64,000 bases of DNA from Ailanthus altissimus (Eukaryota > Streptophyta > Magnoliopsida > Sapindales > Simaroubaceae). The DNA lies in NCBI GenBank assembly GCA_946807835.1, contig OX327700.1, positions 22,542,001 to 22,606,000 of the forward strand. The letters are read 5' to 3'. Below, piece by piece: positions 1 through 64,000 of this stretch. A program made the translations under genes and the position numbers. The number at the start of each line of letters is the position of its first letter. Positions within the stretch are counted from its first letter, which is position 1. Under the pieces are notes generated by a model. It had not been told where the DNA came from, searched no databases, and saw nothing but the letters and a program-made list of their open reading frames with translations.

Positions 1-1130
1 ATTGCTTAATGCTAAAATTATGGTGCTGCAAGCCTTTTTCTGAATCGCGTCTTAATCTTTCTGCCCGAACTTTAAAGTTGTCATCTCTTTACTAGTTAAG
101 GAATTAGCTTCCTTAAAGGCTGAGTCTAGCAATTCCTTCACTAGTTGAGCCTTAACATTTTTTCTCTAAAGATTGAAGTCATTTATCCCATTGAATTTCT
201 CTATTTCTTGCTTGATTTTAGCTATGGTTTAAATATCTCTGATGTGTATTATTGAATCTTGGCTTTGATACCAGTTTATTGGAGAAATCACCCATCTCCC
301 CGTGAGAATAGGTTAAAGGAAAGAACCCTAACCAAGTTTAACCTTGAACTCTAACCTATTTGTACAGTAAAGTAACATGTATATCAAGCAAAAATAACAA
401 AAATTCAAAGTAGAAAATAAAGAGTACAACACAATCACTTATATGGTTTGGCTAAATTTCCTACGTCCACGGTAGATCTTAGGATCCTAACCTTTCTTAT
501 TAACTCCATTTACAAGCAAAACTCAATAAAGAACCCTTAAAAGAGCTTAATGTTTAGTGTACCCTTACTCTACCATGAACAATAAACACCTAAACAAAAG
601 TTCCACCCTAGTGCACACAAGCACTTAGTGTCTACCTAGTTCTTTCCTCTTTTAGAGTCTCTCTTAATATTTTATTTTAACTAAAGAATTTACAAAGGTT
701 TATATAGGGGTTATTTCATGCCTACTAACCCGAATCTTTATTGGAGTAAGATTCCATTTATTTTGGAAGTTCAAAACTTTCAAAAACTTAAAAATCTGAA
801 ACAAAAATGGACTCTGCCCGCTTTGGCACTGTGACGTTGAGGTCTTGACCTCGCAGCGTTGAGTATGTCATATCCAGTGCTGCAGCACTGTGTTTCTGAT
901 TTGGGCACCGCAGAACTCAACCCTGAGCGTTGTGATGTTCAGCCTTGTTACCAGCTCCACGATTTTTTCTTGCTTTCTTCTCCTTTTCGAGTTCTGTTTC
1001 GCTTCCTCCTTCGTGTCTCATACACCATAGACTTCCCCATATGTGTTTCACATGTTCTAAACTTCTTGTGACTCTACTCTTTGATATTATTTTTAATTCT
1101 TACCTAGATTATTGAATCACTAAATCTCCA
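1..1130 (-). mobile_element. 5' end of a Ty1/copia retrotransposon, cut by the window edge
   Basis: Read on the minus strand, 280-1130 is a 5' LTR of about 850 bp that begins at the CTCCA end near 1130 and finishes near 280. It is followed by a tRNA-Met primer-binding site (TGGTATCAAAGC, complement of 261-273) and then by the start of a decayed gag. Around 150-220 the minus strand reads like the copia gag N-terminus (KFNG-IND-FNL, then a stop where W is usual, then REKM). Several stops break it, so it is not coding. The rest of the element lies outside the window. The boundaries rest on LTR-like ends only, because no target duplication can be checked. A short plus-strand reading frame at 859-1071 lies inside the LTR and is not a gene. 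Confidence 0.75.
261..273 (-). other. Primer-binding site (initiator tRNA-Met type) of the copia element
   Basis: The minus strand reads TGGTATCAAAGCC just inside the LTR end. It is one base off the common plant TGGTATCAGAGC. Confidence 0.75.
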
Positions 1131-2078
1131 ATAGACAAGTAGTTTCTTATGTTTACGTAAATACGTAACAATGGACCATAATAATTTTCTCTCGACTCCA
1201 TTAAAATGCTATGAAAAAAATGGCATACACCATTTGCTTATAATCTGTCTCAACCTTCAAAGGACCTATAAATAATCCTCGACACTTAAAATTTCATAAA
1301 TCCTATAAAGCAATTAGCAACAGAAAGCATTTTGTAGAGAAAGGTGACCATAAAGAGATAATAGATTTTGACAAGTACATCAGCACTGATCCCCTCAAGT
1401 CTCAAAGAATTTATCCAAAGTTAATCAACTTTATTCAAATTGAAAAGACGCATCCACATTCAGCTTACAGACACTCGCTGGTAGTGGCCTTCCATCTCAA
1501 AGTTGCTATATCACAACCTCTCACATGGCCAACATCTTTTCTGCCATGGATTAAGTACTGAAGAACTTGCAATTCCTAAATTCAAATAGCAATGTCTTGC
1601 CTTTTGAATCATAGTTTCTACAGAAAAGTCACCATGTACTCTATACAATCGACCATTTCGAGCATTTCAGCAACCCTATAATAACATACAAAAAAATCAA
1701 GGTCATAAATAGAAAAAGTTTGAAACACTTACATGATTAATGTCCTTAGGCATTGGCTAGTAAAATCTAGTACTATTGAAGAAAAATATGTGTATTCCCA
1801 AATTATAGAGATCAAGTGAATTGAGTAATGCATGAAAGCTTGTCTCTAGACATTCTCCTACGAAAAATAGGTTAGATGTACGTCCACATGCCAATTAGAT
1901 AAATTCGACAAAGTTGGTAAGATGTAAGGGTTAGGCAAATGGAACCGGTACGAGACCTGATCGGTCCTTTATCTCGTTCGGGATAGAGAAATCTGTCCCA
2001 AACAGGGCATGTTTCAGTTCGGGCCTTGTTCCGACCCGTCTAGGATAGGTTGGGACACGGGCCAAAACTTGGACATGA
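1131..2078. other. Gene-less stretch
   Basis: I see no open frame of useful length, RNA gene or clear element end here. A locally GC-richer patch around 1930-2060 contains near-repeated words (gttcggga, gttcgggc, gacccg), but I cannot assign it. Confidence 0.4.
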
Positions 2079-2450
2079 AAAATTCAATTTAAATATCAAC
2101 TATATTAAATATTATAATTTTGATTTTAATTTCTATTACATTAAATCATAAATGTTATAATTTGATTTGGCAAATCTAATTTCAATTTCAGTACGTTAAG
2201 TATTATAATTTCAATTCTTATTTCAATTTTAATTACGTTAGATGTTATAATTCTAAATCTAAACTTAATTTCAACTATGTTAAATATTGCAATTTCGATT
2301 CTAATTTTCAATACGTTAAATCATAAATATTGTTATTCCAATTCGAAAAATTTAATTTCAATTTCAATTACGTTAAGTACTATAATTTTAATTATAATTA
2401 TAATTTTAATTTCATTAAATGTTATTGCTAACCATTTGATCTCATACCAT
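2079..2450. repeat. AT-rich degenerate tandem repeat
   Basis: A loose unit of about 50-60 bp recurs six or seven times, built on the words ATTTCAATTNCGTTAAAT and TATAATTT(C/T)GATT. The copies are diverged and unequal in length. The short plus-strand frame at 2277-2459 is a product of the repeat and is not a gene. Confidence 0.65.
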
Positions 2451-2985
2451 AAATTTTGAAGAGTAAGGGTTGATCGTGAATTTAACAATCAGTAGCTTTT
2501 GCAGTTGGAAGACAAAGCTCTAGATTTGCCACTAGCATCATTGAGGGTGACAGATGCTTAATGAGGACTTTTCCACTTCAAGTATCAAGGGAGTTCCTTT
2601 TCTGCCTTTTAGTATATTCTTGTTTTGTATGAATTTTAGCCTAAGTGATAATGATGGCAAAAATTGAGCTATGATGAGATTAAATAAGTCTTTTAAAAGA
2701 TATCCAATTGAGTTTTTCATCAAGAAATTATTAATTACAATTTATGACTAATTCGGCTAATTATATTGAATGATGCTATAATAATTATATGGCTTCTCAT
2801 GCATATAACTTTGGATCATGTAATAGGTTATACTTTATTCTTAACTTACAGATTGATAATTGAATTCCTTTATAGTTTTTCAAAGCTTGGCCTTAGCTTT
2901 CTTAATATGACCTACCATATGACTAATGTGTGCTATAATAGCTAAACATAAGTGCATGCTATCATATCGAGTAATATAAGATTTT
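2451..2985. other. Gene-less stretch
   Basis: No coding, RNA or element signal that I can support. The minus-strand frame at 2538-2723 has no recognisable domain. Confidence 0.4.
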
Positions 2986-2989
2986 AAGT

Positions 2990-4160
2990 TTAAATATCGT
3001 TCCTATAAGGACTATATGATCTAATTCTTTCAATCAAATGCTAAAATTATAATACTTAACTTTTATTCAGAAAAACTAAAATGTGATCAATCAATTAATC
3101 TAGTTATATAAAATTAAACTAAACCTAAATAACGAATAAACAAAGAGTTGAATTGACTAATTGATAATAATCTATGGCTTAAACTTATCTCTTAATATTT
3201 TATTGGATTCATTAACTTCTTAGTTAATCTCTAAATACAAATTAATTGGCTTAAATACTAATCTCATCACAAGCTTGTATTGATGGTCAAGTGACTATAT
3301 TATGCATTCTAACAACTACCTATATGTCTTTGGCAATTAGAATAGAATGTAATTCATTAAGATCAAGTCTAAATCTTACCATACATGTTATCTAGGTATA
3401 TGTTTATCCTACATGGAACTCATAGTTGTTATCCTATGACCATGCATCAAATTATCTTAGGCTAAACACATAAATCTTTTTGTCAAGGTCATTATGGTTC
3501 CTTAATCATTCAAAATATTGACCAAATATAATAAAAGTATTAAACATAAGATATAATGAATCAATTATATGTATTAAGTTAATAAACTAAGAGCTAGCAA
3601 AATTCAACTATATGCTAGGTTCAAAAGTTTAATCCTAGAAGTAAAAACTTAGGCTATGATGAAATAAAAAGTTATAGAGCTTATTAAGAATAACATAAAA
3701 ATCATCAAAAACTAGAAAGATAAAGAATTGAATAGATAAAATTAATTTTTCTGCAATCTTCAATCTTCTAGTCTTCTTGATATTCCAAAAATTGCTCTTT
3801 TTCTCTTTTTTCTTCCATCTCCTCTTGATTCTTTTAATTGGACTTTTTGATCTTCTATTTATAGGTTGAGATCTTCAATTTAAGATAAAATATCAAATAT
3901 AAGTCAGATTAAAATTACTATTCATGTAGCGCTATGGCGCTCATTTTTAGATGCTACAGTACTCGGCATTGTAGTAAATTATTGTAGCAATTTGATGTTT
4001 TTGTTTTATTTTCTTCGGGTTTTCATTCCCATTTACTCTATTGACTCAAAACTTACAAAATAACAATAAAAAAAATAAAAAAGTTAAATAATCTTAATTT
4101 AAATGAACAAATATTAAGTTTGAAAAATAAAAATATTAGACATAATTAACCCTTATTAGT
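2990..4160. repeat. LTR-like repeat remnant (solo LTR or similar), ends uncertain
   Basis: The stretch has the texture of a long plant LTR: a motif near 2998 (ATCGTTCCTATAAGGAC) resembling the conserved tcgwtcccacgagga word seen again at 10220-10245, long AT-rich sequence without frames, a pyrimidine tract at 3795-3840 and a TATA-like word (ctatttataggt) at 3858-3869. No target duplication or paired LTR was found, so both ends are approximate. Confidence 0.35.
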
Positions 4161-4266
4161 GATATAACTCCGATTTGCATTAATTTTATAGCCAATTGTT
4201 TAATTTCAAGTACATCTAGGCTGGAGGTCCATCATAATCTAATTTAAATGATGGAATCTAATTTGC

Positions 4267-4288
4267 ATATATATATATATATATATTA
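4267..4288. repeat. (AT)n microsatellite
   Basis: Eleven AT dinucleotides. A second AT run lies at about 4688-4712. Confidence 0.9.
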
Positions 4289-4550
4289 ATCATCTGTTGC
4301 AACTTTGAATTAGGGTAGCTTACAACCTACAACCCATTCATGTTATTTTACTTTTTTATTGCTTAAAAGATAACAGTAGATGAGGAAAATGTTAAGTAAA
4401 TAGAAATATTGCAAAAATCATATTCCTTAGCAATTCATTGACACTCATGATGGTTAGTTTTCACTTAGTCTTAAACAACAAAAAGAAATACTTGCTTTTT
4501 TCTTCTAAAAAAAATATTTAGTGGTTTTCTATTAAAATGACAATTTTTTT

Positions 4551-5500
4551 CACTACCTAAGTCATGTTATAACCCTTATTTCTTTCAACTGTAGAGTATT
4601 CTAATGCATAGTCGTTATGCTTTGTGTGCAGGTGCTCTTGGGATTCAGTGAAGGAAATATATACTACAAATACTATCAATTTTGTGTTTATATATATATA
4701 TATATATATATTATTTTCATCAGTATCTTTCTATCGTTAGCTTTTAAAAAATTACAATATAACTTGGGAAGAACATTGATGATAGAGTTGATCAATATTT
4801 ATGTAATTTTTTTAAGTACTCTATATTAAGATTTAATATATTTTTTGATAGTATGTTATAAAGTAATATAGTTATATGAATTTTAAATTAACTTTTATGA
4901 ATCAAATTTTTTAGAGATATAAATTATACGTATAGAAATATATATAAATTAAAAGGTTTTTGAACAACAAAATATATATATAAATAATGTGTACAGAAAA
5001 TTACATTTATCGACATAAAATATCTTAATTTCGTGTTAATTTTTATCATAAATTTGTGATAGTTATTTTATCACAATATCAACTATCACCTAGACTTCAC
5101 TTTCGACGTGGCAACTGCCATGTCAATTGGTACATTGTATACTAACTCAACTTATTTTGCCACCTAGAAATGCTATGCTAGATGCGACGTAAGATTTTAA
5201 GACAAATATGTGATAAAAATTTTATGTCACATGTTCTATCTAAAAGTATTTTATCGCAACTTTGTGATAGAAAAATTCTATTGTAACTTTATAAGTGTCA
5301 CCTATTGTGATATAATTATTTTGTCATGATAAGTGCTTTGGGACAGAAATTTTTTATTATGAAAGTCTTATTTTATAATAAGGCAAAAGTTATAGTAACT
5401 CCATCTATGTGATTATAAATCCCATAAATTAGATTTATATAGATAAAAATAAATTACTTATTGCCTTATAATACTATTGTCAATATACATAGTTGTAGTG
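4551..5500. mobile_element. Possible CACTA-like DNA transposon remnant
   Basis: The left end reads CACTACCTAA at 4551. The right end reads AGTTGTAGTG at 5491-5500, which is an inverted CACTACAACT. Inside, from about 5010 to 5340, short words of the type TTTGTGATA and TATCACA recur in both orientations, as in subterminal repeats of CACTA elements. There is no transposase. The 3-bp flanks (ttt and aaa) do not match as a target duplication, so this call is weak. Confidence 0.3.
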
Positions 5501-6244
5501 AAAAAGTTGAATAATCAATTCTTAATGAATTCTATGAGCCATTATTGCTTGGTAGTAGGTTAAGACTACCTAACATACTTTATGGAGATTTACCTAAGTG
5601 AGTAAAAAATTGGATTGGTTCCTATAAAAGCAAAGTAAACATCTATAAAATACTCATGAAGTCAAAGATAGCACAAGGACATAAAGTGTAATATCACTAA
5701 ATAACAATTTTTATATAGAAATTAATGTGAGTAATTAGTTTATTGACTCATATTAAAGGTACTAAAAGTTCATAGAAATTACAAGTTTCACCTTATGTGT
5801 AAGATGCGATTGATAACTAAGTAAGTGATTCATAACCTAAAAAACACCAACTCATATACAGTGATTTCTAAAATTGATTTTAATAATAAAAATATCTTGT
5901 GTATTTTAAAATATGTGGATATTCCAATATACAAAAAATCCACATAGAAGAGAAATGACTTACAAAGTTTATATATAGTAGCTCTTCCACTAAGTAGTAA
6001 TAAGTCAAGGACTAAGGAGCCTCATGCGCACGAGAATATGACAACCCAAGCCTATTTCAAGAATTTATTCCGAAAATCAACATAAATTGGTCCACATTTT
6101 GTTGTTTTTAGGTATTGATCTTAATATTGAATTTTTTGGGCTTTAATTGATTCGAATTTTGAAATTTTGAATTAAAATTTATATCAATTTATTAATGTTG
6201 AAATAGTTGATGATAGTTAAAGGGTAACAATCATTGTAACTAAC
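5501..6244. other. Gene-less stretch
   Basis: Nothing supportable was seen apart from AT-rich sequence. Confidence 0.4.
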
Positions 6245-6646
6245 TGTTAGAATTAAGCATGGTGACTGTCTAAACAGTCACCATTGCTAACAGTCTTAAT
6301 GATTATTAGAAGAGACATGGTGATTATCTGAACAATCACCAATGCTACTATATTTATGTATGGTTGTAGAATTACGAAGACATCAAATTCTTTCCCTTCT
6401 TCTTTCTTCACTGTTGTTGCAAAATTGTCAAAAGAAATTCCTTTCATTATTGTTCAAATTGTTGCATTAAAAATGCATTTTTATAACAATCAACCATTCT
6501 ATCTTGGGGCTATACGACCAATAAATATAGCTACATCATGATTTACTCCTACAGAGGTAGATTTAATCTTTAAAAACAGTGCATCTGCACACCTTGGTTT
6601 TTTCTATTTTAACATTATCTTGTTGTAGTCTTCCAATTTTCTAACA
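6245..6646. repeat. Short solo-LTR-like element with TGTTAG...CTAACA ends
   Basis: The 402-bp stretch starts TGTTAGAATTAAG and ends CCAATTTTCTAACA, so its ends form a short inverted repeat of the TG..CA kind used by copia LTRs. A potential hairpin lies at its start (6259-6284). The flanking pentamers (ctaac and catta) do not match, so insertion is not proven. Overlapping short frames on both strands (6253-6447, 6356-6541) have no recognisable domain. Confidence 0.4.
6259..6284. repeat. Perfect 11-bp inverted repeat (hairpin), followed by a diverged copy
   Basis: ATGGTGACTGT, a 4-base loop and ACAGTCACCAT form a perfect stem. A diverged copy of the same hairpin follows at about 6317-6343 (ATGGTGATT...AATCACCAAT). 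Confidence 0.8.
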
Positions 6647-9035
6647 CATTATTGAGTAATAAATCCATTTGCAAATAAGGAAAAAAAAAATTGAAAGGGG
6701 ACTGAGTTGTATTTGTATGCTGGCATAAACCCGAGTTTCCAGGTCAGGTTACATTTTTAATCTCTATAAATTGTCACAATAGTTGTTTACCTTCTTTATA
6801 TGTCTTTTAAAATCTCGTTACCTCCTACTATCTTATTTAGGATCACCATCCAATTTTTTTTTTTTTACTTTAATATTCAAAGAAAGATTTAGGTGAAATA
6901 GGAGGAATACGTCATCCATGCGTTTGTCCAATAGAATTTTTCTACTCATGCTTTTGTTTGTTAAATTGGGGCAGACCATAGTAATAGTAATACTGAAGAT
7001 AGACAAAAGAATTTTATTAGATGATTCCATTAGAACCATTTTACCTAAGTTTTTTCTCTATTATTTAACAATTAATAACATTTTAATCTCTAAAATTAGT
7101 ACAAACAATATTTTTACCCTCTTTTAATTTACATCTACACAAACTAATATATTTTGAAAAATATTAATATTTAATTTTACATATTTATTTTAATAAGGGA
7201 TTTCCAAGATCAATTTTAAAAAAATTTTATAGATCTAGAAATATGTATTTCTAATTAAGATATAAAAAATACGGTAATTACTTCATAATATATTTTTTTC
7301 CATATCAATATTTCTTAAGAATATCAATAATTAATTCATAAGAATAATTTTTTCTCATATCCACATTAATTAACTCTTGCTCGCACAGGGGTGAACTGAG
7401 GAGGGGAATGATTTACATATAATAAAAAAAATAAAGAAAAGATAAAATATATAAAAAGATATGATAATTAATTCCGAGAGAGTTTTTTTTTTCACATCCA
7501 TGTTTTCTATATCCTTGTTATTTAAAAATATTTATTTTAATTAAAATATAATTAATGTTGTAATTATTACCATATTAATTAAACATATGTATATTTCCAA
7601 TAACCGTATTTTTTCCAAGATGATCATAACTAATGGAAATCAATTATTAAAAATAAATATTTATAATTAACTAATAATATTTCTAAAAAATATGAATATA
7701 TAAAGTAATCAAATATAGGTGCAGATGTCAATTGCTAAAAGTAAGACAATAAAAGCAATATTTTTGTTAAATTTGGGGGAGAAAAGTGTTATTTACTTAC
7801 CCTATAAATATTAATGTAAAAAATATTTTTGTTCCTGAACAATGTCCCTAACCCTAAATATAAGACTTTTGGTAAGAGCAGGTTTTACGCAGCAGAAGCA
7901 TAAAATTATGGTTGATTTCAAGAGTGAAAAAGAATTCATAAAATTTTTAGAAAAGCAACTCCTAAGGGTTAAGATTTTGCTGCTTCTTTATATCATTCTC
8001 CCAATGACACACACTAGCCACAGACTACAATTCCAAATTGTTGACAGGAGTCTGCGATTGGGTTTTGGTGAATCTTTTTAATTTATTTGTGGTGCACGAG
8101 GGATGAGATGATACCGATTGAAACTTAATTTTATGAATTCAACGTCTTCCATTAACAGGTTTGCGGCCGAATTAGGAACAGTGAAATGCACTTTTATGAA
8201 TGGGTTATGCATGAAAAAGTTCCGAAAGCAATTTCTTCTCCTCTTTATTTTGGCAAGTGGAATATTCACCATCTTTTATTAGTGTGATTGAAGCAAAGTT
8301 TGGTTAATGTGGAATGTGTGATCATCCTCAAGCCACAAATACATTTCGATGTGGGTAATCTTTTTTCTTTATATTCTTCCTGTGATGTAGTGTTTCCTTT
8401 TTCTTGATACATCCAGTTGCTTCTGTTAAAGATGGAAAGGTGGGATCTTTATTGAATTTACTAGATTTGATCCTAACAACAATCAAATTGACTTTTTCGT
8501 AAACACTAAAATATATTTATTGAGATAAAATATAAAAATACAGACAACAAATAATTGTAGGAAAAAATATTATTTTAACCAAATTTAAATTGTGGGAGTT
8601 TACTTTTAAACTATCATATACTACTGTTAAATTTTTTTTTATAAATGAAGGCAAAGAATATCGAGGGGTGTAATTTTATAAATTTAAAGTTATTTTAATT
8701 TAGTGAATTTAAAGTGTGGAGTTATAGCCCCACACTATATTCAAAATGCATAACTTAACTTTATGACTAGATACTGTGGATACGGAAAATTTGAGGTTTT
8801 ATTATAGTTCTCTTGATAAGCTAAGTGGGTGGACAGAATTGGTGGTTTCATTATACTTCTCTTGATTTCAACTCTTATATGATGATCAGTTATAAATTTA
8901 TTAAGGAATTTGAAACGTTATGTATGCAAATTGCAACACAGACCTAAAAACCATCCAATGCTAAAAGATAGCAGAAAAAGTAATCAACTTCATAGAGAAA
9001 TTAGACACGTGAGGAAAAAAGTAGTTCTTCTATGA
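6647..9035. other. Gene-less AT-rich stretch
   Basis: Several open frames of 60-80 codons occur on both strands (for example 7842-8081 plus and 8078-8272 minus). None shows a domain, a plausible promoter context or a homologous exon structure that I recognise. I see no RNA gene. Confidence 0.4.
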
Positions 9036-9260
9036 TGATGACTAACTTTTTCTAGAAAAATATATATATAATTGAAAATCTGTAATGAGGCTTAAACGTT
9101 TATGGAAACGTCATCGTCTACTAAAAGCTAGTTTTGATGCTGAAAATTGCAGCCGTTTAGTGATGCACTATCTATCTTTCTGTCTTTTGCGGAGCTTTAA
9201 TCAATTAAATCAGAACAGTATATCTATGAGAATATTTAATTGTCAAAAAGAAAAAGAAGA
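9036..9260. repeat. Segment duplicated at about 61765-61980
   Basis: Both places share a word of about 20 bp, GGAAACGTCATCGTCTACTA, followed in the same order by AAAAGCTA, then CTTTCTGYSWTTTGYGGARCTTTAA and further matches. Both are plus strand. The second copy has a TATA-like word (ctataaaagc at 61813), so these may be old 5' flanks of related genes that are now lost. Confidence 0.5.
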
Positions 9261-9300
9261 GGAAAGAGTTGTGTATTCGTCATCTTAATGAAATTATGGC

Positions 9301-9447
9301 ATTTTAATGGATTTCAAAAGTTGGACCTGCCTGGTTAAATTGTGCACCGAATTTTACTGGTTCAATTCCAGCAGAACATTTGATGATTCTTATAAATCTA
9401 TAAATCCGATTACATATATGCTTCTTATGAACAATGGATTTTAGCGG
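9301..9447 (+). pseudogene. Fragment of an LRR receptor-like gene
   Basis: The plus strand can be read in pieces as leucine-rich-repeat text: FQKLDLPG near 9314-9338, then FTGSIPAEHL near 9353-9382, which fits the plant LRR consensus xFxGxIPxxL of receptor-like proteins and kinases. Stops and frame changes separate the pieces, and no other repeats or kinase domain follow. The old copia element begins at 9448, and 26182 onward could be the far side of the same gene, but that side is too short to confirm. I read it as a decayed receptor gene scrap into which the copia element jumped. Confidence 0.45.
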
Positions 9448-10117
9448 CATGAGAATATTGATTAAAATTATCGGAATATAATTTAAAGAATAAATTAAGT
9501 GTGTAGGGTATGTAAGAATTGAAGATAAATGCAAAAGAAAATGAAAGTCAAAGGCACGGTGCTCAGGTGTGGGTGCTGCGACAATAAGGTGCTGGGTGAC
9601 GCAACGCCTGAAACAGAACCTGAACGCCTCGGCACCAAAAGCCCATCGCCATGGCGCCCATCACAGGAAAGTGTTTCCTATTTTTTTGCTTCTTATTTTA
9701 TCTTCCTCTTACTTCAGGACTTCCTAATACGACTTTCACATATTTTGGGTAAACCTAAAACGTCTTAAAGCCTGCATAAAGGCTTTCTGTTGGCTTGTAA
9801 ACACATCTTATTAAAATTGAAGCGAGATCTTTGTAATCAAACATACTTTGTGATTCTTAGTGAGAGAAAATTCCTTAGTTGCAAGAGAGAGTATTTTTTT
9901 TATGAGTCTTTCTTGTAAAATACGTATTTTGTGAGTGCCTTGTGATTCAATAATAAGAGTGAGTGATCTTGATCCGCCGTAAACATAGGCAAGTTGCTGA
10001 ACTACGTATATTTTTATATGTTCTTTTTCTACCTTTCTCTCTCTTGAATTCCATAATTGCTTGTTTTGCACTATTTACTTGGGTGATATTGCTTGTTTGT
10101 GTGCTTCCGCTTCAATA
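9448..10117 (+). repeat. 5' LTR of the old copia element
   Basis: It aligns along its length with 25573-26176. The start CATGAGAATATT corresponds to TGTGAGAATATT in the 3' LTR, and the end TTCAATA to TTTAACA. It includes the GC-rich stretch full of GGTGCT/GGCACC words at about 9555-9665 and a promoter-like region. The short plus-strand frame at 9529-9768 lies inside it and is not a gene. Confidence 0.8.
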
Positions 10118-10120
10118 AAT

Positions 10121-10132
10121 TAGTTATCAGAG
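10121..10132 (+). other. Decayed primer-binding site of the old copia element
   Basis: TAGTTATCAGAG sits three bases inside the 5' LTR end and matches TGGTATCAGAGC at most positions. Confidence 0.65.
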
Positions 10133-10139
10133 TTTGGTT

Positions 10140-11700
10140 TTTAAGTACACATGATTACACTAAAGTATGAGTGTTTACGCTCAAAATATAACGCGGCTAT
10201 CGTAGTATAGATTGAGGTGTCGATCCCACGAGGAAGTTCTTGGTAAAATAGGTTGGTAAAGTAAAATATTAAAGCAGTAGCAAATGATAAAATTAATTGA
10301 TTTAAGTAGATGAGATAGGTTTGTCTATGATTTGAAGGAAATGTCTTATGATAATTCAAACAAGGCCTCGAGAATCACAATTATACTTTAGAAATCTACT
10401 CTACACTTTGATTCAATGCTTATAACTCAATTGAAAGTTTCACATCCCAAACAATCAATCGGAAGATAGGTAAAATATAGCACATTTGATAACACATGTA
10501 TTTGATGTAATTAAACTCTTTGCAAGCATTAACACACATCATGTTCATCTATACAAGTTATCTAAGATCGACAATATATCACTTTGACAATATTGCAGTA
10601 AAATATCAACTTAAATATCAAACATTTATTGCCCTTATATGTTATCCAAGATCGACAATATATCAATTTGACAATACTGCAGTAAAAGATTAACATATAA
10701 AACAATGTAACCAGTAACAATTATAGTTCACCAAGAATCACATAAGAAAAGTATGACTGAACTTATATGAGACATTAGAATTATAATCTCTGGATTGTAG
10801 AAAGTAGAATAGATAAAAGTTTAATCAAAATCAAACTTACAAATATTTGTAGCTCTTGGCAACGAATCAAAGCATAGAAGTAGATTTATTACACATAAAA
10901 GTTCATCTCTTAACCTTGCCAAGAACTTTAGCCTAAATTACAATACATGTTAATGAGAAGAAAAGAAGAGAGAATTATCTAATGTTAAAAATGTCCTAAG
11001 AGTCTCCTTATATAGGCAATGAATGGACATATGTCATGGATGACATCAATCTTCAATAATTTTAAGCTAATAACTTGTTTATCCACTTGCAGCACATTTT
11101 TTATAATGTAAATGACCGATTTAGCTTCTGAAGCCGACATGAAAGTTGTAGAATTTTATCTCTTCTTTCAATAGGAACCAATTTCATGCAAATTGGATGA
11201 GTGTCCAATGAGATATGAGCAAAATTCCAAAGACACATCAGATTTCAGCCAACAACCATTTTACACACTTGCAATGCAATTTGGTCCATGATAACGGCTG
11301 ATTTGAACTTTACCATCAACATACGAGTTGTTGATAATTAAGTTAGAATTTTACAGCTTCAAGAATTATACCAATTGAGTACGTAATTTGTGAGATACGG
11401 TCCAAATACGTGAGTTGGGTCAAGCTGGCAGAAGTTGTAACTCGATTCTATTGTATCTCAATTTTTGGTCCATAACATGTTGGATTTTCCTTTTCCACTA
11501 TTCTTCAAATTTATGTAAGATTGAGTCATGTTGCACCAGGTTCAAGAATTTCTTCATTTTGATTTCTACATTGAGAGTTATGTCTATTTTACCTAAACCT
11601 GTCCAAATGACATTCATTAATCATAATTTAAGGAGAACACTTTATTTCAAGCTAAAATTATAGAAAATGATAAAATTAGTGACATTAAATGATGACTGAA
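10140..11700. repeat. LTR-like insertion in the leader of the copia element
   Basis: This 1.5 kb separates the copia primer site from gag and has no copia content. It begins near a word typical of Ty3-type LTRs (GTGTCGATCCCACGAGGA, 10218-10235). It also holds an internal direct repeat: 10557-10603 and 10641-10687 match at nearly every base (word ATCGACAATATATCA, spacing 84 bp). Orientation and exact ends are not resolved. Confidence 0.45.
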
Positions 11701-11734
11701 TCTCTTAACAAATATGCATTTTTATGTGTTCATC

Positions 11735-12559
11735 AATGAGGTACAAAAATTTAACAGTATGGATGACTTTAATTTGTGAAAGATGAAAGTTAAGGCAGTG
11801 TTGGTGAGTCAATGGTTAGACTCGGCATTAGAGGAGAGTGCAGCTCCATCTAGTGAAGAAGAAAAGATGATAGAGTCATCTAAAGCTGAAGCAAAAAGAA
11901 GGGACATTCAATAAAGAGCTCAAAGCACAATTGTTCTATCATTGAGCGATGAAGCACTTAGGGAAGTAGCAGGTGAGACGATGACGATTGGTCTTTAGAA
12001 GAAAATGGACTCCATTTATATGCAGAAATTCTTAGCCAATAGATTGCATAGAAAGAAGAAATTGTATTAACTGTCCATGTCAGAATGGATGCTGATGAAA
12101 TATCATATAGACGCATTCAATAAGATCATTATTGATCTTAAGTCTATCAATATCAAGATAAAAGATGAAGATTGAGCAATTATCCTACTGAGTTCACTCC
12201 CTAAGAGTTATGAGAGCTTTATTGATAAGTTACTCTGCGATAGAGAGAGTTTAACAATGAGTGATGTGAAATCATTATTAAACTCAAAGTTATCAGGGAA
12301 GCAGATTAAGGGTAATGCAGAAAGTTTATCTGTAAGAGGAAGGCCCTCATATAGGGATGGAAGGAAAAATGGCTTAAGATCGAAGTTCAGGACTCATAGA
12401 AAATGCTATTGCTGTAAGAAAGATGGGCACTTTATAAAAGATTGTCTTGAGAAGAAAACACAAGATAAGAAGAAAATAGATGCTGCACTTGCCTATGATG
12501 ACAGCTATGACAGCGTAGAAATACTCGTTGCTACTGATGGTAAGAATGCTGAACAATGA
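11735..12559 (+). pseudogene. copia gag (broken), with intact CCHC zinc knuckle
   Basis: Gag is the nucleocapsid precursor that packages the element's RNA. The start reads KFNS-MDDFNL, then a stop where W is usual, then KMKVKAVLV, the copia gag N-terminal pattern. The middle region (IDAFNKIIIDLKSI, ILLSSLPKSYESF) is the UBN2-type gag core. From 12257 to 12559 an uninterrupted 100-codon stretch holds the zinc knuckle CYCCKKDGHFIKDC. Stops upstream (for example near 11911, 11998 and 12175) prevent full translation. Confidence 0.8.
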
Positions 12560-12949
12560 GTTCTTGATTATGGTTGTATTTTTTACATGTGCCCGCACAA
12601 GTTTTGATTTGTAAATTTCTAGACCATTAGTGTTGGTAAGGTGTTAATAGGTAGTGATGTTGCATGTCAGATGATGAAAATTAATAGTATTAGACTTAGG
12701 CTACATGGAGTGAGAGAGTTGACAGATGTTAGGTATGTTCCTGACGTTAAAAGAAACTTGATCTCACTAGTGATCTTAGACTAGAATGGGTGTTCCATCA
12801 AGATCGACATAAGAGTTTTGAGAGTGTTAAAGGATTTTATGGTGGTTATAAGATGAAAGAAGCACAAAGGTGTTTATATGCTTAAGGGTGAAGTTATAAG
12901 TGGTTCTGCATTATTCTCTGTAGATGATGAGAGTATGCAAACTAAGTTA

Positions 12950-13710
12950 TGACATTTTAGACTGGCACACCTAGGCGAGAGAAACCTGAACGAGTTATTT
13001 AGTCAAAAGGCTTTTTGTGAGGATAGGTTTCAACCATTGGAGTTTTGTGAGCATTGTGTGCTTGGGAATACAAATAGGGTGAGGTTTAGTACCGAAAAGT
13101 ACATGACTAAGGGGACTCTTGATTACATATACTTGAATCTTGGGGACCAGTTCAGATAACTACTCGTGGAGGTGCCAAGTATTTTCTCAGTTTGATTAAT
13201 GACTATTCACAGAAGTTATGGGCCTATGTGTTAAAGTGCAAGGATCAAGTATTTAATGTGTTCAAGACTTGGAAGGCTCTTATTGAAAATAAAACTGGCA
13301 AAATGGTGAAGAGATTAAGAACTGACAACGACCTTGAGTTTTGCAATAGAGAGTTTGATAAGTTTTGTGCAAAGTATGGGATTATAAGGTATTGAACGGT
13401 AAGATTAACACCACAGCAGAACGACATAGCTGGGAGGATGAATAAGACCCTACTTTAAAGGGTTAGATGCATGCTTACCAATGCAAAGATGTCTAAGGCA
13501 TTTTTGGGACAAGCTATAGTGACTATAACTTATTTGATTAATAAAAGTTCCTCCCCAACAATTGACTTCAAGACGCTAAAAGAGAAATAGTGTGGCAATC
13601 TTCCTAAGTATGACTACTTCAGAATATTTGGTTGCTATGTCTTTATATATGATAAGGATGGAAAGTTGGAACCTAGAGCTATCAAATGAGTATTTATAGG
13701 ATATATTGAA
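12950..13710 (+). pseudogene. copia integrase region (broken; catalytic Glu lost)
   Basis: The GAG-pre-integrase zinc-binding text (AHLGERNLNELF, then CEHCVLGN) is readable at about 12965-13080. The integrase core follows: INDYSQKLWAYVL with the first Asp at 13192-13230, and RTDNDLEFCNREF with the second Asp near 13320. A stop falls after GIIRY. In the third catalytic block the usual NGVAERMN is NDIAGRMN, so the catalytic Glu is Gly. The enzyme is therefore dead by both truncation and an active-site change. Confidence 0.75.
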
Positions 13711-14159
13711 TAAGTGAAAGGATACAAGTTGTGGTGTAAAAACTTGACACCACCAAGGGGTATCACAAGTCGTGATGTGATGTTCGATGAAATGACAATG
13801 CTGAAAGCCTCTTAAGAAGATGAGAAAGAAGAACTTATGTTTAAGGAAGACTCAACACCCGAGTTAATAGAAGTTGAAAGTGAAACTTGAGAGTAAATCT
13901 AATATGCCCCCAGATCAGCACTTCAATAAGGAGATCTTTGAAGATGAACTAAGAATACCGGCAGTTCGTCTAAATTCACCCAAAGAAAGACTAAGACTTC
14001 TGAGATGGAACTTAAAGAGTACCAGCTAGCCAAAGACTAACTTAGGAGAACGAAAAACCTATTAATCAAGTATGCATAAGTAGATCTAGTTGCTTATGCT
14101 TTTAATTCTTCTTACACTCTTGAGTATGATAAGCTTAGAACATATGGTGAGGTTATGAA

Positions 14160-14880
14160 GAGTGAAAACAAGAAATAATGGCAGCAGGCTATGGAAGAAG
14201 AGATTAGTTCTCTTAGGAAGAACAATAATTGGAAGTTGGTGGAGAAACCATAAAAGAAATTAGTTGGGTGCAAATGGGTGTATAAGGTGAATGATGGGAT
14301 ACAGAGGATAAAGCCTACGATATTCAAGACTAGATTAGTTACATAAGGGTTTACTCAGAGAAAGGGAGTTGAATTTCATGAGATTTCTCCCCAGTTATCA
14401 AGTATACATCCATTAGAATTTTGTTAGCCATGTGTGCAAATCTTAATTTACATCTAGAGCAGATGGATGTAAAGATAGTTTTTCTGCATAGAGAACTTGA
14501 AGAGATGATATACATGGCATAGTAGCAAGGGTTTAAGGAGCCCAAAAAAGAAGATCGTGTTTGTTTGCTAAAAAAATTATTATATGAGTTAAAGCAATCA
14601 CCTAAACAGTGGTATAAGAGATTTAATGAGTTTATGATAGCTTGTGACTTTAGTAGAAGCAAGTATAATGGATGTATGTGCTTCAAGAATATAAGTTATG
14701 GGATGATGTATTTGCTTCTATAAATTGATGATATGTTGATCGCATATAAAAATATGGAAGAAATACAGAAGCTCAAGAAGAAGTTGAGTGGTGAGTTTGA
14801 GATAAAGGATTTAAGAGCAACAAAGAGAACATTGGGTATGGATATTGCGAGGAAAAGAAGAGATGTCATATTCTTGTCTA
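14160..14880 (+). pseudogene. copia reverse transcriptase (broken; stop in the active-site box)
   Basis: The text follows copia RT: MEEEISSLRKNNNWKLVEKP, then GCKWVYKVNDG, then KTRLVT-stop-GFTQRKGVEFHE, then VDV-like MDVK, then LYELKQSPKQWYKRF, and finally the active-site block, where YVDDML is stop-IDDML near 14720-14735. Frames change near 14395 and several CAG-to-TAG stops occur near 14520. Reverse transcriptase from this copy cannot be made. Confidence 0.8.
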
Positions 14881-14918
14881 ATAGCAATATATACTCAAAA
14901 TTCTAGAGACATTTTGTA

Positions 14919-15191
14919 TATCCAATGCAAAAGTTGTCTCTACTTCTTTGGCCATGCATTTCAGATTTTCAACAGCACAGTTACCGACATCCAAAGAAGA
15001 GAAACTGCAGATGAGAAAAGTATCGTATGCAAGTGTTGTGGGGGAACATCATATATGTCCAATGCAAAGGTTGTGTCTACTCCTTTGGCTATGCATTTTA
15101 GATTTTCAGCAGCACAGTTACCGACATCCAAAGAGGAGAAACTGCAGATGAGAAAAGTATCGTATGCAAGTGTTGTGGGGAACATCATATA
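14919..15191 (+). repeat. Two tandem copies of a ~136-bp pol segment; a third lies at 24728-24863
   Basis: The stretch coding SNAKVVSTPLAMHFRF...MRKVSYASVVGNI, between the RT and RNase H regions, is present at 14919-15055 (137 bp) and 15056-15191 (136 bp). It recurs beyond the nested element at 24728-24863. The copies differ at several positions, so the triplication predates the nested insertion. Extra copies would shift or lengthen the polyprotein here. Confidence 0.85.
15187..15191. other. Target-site duplication ATATA, left copy
   Basis: It is identical to 24723-24727. Removing the element and one copy restores the context seen at 15042-15060 (AACATCATATATGTCC). Confidence 0.92.
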
Positions 15192-18041
15192 TGTCACGCC
15201 CCAGACCCAAAAGATCCGACACACGACATCACTTACATTCATTCACTGCATGTGCACTCATAAATAATATTACACAAAATTTACAACTTTTATTCAACAC
15301 AGAAATCCTTAGCAAGTTGCTAGTAAGTTCAACACTAAAATCAACCATAACCTAACATATAAATATAAACTTCTCTTGACAATATTTAAACATTCATTTC
15401 AATTTCTTTCAGAATTATAGCAATTGAATTATGACTGGGACAATTATTAAACCGGAGATACGCAGAGTTTTCTCAGAGATTAACACTCTACTACGTCACC
15501 AGTAGCAACTTTGTTACCGAGAGCCCAGAATATATCCATTGCAAATTCTTACTTAAAATCATCCAATAACCACACTTTATAAAACTTAAACCAAATCCAA
15601 TCCACACACAATGAAATAATACATAAGTATTTATTTAATAGGGACAAACCAAATATCCTATCCCACGTGTCCCCAAATGAAACACACAACAACCTAGCAA
15701 CTTAGGGAACCCAAGGAACAGCAGAAGCCTTGCCAAATCCGCTAAACACACATGTACCTTATTTACCTGAAATCACCATAAACTATAATGAGTATAAAAC
15801 TCAGTAAGCATACTAATTTTTCATATATCAAATACAAATACATATATGTACACAATGCATATGTATGATATGCTGTGATCAATCAAAATCATAATCTTAT
15901 CAAATCACATATCATGTAAGCGCTTACACATTCTTTCAAAACACATAATAGGAATACCATCACTCAACTACTACTTAGTAGGACTTACATATCACATATC
16001 ACATAATGAGCCAAATGTCACTCGTAGGTGACATACCGTATGAGAGGAATAGTACAAGTGAGGTCTTGAATAACACATATATAATGCTTGTGCCTGAAGG
16101 TAAAAGCCAAACCCTCACCCTGATCATCGGTGAGTCCTCTCACATGCACCAATACGCCACCACACGAATGTGATGACTCACTCTTCCTTTAGGTACCAAT
16201 AGGATCCTCCCTACATACGGAACACATAACATATACCAATCCCAAAGGAAAGGCCACACATAAAGGCTCCACAAATCACATAAAATGCCTACTAAGTTAA
16301 CAGTGAGTTCAAGTACCCTCAAAATACAAAATATTTCTCATGGACATATTACACTTCAAAAGCTTTCTTTATTAAACACATCTTATTTTGAAAGGTCACT
16401 TACAAAACACATGTATGTCCATGCTCAATGTCAATGCTCACATTCAGAAACATATATTCATATTTCATATCAAAATATACTTTGACATAACATAAACATA
16501 TTCTTAACCCCATTTGCAAAATCATACAAAACAATTACTATGTTTATTGTGATTTCAGTAAAAAGTCTAGTATACTTACCTCTTAACACTTTCAGCTACA
16601 AGGCTTAAATCTCCTTAACCTATCAATGGAGATTAATCCTTTCATAAGCCTCACAATTCACACAAAATACTTTAAATAGCTTACAAAATTATACACAATG
16701 CATTTATCACATCAAATTGGTCTAAATATTTGGTTTCTCAAAACCTGTCATTCTGACCACTTACACTTAACAAAAATTTCTAATACATCAAATGATGTCC
16801 AATTACTCCAAAATCAGAATATATCATTCTTGACTCATATATACTTCTTATATATGAATATTATATCAAGATTCCTACACAATCCATTCCATACGCACCA
16901 TCGAATCCAAACTACAAACCTGACAGGATCAAGATACTTACTGAACAGTATTCAATCTCCCAATTTTATAAAATCATATACTAACTCAAAAATTATAAAA
17001 CTACCACATAATTACTCTTGACACATATCTCAGTCCATTATAAATATTTGGATTCCAAATAACTGCCAAAAGTATTTTAAAACTATTTTATTTCATAACT
17101 TTAAAAATCTGTTAATCAAATACTACAATGAGCTGATACACTTTAGAAATTCATAACACTTCAACCACATTGATCCAAATTTTCAATTCCGAGTATATCA
17201 TATTAGACATATAAAATTATCATATTCCACAAATTCATAATTTTTAAAGATCATTCAGCAGGTCAAAAATTATTTTCCACTATATCATACTGTTTACACA
17301 GGAAATTTCCAGAATTCCAGGGTCATTTTGGTAAATTCACTACAAATTCAATTTCCGAGATTTTCAGTCGATTCAAAGTCTCAGATGATCCTAAACATGT
17401 CTAATTTCATATACTCAAAATTCAAAACCAGAATCGAATCACAACAATTTATAAATTTCCTAGATCAAGAGGTTATCCAGCAGAAATTCCATAATTCATC
17501 ATGATTTATCAAACTATCTTATAGATCATCATCAATTCTCACAACATCAAACGAAATACACATCAAATCCTTAATTATACATATTTCCAGAAATAAAAAC
17601 TTAAAGAAATTAACTTAATTAACACCAATAAATTGATAATTAGTTGTGATATACCTCTAAAGATCCAAAATTCCAATTTCTTCTTCTTTTTCTTCTTTTT
17701 CTTCTCTTTCTCTCTCCTTTATTTCTCTCTTCTCTCTCTAAAAATGGGTAGCTCGACCAAAATGAGAGAATTAGGGTTTTTAAAAGTGTATTTTTATACT
17801 AAGTGGTTAATTTTTGGTATTTACGAATTCACCCCCAAAACTTTCAAAGTATAACAATTTGGTCCCTAAAATAATTCCAAAGTCTTGCAAATAAACCCAA
17901 TACTAATAGTATATCCTTAACCTATAAAAACACTACTAATAACAATATATAAATCAAGGATCACCCACATACAAATAAAATACGTATATTTATATATATA
18001 AATATACATATTCTTACCGATTATGGATACTGGTTACTACA
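15192..18041 (-). repeat. 3' LTR of the young element (left copy)
   Basis: 2,850 bp, starting TGTCACGCCCC and ending GGTTACTACA on the plus strand. It carries a CT-rich tract at about 17677-17740. Short frames inside (16140-16322, 16285-16485, 16698-17021, 17633-17854) are exactly repeated in the other LTR and are not genes. Confidence 0.95.
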
Positions 18042-18055
18042 ATTCTCCCCTCCTT
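18042..18055 (-). other. Polypurine tract
   Basis: The minus strand reads AAGGAGGGGAGAAT directly before the 3' LTR, the expected place for plus-strand DNA priming. Next to it, 18060-18079 is a near-palindrome with arms GAATTTCG and CGAAATTC. Confidence 0.88.
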
Positions 18056-18079
18056 ATAAGAATTTCGTCCTCGAAATTC

Positions 18080-18860
18080 ATAACTTAAGCACATAGATGA
18101 GGATACTTAGATCTCATTTCTTCTTCTCATTCTCAATTTTCCTTTTCAACTGTATAGTTTATTCATAAAACATTTACAAAGCAATCTTCCTTGTATATAG
18201 GATTTGCTCATTGTGGTCCAAAATCCTAATAAATACTCATTCATATGTTAGATTATCTCTAAGTTGGCTTATAGCTGAGTATACGAGAGGAGTACGAAAC
18301 ATATATCCATAAAATAAACATATGACACACATTATGGACTTATAAAATTATACACACATATTTTTATTCTTTTTTCCCATTCGTTCAATATTTAATGGGT
18401 ATCTATACACTTCACCTTTCATTCATTAAAGAATAACATAGATGTAGAATACCCATACTAATCTCTTATATAAAATTCTTAACTCCTTTAAAAATTTTAA
18501 TCCCTTCAACATATACTCATACGTCATAATATCATTCACTACCTTGATATCATTCAAAAAAAAAATGTAGTATTTCTACGCAACTAAGTTGTCATTCAAA
18601 TCAGAATATTGAAAGCATTATCTTAAACGATCAAAAATCAACTTCAATAAAAAGACCTTTAGTTCAACTGATTCTTAAACTATAGATCTTAACATTATAT
18701 CTCTTACTTTAACTCTTAAAAAAAATAGTCCACCTTATTGGACATCATTTTCTCATTGAGATTGACATGTCTGCTTTTTCTAATATGCTCGATTTCAAAT
18801 AGAAAAGATTCTACTAGCACAATTATTGCGATGGCAAATATGATTCTTTTAACTATTCCT
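18080..18860. other. Non-coding interior of the young element
   Basis: AT-rich sequence with no long frame on either strand. It holds no recognisable pol remnant apart from the terminal words by the polypurine tract. This space may be the residue of the lost gag-pol side or the 5' flank of the downstream gene. Confidence 0.5.
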
Positions 18861-18863
18861 TTA

Positions 18864-18929
18864 ACGTCATCCACGTAAAAGGAAAGGACAAAACGATTAT
18901 TGATTTTCTTTCATAAAACTCTATAAATA
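18864..18929 (+). promoter_or_regulatory. Likely promoter of the 397-codon gene
   Basis: A TATA box (TATAAATA, 18922-18929) lies 63 bases before the ATG. About 50 bases further upstream, ACGTCATCCACGT (18864-18876) contains two ACGT cores and an inverted TGACG, the core bound by plant bZIP factors in as-1-type elements. The layout is what a Pol II promoter would look like; activity is inferred. Confidence 0.5.
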
Positions 18930-18991
18930 GCCTAAACCTCATAATCACTTTTCTAGCAATAAATAAAACCAACCTTCTTACCATCTTCATA

Positions 18992-20185
18992 ATGAATCCC
19001 ATTATCATAACTCCTCCTGTTCCTTTTTCTCCACCACAATTTCCAGACCTAATCAAAACCAGAACACTTCATTCCCGTGCCAAAGAATTCATCAGACACT
19101 ACGCCATCTTAGCAGTCCAAAAACACGGCCTCACAGTTCTTGGTGGCCCTTTGTTCAACTTAGAATACCCTTTCTTTCACCTGCACTCTTTTTTCCCATT
19201 TTCCCAATGGTCCAAACCTGTCCTTTACTTGTTATGGTACCTGTTGGATCTGTATACAATCGCCATGGAATTCCCATTACTTAGAACCCTCCAAAAATTA
19301 GAAAAATGTGATGAAGATCATCCAGCCCTGATTTTTCTCCAATGGTTTTACCCAAAGACATGGTGGATAACTAAATTTCAATACATGATTGCAAACAACA
19401 CAAATGCTGCAGTCCCCAGACAACATCTTTGGTCAGTCTTACTTCTCCAACGGAAGAGTATGATTATTTCAGATCACGAGATTCATTATTACCCCACTGT
19501 TAAGGATTACTTCACATTTACCCTTTCACTAAAGGGATCAATTAAGCTCTGGCCTGAAGAAGTAATTCAGCAAAAGAGAGAACTTGAAAGAATTCTTGCT
19601 CAGGAAAATCAAATAATTCCTCCGTCTGTTTGGATCTCCCCAGAAGATGCTGCACCTTGGGAACAAGTTGAAGCTGACTTTACAGAAGACTTGAATTTTG
19701 CCAATATACTCAAATTCCAACAAAGACAAAAATATCATCTTTCACATCTCAGAAATACAGATTACTCTACTCATCATCACCATATCCCAAACATGACTTA
19801 TTATGCCAGGTACAGACAAGCAATAGATAACCTTCACCAATGGCCTCAGCTAACTGTCCCGACAGAACCTACCCAATCTCAGCCAGTTGTCCCGACAGAA
19901 CCTACTCAATCTCAGCCAGTTGTCCCGACAGAACTTGACCAACACCAACCCAATCTTGACTTATCCCTCTTTCAAGACTCCCAACCTTATCCAACCGACA
20001 CCCAAATCCAAGAGGAAGCCAGCACATCCCTCATCCAGACCAGCTCACCTGGAGAAGATCAAGATATGGTAGACCCACATTCCACTCCGCCAGAGCCCTC
20101 ATTCAATGTATGGGAACAACAACTTCATAAGTTCCTCTCTCACGGATACGACACAGATGAAAGCGACCAAGGAGACTCATTTTGA
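18992..20185 (+). CDS. Unrecognised 397-residue protein carried by the LTR element
   Basis: A single uninterrupted ATG-to-TGA frame, antisense to the element, and the longest in the window. I do not recognise the family. Residues 1-20 are proline-rich. Residues about 60-130 are rich in aromatic and hydrophobic residues (LFNLEYPFFHLHSFFPF, then PVLYLLWYLLDLY). Residues about 130-240 contain several Trp-bearing blocks (FYPKTWWITKFQYMI, HLWSVLLLQRK) and acidic patches. A histidine cluster (THHHHI) follows near 262-267. The C-terminal third is low-complexity, P/Q/T/S-rich, with a 12-residue unit (VPTEPTQSQPV) repeated two to three times, and ends acidic. No zinc finger, protease or polymerase motif is visible. 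A TATA box and an AATAAA signal frame it. It could be an extra ORF as known in some plant Ty3 elements, a captured host gene, or derived from a pararetrovirus; none of these is established. Confidence 0.75.
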   Translation: MNPIIITPPVPFSPPQFPDLIKTRTLHSRAKEFIRHYAILAVQKHGLTVLGGPLFNLEYPFFHLHSFFPFSQWSKPVLYLLWYLLDLYTIAMEFPLLRTLQKLEKCDEDHPALIFLQWFYPKTWWITKFQYMIANNTNAAVPRQHLWSVLLLQRKSMIISDHEIHYYPTVKDYFTFTLSLKGSIKLWPEEVIQQKRELERILAQENQIIPPSVWISPEDAAPWEQVEADFTEDLNFANILKFQQRQKYHLSHLRNTDYSTHHHHIPNMTYYARYRQAIDNLHQWPQLTVPTEPTQSQPVVPTEPTQSQPVVPTELDQHQPNLDLSLFQDSQPYPTDTQIQEEASTSLIQTSSPGEDQDMVDPHSTPPEPSFNVWEQQLHKFLSHGYDTDESDQGDSF

Positions 20186-20356
20186 CCTACATTGTTGTTT
20201 CTATTTTCACAGAAACTAGATCCGTGTTGCTCTATCACATCAAAGAGAGACTGATTACTGCTTTATCTTTATGTCAAGTGTGCTTTATCTTTCTTCATAT
20301 CTGCTTTTAATCTATCGGCCAAAAATTAATGTTAAGACCACAAAATCTTTGTAATT

Positions 20357-20362
20357 AATAAA
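20357..20362 (+). terminator. Poly(A) signal AATAAA after the 397-codon gene
   Basis: It lies about 170 bases after the stop codon, with T-rich sequence upstream and a GT/T-containing stretch downstream. Confidence 0.5.
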
Positions 20363-20700
20363 TTTAATTTGGCCTCATGTCCAAAGTCCAATTGTTAGCT
20401 CAAAAAGTCTTCAAGTCATTGATGCATTGTTGGCCATTAGTGCCAAAACGGCTAAGTCCCTAAATCCATGAAATAGGCCTTTATTGACTTTTCTTAATTA
20501 TCTTACCTAACTTATCACGCTTCTGACACAATTTTTATCACACTTACATATCAACATATATTTATTCAAGATTTTGCGACCTATTGTCCCTTATAAAATG
20601 ATAAAATAAAACTCATTCCTTTTTTTTTTGTTTTACCTCACAAGAATCGAGAAAAATATATACTTGAACATACTTACACATATGCTCCACAGCTATTATC
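20363..20700. other. Spacer between the two cargo genes
   Basis: About 340 bases without frames, probably including the 5' flank of the LOG gene. A T-run lies at 20621-20629. Confidence 0.5.
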
Positions 20701-20712
20701 AATTTGTTTCTC

Positions 20713-20720
20713 TATAAATA
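20713..20720 (+). promoter_or_regulatory. TATA box of the LOG-type gene
   Basis: TATAAATA lies 60 bases before the chosen ATG, with the same CTCTATAAATA context as the upstream gene. This would put transcription start near 20745-20750 and give a leader of roughly 30 bases. Confidence 0.6.
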
Positions 20721-20780
20721 CATTATTATTGCATCCTTATACAAACTCAAAAATATTCAAAGATTAGGGTGAGCATAACA

Positions 20781-21434
20781 ATGGAGGAAACCTCAGCTCG
20801 TCGATTCACAAAAATTTGTGTCTTTTGTGGATCCAACCCTGGGAATACTGAAGAGTTTACAAAAGTTGCAGAAAATCTTGGTAAGGTATTAGCTGAGCGA
20901 AATATACATTTAGTATATGGAGGAGGTAATCGAAGGTTAATGGGGTCTGTGGCAAAAGCTGCACACAATAAAAGTAGTCGAGTTTTGGGTATCATTCCAA
21001 AACCTCTAGCTATTAAAAATGTTGTAGGAAAAACAATTGGGGATGAGTTACAAGTCTCATCTATGCACGAGCGAATGGCTCAAATGCTTAGGCATGCAGA
21101 TGCTTTCATAGCTCTACCAGGAGGTTTCGGGACCTTGGAGGAAATTTTTCAAATTGTCTCATGGGCACAATTACAAATCCACCAAAAACCTATTGGTTTG
21201 TTAAATGTTAATGGTTTTTACGACGGGTTGATATCTTTTCTTGACTATGCAGCGGGAACACAATTCATCCCACTTCTAGCACGACGGATTCTTATTTCAG
21301 CTCCAACTGTTGATCAACTGATTGATCAATTGCAGTCTTTTATTCCTCTGTCTAATCCAACATTGCATCAGTTAGATTGGTCTACTCATGACAGTCAGAA
21401 GAAGCGCAAAATAGACTTAAATCTCACTCCGTAG
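20781..21434 (+). CDS. LOG-like: LOG-type cytokinin riboside 5'-monophosphate phosphoribohydrolase, intronless, inside an LTR element
   Basis: LOG enzymes release active free-base cytokinin by cutting ribose 5-phosphate from cytokinin nucleotides, in cytosol and nucleus. The protein is 217 residues from the ATG at 20781, close to the usual LOG length. An in-frame GTG at 20769 is not a plausible plant start. Visible motifs: ICVFCGSNPG near the N-terminus, VYGGG at 45-49, the Arg-bearing MHERM at 95-99, and the signature PGGFGTLEE at 113-121 with its catalytic Glu. SWAQL-IH-KPIGLLNVNGFYDGL follows. The usual GGGSIGLMG is GGGNRRLMG here, so the nucleotide-binding loop is unusual. The frame is complete, with no introns, whereas plant LOG genes normally have several. 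It is antisense to the host element and has its own TATA box and poly(A) signal. The family call is firm; activity is untested. Confidence 0.93.
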   Translation: MEETSARRFTKICVFCGSNPGNTEEFTKVAENLGKVLAERNIHLVYGGGNRRLMGSVAKAAHNKSSRVLGIIPKPLAIKNVVGKTIGDELQVSSMHERMAQMLRHADAFIALPGGFGTLEEIFQIVSWAQLQIHQKPIGLLNVNGFYDGLISFLDYAAGTQFIPLLARRILISAPTVDQLIDQLQSFIPLSNPTLHQLDWSTHDSQKKRKIDLNLTP

Positions 21435-21480
21435 CCTCTACTGTATTTTTGTTGCTGCTATTGTTGTTGTTTTCCTTTTC

Positions 21481-21486
21481 AATAAA
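21481..21486 (+). terminator. Poly(A) signal AATAAA after the LOG-type gene
   Basis: It lies 46 bases after the stop, with a T/G-rich stretch (ttgttgctgctattgttgttg) just upstream. Confidence 0.6.
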
Positions 21487-21852
21487 AGTTGTTTCAATTG
21501 ATGTCTTCAATACTCTACTTCTCTATATTTTGTCATTGAGAAAATTATCTCAATTTACTCTATGACATGCAAATTATCATTATAAGATATTCAACATCAC
21601 TCTTACTAAGCATATGAGTCATAACTTAAAAAAAAAATCTAAATAGTAACATTAAGATCCACAAGGTACCATTATCCACAACAACAACAATCTTAGCAGC
21701 TCTTGGATAATGTGTCATCTTCACAAAATCATACAAAAATTAAGGAATATGTCAAACTTTTACACAACAAAGCTACAAATACAATCCTAAGGATTTGGCA
21801 TCTGCTCGGTTCCCTTGACTCGACACTTAAAAGTCTACAGAATCATATCTTA
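21487..21852. other. Element leader between the LOG gene and the primer-binding site
   Basis: About 370 bases that would be the element's own 5' leader when read on the minus strand. No packaging signal can be identified by eye. Confidence 0.5.
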
Positions 21853-21864
21853 GCTCTGATACCA
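21853..21864 (-). other. Primer-binding site for initiator tRNA-Met
   Basis: The minus strand reads TGGTATCAGAGC, a perfect match to the usual plant site, eight bases inside the 5' LTR. It fixes the element's orientation as minus. Confidence 0.93.
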
Positions 21865-21872
21865 ATAAAAGC

Positions 21873-24722
21873 TGTCACGCCCCAGACCCAAAAGATCCGA
21901 CACACGACATCACTTACATTCATTCACTGCATGTGCACTCATAAATAATATTACACAAAATTTACAACTTTTATTCAACACAGAAATCCTTAGCAAGTTG
22001 CTAGTAAGTTCAACACTAAAATCAACCATAACCTAACATATAAATATAAACTTCTCTTGACAATATTTAAACATTCATTTCAATTTCTTTCAGAATTATA
22101 GCAATTGAATTATGACTGGGACAATTATTAAACCGGAGATACGCAGAGTTTTCTCAGAGATTAACACTCTACTACGTCACCAGTAGCAACTTTGTTACCG
22201 AGAGCCCAGAATATATCCATTGCAAATTCTTACTTAAAATCATCCAATAACCACACTTTATAAAACTTAAACCAAATCCAATCCACACACAATGAAATAA
22301 TACATAAGTATTTATTTAATAGGGACAAACCAAATATCCTATCCCACGTGTCCCCAAATGAAACACACAACAACCTAGCAACTTAGGGAACCCAAGGAAC
22401 AGCAGAAGCCTTGCCAAATCCGCTAAACACACATGTACCTTATTTACCTGAAATCACCATAAACTATAATGAGTATAAAACTCAGTAAGCATACTAATTT
22501 TTCATATATCAAATACAAATACATATATGTACACAATGCATATGTATGATATGCTGTGATCAATCAAAATCATAATCTTATCAAATCACATATCATGTAA
22601 GCGCTTACACATTCTTTCAAAACACATAATAGGAATACCATCACTCAACTACTACTTAGTAGGACTTACATATCACATATCACATAATGAGCCAAATGTC
22701 ACTCGTAGGTGACATACCGTATGAGAGGAATAGTACAAGTGAGGTCTTGAATAACACATATATAATGCTTGTGCCTGAAGGTAAAAGCCAAACCCTCACC
22801 CTGATCATCGGTGAGTCCTCTCACATGCACCAATACGCCACCACACGAATGTGATGACTCACTCTTCCTTTAGGTACCAATAGGATCCTCCCTACATACG
22901 GAACACATAACATATACCAATCCCAAAGGAAAGGCCACACATAAAGGCTCCACAAATCACATAAAATGCCTACTAAGTTAACAGTGAGTTCAAGTACCCT
23001 CAAAATACAAAATATTTCTCATGGACATATTACACTTCAAAAGCTTTCTTTATTAAACACATCTTATTTTGAAAGGTCACTTACAAAACACATGTATGTC
23101 CATGCTCAATGTCAATGCTCACATTCAGAAACATATATTCATATTTCATATCAAAATATACTTTGACATAACATAAACATATTCTTAACCCCATTTGCAA
23201 AATCATACAAAACAATTACTATGTTTATTGTGATTTCAGTAAAAAGTCTAGTATACTTACCTCTTAACACTTTCAGCTACAAGGCTTAAATCTCCTTAAC
23301 CTATCAATGGAGATTAATCCTTTCATAAGCCTCACAATTCACACAAAATACTTTAAATAGCTTACAAAATTATACACAATGCATTTATCACATCAAATTG
23401 GTCTAAATATTTGGTTTCTCAAAACCTGTCATTCTGACCACTTACACTTAACAAAAATTTCTAATACATCAAATGATGTCCAATTACTCCAAAATCAGAA
23501 TATATCATTCTTGACTCATATATACTTCTTATATATGAATATTATATCAAGATTCCTACACAATCCATTCCATACGCACCATCGAATCCAAACTACAAAC
23601 CTGACAGGATCAAGATACTTACTGAACAGTATTCAATCTCCCAATTTTATAAAATCATATACTAACTCAAAAATTATAAAACTACCACATAATTACTCTT
23701 GACACATATCTCAGTCCATTATAAATATTTGGATTCCAAATAACTGCCAAAAGTATTTTAAAACTATTTTATTTCATAACTTTAAAAATCTGTTAATCAA
23801 ATACTACAATGAGCTGATACACTTTAGAAATTCATAACACTTCAACCACATTGATCCAAATTTTCAATTCCGAGTATATCATATTAGACATATAAAATTA
23901 TCATATTCCACAAATTCATAATTTTTAAAGATCATTCAGCAGGTCAAAAATTATTTTCCACTATATCATACTGTTTACACAGGAAATTTCCAGAATTCCA
24001 GGGTCATTTTGGTAAATTCACTACAAATTCAATTTCCGAGATTTTCAGTCGATTCAAAGTCTCAGATGATCCTAAACATGTCTAATTTCATATACTCAAA
24101 ATTCAAAACCAGAATCGAATCACAACAATTTATAAATTTCCTAGATCAAGAGGTTATCCAGCAGAAATTCCATAATTCATCATGATTTATCAAACTATCT
24201 TATAGATCATCATCAATTCTCACAACATCAAACGAAATACACATCAAATCCTTAATTATACATATTTCCAGAAATAAAAACTTAAAGAAATTAACTTAAT
24301 TAACACCAATAAATTGATAATTAGTTGTGATATACCTCTAAAGATCCAAAATTCCAATTTCTTCTTCTTTTTCTTCTTTTTCTTCTCTTTCTCTCTCCTT
24401 TATTTCTCTCTTCTCTCTCTAAAAATGGGTAGCTCGACCAAAATGAGAGAATTAGGGTTTTTAAAAGTGTATTTTTATACTAAGTGGTTAATTTTTGGTA
24501 TTTACGAATTCACCCCCAAAACTTTCAAAGTATAACAATTTGGTCCCTAAAATAATTCCAAAGTCTTGCAAATAAACCCAATACTAATAGTATATCCTTA
24601 ACCTATAAAAACACTACTAATAACAATATATAAATCAAGGATCACCCACATACAAATAAAATACGTATATTTATATATATAAATATACATATTCTTACCG
24701 ATTATGGATACTGGTTACTACA
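21873..24722 (-). repeat. 5' LTR of the young element (right copy)
   Basis: 2,850 bp with the same ends as 15192-18041 and no indel between them. Because the element is on the minus strand, this copy would hold the active promoter, transcribing leftward across LOG and the 397-codon gene in antisense. Confidence 0.95.
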
Positions 24723-24727
24723 ATATA
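24723..24727. other. Target-site duplication ATATA, right copy
   Basis: It matches 15187-15191 and directly abuts the TACTACA end of the right LTR. Confidence 0.92.
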
Positions 24728-25530
24728 TGTCCAATGCAAATGTTGTCTCTAGTCCTTTAGTCACGCATTTTAGATTTTTAGCAACACAGTTATCGACATC
24801 CAAAGAGGAGCAACTGCGGATGAGAAAAGTACCGTATGCAAGTGTTATGGGGAACATCATGTATGCAATGGTTTACATAAGACCAGAAATAGCACAGGCT
24901 GTGAGTGTGATAAGTAGATACATGGCAAATCCGGGTAAGGATCACTTGCTTATAGTGAAGTGGATTTTGAGATATCTCAAGGGGACGTCAATTCACAGGT
25001 TAATATATAAAAGGGATGAGGACAACAGTAAAATAGTAAAAGAATACGTAGACTCAGATTATGTAGGTGATCTAAACAAGAGAAGATCGTTAACGGGTTA
25101 CGTATTTACAGTGTTTGGGTGTAGTGTGTATTGGAGATCAGTTCTAAAACATGTGGTTGCACTATCTGCTACAGAGGCAGAGTACATAGTTGTTGGTGAA
25201 GCTATTAAGGAGGCTGTGTGGTTGAAAGGCATATGCGCGGAGGTATTAGCTAGTGAAGATGTGAACACTAGTGTATATTATGATAGCCAGATTGCCATAC
25301 ACTTAAGCAAGCATCAAGTGTTCCACGAGAGGTCGAAACACATTGATGTGCGGCTCCACTACATTTTAGAGATTGTCTAAAGTGGTGAAATTAGTCTAAC
25401 GAAAATAGCGTCGTCTAAAATCTTTGCTGACATATTGGCTAAGCCATGGCCCTCGGTTAAGTTCATCCTATGCAAAGACTTAACCGAAGTCAGTACTTTG
25501 TGAAGGTGATCGAAGATGCGGAGATGAGAA
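24727..25530 (+). pseudogene. copia RNase H region, separated from its pol by the nested insertion
   Basis: An open stretch of 217 codons (24727-25380) has copia RNase H features: MVYIRPEIAQAVSVISRYM, HLLIVKWILRYLKGT, VDSDYVGDLNKRRSLTGYVF with the first catalytic Asp, the Glu of SATEAEY, and YYDSQIAIHLSKHQVFHERSKHIDVRLHYI. It ends at a stop at 25378, and remaining terminal text (IFADILAKPWP, 25420-25455) continues after it. It cannot be expressed as part of pol because 9.5 kb separates it from the RT, and upstream stops already disabled the frame. Confidence 0.85.
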
Positions 25531-25560
25531 ATTGAGTTACATTGTGGATGATTTTGAATC

Positions 25561-25572
25561 AAGGAGGGGATT
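25561..25572 (+). other. Polypurine tract of the old copia element
   Basis: AAGGAGGGGATT sits directly before the 3' LTR start TGTGAGAATATT. Confidence 0.75.
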
Positions 25573-26176
25573 TGTGAGAATATTAATTGAAAATTATCAG
25601 GATATTATTTGGAGAGCAAGTCAAGTGCATAGAGTACGTGAGGATCGAATATAAATGTGAAAAGAGACAAAAGTCAAAGAGACGTAGTGCCTAGGTGTGG
25701 GCATCGCAGCGCCGTGGCACCCAGTGCGAGAAAGTGTTTCCTATTTTGTTGAGTCTTATTTTGTCTCCCTCTTACTTCAGGACTCCTTAATACGACTCCC
25801 ATATATTTAGGGTAAACCTAAGACGTCCTAAAGCCTATATAAAGGCTTTCTATTGGCTTGTAAACACATCTTAGTGAAATTGAAGTGAGATCTTTGTGAT
25901 CAAATATATTTTGTGATTATTAGTAAGAGAAAATTCTTTAGTTGCAAGAGAGAATATTTCTTTGTGAGTCTTTCTTGTAAAAGATATATTTTGTGAGTAC
26001 CTTGTGATTTAATAATAAGAGTGAGTGATCTTGATCCATCGTGAACGTATGCAAGTTGCTGAATTACGTAAATTTTTGTGTGTTCTTCTACCTTTCTTTC
26101 TTTTTAATACCTTAGTTGCTTGTTCTGCACTATTTACTTTGGTGATATTACTTATTTGTATGCTTTCGCTTTAACA
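25573..26176 (+). repeat. 3' LTR of the old copia element
   Basis: It is collinear with 9448-10117, shorter by about 66 bp, mostly in the GC-rich part. It ends TTTAACA, followed by AGTGG, the candidate target duplication. Confidence 0.8.
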
Positions 26177-26353
26177 AGTGGTAACTTTATAAGATTGATT
26201 GAGAATGGTACCAGAACTCTTGGCAATGACTTTTTATGAACAATACTTTTATGATTTTATGTTATGATCAATAGTAATTTAAAAAAATTAATTATAAAGA
26301 AAAATAGTAATTATTAAATAACTTAAGAAGTAATTAATAATATTTTATTATAA

Positions 26354-29300
26354 TATAGTTTAAGTCCACTCCCAACTTTGCTAAAGAAGCCCAAGTACTA
26401 GTGGCTTAATTTTCTTATTTATTTAAAGAAGTTTGTGTAAACGCGCTTATGGGACTTAAAAAATAACACTAATTTTTTCTCTAACAAGTAGAACTCATTT
26501 TCTTAACTCGCGATCTCTATGAATGAACCATGAATATTGCAGTAAAATGAGAATAAATTAAATAATAAAAGTTTGAATATAATTTCAACTACAAATCTTA
26601 TTTAAATATTTAAAAAGATTTCAAGTGAAAAAATAAACAGATTCCCTTTAAGAATCTTACTATAAACAAGCATAATAAAAAAATGTCTTTAAAAAGAAAT
26701 TAAATTCATTTAATAAATGTTGAATTGAATTACATGTCCATGTTAATTTACTTTGAGAATAAATTAACTTCTTATTCAGTAAAAATATGGATCCCTTAAT
26801 AGGGAGGAAGGCTAATTCACAATTCGAATCACATATAGTCAGAAAATTACATTGATTTATTCTCTCATACTTGTTCACGCATACACCCCATACACAACAC
26901 TCTCTTCTTCTTCTTCTTCAAACACCGATTTAACGTCAAAGTATTGTTTTTTACAAGAAGATGGGAGAATTTTGGTCAATTTGAAAGAGTAGAGCAAGGA
27001 CGATAAAGTAATTATATGTGAAGGTTCTGATCCAAGTGTTAGAGATGGTGCTTACATGCCTTTCTATTTTGTATGAATATTTATTTTATATTTATACATT
27101 ATACATTTTAACAAATTATTAACATTTATTATATAATACTAAGCTTGTTACTTTTTAAAAATTGTAGATCTAAAGGAGTTTATATCTAATTTAAAGGTGT
27201 TTAGGTCAGCACTAAGAGTTAGAACTTTATTTGAAATAGAACAAAAGCTTAAGAATATGTGATAGTTGTTAGCAGTTATAAACAATGCTAAAAATATATT
27301 ACTATGAAATATGTTTTCAAATATACTGTTCATGATCTATGTTTACCGATACGGGATGATTGGTAAACCTTCAAATCAGTGCATGTCTATATCTAGATTG
27401 TCTAGATGATTAGTTATAATAGACCGTGAGTTTAGTAAAAGTTCGTATAGGTATGTAGGTGTTCAATAAATACTATGTACTGAACAGAATCACGAGGACT
27501 TTCAATAGACATTTCACAAAGCTATCAATAAAAGGTCTTTTCAAGTTGATTATTATTTATTGTCCTTTTGCCTGAGCACTATAGTAGACTTGTGAGTGAT
27601 CCAACATGCTTTGATTCTACACATGTCAGAAATCTTTCATAGTTTGATTAGGTGTCGTTGGATATAGTCAAATGCTCATGGAGTTTAGTGTGCATAGATA
27701 TGGGATCCATCAACTCATATGAGTGAGTTATATATCATAATACTTCGAAGTTGTATTTTAAGAAGTCTTGTAGCTACAAATATAAACCTTAAAAAGAGTT
27801 TCTGTAAGGTTAAACAATATTGCAAATGTATTTGTAAATATTATTTCTTGAAATATAAATCTTGAGATAAGTTCATAGTCAAGCAAATAGATATTTGACG
27901 GTGAAAATTTATATCTCTGCTCTTCCAGGATATAGATGATAGAGAAATTATACGAATATATTTTAACCTCAACTTGTATGGTTTAATGCACCAATTTATA
28001 ATATTCGTAATATGTGTATGCGACATTATTTATGGACTTATAAAAAATTTTCATAAGATAAACGATTGTGAACTTAGAGAGTCTCACAATATGAAGTATA
28101 TTTATTGAACACTAGGTAATGGGCTGAGTCGAACAGTTCAATCTGAAAAAATTTCAAAAAATAAAATTTGTTTTAGAATCTCTCAGAAGTATACATGTTA
28201 AAGCTTAAGTGTTAAGCTTATTTTTTTAATTAAAGTTAACAAATTTTGTTGGCAACTAAATGGCAATTAAGATGATTAATAGTATATTTGAATGGACACT
28301 TGGCTTAATAAAGGACACATGTCATTAATTAAATAAAAAAAATACAAGTAAATGAGATCTGTATTTTACGCTTGGAGTTGTTGCATTCGGCCATTAAGAG
28401 AACATAAGGAAGAAATATTCTTCTTTCTTTACTTAAGACCAAAAACTAAGTGAATAGAAGATAAGTGCTTAAGAGTTAAGTAGGAGTACCAAAATCTTGC
28501 TAAAATTAAACTACTATTCTAACTTCTTGAGCCTACTATAAGGACTAGAATTGTTTGCGAAGATACTTTAAGGCGAGTCTATAAAAATTGAAACTACATT
28601 GACGGTCTTTTCAGGTATATTTTTATAAGTATAATAGAATTGTTGGAATAGTTTTATGTTTTCATTGCATAATGTGAGTGTGATAGACATTAGATATTTC
28701 AATGATCACTCTTACATGTAAGCACAAATGCACTTACACCAAGAAACTTTAATGGCATCATATGTAGGAAGTTTTTTTTATTAAAGACAACCACTTATTA
28801 ATAACAAGCTGAAAAGAAAAGATGGTATAATAGAGACATAATTAGTTGTTCCTTCTAGAACAAGCAAATAGTACAGAAATGAAGGAAATTAGTAACCTAT
28901 ATATAATAGTTCTAGAAAGCAAAATTCTCATTGCAATGATAAATGTGCTAACAAAAACCCTTTAACAACTATAAGAGACTAGAAAGAAAAATTAAAAATT
29001 AAGACACAGACTAATAGTGGTGGAAGGATATAATGAACTAAATGACACTTTTAAAGATACTTAAGATGATCAACAATAAGAGAATGGACCAAGAAGTACT
29101 TAACATAAATGATCACTAGATAATGGGATAGAAGGTGAAATACCCCACAAAGTAATGAGAGAAGAAACCTAAGTGAGGGTGAAAAGGTCCTCTATGAAAG
29201 CATGAAGGCCTACATATGAAAAAAAATTAACTTATTATATTTGAATATAAGAACACTAAGAAAAGTAAAGAAAAACACCATAACTTACCCTTTTCTTGAG

Positions 29301-31650
29301 AAGTAACATTGGCCGAAGGGATAGTAGATGTTTACATAGCTATAGAAATGCCTGTAGAGATGATTCTCCCTAGTAAAGGAACCGGATGGAAAGACTCGAA
29401 AGGATCAACTATCGAAGGATTAGTGGTGGAAGCATCAGTAGTGGAATGACTAACAACAAAGAGATAGATGGCAGAAGGACCAGTTACAAAATTCCATTAA
29501 GAGTAGAAGTGAAAACTTGATGCGCTGCATCAGAGGGGCTGACATCACTTCTAAACCCCTTGCTTGTACCAATACACCTAGGAAAGTGATCAGACTCATA
29601 AGAGGAACATACATACGAAAAATTTATTATATCACCTTTGAGAGAGATACACACAACCTTGATTATAGCAACTGCAATAAGAAACTAGAAACCAGGAACC
29701 TATAAGAGAAAGAAATTCTTAGAAGGAAGAACCTTTTATAAGTAAAAAAAACTATATAAGTCCTTACTATTATGCTCATTGGAACATGGAGGAAACAAGA
29801 TTTCAACATGAATAATTTTTTGTAGCATCACACGTGTGAGGTAAGTAATGGCAAGAAACAACTAAACCTATAGGGATACTAAGCAAAAGGTTTGGAGGGG
29901 TCAAAATTAGTAAAACCTCTTCTATAGTTAAGGCACACAAAAAGTGTCGCACCCTAAAAAGTCAAGCATACTTTAAGAGCATATTAAGTCTAAACAGGTA
30001 AAGATGGAAAGGTTATTTCTTGTTAAAGTACTTTTCGAAAACCTTTTCATTACTAGAATAGTAGGTAGGGTCAGAGTAGTATAATAGTCAAGTAACCAAA
30101 AGTGATTTGCACTACGTAAAGAAGGTCAGGCTTCCTCCACTCCCCCACTCACTATAATAGTGTTCTTCTTGAAATTGGTCTTTTTGTCTTCAAATTAATA
30201 AAAGAATCTCCTCTTGCATTTTTTAGCCTGTTGGTAATTAATATTTGAATACAAAAAAATTATAACTCAATACTACATCATAGAGCGTGAGAGTATAAGA
30301 AGGATAAATCATATAGTTTAGGAAAGCAACATCTTGAATTAAATAGAAGACATTTGAATGTACTTAAAAGGAGGGCAGGGGGTGTGAGGAGAGGGGGAGA
30401 TAGTGACATATAAGTATTCAAGTATCAATGGCGGTACATGAAAATGAAACCATTCTAAATATTGCCGAAACAATAGAAGCTCCCCAAATCTTACCAAATG
30501 AGGATTACGATTTGAGTCACTAGTTAGAAGTAGATGGATATTTACATCCCTAAGGATGTAATATGCCGATTTAAATTCCTCTTTTGAAAAGTTGTATAAT
30601 TCTTTCACATATTTTTTTTATATTCAGTATTTTATTGACTAAAGGAAAAAACAAACTATCTTTTATTCTCACGAATATAAATAAGAATGAAGGGCATAGA
30701 AATGCATTTTTTTTTTAAATTCAAAATTTTCAAATAAAAGAAAATAATTGTTAAGTATTCAAAGAGTCTATATAATCAACCACATGTCAATTCACTTGGA
30801 AGGATTTATTGCCTGCATTTAAAGAGACATTATTGGTGGAATAGAATCGACAATAAGAAGAATCTAAAAAGTTCAAAATAAAAATAGGACACGTTGACTA
30901 AGTGAAAGTAAAGAAGTATATTCAAAAAAGCTTTTGATCTAACTAGGACACTGCTTCACTTTTTGGGGGCATTTGTTAGGCCCATTCTTAACTCGCCAAA
31001 CCAGTTCAATTTTTCTATTTGCTTAAAGAAGTTTCTGTAAACGTGACCGTAGAACTTGAAGAATAAGCTCGATTTTTTCTCCCATCAAGGAGAATCTATT
31101 TCCTCGACCTATGATCTGCATGAATGGACCATGGATGTTATGAGAAGATGGAAAGTGTTAAATAATACAAATTTGAATATGATTTCAACTACAAATCTCA
31201 TTTAAATAGTTAAAAAAGTTTCTCTATGAGAAGATTAGTTGATTTTCTCTAAGAATCCTCTTACAAATAAAAATAATAAAAAAAAGTCTTTAAAAAAACT
31301 AAATTTGTTCGGTCAATATTGAATTGAACTAGTTCATATTAATTCACTTGGAGAAAGAATTAACTTTTTACTCTATAAAAATTCTTATCCTACTAATAAG
31401 GAGGGAGGCTAAATCACATTTCGAGTTACATGCAGTCACAACAATGTATTGGTATATTCTCTCATATTTGTTCGTGTATATACTCTACAATATTAAATAT
31501 TTTCTTTTTGTAAATATTAATTTGAGTATTATAATATTTTTTTGATAAGAGGATTGAAGGTGTTTTGATTAATTTAAAAAAGAAAGAGTAAGAACGAAAA
31601 GGTAATTATATGTGAAGGTTCCGTTAAAGTAGAAATTACGATATGAAGGG
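26354..31650. mobile_element. Gene-less element with direct terminal repeats (LARD-like)
   Basis: About 680 bp at 26354-27036 (continuing past a solo LTR after 28743) matches 30974-31650 in the same orientation, with shared words such as TTTGAATATRATTTCAACTACAAATCT and GGTAATTATATGTGAAGGTTC. The right repeat starts TGTTAGGCCC just after a polypurine/G-rich word (TTTTGGGGGCATT), as expected for a 3' LTR. The interior, about 28744-30973, is purine-rich and has no element genes. Ends and target duplication are not fixed. The short frames at 29517-29705 and 30339-30608 show no domain. Confidence 0.6.
27037..28738 (-). repeat. Solo LTR (long-LTR family, copy C) inserted in the LARD-like element
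   Basis: It starts TGTTAGAGATGGTGCTTACATG and ends CACTTACA, with perfect CCAAG target duplications at 27032-27036 and 28739-28743. Its complement matches the solo LTRs at 40100-42592 and 42865-45034 along much of their length (for example GGATCCATATCTATGCACAC-like and CCATGAGCAT words). It has no genes. Confidence 0.8.
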
Positions 31651-34599
31651 GAAAAAAAAGATTACTTATCTACGAGTTAGGGTGTAATCTATACGTAATT
31701 ATAGAATCTTCAAAGGTTTTGGAACCTTTTAAAGTGAGTCTCAACTTTAATATTTTTCTGCTTCTTACAAGTTAATAAGGAATTGTCCTGCATCGAACAG
31801 GTTAAATCCCTCTTGAATTGAGTGAGTGTTAACTTTGGGTCTGTTTTTTTTTTCACAAATTTTATTCACACTCTCACTCTTTCTATAAGTACTGACCTAA
31901 TCCTCTAACGCGTGCCCATGTAATCATGGTAAAATTTATATTTTGATATTCATCCTCTAACATGTGCGCACTTACTTGACTTTTATATAATTGTATTGCC
32001 ACTTTCATTTGACAATTTACAATAGGGAAATCCGCACGTGTGAGATGGCTAATTTAGAATTTTGTTGCCCTCTTTATATTGACATAAAGACCAGCGGGAT
32101 TTATATGGAAAGTAGATTGATATTGCTCTTTCTTTTGCGTTTAAATTTTTTCTCCAATTAGGAATTAAAGTTTGAGCACTTGCTGTAATAATTTAATGGC
32201 AAAGATTTGTAACGTATTTATTCTTCCACTTAGACGTATTGAATTCAATTAAATTAAATTTGAGATGACATGGAAAAGCACATAAATAAAGAATGAAGCA
32301 ACCCAATATGCATGCATCATACATGTTCTACTGTAGTAGTTAGTAATTCCAGTAAAATCGAATATGCAAAGCACTAGTTCTTTTTTTTTTTAATATATAC
32401 AAAAACTTCAGTCAAATTTTGGGTTAGCAAACAAATTAGTTGAATTAAATCAAATCCGCATATAAAATTTATTCGTGTAATTAATTTTGGATTAAACTCA
32501 GATTATAATTCCTCTTCAAACTGTGAGAGATCAAGCAAGAAATTCATTACAACTGCTTTCTCGCCTTTTCTTGGATCTACAAAAACGAAAGGAAAAAACT
32601 TCGAAGTCTTGGTCACGCATGCCTGTGTCTCTGTCGAACACGAAGGAAGCATTTTGAATTTGGTGCGGATTGCAACACTACAATTTCAAATTCACTAATC
32701 TGTTTGCATTCACATTTATTATCTTGAAGTGGTTACTTTGTTAGCTTTAAGATAAGGCTATCACATTCATTAAAAATTGGTTTTATTTTATAATATATAT
32801 TTACTTTAAGATAAGGTAGAATACGTTTATTTAAAGTCCACTTTATAATTATTGTCAATTATTTATATCATAATTTTTAATAATTTACTTATTACAATTA
32901 TAGTCGATGAAGTTAATTATTAAGGTAAAGGATTAGAAAAAATTAAAATTAAATTATTTAAAATTATGACATATATATATAGATAGTATCTTTTGTGCAA
33001 ATTTGTATGCAGTAATTTTTTTTTTTTTTGGTATATAAACAAGATTAAATCAAATCATTAGATTCAGTTAAGATAAAAATAAACATTATTTTCTATTCAG
33101 TTAAAGATAAAAATAGAAAATATATAAGCTTTTATATCAATTTAATTTATTAATGAATTTCTTTTGTAAAATTAAAAAAAGAAAGCAAGAAATTCATTAA
33201 TATGCTATAATTAAATTAAACAGGAATCTTAGGAACTCACAAAACCTTATATGTAAAGAAGTAAAAAGTTTGACCTAATTAACGATAGGTGTCGTTGTAA
33301 TTTGGTTACAATATGTATTCCACCTCTGCGCAGAAATGGCTTTCCAATGTCCTACCAAGTGTTGATGGTTTCCACATACCATACACCACTTTAATAAAAA
33401 TGCATGAATCAGAACATAACAATAATTGCTGGGCTACATTGCAAAGTTGCAACAATCTTGAATTTCTGCCAATTTGTACTACCTCTAATCATCTCAATTT
33501 CGAAATTTTTTTATGGCATATGACCAAACCTAATTAGATGGCCTTTACATATTTTTGGTTCCTTTTTCTTTCGACTTTATATTCTTAATCTTTCACTCAG
33601 AAGAAGGATGATGGTAACCGAAGATATAGTTGGAAACTTTTGGCAACAAAATTAATAGAAGAATCAATTTTAAATTACACAATTCTGCTTATTTGAAACA
33701 AAAATTATAAAAAAAATATATTATCTTGATTTTATAGATATATATCAACTTAATTCTCATTTTTTTAATATATTTATCATAATAGTTTTTATAAAGATGA
33801 AAATGATAGTTATTCGAAGACAAAAATAATAATAATAATTTATCAGAAACGTCATTACAAGAACTAATATAGTATATATTGAAACAATAAAGATTAAATT
33901 AGTATATATTTATAAAATTAATAACCAAAATAGTATTTCTCCAATTATAAATTTTAAGAGCTTGTCAAATGATATTCATACCTAGCATATGATCAAATCC
34001 ACCCAACAACTTGAACTTTTTTTATGTAACTGGTGATAATTGTCGTATAGCCTATTTCTTAAGATTAATTGGCTGATAAATATGACAAGTATAATCAATT
34101 GTGCTGATGACTATAATGAGCTAAATCCCTCAAATTATAATAATTATTTTTGGGATATAATAATAATTTAAAATTCTGAAAAAAATTTAAAAATAAAAAT
34201 AATCATTTAAATTCCAAAAACAGTAATAATTTTTAATATAATATTTAAATGTTTAAAAAATAATTATTCGTATTTACAATTTCTAAAAAATAATAATAAA
34301 TATTTAAATTTTCAAAAAAATATTGACAATCAAAATATACTTTTCTCTAAATTTCACCTCTCAAATATTATTTTTAGGCTCCAAATTTTTTAAAATCACA
34401 ACGCAAACATTTTATATATTATTTTTAAAGATAACATTTGAGTAAAGTTTTAAAAAAAAATAGTAGTTTGGGAGTGTTGAAAGAGTTTGAGGATAATATA
34501 GTTCAAAAATATTTTTTGTAGTTAATAAAATTTAAGTTTTAAGTTGTTAGCTATAAAAATTATTTTATTTTAAAAATAAGCTATTTTAAAACATTTTCC

Positions 34600-34637
<38 letters not shown>

Positions 34638-34950
34638 GGTGTCTCCTCTAAAAGCATCTTTACTGTGTCCCTCCAATTTAAACGAGTGTCTGTTTAAAAG
34701 ATAACTCATTTATTTTGAAAATTTTCCAACATACCAATCTTATATATCTTGTCAATGCCGTTTCCCAAAAAAAATAAAATAATAATAATAATAATAAAGC
34801 CCTTTCGCGAATTAGAAATCCCCTTCCAATGTGAGTTCTCATGAAGTATTCTTTTTTGCTACACGTGATTTGAATATCACTAATATGTGGTTAAAAAAAA
34901 TGTCCTTTTATTATTTTTACTAGCTATTAATTGAAAATTTATTTTGCACA
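31651..34950. other. Gene-less stretch with dispersed duplicate blocks
   Basis: 31860-32100 resembles 63210-63480 (words ACGTGTGARHGGGCTAA and TTTGACAATTTACAATAGGGAAAT). 33500-33680 with 33960-34000 is collinear with 51590-51800 and 51820-51850. The frame at 33313-33537 (74 codons) and others show no known domain. An (AT)n run lies at 34602-34631 and an (AAT)n run at 34779-34797. Confidence 0.45.
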
Positions 34951-34959
34951 CCAAAAATA

Positions 34960-36690
34960 ATTAAATGAGGATGAATTCATATGCCTTAAATAAGGGCGCA
35001 CCCCAACAAAGATAATAGTGTTATGACTCATTGCATCATTACCGCTCATCTTAAGATGTATGGAAAGGAACATTAATGAAATGAAAAGCTCACAAAGCTC
35101 TCGTCCTCTATTTGCATGATGTTGTTTCTTTCTTGATTTTACTTATTTTGATTTATTTACCATACGTTATCAACGCTGAGATTTTACTTCTGAAAGTATC
35201 TCATGTATATATATACTCTCATATATGATATAACTATCCTTGTTAGTATGTTATGTGTAGTTGTCATTAAATTGAATCTTTTACATTAAAAATTTAAGGG
35301 TTAATTTTATATGCTTGATTATATTATTATAGCTTTACCATTGTTTTGGATCTATATTCTAAAGACAAAGAAGAAGAAAAATATAGTATTGAAATTTAGA
35401 GTTCAAAAATTTAAGAACCTAAAGATTGGAGATCTCAAAGAATTTGAAGAATTACCTAAAATAAATTAAAGAATACAATCCAGATGTCTAATCTAACAAA
35501 ATTTAAGTTCTATGTCCTAGATATCTTAGGCTAAAAGTATTTATCTTGAATTATGGATGCTGAAATTCACATGAATGCTAAATGTAGGGGGTTCTGTTTT
35601 TCTATTAATAGAGGTTTTGGATATCGGTTTATATGATTCTAATGAACCAACATTAAATTTGAAAATATTAGCTAATCAATTGTATCTCACAGGCTGCTGC
35701 TCAATCGATTAGTTATGAAATACCATTAACTTTATGTGTTTTATCAATATTTCTACGTGCGATTCGTTGAAACCTAAGCTTTTTTTTTCTAATTTTTTCC
35801 TTTTTGTTCTAGAAAATAAAAAAAGAAATGAATAGATATCTTCATTTTTTTTATTCATTTATTTATTCTTTAGGTTAATAAAATCAACATAATCATTATT
35901 AGAAATAATGCATCCTTACAAGATCACGCTCAAGTTATGACTTTTCTTTACCACCTACGTCATCAAGCATTGAATGGAGAGTACCTCACTATAAATGATT
36001 GATGTATCCTTTGGAATAACTTGAACAAAAGAATTGTCTATTTGAAGTTAATGATACTACCACGCTCTTAATTAGTGATTACATTTGCATTTGCAAGATT
36101 AAAAGTTAGTCAATTAATAGAATTATGCACTATTCGAGATTGTTTTATAGTTAACATTATATGAAGAGAACATAACAGATAAGGACAAGCTAAAAAGACA
36201 TTTTCAATATTTTATGCCTCTAATATGGTTTTAAAACAACATTATTGAGTGAGTGAATACAAGAAATATTCAAATATAATTTCATATCCCCTTGTTACTA
36301 TAAAGAATGATGAACTTTTAATGAGGAATCATTAATCTCATCCTACTAATGATCCACCAATACTTAGAGTAAATGTTGTCTCATAGAAAATATGGTTTTA
36401 CATAGTAGTGGTGATAATCATTGGTGTGACAATGGTTATGGTCGTGGTTAAGGTCAAGGTCAAGATCAATATAATTATTGAATTTATAAAAATTATTATA
36501 AAAATACATTTAAATGGGATCGTAATGAAGGGAAATAAGAAAAAGAAGTGCAAGATAAAAATACATGTCTTTGATACAAAACAAAGGACCATTTTTTATG
36601 TGCTTGTCATATACCTAAGCATCTAACTGATTTGTACTAGGCATATTTGAAAAAAAAGGAGAAATAATAAACTAAAAATATATGATTAGT
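34960..36690 (+). pseudogene. Broken Ty1/copia gag of a second type, with LTR-like 5' sequence
   Basis: From about 35935 the plus strand can be read, with many stops and frame changes, as the gag of a copia lineage common in woody dicots: LRHH near the start, LWNNL-K-I, the IS-LKLC-like middle, then ENITDKD-L-KTFS-F and a MRNH-like block. It is followed by the Gly/Arg/His-rich stretch (36408-36470) and a zinc-knuckle remnant, then IPKHLTDLY. All zinc ligands are no longer intact. The short plus- and minus-strand frames at 36398-36626 are shadows of this. 34960-35160 looks like the end of its LTR. Confidence 0.6.
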
Positions 36691-36790
36691 TTATTCTGCA
36701 TGATTAAAGGATAATAACTCCCTTCATTAATTCTATGATTAACGACCCCCCTTTTTAGTTATTATTCCAAGCCTTTGGTTATAATAGAGG

Positions 36791-37485
36791 TGCCCATCAT
36801 TAGTAAACTCAGGGCTCACACTACTTGAACGCCTTAAGATAGACTTAAAATTCAAAGGTAACATCTTTTAACCCAAAAATTATAGTAAAGTTTTCAGTAT
36901 TAATAAGTTAATACTGAAAACTGTGGGGCTCCTATAGATTTTAGGGTTAACTCTAATCTTAAAAAGGGGTCCTTATCCTTAAAATTAAAAAATTATATTC
37001 TTAATCATAGAATTAATAGCGGGGAGTTATTATCCCTTAAACATAGAATTGATTAGAAGGGTTATTTTCTCTTAATTATGAAATTTACTAGAGAATTATG
37101 AGGATTATTACATTTCTAAAAGACTATACCAACAATACTTATAAAAATGAGCACTCAACAATGAAGAAGGGAATCCTCAATAGATCCAAAGCAGCCACTT
37201 TCTCCCTACGACAACCTCGACATGATTTTCTTTTACTATTCTTTTTGTAATATTCATGGTACCTTATACTATTGTTCTAAAGAGATTGTTCTATAGTACA
37301 TGTGAGTAAGCCCATAAAGCTCGGTAAAGTGGATGTATACTTGAATTGGGTTGAACTACTATATATTTGATGTCTTTTTTTTCTCTTTCTTTTATCTTTA
37401 TTTTGTTAGTCTCAATTGATAGTTTTTCAGCAAAAATTAAATTTAACTCATTGACTTGAGAGTTACCCAAAGTTTTGGGTCAACA
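36791..37485 (+). repeat. 5' LTR of the Tat-like element
   Basis: It pairs with 42731-45598. Shared text includes ATTATTACATTTYTAAAAGACT, CAACAATRAAGAAGGGMATCCT and CCAAAGYAGCCACTTTCTC. Confidence 0.75.
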
Positions 37486-37488
37486 GTT

Positions 37489-37506
37489 TGGTGCCATTTG
37501 TAGAGA
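37489..37506 (+). other. Decayed primer-binding site of the Tat-like element
   Basis: TGGTGCCATTTGTAGAGA lies three bases after the LTR end and differs from TGGCGCCGTTTGTGGGGA by transitions only. Confidence 0.6.
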
Positions 37507-38944
37507 TTACAATAAAATGTTATGAAGACTAACCATAGAAATTAAAGATCTAAAGATAAGTTTTTAATTTTGATTAAAATTTTATGTTAATGTTTGGTTT
37601 TACAATGATATGTCTTAATTTTATTCTTTTGAGTAATGCAAAATCAATCCATCTTAGCTAAGTGATTTTGATGCTAATCCCTCAAATTTCTTTCTGATTT
37701 GATTTTGTAGTAGAATAATTTTTTCTACCAAAAGAAAAGTGGTAATAATGAATAATAAGTAAAGGAGAGCCCCTAAGCCACCATACCTCTGAATTAAAAA
37801 AGATGTTACTATCAATTGTAATTCTCTACCCTATTAAAATAAAAATAAAAAAACCTAAAGAAAGCAAAAGGCAGATAGAAGAAAAGAAAATTGTTAAAAG
37901 AAATTTGCTAAAAGAGAGGCCGTTCCTTTTCGATAAAAAATTTAAAAGAAACAAAATAAAAACTAAAGAAAGCAAAAAAATGTCAAAAGAGGAAGATGTG
38001 CCTCCTTAAAAAAAAAAGAGGCTGTAAAGGGGAAAATGTTAAAGGAGTTCATTGGGTAAAACAAAAAAAAATGCTCTTCAAATTTATACAGAAAAATAAA
38101 ATAAGGGAAACTGATTCCATGCATGCATGGTTTATGATTTTTCTTTTTTTTTTTTTTAAAAAAAAAAGAAGAAATGTAAAAAAATCTCCTTAAATGAACA
38201 AAATTCTTAGGATATTAGAAAAGAAAATGGGATAGTTGTGATTTGAAATATGAATATATATATATATATATATGAAGAGGCTGCAACTTTGGGAAAGGAT
38301 GTAGGAAAAAAAAAATATTCTAAACAAATAAAAGAAGACAAAAAATAAATATGTAGAAGAAGAAAAAAAAAGAAAATGAGAAATGTGCAGGGACCACATA
38401 AATTCTAGGGAGCTTTTCTCATTCAACCTCTAGAGTTAAGAAATATAGTTTTAACCATTGTAGTTTTGAAAGCTTTCAGATAGGCCCCCAACAAAAATTA
38501 ACTTTTTATAGCCTCCTTATTAAGGACTCAAGAACTGAAATCCTACTCGAGTTCGACCTTTTAGGCTCTTAAGGAGCCTAATAACTTAAAATTCTCCCCA
38601 AGGACTCTAGACACTTAAACTTTCCTTGAGTTGGTCATTGAGGCTCTTCTTGAGCTGATCACTCTCTCCGAGCCCGAGCATGTGAACACTCCTCGAGGCC
38701 AAATATTTGATCACTTAAACACCTCGAGGCTAAACCCTTGAAAACTTTAGAACCACGAGGCTGAGCACTTGAAAACTCAAGCCCCTCAAGCCCGAATATG
38801 TGAGCGCTCTATAAGGCTAACCAAGTAAACTTTTTTTGTGTGCTCAATGTTGGTTATTTTTTTACATATTTTCTTTTTTTTTGTTTTGGGTCATATGCTC
38901 TAGAACTCTACCCAAGAGGAGGAGTAAAATAAAAAAGCGCCTGA
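37507..38944. other. A/G-rich interior of the Tat-like element
   Basis: Long purine-rich runs give artificial lysine-rich frames (37803-38009, 37996-38193), with no domain. An (AT)n run is at 38253-38273. 38550-38830 already carries looser copies of the CTCGAG/AGCCC-containing motif that becomes tandem downstream. Confidence 0.5.
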
Positions 38945-40080
38945 GACCTCGTAGATAAGGATTACGCTCGTAAAGACCTTGTGTGTAGTGTCCCGAGCTC
39001 TACCAAAGGTTAAGGAATATGAAGACTTTATACGAGAGGTCTTGAGCCCTCCTATAAGTAGTTTAAGTCCTTATGCGTGAGGTCTCGAGCCCTGCCATAA
39101 GTCAAAATTTATTAAGACCTTATGCAGAAGGTCTTGAGCCCTTCAATAAGTAGTTCAAGTCCTTATGTGTGGGGTTCTGAACTCTACCATAAGTTAAAAT
39201 TCATCAAGACTTTATGTGGGGGATCTCGAGCCTTTTCATAAGTAGTTTAAGTCCTTATATGTGAGGTCTTAATCCCTGCTATAAGTTGAAATTCATCAAG
39301 AACTTATGTAAAGAGTCTTGGGCCCTTCCATTAGTAGTTTAAGTCTTTATACGTAGGGTCCTAAGTCTTGCCATAAGTTGAAATTCATCAAAACCTTATG
39401 CAAGGGGTCTCAAGCCCTTCCATAAGTTGAAGTCCTTATGCGTGAGGTTCTGAGCTGTGCCATAAATTAAAATTCATCAAGACCTTATGCAAGGGGTCCT
39501 AAACCTTTCCATAAGTAATTCAAGATTTATGCTTAGGGTCCCGAGCATTACTATAAGTTAAAATTCATCAAGACCTTATGTGAGAGGTCCTTATGCATGA
39601 GAGCTCTACAATAAGAAATTATCAAAGCCCTATGTGTAGAGTTCCAAGCCTAACTGTAGGTAAGAAATTACCAAAACCATGCACATACATAGAGTTCTAA
39701 GCTCTACCATAAGTAAGAAATTAACAAAACCATGTGCATAGAGTTCTAAGCTCCACTGCAACTAAGAAATTACCAAAACTATGCACGTGGAGTCTCGAGC
39801 TCTGCAGTGGGCAAGAAAGTATCATAGCCCTACCCATGGAGTCTTGAGCCCCACCGTAGGCAAGCAATCACTTAAGCCTTACTTGTGAAGTCTCAAGCCC
39901 TACCGTAGGTGAGAAATTACCAAGGACTCCCACGTGGAATCCCAAGCTCCACCGTAAGTGAAAACATTGTCGAAACCCTATGGATGAAGTCCCGAGCTCT
40001 ATCGCAAAGTATTATCCTAAGCAAAAAGATCCGGTGTGTAGAGCTATAGGCTCTAACACCTATTGAAATCATCCCAAGCA
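38945..40080. repeat. Tandem-repeat field, 92-bp higher-order period
   Basis: The word AAGTCCTTATGYGTGAGG recurs at 39065, 39157, 39249, 39341 and 39430, giving a 92-bp period made of two related half-units of about 45 bp (CCTTATG..., GGTCTYGAGCCCT, YCATAAGT). From about 39590 the units become shorter (about 55-65 bp) and diverge (AAGAAATTACCAAAACCATG, TAGAGTTCTAAGCTC). A last relic is beyond the solo LTR at 42593-42685. Internal tandem repeats next to the 3' LTR are a known feature of Tat/Ogre elements. Confidence 0.8.
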
Positions 40081-40099
40081 TGAAAATTATACGCATGAT

Positions 40100-42592
40100 T
40101 GTTGGGTGCAGTGTTTTAGTACAAAACCGTATTGGGTGTATACATGTGGTTTGTATTCATCACATTAAAAATCATGTATATATGTAATTCATGCATCTCA
40201 TACATAAATATTTACGCAACGGAAGCTAAAAATTTAATTTTCTAAAGCAATGAACACAATAAATTTTGTTCTATTACAATAATGAACAAATTAAATTATG
40301 TTAATCATATTAACACTATAATTAAGAATAATCATCTCACAAGTCTTTTGAACGATTTAAGCTGAAATACTATCTAAAATGAACTGTTGATAATTTTAGA
40401 ACTCAATAAGATAGACTTGAGTCATTAAAATAACAACTTTAATTTTAGTACTAATTTAATACTTAAACTCACGAGATTAACTCTTAATCTCTAATTTAAC
40501 TTTTAAACTATTGATATTAGTTAAACACTTTAATTAATATATATTTGTTTCAAAGTAATATAAATTATTTTTGTCAATATAATTTTTATATAAAAAAATT
40601 AATTTCTTCCATTATGTTTTAGGCCGACCAACATGAAAAGAAAGAAGATAATCTTTCCATCAACATTTAAAGAAATGAAACAAAACAAATTTTTTTCTCT
40701 CTAACTCCTCTCTTAATAGCCGAACCAAAAAGAAGAAGAATACCAAATGAAAATATCAAATTACTTTTATGAGCCAACATCTTTTCTTAACAATTAAGCA
40801 ATTGGTCCACTTAAATCTTAGCCATTAAAACTTGTACCCGTTAAATGTAAAATAATCAAAACAATTATTTTTTAAATCATTTCCGTCCAAGCACTTAAAG
40901 CCAAGAAATATGAATTGTTTTTATATTACAAATATCTCATTTAAGCTGAGCCATTCTTATTATATATATATATGTTAAAAGAAACAAAACAATTTTGTTC
41001 AATTGAATGGCTAATGTTCGGCTAGCCATTAGAAACAAATGATTTTCCTATTCATTTCCTTAAAGCAAGTATTATTTTAACCTAATTCGTTGGTTAATAT
41101 TTAATTATGGTCAAGTTAAATATTTATTTAGTAATTAAATAAATATATTTTAATTATTTAATAATTAAATAATCAATTTAATAAAATTATTCTTAAGCTT
41201 TTACTTAATCTAAAGTGGATCCCACCAAAATACGTATTTAAATTAACTCAATCGAAGATTTACTATGTGCCACATATCACCATTTAATTGGTCAACAAAA
41301 ATTATTAACTAATTAATGTATTTAACACTTAAGTATTAACACACACGCATCTCGAAGATTCCTAAAACAAATATTCAGTTTTGCTGAAAATTATTAGATT
41401 GAACAATTCAATCCAGTATACTACCCTAATGCATAATAAGTACACTTTATATTGCGAGACTCTCTAGGTATACGCTCAACTTGTCAAATAGAACTATTCC
41501 ATACGTCCATGATCAATGACTTATGCACACGTCATAGATATTACAAATCAGCGTGTTAGACTATACAAGCTGAGGTTATAACACATATGTATAGTCTTTC
41601 TATCAATTATATTTTAGATGTGTGGGAACATAAATTAACATTGTCAAATCTCTATATGCAAATCTATGAACTTATCTCTAGATTTATATTTTCGTAAAAT
41701 AATATATTGTTTAACTCTACAAAAAAAAGTTTTTTCTAGGTATCTGCTTTTGGTTAAAGAACTTTTTGAAACATCATTCTTGAAGTCTCAGGATATACAA
41801 CTCACTCATATGAATTGATGGATCCTATATCTATACACACCGGACTCCATGAGCATCAATCTATACCCAATAACACCCAACAGTCAGACCATAAAAGGTC
41901 TCCAACATGCATAAAATTAAAGTATAGTAGATCACTCACAAACCTATCGTGGTGCTCAGATCAAAGGACCACGAATACTACTCAACTCGAGAAAACACTC
42001 CATTGGAGGCTTTATAGGATGTTTATAGGAGAATCTCGTGAGTCTATTCAGTATCCAGTATTGACTGAATACCTATATGCCTATACGAGCTTTAAGCACA
42101 TGGTCAGTTAAGAACAACTATCTGTACCTTATAGATATGGACATACACTGATCTATATGAAAGAAATTCATAGACAAACCTGTATCAGTGAAAATAAATC
42201 AGGAACATAGTGTATGAGAATATACTTGCATAATGACATTTTCTAGCACTAATTGTAACTCTTTACAACTATGCCATTACTAGTATACCCTTAAGTCTTT
42301 GTCCCATTACAAACAAGGCTCTAACTACTTAGATTTCACTTATTATTATAACTATTAACTCTTTGGCATTTATAATTCTTAGTGATGCTAACTCTTAGCG
42401 CTAATTTAAATTTTTTTACGCTGGATCTAAACTCTTTCAGATCATATAATGTCTGTAGCACTATAAATATAATACCATATATATATATATTTATTTAATA
42501 TTAACGATTTTATTCAAAATATTTATTGTATAAATATTAAATAATTAATATTCATACAATATTGGAATAACTTGTGAGCACCAACTCTAACA
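40100..42592 (+). repeat. Solo LTR (long-LTR family, copy A)
   Basis: 2,493 bp starting TGTTGGGTGCAGTG and ending CCAACTCTAACA. The tandem repeat of the host resumes right after it. Flanking pentamers ATGAT (40095-40099) and ATAAT (42593-42597) match at four of five. The 98-codon frame at 41815-42111 lies in a part shared with copies B and C and has no domain, so I do not call it a gene. Confidence 0.75.
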
Positions 42593-42864
42593 ATAATATC
42601 CTAAGCTTCATCGTAGATAATTCTACATACCAACTTGGGCAGGAATCACTTATGCATGAAGTCTTAAGCTCCATCGTATGCAAATTTAATTTTAAATATC
42701 AAAATATAGGCCCTTGAGCTATAATAAAGGTGTTTGCCATCAACAAACTTAATGTTAACATTACCTTAACACTCCAAAATAAACCTAAAATTTGAAGGTA
42801 AAATCTTCCAGCCTAAGAACTACAATAAAATTTATAGTGAATATTAAAAATTGAGGGGTCCATG

Positions 42865-45034
42865 TGTTAACATATTTTAGGGTGTATATATGTGATTGTA
42901 TACATATTGAAAAAACTAAACACATGTATTATATACACGAATTTGGCAACGAAATTTATCATGTAATCAACATATACACATGTACTTCAATTCTTAACTA
43001 CTTAAGAATACGGAAAACATACATTTGAAGACCTCTAATGAAGATTCAAATCCAGATTTCTTTACTCCAACTTTAAGCTCACCTTGAAGTGCACTTTTGT
43101 TCAATTCTAGTTCATAACAATTCGGTGGGATTATGAAGCTAGAATAGCAGCAATATAATCTCCAGCAATAAGGTTTTGTATTGCTTGAAAGAAATATAAG
43201 AAGGATTTATTTTTCTTTCTCCTTTTATTTTTCTCACAAGTCTTCTTTCAAAGAAAAGCTCTCTCAAAACTAACTCTTCTTTTTCCTCTCAATCCTTGCA
43301 CAATTTTCATTCACTCACTTGTTAACACACATGAAACTCAACCATTTTTAGTGCTCTCAACACTTTACAAGTGCTCCACCAAAATTACATTAAGTGACCA
43401 ACTAACAAAATAATTTTTGGTGGCCATTTTAATGGTCTAATAAAATTAATCATTAATCACAAAATAGTGCTCCACTTAATTTAGTTTATGTTTCTCAAAT
43501 TAGGTACGTCTTCCATTTAGGAATAAAATTTAAAATAAATAAAATCATATTTTATTTATTTAAATAACATTTATTTAATTATTCAAAAACAATTTGAATA
43601 ATTAATATTTACATTATTTGATTTTACTAACATGGTAAATGGTTGAATTCATGGAATAAAATTGTTTCACTTGTTAATTTATAATTAGTTAATAACTCTT
43701 GTCAACTAATTAAATAATATATTTAACATTTAAGTCTAAATAAGTGCACAACCCGAGGAACCCCGAAACATATTTTCGGTTTGCTGGAATTTCTAGGATG
43801 AAACTGTTCAATCCATTATGCTGCCTCAGTACACAATGAGTACACTTCATATTGTGAGACTCTCTAGGTCCACGCCTGAATTATCATATAGAACTCCTCC
43901 ATACGTCCGTGAATGATGCCCCACACACACGTTACGGATATTACAAAGCGATGCGTGAAACCATATAAGTTGAGGTTATAATATATTCATATAATCCCTC
44001 CATCATTTATATCCGAGTAGAGCAGAGATATAGATCAACACCATTAAACCTCCATATACCCGACCAAAAGCTTATCTCTAGAATTGTATTTCAATAAATA
44101 ATATTTTCAAACACTTTTGTAATATTATTTATCCCTAGGGTTAAACTCTTTTCCCGGGAATTATTGCTTATGGCCATAAGACTTTCTGAAATACAACCTA
44201 TAAAGTATTAGGATATAATACTTACCCAAAATGAGCTGATAGATCCTATATCTATGCATACCAAACTCCATGAGCATCAGACTATACCCAACGACACCTA
44301 GTGGTCAGACTATGAAAGGTTTATGACATGTGTGGAACCAAAATATAGTGGATTACTCACAAGCCCACTATGGCACTCAGGTTAAGGGACCACGAATACT
44401 ACTCAACTTGAAAGACCCTCAATTAATGGCTTTATGAGATGTCTATTGGAGATCTTTGTAAGTCTGTTTAGTATTTAGTCCTTACTGAATACCTATATCT
44501 CTATACGAGCTTTCACTAAACGCATGGTTTGCTAAGTCTAACCATTTGAACCATCCATTTATAGACATACACCAATCTATATATTTATTAAGGTATTCAC
44601 TGACAGACCAATATCAGTGAAGATAGATCAGGAACATAATATTTGAAAACATATTTGCATAATGACATTTTCTAGCACTATTTGTAACTCTTTGCAACTT
44701 CTTACAACTACGTCATTACTAATATATTCTTAGGTCTTTATCTCATTTCAGACAAGGCTCTAACTCTTAAGATATCGCTGACTCTTATAACCTGATAACT
44801 CTTATCAGTGCCAACTCTTTGCATTTATAACTCTCAGCGTTACTAATTTTTAGTACTGATCTGAACTCATTTAGACCAGATCTAAACTCTTTCAGATCGT
44901 ACAATGTCTAAAACATTACAAGCATCTTACCATATATAAATATAATTACCGATTTAATGAAATAATAATACTAGTATAAATATTAAACAAATATTAATAC
45001 ATAAAGGGATGGTACGTAAGAACAAATCCCAACA
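42865..45034 (+). repeat. Solo LTR (long-LTR family, copy B) inside the 3' LTR of the Tat-like element
   Basis: 2,170 bp starting TGTTAACATATT and ending AAATCCCAACA, with perfect target duplications CCATG at 42860-42864 and 45035-45039. It is collinear with copy A (for example ACAATGAGTACACTTCATATTG against ATAATAAGTACACTTTATATTG). It splits the host LTR cleanly. Confidence 0.85.
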
Positions 45035-45482
45035 CCATGTTCACCCTGAATTTTGGAGTCAACTTTAATCCTAAAAAATGGAGTCATTATCCCTAAAATT
45101 AGAGAATAATATCTTTAATCATGAAGTTAATTTAGAGAGTTATTGTCCCTTAATCATGAAATTGATGAGGAGAGCTATTATCCCTTAATTATAAAATTTA
45201 TAAGGGAATTAATAAGGATTATTACATTTTTAAAAGACTCTACCAACAACACCTATAAAAAGGAGTATTCAACAATAAAGAAGGGCATCCTTATAGATCC
45301 AAAGTAGCCACTTTCTCACTACAAGAACCTTACCATAATTTTATTTTACTATTCTCTTTGTAATGGTTGGGTGTATTGTATGACTATTGTGAAAAAATTA
45401 TTCCATAGTACATATGAGTAATCCTATAAAGATCGGTGAAGTGGATTTAAGACCGAATTGGGTTGAACTACTTTATATCTAC

Positions 45483-45503
45483 TCTCTCTCTCTCTCTCTC
45501 TCT
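45483..45503. repeat. (CT)n microsatellite
   Basis: About ten CT units in the 3' LTR of the Tat-like element. The 5' LTR has only a loose CT-rich stretch at the same place. Confidence 0.9.
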
Positions 45504-45598
45504 TATATTTTTATTTTATTAATCTCAATTGATAGTTTTAGAACGAAAAACAAATTTAATTCATTAGCTTGGAAATTGTTCAAATTTCTAAGTTAACA

Positions 45599-46480
45599 AT
45601 ATATGTAGTTAACCGACCATGATATACCCATATTATTGAAAGCCTTATTTAGCTAGATGTGACTTCTTATAATTTTGTGCTTTGGAGAGAGAGCTTATTA
45701 AGAACTCGAGTTTTGTACTTAAATGGTGAGTGAACTAAGATTTGTACAATGAAGTAAAATGATATGTACGCTGTGAAACAAATTCACTATACCACGTGAC
45801 TCATACCATGTGTACTTTCGGTAACCAATTTAGGAACATGAGTGAATGGATCTTTGCATCCTCATTTTATAAATTCCATTGAGATTAACTATAATTTCAA
45901 CTAGTATCATTTATTTCCATTAACTTTATTTTGAATTGAGGTTTAATGTTAGCTACGTATTTTTAACTACGACTATATTTAATCTATGAAACATGATTGG
46001 AAAAATAATTAATCTAGAACTAAAAAATGAGTTGGATTTGAAGAATTTTTTTTCTTACATTTGACTTATGTATTCATTAGTTCATAAGTTGTATAATCAA
46101 TAAAAGGATGAATACAATTATAAATATATAGAGTATATGAAAGTTGAGCATAATTACTATAAGGGATTGAGTGTGCTTGGATTGATATAACAAAATCAAA
46201 TCTATGATACAAAATAAGCAAAATAATTGATAAATCTCTTGTATATGATTGCATTTAAGATTTCTTATTTGTGTAGCTCCTAATTTGATCATGCATCGCA
46301 CATTGCATTTTTTCACTCGTGGTCATTCGATCCGATGAAAAGTAGTATTTATAATTTTTTAATCAATAATTATCTTTATCAACTATCAACTTTATGTTAA
46401 TAGCTCTTTAAAAAAAAAAACTCTATGTTAATAGAAAAATAATATGAAAAATAAGATCAAGAGAGAATCATGTTCTATAA
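45599..46480. other. Gene-less stretch
   Basis: No gene signal. Overlapping minus-strand frames at 46066-46316 are AT-rich and hydrophobic, without a recognisable domain. Confidence 0.4.
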
Positions 46481-46783
46481 TAAAACTCTCTCTTTTTGTT
46501 GTGGAGATGCCCGTAAACTTTTCAGAAAATGAATCAGTCAGTTGATGTTATTTTGGCTAGTGAAAGTTAGTAAAACCTAGTATATATTTGATGTCATATG
46601 GTAACTGAGAAAGGATATCATTTTTAATATGTCAAATTGATGGGTATTATAGAAATTTTATTTTATTTTCTAGGAATGCGACGGGATTATCGTTACAATA
46701 TTTTAATCATTGATATTAGTAATTATTTTAGTTCTACTGGCTCCTCTTAGTTTTTATACTGTGGATTAATTTATTAGAATCAC

Positions 46784-47720
46784 GCATGCGCTTCATCTTG
46801 AAACTCAATAAGCTCGTCATGTACTTTGCTATCTATCCCTCAATTATCTTGACATCCGCCTTTCGTTGCCTAACCGACCACTATATATGGATCACTTTCC
46901 TCAGTCGGAAGAATATTCAATCAATGAGATCCTGCCAAATATAGCATGTATCATAATATTTTTATACAAATTTCTCATTATAATAATTGAAGAAAATTAA
47001 AGTAAACTCCCCGACTCTTCCCAGGACATAATTGAAAAAAATAAAATTCCCTAATCCTTCTCAAGACTTGAATCCTTAATTTTAAACTGGACTTGAACCC
47101 AAACCTTAAACTAAAAGTAGCACATACATTCCTATTTGGACAATGCAACTATTGAAAATATCTTATTTTATACTTTTATGCATGATGACAAACAAACATA
47201 GCATATTTTGTGATATATCAAATAGGTTTTTATCCGGAGAAAAGCGTGTAGATGGATACCATTGACCGTATAGACAACAACAACAACAACATTAAGAGAT
47301 GAGATGAGGTGTTCTCCAATATTCTATATGTCAAAGTCACCAAAAAACAGAAAAAAAAAAATTAGAATCTTAGAATATATGAATGTGCATATGTTTACCC
47401 GGCGCTGCTATAAGGATCTCTCAACCGTTGGAAAAAAAATGATATTGCTTCTAAACCTATGGAGAATCAATTTTAAGTCCTGCCGATTTGGCACAATTGT
47501 AGTATTTAATTAGACAGTGATTAATGAAATTCGATAAATACAAACGTATGTACGAAGCTTTTGGAAGAGGTAATTATGGAACATACTTGGCCTCCATAAT
47601 AATTTGCACCCAATTATGAGGTTTAGCCTTGATGCAAATAAGCCCTCGCCAGATCTTAGTGAAGCTTTTTATATCAAAAGGAGACAGAGGGAACATTGCA
47701 TCATTTTGACCATGCATGTA
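46784..47720 (-). pseudogene. Partial, broken copy of the S28 carboxypeptidase gene (exons 6-9)
   Basis: Blocks match exons 9 (46784-46925), 8 (about 47245-47330), 7 (47395-47480) and 6 (47578-47720) of the gene at 53381-56080, in the same order and strand, with introns still between them. It is therefore a DNA duplicate and not a processed copy. Damage is visible. The GSHC block of exon 9, which carries the catalytic His, reads GSH-stop, with more stops downstream. Exon 8 has an ACA-repeat expansion, and exon 7 has a frameshift in the block that should give SNGLRDPY. No copies of exons 1-5 are present. The 3' flank (46495-46780) also matches 52810-53300, so the duplication was larger than the gene. 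Confidence 0.85.
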
Positions 47721-47872
47721 TACATATAGACTAAGATCTTCTCCTAATGAGTTGATAGTGAAAAAAATAATAAATTAAAAAAATATAATCGTGCACAACT
47801 AATATAAAACAGGTGTCAAGAGATCTTTCAAAAATTAGGTAACTTAAATTAAATTAGGAGACGATTTTAATA

Positions 47873-48420
47873 TTTTATTTATTTTTTTAGCAAGCCTTCA
47901 GAGGAAGGAAATTTATTAAAGAAAAATAAGGAAGTACAATGTCAGGGGGGATATCATGAGTCTAGCCCCTCATAAATAGACAGAAACAAAGGCACAAAGC
48001 ATGCTACAAAGAAAAATGATTAACAAAAGAACAATTAGCTAAAGCGATAAGAGGAATAACCATAGGCATCTCTATAAGGATAAACATCTTCTCGTCTTGT
48101 CTCTGGAGGATGGTCGGTCTTAATACACTTACGTAATTGATCTCTTAGAGACTAGTTGTCGAAGAGGTCTATTGATGTCGAGGATTTTGGAGTTGAGGAT
48201 TGTAGGTAAAATCCTGAAGACATTCTTTTATTCGATATCAGGTATGTCTCCAATGGTGGTGAGCTAATGGTGGGTGTGTCTGTGCAATGAGTCTTGTCGT
48301 GGATCTTAGATGAGACATTCACAAAATATTGAAACTCAAAATTTATGGGCCATTTTGGAGAATTGAACTTTGACTGAAATCTTAGGAGGGAATGCATACA
48401 TTCAATTTAGATCACTCTAA
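47873..48420 (-). other. Possible retroposed fragment with an 81-codon frame
   Basis: The minus strand carries an ATG-started frame at 48397-48152 (MHSLLRFQSKF... to FDN) and, after its stop, more coding-like text (SLRDQLRKCIKTDHPPETRRED). It ends near 47873-47890 in an A-rich tail (AAAAAAATAAATAAA on the minus strand). I do not recognise the protein. The tail suggests retroposition of a transcript or a LINE-derived piece, but no target duplication is clear. Confidence 0.35.
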
Positions 48421-49199
48421 ATTTCAAAAAAAAAAAAGAAAGAAAGAAAGCAATATAATAAAAACTAAATTTAATTTAATTTAATTAATTCAAACTTTTT
48501 AAAATAATTTGTTTTTCTAATTTGCATGGAAAGTTAGTCATTTTTAATTTAATAAACAATTCAATTTTTTTTGCCCACTTTGGTCTAGATGTAAAAAGAG
48601 TAAATGATTTCATTAATTTTCTTCTATGATATATCATATCTTATTTGATTTATTGACATCATTGCACATATAAAATCTATTACTTATTCTCTTTTTCTTT
48701 CTTATCAAATATGTACTTCCTTTTTTGATTGATTTTTTCTACCTTAATTTGACTTATCAAGTTTTCGAGTCCTTTATTTTTTACTTTAAGTTTTTATCCT
48801 TGTCTCGTCCATCCAATATGTTTTCAATTACGTGTCATATTCTCATTAGTCTTCAACTCAAAATCGTTCTCAAACACGATTTTAAATTATAAAATTTCAA
48901 CAAACTTTTCATTTATTCAAAATCAATAAGAAGCTTTCTAAGATCCATTCACTTCTCATAAAACACTCAATTACTTAATGATGATCTTATTAAGTCGTTA
49001 CACAGCTTAATTCCACTAAGAATCATGAGTTAGGTCTCCAAAATTCAAATACATCTTATCTAGGGTAATTTTTGTAATGTGATCTCATGTGTCCATCTGG
49101 GCTTTATCACAATACCTCTGTGGTTGAAACTTATCTTTGCTATTAATTTATTCCATACATTATCTTTTGACCTCTTTTATTTTGTTGAGTTAATCTTAA

Positions 49200-49800
49200 A
49201 TTTTTCTTTTAGGTATGCATCACCTTAATAATATATGTTAAACGGCAGACAACATTCCTATCAAGCACATATAACTTGTTATGCTTATCACCCTTTATTG
49301 TCTCTATAGAACCTTTAAATGCCTTTAGTATTACTTTCTTTTTTTGTCTTGAATGAACATCCTACTTGATCTAGTATACCTAGAGATACCAAGTTCCTTC
49401 TAATACTAGGATTATATTTTACACTAGGTAACTCTCTTATTTTTCAATTATGTAACCTCATTCTTATACTACTAATTTCCATTACTTCACAAGTTGTATT
49501 ATTACTCAATAACACTTTATCTCTATTAATGAAAATATAATTGGTAAATAAAGACCTATATGGACTCATATGAAATGTATAGCTAGAATCAAATATCCAC
49601 TCACCAACATACTTTGTTTTTCTGAAGCTACCAAGGTTTCTACAACATCATAGTCACCCTGATAAACTATTGTAGCATCACCTTCTCTTTTCTTTTCATT
49701 CTTCATGCCCTTTCTCTAAGGACAATCCCTTATGAAGTGCTATACTTTCTTGCAATCAAAGCACTTTCTAGATTTTATCTTTGACTGATTTTCTTTTCAT
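49200..49800 (-). pseudogene. copia zinc knuckle, protease and pre-integrase remnants
   Basis: The minus strand reads CFDCKKV-stop-HFIRDCP near 49700-49765, a zinc knuckle with one stop. It continues with GEWIFDSSYTFHMSPYRSLF near 49555-49605, where the copia protease has DSGC or DSAC, and then MRLHN and NLVSLGILD. Stops and frame changes occur throughout. Confidence 0.7.
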
Positions 49801-49808
49801 CTCTAGTC

Positions 49809-50096
49809 TCAGCCTTTCCCCTTACAATATATGTAAGCTTCAACATCAATCATCGTTAAAGTCTTCTTGTCATATAAGAGTGTATCCACGAAGTGCTCAT
49901 ATTTATCTGGTAAAGAACTTAATAAGATAATGGCTTTATCTTTATTTTCTATCTTGATGACTATTGTCTCAAGATTAATGATAATTTTATTAAAGGTATC
50001 AATATGGTCTTTAATTAAAGTACCTTTAGTTATAGATAACTGATACAACTTCTTTTTTATGTGTAGACAATTTATCAGAGAATTCATTTTGTACAA
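49809..50096 (-). pseudogene. copia gag core (UBN2 type), open for 95 codons
   Basis: It reads MNSLINCLHIKKKLYQLSI, then HIDTFNKIIINLETI, then AIILLSSLPDKYEHFVDTLLY, then LTMIDVEAYI, the same gag core as in the older element at 12000-12300. Upstream gag text from 50100 to about 50360 is broken, and the zinc knuckle downstream has a stop. Confidence 0.75.
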
Positions 50097-50402
50097 ATTA
50101 TCAAGCTTCTTTCAAAGATTAATTATCATCTTCTCTCCTGTAACCTCCCTCAGTAATTCATCACTCAATGATAATATAATGGTATTATGTGCTCTCTTCC
50201 GAATAATTTACGATCAAGGTCAAATTTAAATGTCCCAAAATCTTTTTTATCACTGGTCTATTCAAATTTAACCATTAACTCACTAGTAAAGCCATCACTT
50301 TCATCTTTTCCTTCTATAGATTGAAATCATTCTTCCTATTCAACTTTTTAATTTTATACTTGTGAGATGGCATGATCGAATAACTTTAACTCTGATACCA
50401 TG

Positions 50403-51164
50403 TGTTGGAATTTTCATATACAGAATTCTTCACCATAACTAATCAAGAATTGTAAAAGATCCAACATAATAAATAGAGATAAAAATTAAGCACATATAAA
50501 ACATAAGAATATACGTAGTTCAATAACTTGCATACGCACATGGTGAATCATGAAATCCTAGCTTCTTTTATTAACTAGTTATTACTAAGAATTACTCAAT
50601 GATCACAAAGATCACTTAAGAGTATACAATGAATACAATAATAGATAAGCTCACCAAGAGTTTATACCAGCACTCTCTAACATACTCAATACTCAAGCGC
50701 TCCCTATGCTCTCTATTCTCTCTCTTGATACTTCTTTGATGATTTCCACTCTAGTGGTTTTACAAAGATTTATATAGGCTCTTAGGCATCCATAGAAACC
50801 ATATATTCAGTTGGAATAGGAGCACACGTGTAAGAAAATTCAAAACCAACTCAAACAAATTTAGTTGTAGCTAAAATAGGAAAACACTCAAACAAATCCG
50901 CAGTGCCGCTGTGGCATCAGGGTGGCACCGTGGCGCCACTAAGGCTATACAATGGCGCCTATCTTCTGCTACGTTTGGCGCCACAACTCCAAGACTTAAA
51001 GATGCGTCCTTCGCGTGTTTTAAACCCCTCTTTACTTCTGATTTTTTTTTGTTTCCGTTCCTTTCTTATCCATCCAATGAGTTTTCAACCATCTGTCGTC
51101 TATTCATTAGTATTCAATTCAAAATTATTCTTAAACACAATTTTAAACTACCAAATTTTAAACA
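50403..51164 (-). repeat. 5' LTR of the deleted copia element
   Basis: About 760 bp between TGTTGGAATTTT and TTTAAACA on the plus strand. A GC-rich patch at 50898-50995 is full of GCGCC/GTGGC words like those in the other copia LTRs. The overlapping plus-strand frames at 50903-51184 fall in the LTR and are not genes. Confidence 0.75.
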
Positions 51165-52809
51165 ATAAAATATTTAAATATTAAAAAGAACATATCATTT
51201 AGGTTTAATCATTCAAGTTTATTTAATTTTAAATTAATTTAGATTTTATACGAAAAAACATATACTGCTTAAGAGGAATTCAATTTTATTCCATCATCAT
51301 CTTCTAGGTTTCTTGATTTATAATGCTATTATAAGATTACTAATATGTGAAAATCTATTTGTTTATGGAATTGTGTTTTTTCTATGACCGATTTATAGGG
51401 TTATTTTACAATAAGATTGTGTATTAAGAAAGTCTTTATCAGCAAGAGTCTCGAGAAAAATACTAACTAGAGTCCACATTATATATTAAGATGAATGATT
51501 TAGTGATGACCTTAATAATAATTGAAATTGCTGCTCAAATGCAAAAGATCGATATAGTTCCTAGCAATTATACTACTCTAAATTATCTCAATATCGTCAT
51601 TTATTTATTTGCACATGACAAACCTCATTACACAGGATCAACTTCTCATTAAATGGCCTTCAATATTTGGCTCCTCTTTCTTTCGATTTATGTTCTTCAT
51701 TTTTTAATCAAATGAAAGACAATAGGAGCCGAAGATATAGATGGATAACTTTGCTAACAAATCAATAGGAATCAATTCTAAATTCGTTAATGCGGCTTAT
51801 CATGAGCATGTAATACAAAAACAAGAGTTTGACAAAAGTATTCATACCGAGTATATATATACGATCAAAATATGTTGTCATTCAATAATTGCCATGGCCA
51901 TTAACGCTTTACCACGTATCTAAACTATATCGAATCAAAGATATTATGCACTCATGAGAAAAAGGCATTACTTTAGTGTCTGTAGATGTTCAATAATAGT
52001 TCTCCATCTTATTATGAAGGCACTCTAAAAATTCCTTCTTTTATTTCAATGTCATGAGAAACCCACAGATAATATAGTGCTTCCTTTGGGTATCAATAAT
52101 GTCTTTATCCTAGTGGAAGACAAATCGATTGCTCTTTGATCAATCTGCTAGATAATGATTCTAAATTTAAGCAAATAAAAAATGAAAATTATTTTCTTTT
52201 TGCTGGTGGTCATTAACACCTCAAACAGTCATTTGTACTACTGATGTTATCTTACCAATCAAATGAAGTTGTTTCCCAAATTCTCCTCCATATAGATTTT
52301 CAAGTTCGAAATCTGGCCTCTTACAATGTAGCTCTGATAAAATATCAGTTATTTGGTATGGTGACATGTGATCTTATCAATTATACGTGGTTAAGATATG
52401 TCTTTCAATTCATTTTTATTAACTACTAATATGTAGAAGTTTAATTTGTTCTTTAAAAAAATGTACGATCAGGGTATTTAAAATCCATATGCATCAAAGA
52501 ATGATGCAGCCCAACTAAGACATTAGGTCAATTTTGAGGACCTCTTAAAAGAAGCATGGCAGATTCCAAAAGATCAAAAATAAATATAAATAATGGCCAC
52601 GCCTGCAACGCACCATTGTGTTGCCCTTTGTAGCCCAGAAAACCAACAACGATTGTGCTCATTGCAGAGAGTCAAGAGCTTCATTCATCAAATTTTCCAT
52701 TTAAAAGGGACCATATATATCTTTTATCACATCCTTTAACTTTTTGTTTGTTCTTTAACTAACCCAAGTTCACATTTCAATGTGTAATGCTTAGCAACTT
52801 TTTATTTTT
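51165..52809. other. Gene-less stretch with a duplicate block
   Basis: 51590-51850 is collinear with 33500-34000 (for example TTTCTTTCGAYTTATRTTCTT and GCCGAAGATATAGATGGA against ACCGAAGATATAGTTGGA). Around 52325-52350 a GTAGCTCTGATA word may be a relic of a minus-strand primer-binding site. No gene is visible. Confidence 0.4.
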
Positions 52810-53380
52810 CTGCTGTGGAGATGCCCTTAAACTCCGAGGAAGAATCAGTCAGTGGATGTTATTTTGGTTGACTGGGCCCTCCATCTCTGAGATAATGGAT
52901 GTTGGATAAGTGCCCTTAATGCCCTACCAATTGGACTTTAAAAATGATACTAATAACAATGGTCCTTTCTCGGGTAGCACATGCCAGCCAATATATACTA
53001 GGTTTTGTTAACTTAATTAGTGGCAATCTTCTTATCCACCATACAAACTATAATTTATTAGCTAATAAGGTGACTTTTTTATTGAAAAATTTTGTGACAT
53101 TTCTTCCCCTTTCGCCACAAACAAAAACAGTTAAGTGCTTTGTGGCATCATGTAGCGTTTTTAACATGTCACTAGAATTTAGTGGATTCCTTGAAAGTGA
53201 GTGGGACACGAAGTTATTGATGTATAAGGGAAAATGGGTAATCATATGACTAGTTAGCTATAATTGATAGCAGGAATATAACAACATTATCCTTACAATA
53301 TTTTTACACTCGGCATTAGTAATTATTTAATTCTTTCAGCTGCTCGACTATATCCCGATAACCCTTGAATATCATTAGAT

Positions 53381-56080
53381 TCAAGCATTAGTTTCATCTT
53401 TAAACTCAAGAAGATCGTTATGGTACTTTGCTAGCCATCCCTCAATTATCTTGACCTCAGCTCTCCGTTGCATGACCAACCACTGTGGATCGCTTTCTTT
53501 AGCTTTAAGTATATCCAAGCAATGAGATCCTGCAAAATATATTGCATATATGCACTTGAAAATAACTTCTTTTTTCTCAAGAAAAATACTTTTTCTGAAT
53601 AGAAAATAGCGAACAAACATCTCAGGTTTTATATATATAACTTAGAGATGGTTACCATTGACCGTATAGACAGCAACGACGCTCTCAGAGATGTTCTGCA
53701 ACACCCTATCAAGAGGCACAAATATGATTAGGGCTACATATATAACAACTAAACTAGATGAAATAAATGAAGTTCATTTTATTACGTGCTTTCAGAAGAA
53801 AATACATAAGAATTTATGAATCTATTTATGTTTACCCGCCAGTGCTATAAGGATCTCGCAACCCATTTGAGAAAATGATATTGCTTCCAAACCTATGGAG
53901 AATCAACTTTAAGTCCTGCCAAGTTATTCAATAGCAGTAATAAATAAGACACTGATTAATGAAATTAATTAACTAAATATACAAGTACGTGGGAAGTGTT
54001 TGCAAGAGCTACAAATGAAACATACTCGACCACCATAATAAGTTGTCACCCAATGAGGTTTAGGCTTGACGCCAAACAAGCCTTGGCAGGTCTTAGTGAA
54101 GCTGTTTAGATTAAAAGGTGCAGGAGGGAACATTGTATCGTTGTGCGCACGGCCAATAGGCATCACCATCTCACTACATGTCTGTGCATAGCCCAGCAAT
54201 ATCATGATTAAAGAAATATATCAACAATAATATTAAGTGGAGTTAATTTCCATTCCTAAGAATAAGCCACTACTACTTTATAGTTATTAATTTAATTATT
54301 TGCCCTTAAAAATTTCCTCCACTTGTGCACTACGAGGATAAAATATTCTGTTCATTCCTAAACAAATTAATATCTACTGGATTTAGATTGCAAAGCCAGT
54401 ATCAATTGTTGCTATCCAATCACAAATCAATATCAAAAAAAAAAAGCCTCTTAGTCACAAAAGAACTTAAGATCATTCATAACAATATTAGTTAGAATAA
54501 GAAGCTTAGAAAAAATTTTCCCTTGAGGAAGATAAAGTTTAAGATCATAGAAGATAAAGAGTTTGAATGCTATCAAAATAACTTACCTGCCATCTCCACC
54601 CCACATTTGTTTCAGTGGGATGGTTGTATTCATCCATGTCATAGCATGACCTATTCCCCATGTAAGCAACAACACCTGAAAATATTTTGCCAAGAAGATC
54701 AGTTCCTTCAGGTGCTCCATCGATGCCGCCACAGACAGCACTTAGTGGATATGTTGGGGGATCGTTATATTGAGCTACGTCTGTGTATAGTGAGTCTAAA
54801 TAGTCCTTGAGCTCATAACCTCTCTTTAATGGTCTGCAACAAAGAGAGAGAAAAAAGGAAAAAAAGTGATAAAGTAACAATCATAGTTTTAGTCTGCCTA
54901 GAGTATTAAACATGACAGTGTTGAAGACATTTTATATTACTTGCAAGTTCTGAATTTTTTGCTGAGGATTGAAAGACCATTAGGCGTAGAGGCTACTTTA
55001 TTAATTTCAGCCCATGATTTGCGTACAGTTTCATAGCAACTCTCACTAGTTTCCTGCACTATCCATCATGATTGTTATTCGAAATTAAAAGAAATAAAAA
55101 AGGAAACTGCAATCAATCAAAATTTCATTTTTTATTACTTTAAAGTCTTTGGTTACAATAGAATAGTAACCAACTTGCGGAGCAATGTCATGAAAGTAAA
55201 GGATTGGAGCTGATGAAGCTAGAGCTCCAAGGGCAACGTGGGGATATTTTAGCCGGAACCATGCAGCAAGCACTGAAAAACATATTAGGTAAAAGAAAAT
55301 ATGTAAGTTGCAATTGATATAACCAAATCAACGTTATTATTATTATTACTGCATGAGTAATTTACTGCTCAACCGAAAAGTTGTTTGGAGTACTCACTTC
55401 CTCCATATGATCCTCCGGTAACGATTACCGGAGACTTCTCTGCAGAATAATTTTTCTTGATGTGTAAGAGCACAGCCGCATAATCTGCTATAGCTTGCGC
55501 CGAGTTGAAAAAACCAAGAGTGCTTGCATTTTTCATTGCTTCTTCCCTTGATCCAAATGGAATTGATTTCCCATAGTATCGGTGCTGTCATGATTCCAAC
55601 AATAAGTTAAATTAGTTATAATAACTTCCTATGCAACTCAATATGAAAAACAGTTCAACAGTTCCAAATTCGCATAAGATCATAAACTCTTACCTCAATA
55701 TAAACTAGAAGAGCTTTGAAACGAGGGCCATTATCAGGGAGAAAACCAATAATGCCCAGATCATCATCTAATGACTCTTCAGCGCCAAGTAACACAAAGA
55801 TTGGTGCATTAGAATTTGCACCGCCCCAGTGCTTAAAATTTATCACATATCTTTGTTGAAAAGTAGTATAGCTTTCAGGTTTATAGTTGAAGTGATCAAG
55901 TGTCTGTGGGTAGAAAAAGGTTTGGAAATCGTTGGACTCGGATGCAGACATGGTTTTGGGTTCATTTTGGATGGTTCTTCGATGCGCTCCAAGCCTTGGG
56001 ATATTGAATTGTGTCGCTGAAACACAAAAAGAAGCGAGTAGGAAAAAGAGAAGAGAAAATGTGTGTTTTGGAGAGTCCAT
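53381..56080 (-). CDS. Serine carboxypeptidase, peptidase family S28 (lysosomal Pro-Xaa carboxypeptidase-like), nine exons
   Basis: S28 enzymes cut the residue after a C-terminal proline and act in vacuole, apoplast or secretory compartments. Exons (plus coordinates, read right to left): 56080-55694, 55584-55398, 55272-55139, 55053-54941, 54833-54587, 54181-54026, 53915-53836, 53705-53656, 53529-53381. All introns are GT-AG and phases join to 500 codons and a TGA. Residues 1-22 form a signal peptide ([13 protein letters not shown]). Then come [11 protein letters not shown], the Ser block TGGSYGG (Ser188, at the exon 2/3 junction), the Asp block SNGLRDPYS (Asp429) and the His block GSHC (His454), giving a complete Ser-Asp-His triad. 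Length and block order are normal for the family. Exon and splice calls are by eye. Minus-strand TATA-like words are at 56111-56118 and about 56158-56168. A broken partial copy lies at 46784-47720. Confidence 0.93.
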
Positions 56081-56119
56081 GCTTGAAATTTTTGTATTAA
56101 TTATGCAGAATTATATAGA

Positions 56120-58890
56120 GAATATGTCTTTGAGTGATGAAGTTTTGGGGTTGTAGTGTCTATATTTAATGGAAAATTCTGATTCATGCATTTGTGATGA
56201 AATTAATGCTGATCTAAAAGAAAATTTAAAAAGCTAAAAAGCAATACCGAATATTGGCCAAGATGGTGCCAACTTTATCTCACCAGCCGCACTGGCCAGA
56301 CTATACCTATAACAGTGGATAATGAGGCATATGTTGCAGAGACAGAAAGTCTATAAAGAGCCTTCTGTTTTTCTATAACTATAAAAATTTGTGACGCTTG
56401 AGAGATGACATGACCTAATGAGTAAGGAGGGCAAAATGCGCGGGGATGGGGACTTCGCTCAATGTGGGGTAATTTTTATGAAAATAAAGTTAAGCGTAAA
56501 GAAATATTATTTTTTGAATTATTAATACAGTAAGAATGAGATTAACCTTCATACCAAGTTCTTGTTCTATTTTTTATAAATATATTAAATATAATTTTTT
56601 AATATATATTTATATATTAAATACTTTATTAATTTTTATTTTATAATTTATATATAACTAAAACATAACATAATTTAATAATATATTTTTATTAATAAAA
56701 ACAAAAACAAATGTATAATAAAAAAACTCTTAAAATTTATTTTTTTAATTATAAATGACAAAAAGACTGTTACTTTTGAGTTTGGTGGATATTAATTTTA
56801 ATGAGAATATGAAGCAATTAATAGAAATATTAATGACATTAGGCACTAAAATATTATTTAAATTCTTATTTTTTCTATTTGTTTTTATTTTATTTGTTAT
56901 TTATTTAAAAATTTATTTACTAATTACTATTCATTTTATTGAAAGATATTATATCATCTAGTTTGTTGGTTTGATACCTTTTTAATCATAATATAGATAA
57001 ATTTTTATATTGTTATGATTTATGAATATAAATTAATGTTTAATATTAATAAATAAAAAATAAAAAAATGGGACAGAAATAAAAAAGGTATTGTTTGTAT
57101 AGAGATTTTTCATCTCCATCCTATTAAATTTTTTTTAAAATAAAATGAACAAAGCTTAAGCTAAAAATGGGATGAGGTATGAAAAAAGTCTTCGGCCCCT
57201 ACCCCCACCCCCATTATCATCCCTATTAACGAGATTGAAACTTTTTCTTTTTTAAAAAAAGGATTTTGGACGAGGATAAAAATCTCTTCTATTAATAACC
57301 CAACCCCTTACTCTCAATATATTATTCAAACTCGGGTGACTGCAAGTGCAATATATCTTAGCAGCCAGTTGAGTCACGCCCTGGGGGCAATGAGATTGAA
57401 ACTTAATCTACTAATTTTGTTTGACTGGAATAAGGATACTCTTTGCACTTCATAGATAGACTGATGCATATAAAAATTCGAAGGACTCGTTTATTTTTTT
57501 AAAATTCTTTTGACTAACGTGAAATCTTAACCTACGTACCTTTTAATATATATTAATTAAAAATGAGTATCTATTTTGTAAATTGAAAATCATTCATGTA
57601 AGTCATGAAACATCTATATTATATTATTGGCAAATTACCAATTTAATTTCTAAAATTTTGCTAAACAACTTAATTAGTTGTTATATTCTTTTACTTAGTC
57701 TATGTTTTGAAAAAATAACTTTTGAAATGCACTTTTTTAATGTAGTGAAAAACATTTAATAAAAAATGAGATTCTTTATTATGATTAAATATATCAATTT
57801 ATTTTATTACTCTCAAAAGATGTTCTTTAGACAATAATTTTTTTAAACAACAAAGTGTTCAGAATTCAATATGATCTGTGCAATCTATGTTCAGAAAATC
57901 AATCTTATCTGATCCAAATCGATCTACTTTTTATTGGATTGATAGATTTGTGGATTGGATTGAATTGAAAAGTTTTTAAGTCGGCCTTCATAAATTGGTT
58001 CATGGATTTACTTTAACAAATCATATTTATAAATAAAATAATTTAAAAAGTTAAGTATCTCACTTGTTCCATTACTCAAAGGTATTAAAAAAAAGTTAAT
58101 CTTTCCAAATTATAAATGACAACTAATTATTTTGCTGAATTTTAAGTTACCTTTAGTTATTGGAACCACCTTAGTAATCTTTCAATTATTTTTCTTAATC
58201 TTTAAATAGGATTAGTGAGTTTAAAATTTAAATTCAACTCATCTATTACACAATTTGCAATATAGAATGATTGAGCCATGCTCTAACACAATCGCTTAAC
58301 CTATTTCAGGCTTAAGCATCCAGGCCCTTTTAACACCTTTAAATGAAACTAATATTTTTATTATAAATTTATATTGAATTAGGTTTTATATTTTGAAGGA
58401 TTACTTTAAATTAAAAATTAATTATCTACTTAATAATGGATCACAGGATCTAATTTAACAAACATCTTTAAATAAAAAGAATTAAGAAAAGATATATTAA
58501 AAAATATAAGGATTAATTGAATAATTCAACAAAATTTTATAGATTAAATTAATATTTTTTTATATTATCCTCTCTTTAATAGTTAATTCTTTTTTTTTTA
58601 AAAAAAGAAGGAAAAGAGATTTAACCATTGTGGTATAATGGAGGCTAAACTAATAATGGTGGCTTTTCCTATTATTTAATTATCCCACTTAACTCTAATA
58701 ACTTTTTTTGACAAGTATCAATGACTTAAAAAGAGGTCGAGAAAATGGATGTACCAATGTAATTAATCAAATAAAATTATTTAAATCAAGTATTACACTG
58801 TAGAATTGTGCGAGGTAGATTAAAAAAATCTCATCATGCTACAAATGCAAGCCTGAATATTCCACCTATAAATCTAAGTAATTTATTAGA
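56120..58890. other. Gene-less AT-rich stretch upstream of the S28 gene
   Basis: The first few hundred bases are presumably the S28 promoter. Beyond that I see only AT-rich sequence. The plus-strand frame at 56755-56961 is hydrophobic and AT-driven, with no domain. No RNA gene or element end is convincing. Confidence 0.45.
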
Positions 58891-58895
58891 GTAGA

Positions 58896-59726
58896 TGAAT
58901 TAAAATTGTGTTTGAGCATATTTTTTAATTAAAAATTAAGGAGGAGTTGATATGTGATCAATGACACATTGAATAGATGAGCAAGAAATAAAAACGAAAG
59001 TCAAATGTAAGGAGAGGCGTGAAAATAGAAGAAGGAATCTAGTCATGTTTAAACACTACAACATTGAAAACTCAATGCTGTAGCAATAACTCTAAGAAGC
59101 CCAATGCTACAACTATGGCTTTAGAATGTTGCAGCATTTGCTAAAGTAGTATTATCGCTACAGCAATGGACTTTGAACGCTACAACGTTGCCGATTCAAA
59201 AAAATTCTATTTTTGGATAGAATTATATCTTAAGGTCGGGTTTGGACTTCTACAACATATGAATTCTTATTTCAACTAGAAATAGGGTTTTTAAAAATTT
59301 TGTAAAAACTATATAAACTTTGGTTACCCCTTAGAATTTATCAAGCATTAGAAGATACTCCAAGAGAGAAAATAGAGAGCTACAAAGCCTTGAGTGTTAA
59401 GTGTACAAGAGAGTGTCATAAATAGTATCTTAGTTCGAAGTAAAAAAAGTACTAATAAATCATTTAAGAGTTCTTTATTCATTGTATTTTTTGATAATCT
59501 CTTGAAAGAAAGAGAGATCTTTGTGATCTTTACTTTTGTGAAAGTATAAGAAAAGCGATTCCATGATTCACCGTGGACGTAAACGTTTATTGTTGAACCA
59601 CGTAATATGATTGTGTGATTATTTTATCTTTATAGTGATCTTATTCTTATTCTTATTTACTTGTGATTGAAGTCTATTATAATTTTTTATGGTTTATTTA
59701 GAGTGCATGTCAAAAATATTTCAACA
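58896..59726 (+). repeat. copia LTR, plus orientation, followed by a decayed primer-binding site
   Basis: It is collinear with the complement of 60279-61097 and of 50403-51164 (for example AAAAAGTACTAATARATC, GAGAGATCTTTGTGATCT). It ends TTCAACA, and three bases later TGGTATTAGTAC (59730-59741) resembles the tRNA-Met site, so this is a 5' LTR. It contains a field of GCTACAAC/AACGCTAC words at 59045-59195. About 550 bp of unrecognised interior follows to 60273. Confidence 0.65.
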
Positions 59727-60278
59727 AATTGGTATTAGTACAAAAACTAATTTGTAAGAGGGATTAATGCTAAGGTTAATATTTGTAACATAACTTATAA
59801 TGCTTTTGTTGGATAAGGTTAAAATTAGTGATTAATTGACCCTAAGATCATTTGGGTTGCATTTGGAACTAAGGATTGAATTAAGTAATTTTTGTGATTT
59901 AATTAGTATATATTAATTGGATTGAGTTAGTACTATCTTGTGTTTGGTATAGAATCAGTATGATCTATGTTAAATCAATTAAATTACAAATAAAATCATG
60001 AATTCTTATTTAAATCTAAATTATGGATAGATATTTGTAAGAAATTTAAGTTAATTTTAGTATAATATAATTGATAAAATATTTTTATTGTTAACATATT
60101 AAGTAAGTTTAAGAGAGAACTAACTAAATAAATTAATATAAATCAAATTAAATATTGATTAATAAAAAAATTGATTATGATAATTAAAAAAAATTCCTTT
60201 AAATATATATTATTACTTATAAGATATTTCATTGATATTTTAAAATAATTTAAATAATATCTAATTGATATTTAATAT

Positions 60279-61097
60279 TGTTTGAATTTTTAACGTACAT
60301 TTTAAAAACTTTCTAAGCGTATGCAAAAGGCTTCACTCACAAGAAAATAAAGAAAACAATTCACAATAAGATGATAAAACCACCATATAATCACATAAGA
60401 AAGTTACATAGTTTGGCAACAATTACTACGTCAATTGTGGATCACAAGATCTCAGCCTCTTTTATTCATTCACAAATAACATAGATCACAAAGATCTCTC
60501 ACAAAAGATAATTAAAGAATACAATCAATAGACGAACTCTCAAGAATCTATTAGTACTTTTTTATTACTCAAATCTAAAGCACTCCTATGATACCTCTCT
60601 AGCATGTTCAATACTCAAGACTCTTTAGCTCTCTATTCTCTCTCTTAGAGTTTCTTTCTAATGCTTGAATAATCTAATAGGTTTATAAGAATTTATATAG
60701 TATTTAGAATGTCCTTAAAAACTATATTTCTTGTTGGAATAAGAGTCCAATAGTGTAAGAGTTCAAATCTCACTCAAAGAAGTTAATTCAAACTAAAATC
60801 ATCAAATTCTTAAATAGACGATGACATGGCAGGATAAAGCTTTCGCCACGACAAGAAGAACCCAACGCTATTGTGCTGTGACTACTATTTTAGGTACCAT
60901 GGCACTAAGTTCCCTGCATCATGGTGAGCCTGCCTAGACATGTCCTCTTGACCTTTCTCGCCTCTTTTTATTTTTGGCTTTCCGTTTCACTCTATTTTTC
61001 GTGTGTCTGACGCGTACTTGACCACATGTTAACTACTCAATGATATTCAACTTAAAATCATGAACACACATAATTTTAAATTATCAAAATTTTAACA
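60279..61097 (-). repeat. Solo LTR of the same copia family, minus orientation
   Basis: It starts TGTTTGAATTTTT and ends TTTTAACA on the plus strand, with perfect target duplications AATAT at 60274-60278 and 61098-61102. There is no primer site or gag next to it, so internal recombination has removed the rest. It is an inverted partner of 58896-59726. Confidence 0.82.
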
Positions 61098-61102
61098 AAT
61101 AT

Positions 61103-64000
61103 TTATTTAAAATAAATACTTTTATTAATTAAATTATATATCAAAATTATTACAACTATTTCTATATAAATTATTAACTATTGACTTTAATATCAAATAT
61201 TAGTTTAAATAAATTATTGAATATTTTAACATTTAATGTTATTTACATATTAACAAATAATACTTTTATTTAAAATATGAATTATTTAATAATATTAAAA
61301 ATATAATTATGTATAGCAATAACTATGAAATTAAAATATATTTATCCGAGAAACTTTAGTTCTAAAATTATTAGACTAATTATCTTATGGCACTCCGTAA
61401 AATTATTAGCCCTGTGATTGTTGAACTAATTTTAAAGATTGGACTAGTAATCCAATCCTAGATAATTAGTCCAAACATAAGATTAGATTTACTGTCATAT
61501 AAAATATTTGAATCCCATAAATTCTATTGTCTTCCAAACATGCCGTTATATAAATATTACACATTGTAGTAGATCGAGCCAAATTCTAAACCTTTTGTTT
61601 AAAAAAAAAATATCTAAAAGAAAAAAATATATTCAGAAATATTAGAAAATGACACCACTTTCTATAGATGATGAGTAAAAAAGTGGTACAAGTTGCATTG
61701 CCATTTCACTCTGAAAGAGAAAATGTATCTTAGTCTATCATGAAATTAGCAAATAATTAAGTGGGTCTTTCATAATGATGCTTAAATTAATACTGTGGAA
61801 ACGTCATCGTCTACTATAAAAGCTAATTCCTAGAAGGTTTATTTCTTGGGGAAGGAATATTGCATTTGATTAAATATATATTCCTGCTACTTTATGCCTT
61901 TCTGCGATTTGTGGAACTTTAACTAAGACAGAACTTGAATATCATCGCCAAAAGGAAAAAGGAATATAAAGAGAGAAATGCATACCACATTTCACAAAGC
62001 AGAAAGTTTGGTTATGCATTGATCATGAATTGATTGTTGTTAGTGTGTTACTATATGTTGGTGCCCCGCAGAGCCGCAGACTCCACATTTTACAATTATG
62101 ATAAAAGCATAAAAAAGAAGAAAAAAAATTTATTGCCACATCTTCTTTCTTTAAGATATCCAAAGAAAAATATTAATCCTTTAATAAAATTATCTTGTAT
62201 ATATATATATTTTTTTCTTTTATTTATCTAAAAAAATATATTAATAGCATTTATTAGGATTATATGCAACAAAACTTTATTAAATTGTGATATGATGAAG
62301 TAAAGGTTTGTTGTATACATTCAATTTAATGATTGAAGAATATAATACATATTAAGTAATCTGGCCTGAAAGTTCTTGGAAACAAGATTGACACTGAAGA
62401 TGTCAAATGTAATTTTCTAGGATCCGTATCGAGAATTATTTATTTCGTTTTAAGAGTTCTGTTATGTAATTTTTTTTTCCCTTTCCCTTTTTCTAATAAC
62501 TTTGATGAAGCAAAAAAAAAAAAAAAATTGTATAGGAAGAAAATAAAAGAAATAATAGCTAGTCAAAAATAGCCTTGTACGTGAGTGTTATTGATAAAGC
62601 CTTTTGTATTAAAACATGAAGTGTGAAATTCAATTCTCACTTACATCTAAGAGTGAAGCTGTATTAGGGTTTAGAGGGTCATGCCCCCAAGCTCCAAGAC
62701 TTTTAATTTTACTCAATAATAAATTTTTATAATTTTTATTTTTTAAAAATATATTTTTATAATTTAACTCTTTTAAAATTTTAAATATAACATTAAGACC
62801 TCGTATAATTAAATTTTAACTCAATATAAATTTTAACTTTAATGTTTAACTCTCCTCACTTTAATTTCTAGTTCTACCCCTACTCACACCAAAGTACTTT
62901 AAAGTTAATTATAAAATTATGTAATAAAAAAATTATCTCACTCATTACCAAAATATCCTTTAATATATATAATAAATAAAAATTTTAATTTGTCTCTTAA
63001 TAAAATCAGTAATTATTATTTTCTTTTTTGGGAATCTTCCTTTAACTATTTCTTCTCCTAAAAGTTGATATATTACACTCTTAAGAAATTTTCAACAATT
63101 GCAAATTTATTAAAGAAAAAGATAATAATTATCAATTTCATTGAAAAGAAAATTTTATAGTAATTTCATTTCAGTGGATTAGTGGATCTAGATCTACATA
63201 AACTTCTCTCTCTTACTATATAAACGTGAGCAAATCACCATGGGTGGCAGGCTATTTTTATCATATAATTACGATATTTATCTTTTTTTTATATATATTT
63301 TTGCATGTAACACGTGTTCGCACTCATTTGATTATAATAAAATTACACTTTCAACTTGACAATTATTACAGGGAAATTTTATGTTGATTAATCTGCACGT
63401 GTGAACGGGCTAAGTAAGGAATGCCACTCCATAGTTCTAATGGATGACAATGTGTTGATAAAAGTTCAACGTGACTCGCATGGATTGGGTGCATTATCCT
63501 TTTAATTTGAAAAATTACTAGGTCAGTCTTTGTATAAATTATTTCTTGAGTACTTAATTTTTTAAATATACTTCGATTAGTTTTTATTATTTAAAAAATT
63601 CAATTAAATTCTTACTTTTTCGGTTCTATTTTTATTTTACTGTTAACTGAATGATGTGATATATATACTCTTAATAATGATAAAAAAAATTAAAATTAAC
63701 GAATGATTACTAATTTTAAATTAATTGATTATTAAGTAGTGATTAAAATTAAAAATACTACATCTTATTGGTCCAAGATTATAACTTAAAAAAATTAAGA
63801 ATAAAAAAATTAAAATAGTTACAAAACAACAAGTTGAAACTATGAAACCACTATTCATGCAATACTATCAATCACTAAACCATCCTTACAATATTACCAA
63901 TTTCTAAACTATCATTCCAACAATACCACCAATCGATGAACCATCATCCAACAATAACACATTAATTTGTTTTAGGTTTTTTATTTTCTCCCGCATAGGC
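61103..64000. other. Gene-less stretch with two duplicate blocks
   Basis: 61765-61980 repeats 9036-9260 and contains a TATA-like word at 61813. 63210-63480 repeats 31860-32100. The 65-codon frame at 62034-62231 has no domain. A-runs at about 62511-62527 and many AT-rich stretches occur. I find no convincing gene. Confidence 0.45.

Follow-up and report, generated by a model that had tools for sequence, protein, structure and literature searches.

LOG-derived genes with replaced pocket residues in two families of LTR retrotransposons of Ailanthus altissimus

Results

The window is the whole stretch of DNA analysed, 64,000 nucleotides of contig OX327700.1 of Ailanthus altissimus. As listed below, a non-autonomous LTR retrotransposon whose sense strand is the minus strand occupies positions 15192-24722, and two genes, one of which resembles LOG genes, lie inside it in antisense orientation. 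Copies elsewhere in the genome are labelled by L numbers (e.g. L112).

14914..15191, plus strand: insertion target, two 137-bp tandem repeat units in a degenerate copia-like element
15187..15191: left target site duplication (TSD), ATATA
15192..18041, minus strand: 3′ LTR, 2850 bp, identical to the other LTR
18042..18055, minus strand: polypurine tract AAGGAGGGGAGAAT, directly before the 3′ LTR
18042..18161, minus strand: possible relic of the 3′ end of chromovirus pol, frame translated as ...EEEMRSKYPHLCA*VMNFEDEILIRRGE
18922..18929, plus strand: predicted TATA box TATAAATA, located 70 bp upstream of the ORF397 start
18992..20185, plus strand: ORF397, 397 codons, antisense to the element
20710..21554, plus strand: LOG cassette (TATA box, 5′ leader, ORF, and 3′ part with AATAAA)
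20713..20720, plus strand: predicted TATA box TATAAATA, located 68 bp upstream of the LOG start, aligning with TATAAATA of L112
20781..21434, plus strand: intron-less LOG-like gene of 217 codons, running antisense to the element
21481..21486, plus strand: AATAAA 3′ of the LOG stop codon, aligning with AATAAA of L112
21853..21864, minus strand: primer binding site (PBS) TGGTATCAGAGC, 8 nt from the LTR
21873..24722, minus strand: 5′ LTR, 2850 bp, identical to the other LTR
24723..24727: right TSD, ATATA

The LTRs (2850 bp apiece, 0 of 2850 positions mismatched) end in TGT...ACA. The equal LTRs, 5-bp duplication, PBS, and polypurine tract reported in an earlier note on this DNA were all confirmed, and so was the absence of gag-pol, judged by frame length: in the sense (minus) direction of the interior, the three longest stretches without a stop codon span 110, 71, and 67 codons, and the longest stretch in each of 500 shuffles averaged 103 codons. 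The plus strand has stop-free stretches of 422 and 238 codons, both longer than the 205 codons that was the most reached in these shuffles. The PBS TGGTATCAGAGC occurs only once in the window and presumably fits tRNA-Met, and the translated relic is taken to resemble Tekay-type pol ends. The long LTR, the tRNA-Met-type PBS, and this short pol-like relic only suggest the Tekay clade of Ty3 chromoviruses. Because the LTRs are identical, the insertion is estimated to be younger than about 40,000 years, a rough, hand-computed figure that assumes 1.3e-8 changes per site per year. No Rfam match was found in the element, and its LTR and pol-end patterns gave 0 matches in viral contigs. A third 137-bp repeat unit of the target resumes across the insertion at 24723-24865; the target is called copia-like from an rve match at 13123-13392, a copia gag match below the cut-off, and a reading of the flank by eye.

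Within the element interior, the plus strand has only two TATA boxes of the sequence TATAAATA, one before ORF397 and the other before LOG. ORF397 has no match in Pfam, NCBIfam, PDB, plasmids, viral contigs, or prokaryote contigs, and its single-sequence fold was uninformative (mean pLDDT 37.8). The LOG frame matches Pfam PF03641 with 132 bits and is homologous to the LOG proteins (PF03641/TIGR00730) end to end; it keeps PGGFGTLEE, and its similarity to AtLOG3 spans the full length.

Is this element repeated in the genome? The 939-Mb source genome was searched, and among 4943 first-look candidates, all 150 LOG matches that were scored lacked a stop codon in the matched domain. Twenty copies, ten each of two families (A and B), were hand-picked from the top of the score-ranked list and fetched, and since they came from the top of the ranking, intactness and within-group dN are biased. 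All ten family A copies at other loci share the LTR, PBS, ORF397 (by tblastn), and LOG with the window element, and both frames run opposite to the element sense in the manner of antisense ORFs (aORFs), with matches in 10 of 10 copies. Eight of the nine copies tested have their own 5-bp target duplication. The LTRs differ from the window LTR by about 2.5-8% in nine of the ten copies, and by up to 12% in the rearranged L116. ORF397 has an open run of at least 346 codons in six of these copies and of 183-221 codons in four, and is less well conserved than LOG in family A. The window element thus belongs to a non-autonomous LTR family with many genomic copies, of which it is a young one, and the earlier note's proposal of such a family spreading a LOG gene held up, including the expectation of further copies with their own duplications.

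The other ten fetched copies belong to family B, a different, Athila-like Ty3 element with pol domains and with LOG in sense orientation. On the LOG strand of L108, protease, RVT_1, RNase H, H2C2, and rve follow each other in the Ty3 order, although the protease match (21 bits) is below the cut-off of 24.3. The PBS type of this family is presumably Athila-like. One copy has 1438-bp LTRs with 1 mismatch and the TSD TATGA; an LTR of 2674 bp after a purine-rich site had been considered, and was ruled out by the matching 5′ LTR and TSD. The family B LOG probe had 707 genomic matches, and the reversed control had 0. The cassette of TATA box, ORF, and polyA signal is common to families A and B: between the window and the Athila-like L112, 690 of 899 aligned columns are identical (77%), and the similarity extends outside the ORF. 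In summary, hundreds of intron-less LOG-derived gene copies exist in at least two families of mobile elements. This second, pol-bearing family with LOG, the antisense orientation of the window genes, ORF397, and the tandem-repeat target had not been mentioned in the earlier note.

The active-site residues were compared. Arg98, Glu121, and Trp128 are kept in all 21 element copies, and the catalytic Arg and Glu and the PGGxGTxxE motif of cytokinin-activating LOGs are in place. In contrast, the adenine-site Lys99 is replaced by Met or Ile and the prenyl-pocket Glu124 by Gln in 21 of 21 copies. All 19 comparison LOGs have both the Lys and the Glu. The "complete LOG cytokinin-activating gene" of the earlier note stands as to its complete frame, but the Lys whose counterpart is required in a characterised LOG is Met, and the Glu of the proposed prenyl pocket is Gln, in all 11 family A copies examined. 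Among further, distant homologues, Lys is present in 11 of 11; position 124 is Glu in six and Gln in two of the ten distant phage homologues that have a letter there, and because this position varies, a Gln there is not by itself proof that function was lost. According to PMC5379747, Lys156Ala of CgLOGII, the equivalent of Lys99, abolished activity, and this Lys is required for the phosphoribohydrolase reaction. The Glu equivalent to Glu124 belongs to a proposed prenyl pocket in the available part of PMC4979012. The window LOG retains 19 of 23 invariant positions and has three private changes, two of which (52 and 65) lie near or after the glycine-rich loop; Gly52Arg was considered as part of a changed motif and was ruled out, being private to the window copy when other copies were compared. 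The element LOG is probably a retuned accessory enzyme rather than a plain cytokinin activator.

Where did the gene come from? The element LOGs are intron-less, and 15 host LOG loci were found with exon-split matches, by a motif that requires the Lys and would miss host genes without it. The element LOGs form a single clade (support 100/99) with 45-55% identity to the host LOGs, and its position outside the host LOG clade may be due to long-branch attraction. A viral or bacterial origin was rejected: matches in phages, plasmids, prokaryote contigs, and viral contigs have less than 47% identity, and the trees group the element LOGs with plant LOGs.

The differences between the family A and family B LOG frames are mostly synonymous, with a dN/dS of 0.305 (110 pairs; bootstrap for one pair, 0.196-0.469). 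Within family B, the ratio is about 0.93 with few changes, and the recent copies thus show no detectable constraint; L106 of this family has a stop codon in LOG despite the score-ranked picking. In simulated neutral drift to 50% protein identity, the frame stayed open in 1 of 300 runs. Judging neutral decay from the window copy alone was dropped as a weak argument, because the frame stayed open in 165 of 1000 runs when drift was simulated until 4 of the 23 invariant residues had changed; the A-B comparison was used instead. The A-B divergence could partly predate capture, if two related host genes were captured separately. The element LOG seems to have been maintained by selection with a changed active site, which would make it an accessory part and not a stray passenger.

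Discussion

It is likely that an anciently captured LOG cassette persists in two element families as a self-expressed accessory gene with a retuned base pocket. A retroelement may have captured a processed LOG transcript in a single ancient event, and the module of promoter, ORF, and terminator may later have moved between element lineages. The accessory LOG would be expressed from its own promoter, and for its copying family A would depend in trans on an autonomous element whose LTR and PBS match. Since the catalytic Arg98 and Glu121 are retained, the protein has most likely remained a hydrolase acting on a nucleoside monophosphate. With the base pocket retuned (Lys99 to Met or Ile, Glu124 to Gln), a different nucleotide, or pairing with a host LOG, is probable. 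The effect might be a shift of the purine or cytokinin supply in the cells where the element multiplies. More tentatively, and with less confidence than doubt, the LOG-derived proteins may be an old element-specific lineage, whose module has been swapped between LTR families under selection for shifting the nucleotide or cytokinin metabolism of the host to the elements' advantage.

The element protein might instead act by pairing with a host LOG, the Gln124 subunit blunting or shifting cytokinin activation. LOGs of this type are dimers in the available parts of PMC4979012 and PMC5379747, and the former describes the CgLOG pocket residues Glu125 and Trp129 as supplied by the neighbouring subunit. 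The window copy fits this idea in that it keeps 19 of 23 invariant positions while the pocket residues are changed, but the 45-55% identity to host LOGs may preclude pairing. I regard this as rather unlikely as the main account, although its probability overlaps with that of the retuned accessory gene, which also allows host-LOG pairing.

It is quite unlikely that the gene is a functionless retrogene, trapped by chance and multiplied only with the elements. The within-B ratio near 0.93, the private changes of the window copy, the stop codon in L106, the replaced active-site residues, and the 165 of 1000 drift runs with an open frame are what would be expected of such a passenger. However, the A-B ratio of 0.30 and the 1 in 300 drift runs left open at 50% identity speak against it, as does a cassette kept in two families with TATA box and polyA signal also in common.

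An ordinary cytokinin activator whose spread raises the LOG dosage, in line with the earlier note, is improbable. Although PGGFGTLEE, the catalytic Arg and Glu, and the full-length similarity to AtLOG3 are those of such an enzyme, none of the 21 copies has retained Lys99, Lys156Ala at the equivalent site of CgLOGII having abolished activity (PMC5379747, in part), and Glu124 of the proposed prenyl pocket (PMC4979012, in part) is Gln in 21 of 21; the original residues occur in 19 of 19 comparison LOGs, and among further homologues Lys occurs in 11 of 11 and Glu in 6 of 10. Finally, an LTR pair or LOG copies collapsed or duplicated by the assembly, as the exactly identical window LTRs might hint, is extremely improbable, given that the copies are spread over many contigs, that their TSDs and flanking sequences differ, and that nine of ten family A copies have LTRs some 2.5-8% different from the window LTR.

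How does the element LOG compare with known systems? The window element resembles LARDs (large retrotransposon derivatives) in its long LTRs, PBS, polypurine tract, and lack of gag-pol. LARD interiors are classically non-coding, unlike that of the window element. The aORF-3R genes of plant Ty3 elements (Grande gene23, RIRE2, and Retand TRP28) are likewise oriented against gag-pol and retained in most copies, and the Grande gene has a promoter of its own (PMC7264820, PMC11963269, in the parts available); those parts describe the proteins as nuclear, as DNA-binding, or as of unknown type and name no LOG, and the window element differs in being without any gag-pol. An orchid Ty3/Gypsy element also has a host-type enzyme as an accessory ORF, an ALKBH5-like m6A demethylase, which in the available part of PMC9289625 occurs in one family and retains cofactor residues and in-vitro activity, whereas the element LOG is found in two families, where it is a processed gene that has altered pocket residues and brings a TATA box of its own. 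Maize Bs1 and the LTR-captured genes of rice and sorghum (PMC13317346, PMC3726574) are similar in that an LTR element carries host gene sequence; the Bs1 segments lack full-length ORFs in the parts available, while the element LOG is a whole frame, in two families and constrained between them. To AtLOG3, CgLOG, and CgLOGII (PMC4979012, PMC5379747, in part), the likeness is homology over the whole length, PGGxGTxxE, and the catalytic Arg and Glu. The element LOG is unlike them in the replaced substrate Lys and pocket Glu, in lacking introns, and in residing on retroelements.

Most accessory genes of plant retrotransposons are without known biochemistry. The element LOG has a well-characterised enzyme as its ancestor, has been conserved across the two families, and is changed at named pocket residues, which makes its function directly assayable. 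An action on cytokinin or related nucleotides would mean that retroelements manipulate a host hormone pathway; otherwise, the gene would be an example of an enzyme scaffold reused by mobile DNA. The old-lineage reading, if true, would make it a hormone-pathway accessory gene of retrotransposons. The hundreds of copies could also mislead LOG gene-family annotation.

In one element family, the module adjoins a plant-virus-like nucleic-acid-binding gene: the LOG strand of L108, the one copy scanned, has a viral NABP-like ORF (PF05515, 35.4 bits against a cut-off of 23).

Structure of the window element

The earlier note placed the element at 15192-24722, and these coordinates proved exact. Its parts are as follows.

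15192-18041 and 21873-24722: LTRs of 2850 bp with no difference, ATATA on both flanks
18992-20185, plus strand: ORF397, 397 codons
20710-21554, plus strand: cassette of TATA box, LOG ORF and AATAAA
14914-15191 and 24723-24865: insertion target, a 137-bp tandem triplication

The minus strand carries the PBS TGGTATCAGAGC and the PPT. Thus, the right-hand LTR is the 5′ LTR and the minus strand is the sense strand. By frame length, no sense frame of the interior exceeds 110 codons, which is about equal to the longest runs in 500 shuffles (mean 103, maximum 205). On the plus strand, ORF397 and LOG lie in runs of 422 and 238 codons without a stop. The motif TATAAATA lies upstream of both ATGs (70 bp for ORF397 and 68 bp for LOG) and occurs only twice on the plus strand of the interior, once per ORF. 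ORF397 had no match in the libraries searched; it contains a 33-bp tandem repeat (19855-19934). By its general features, this non-autonomous type (family A) may belong to the Tekay clade.

The target triplication lies inside a degenerate element, labelled copia-like from an rve match and a copia gag match below the cut-off. When the flanks are fused at a single TSD copy, the third repeat unit is unbroken. The insertion site lies approximately at a repeat unit boundary.

Copies of the element

As the earlier note had anticipated, copies sharing the LTR and LOG exist at other loci. All ten window-type loci hand-picked from the scored list (L114-L123) have ORF397, LOG, PBS and LTR in identical order, and eight of the nine with a left flank are bordered by a perfect 5-bp duplication of their own, no two alike (ctaat, tactt, cctag, gcttc, tgtta, cccgc, catga and taagg). 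L123 has no recognisable left end, and L121 has two LTR-like starts, one of which fits the duplication. Except for the rearranged L116, the LTR pairs are 98.4-100% identical over the compared parts. LOG is free of stops in 11 of 11 family A copies, window included, and in nine of ten copies of the second family, an intactness flattered by sampling from the top of the score list.

A PF03641 profile search of the source genome gave 4943 first-look candidates, and 150 were scored. All 150 LOG matches exceeded the cut-off and were stop-free within the matched domain stretch; counted by eye, 63 have the window-type range (1-131) and 87 end at 130. Since the window locus is absent from the 150, further copies exist. 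Three LOG pairs about 6.6 kb apart (C5:4492104/4498654, C27:1871214/1877794 and C17:26112258/26118874) have the spacing expected of tandem LTR-internal-LTR-internal-LTR arrays.

One cassette in two families

Family B, an Athila-like Ty3 element with pol domains and a sense LOG, was sampled at ten loci (L104-L113), from all of which the window LTR is absent. Long stretches of L108 share 97.4-98.6% identity with the remaining nine loci, in one case only in the right part. Upstream on its LOG strand lie an aspartyl protease (below the cut-off), RVT_1, RNase H, H2C2 and rve, followed by a further frame.

L108 oriented 3700-4281 (raw L108:5710-6291), minus strand: NABP-like ORF between pol and LOG, at the same place in other family B loci

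This frame scores 35.4 bits against PF05515 (Viral_NABP; cut-off 23) and also matches, more weakly and below the cut-off, PF01623 (carlavirus family). It is stop-free in eight of ten copies, one of these without ATG. The gene may have passed between plant viruses and retroelements, and its protein is perhaps a silencing suppressor. L105 with its left stretch L133 has LTRs of 1438 bp with one mismatch, a TATGA duplication, a PBS which I take to be of the Athila kind, and an open frame of 673 codons that starts 449 bp past the LTR and reaches the edge towards pol. A 41-base family B LOG probe (up to three mismatches) hit 707 genome places, and its reversed control 0. At about 8139 of oriented L112, the 3′ LTR leads straight into an Athila-type PBS, which suggests a tandem or nested copy. 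L106 has an ORF397-like fragment (oriented 9633-9959, 48.6% identical) outside that element's end.

The two families have the cassette in common. At the DNA level, the window and L112 are alike over a stretch that starts at the TATA box, spans the ORF and ends about 70 bp beyond AATAAA (690 of 899 aligned columns identical, 77%), and elsewhere in the compared part (window 20501-21872) there is only a 35-bp AT-rich match. Four family B stretches of 3.4 kb each (L096, L097, L100 and L103) aligned with the whole interior in the cassette stretch alone. The module is oriented oppositely, relative to the element, in the two families. The shared cassette fits the transfer of a promoter-ORF-terminator module.

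An altered pocket under constraint

The window LOG frame matches PF03641 (132 bits) and TIGR00730, and its best match among solved structures is AtLOG3. It retains 19 of the 23 residues invariant in 19 other LOGs (15 microbial loci and four PDB rows), while leave-one-out controls lost 0 to 3. Lys99 and Glu124 are among the four lost. Their CgLOG equivalents are Lys100 of the adenine site and Glu125 of the proposed prenyl pocket (PMC4979012), and Lys156Ala at the equivalent Lys of CgLOGII abolished all activity (PMC5379747). All 21 element copies have Met (A) or Ile (B) at position 99 and Gln at 124, and all keep Arg98, Glu121 and Trp128. A further 11 homologues, most of them from phages, all have the Lys, while position 124 is Glu in six and Gln in two of the ten with a letter there. 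Since position 124 varies in distant homologues, the Lys change is the stronger argument.

Comparison of 11 A with 10 B sequences (110 pairs) shows that LOG is constrained between the families: dN is 0.149 and dS 0.490 (NG86, ratio 0.305), with a codon bootstrap range of 0.196-0.469 for one pair. The ratio is 0.283 among the 55 pairs within A and 0.93 among the 45 pairs within B, each of which differs by about five changes. Under indel-free neutral drift to 50% protein identity, the window frame stayed open in one of 300 runs.

A LOG-derived accessory gene of the elements, with an altered pocket and kept by selection, is the explanation I favour with fair confidence, slightly lowered by the variability of position 124. 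The plain reading, additional cytokinin activation as the earlier note supposed, is less likely because the Lys is replaced. As an accessory gene, LOG would be transcribed antisense from its TATA box; its protein may hydrolyse an altered substrate or pair with host LOG, and this activity would benefit the element. Plant Ty3 elements are known to have additional ORFs, some of them antisense (PMC7264820, PMC11963269), and an active m6A demethylase is encoded by one orchid element family (PMC9289625). No title or abstract opening among the matches listed, with subscription journals largely uncovered, described a LOG gene in a retrotransposon, and "cytokinin" is absent from the main text of two gene-capture papers (PMC13317346, PMC3726574).

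Host LOGs and origin

A canonical host LOG motif search (Lys required) found 15 loci, and the equivalent of position 124 is Glu in all 14 where the exon was covered. Their matches to AtLOG3 are fragmented or insertion-bearing, with breaks near residues 40, 72, 83, 116, 140 and 187, several loci being cut off by the 3024-bp stretches; L145 lacks some breaks and is continuous over 116-203. Peanut LOGs have two to six introns (PMC13257298) and eggplant SmLOG1 has seven exons (PMC11226868). Since the element LOGs are continuous across all host break points, they are probably RNA-derived. In the tree, which included eight of the 15 host loci (four of them incomplete), the element LOGs group into a single clade (100/99), standing next to every included host and Arabidopsis LOG (93/98); this outward place could reflect long-branch attraction. 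Several host loci (L134-L148) form near-alike pairs on different contigs, e.g., L134/L137 (C9/C17) and L139/L141 (C18/C19), which suggests a past genome duplication.

Elsewhere in the window, a minus-strand frame at 55658-56110 matches the start of peptidase S28 (PF05577) and is perhaps part of a host gene, and 38973-39644 holds short units in an imperfect tandem array.
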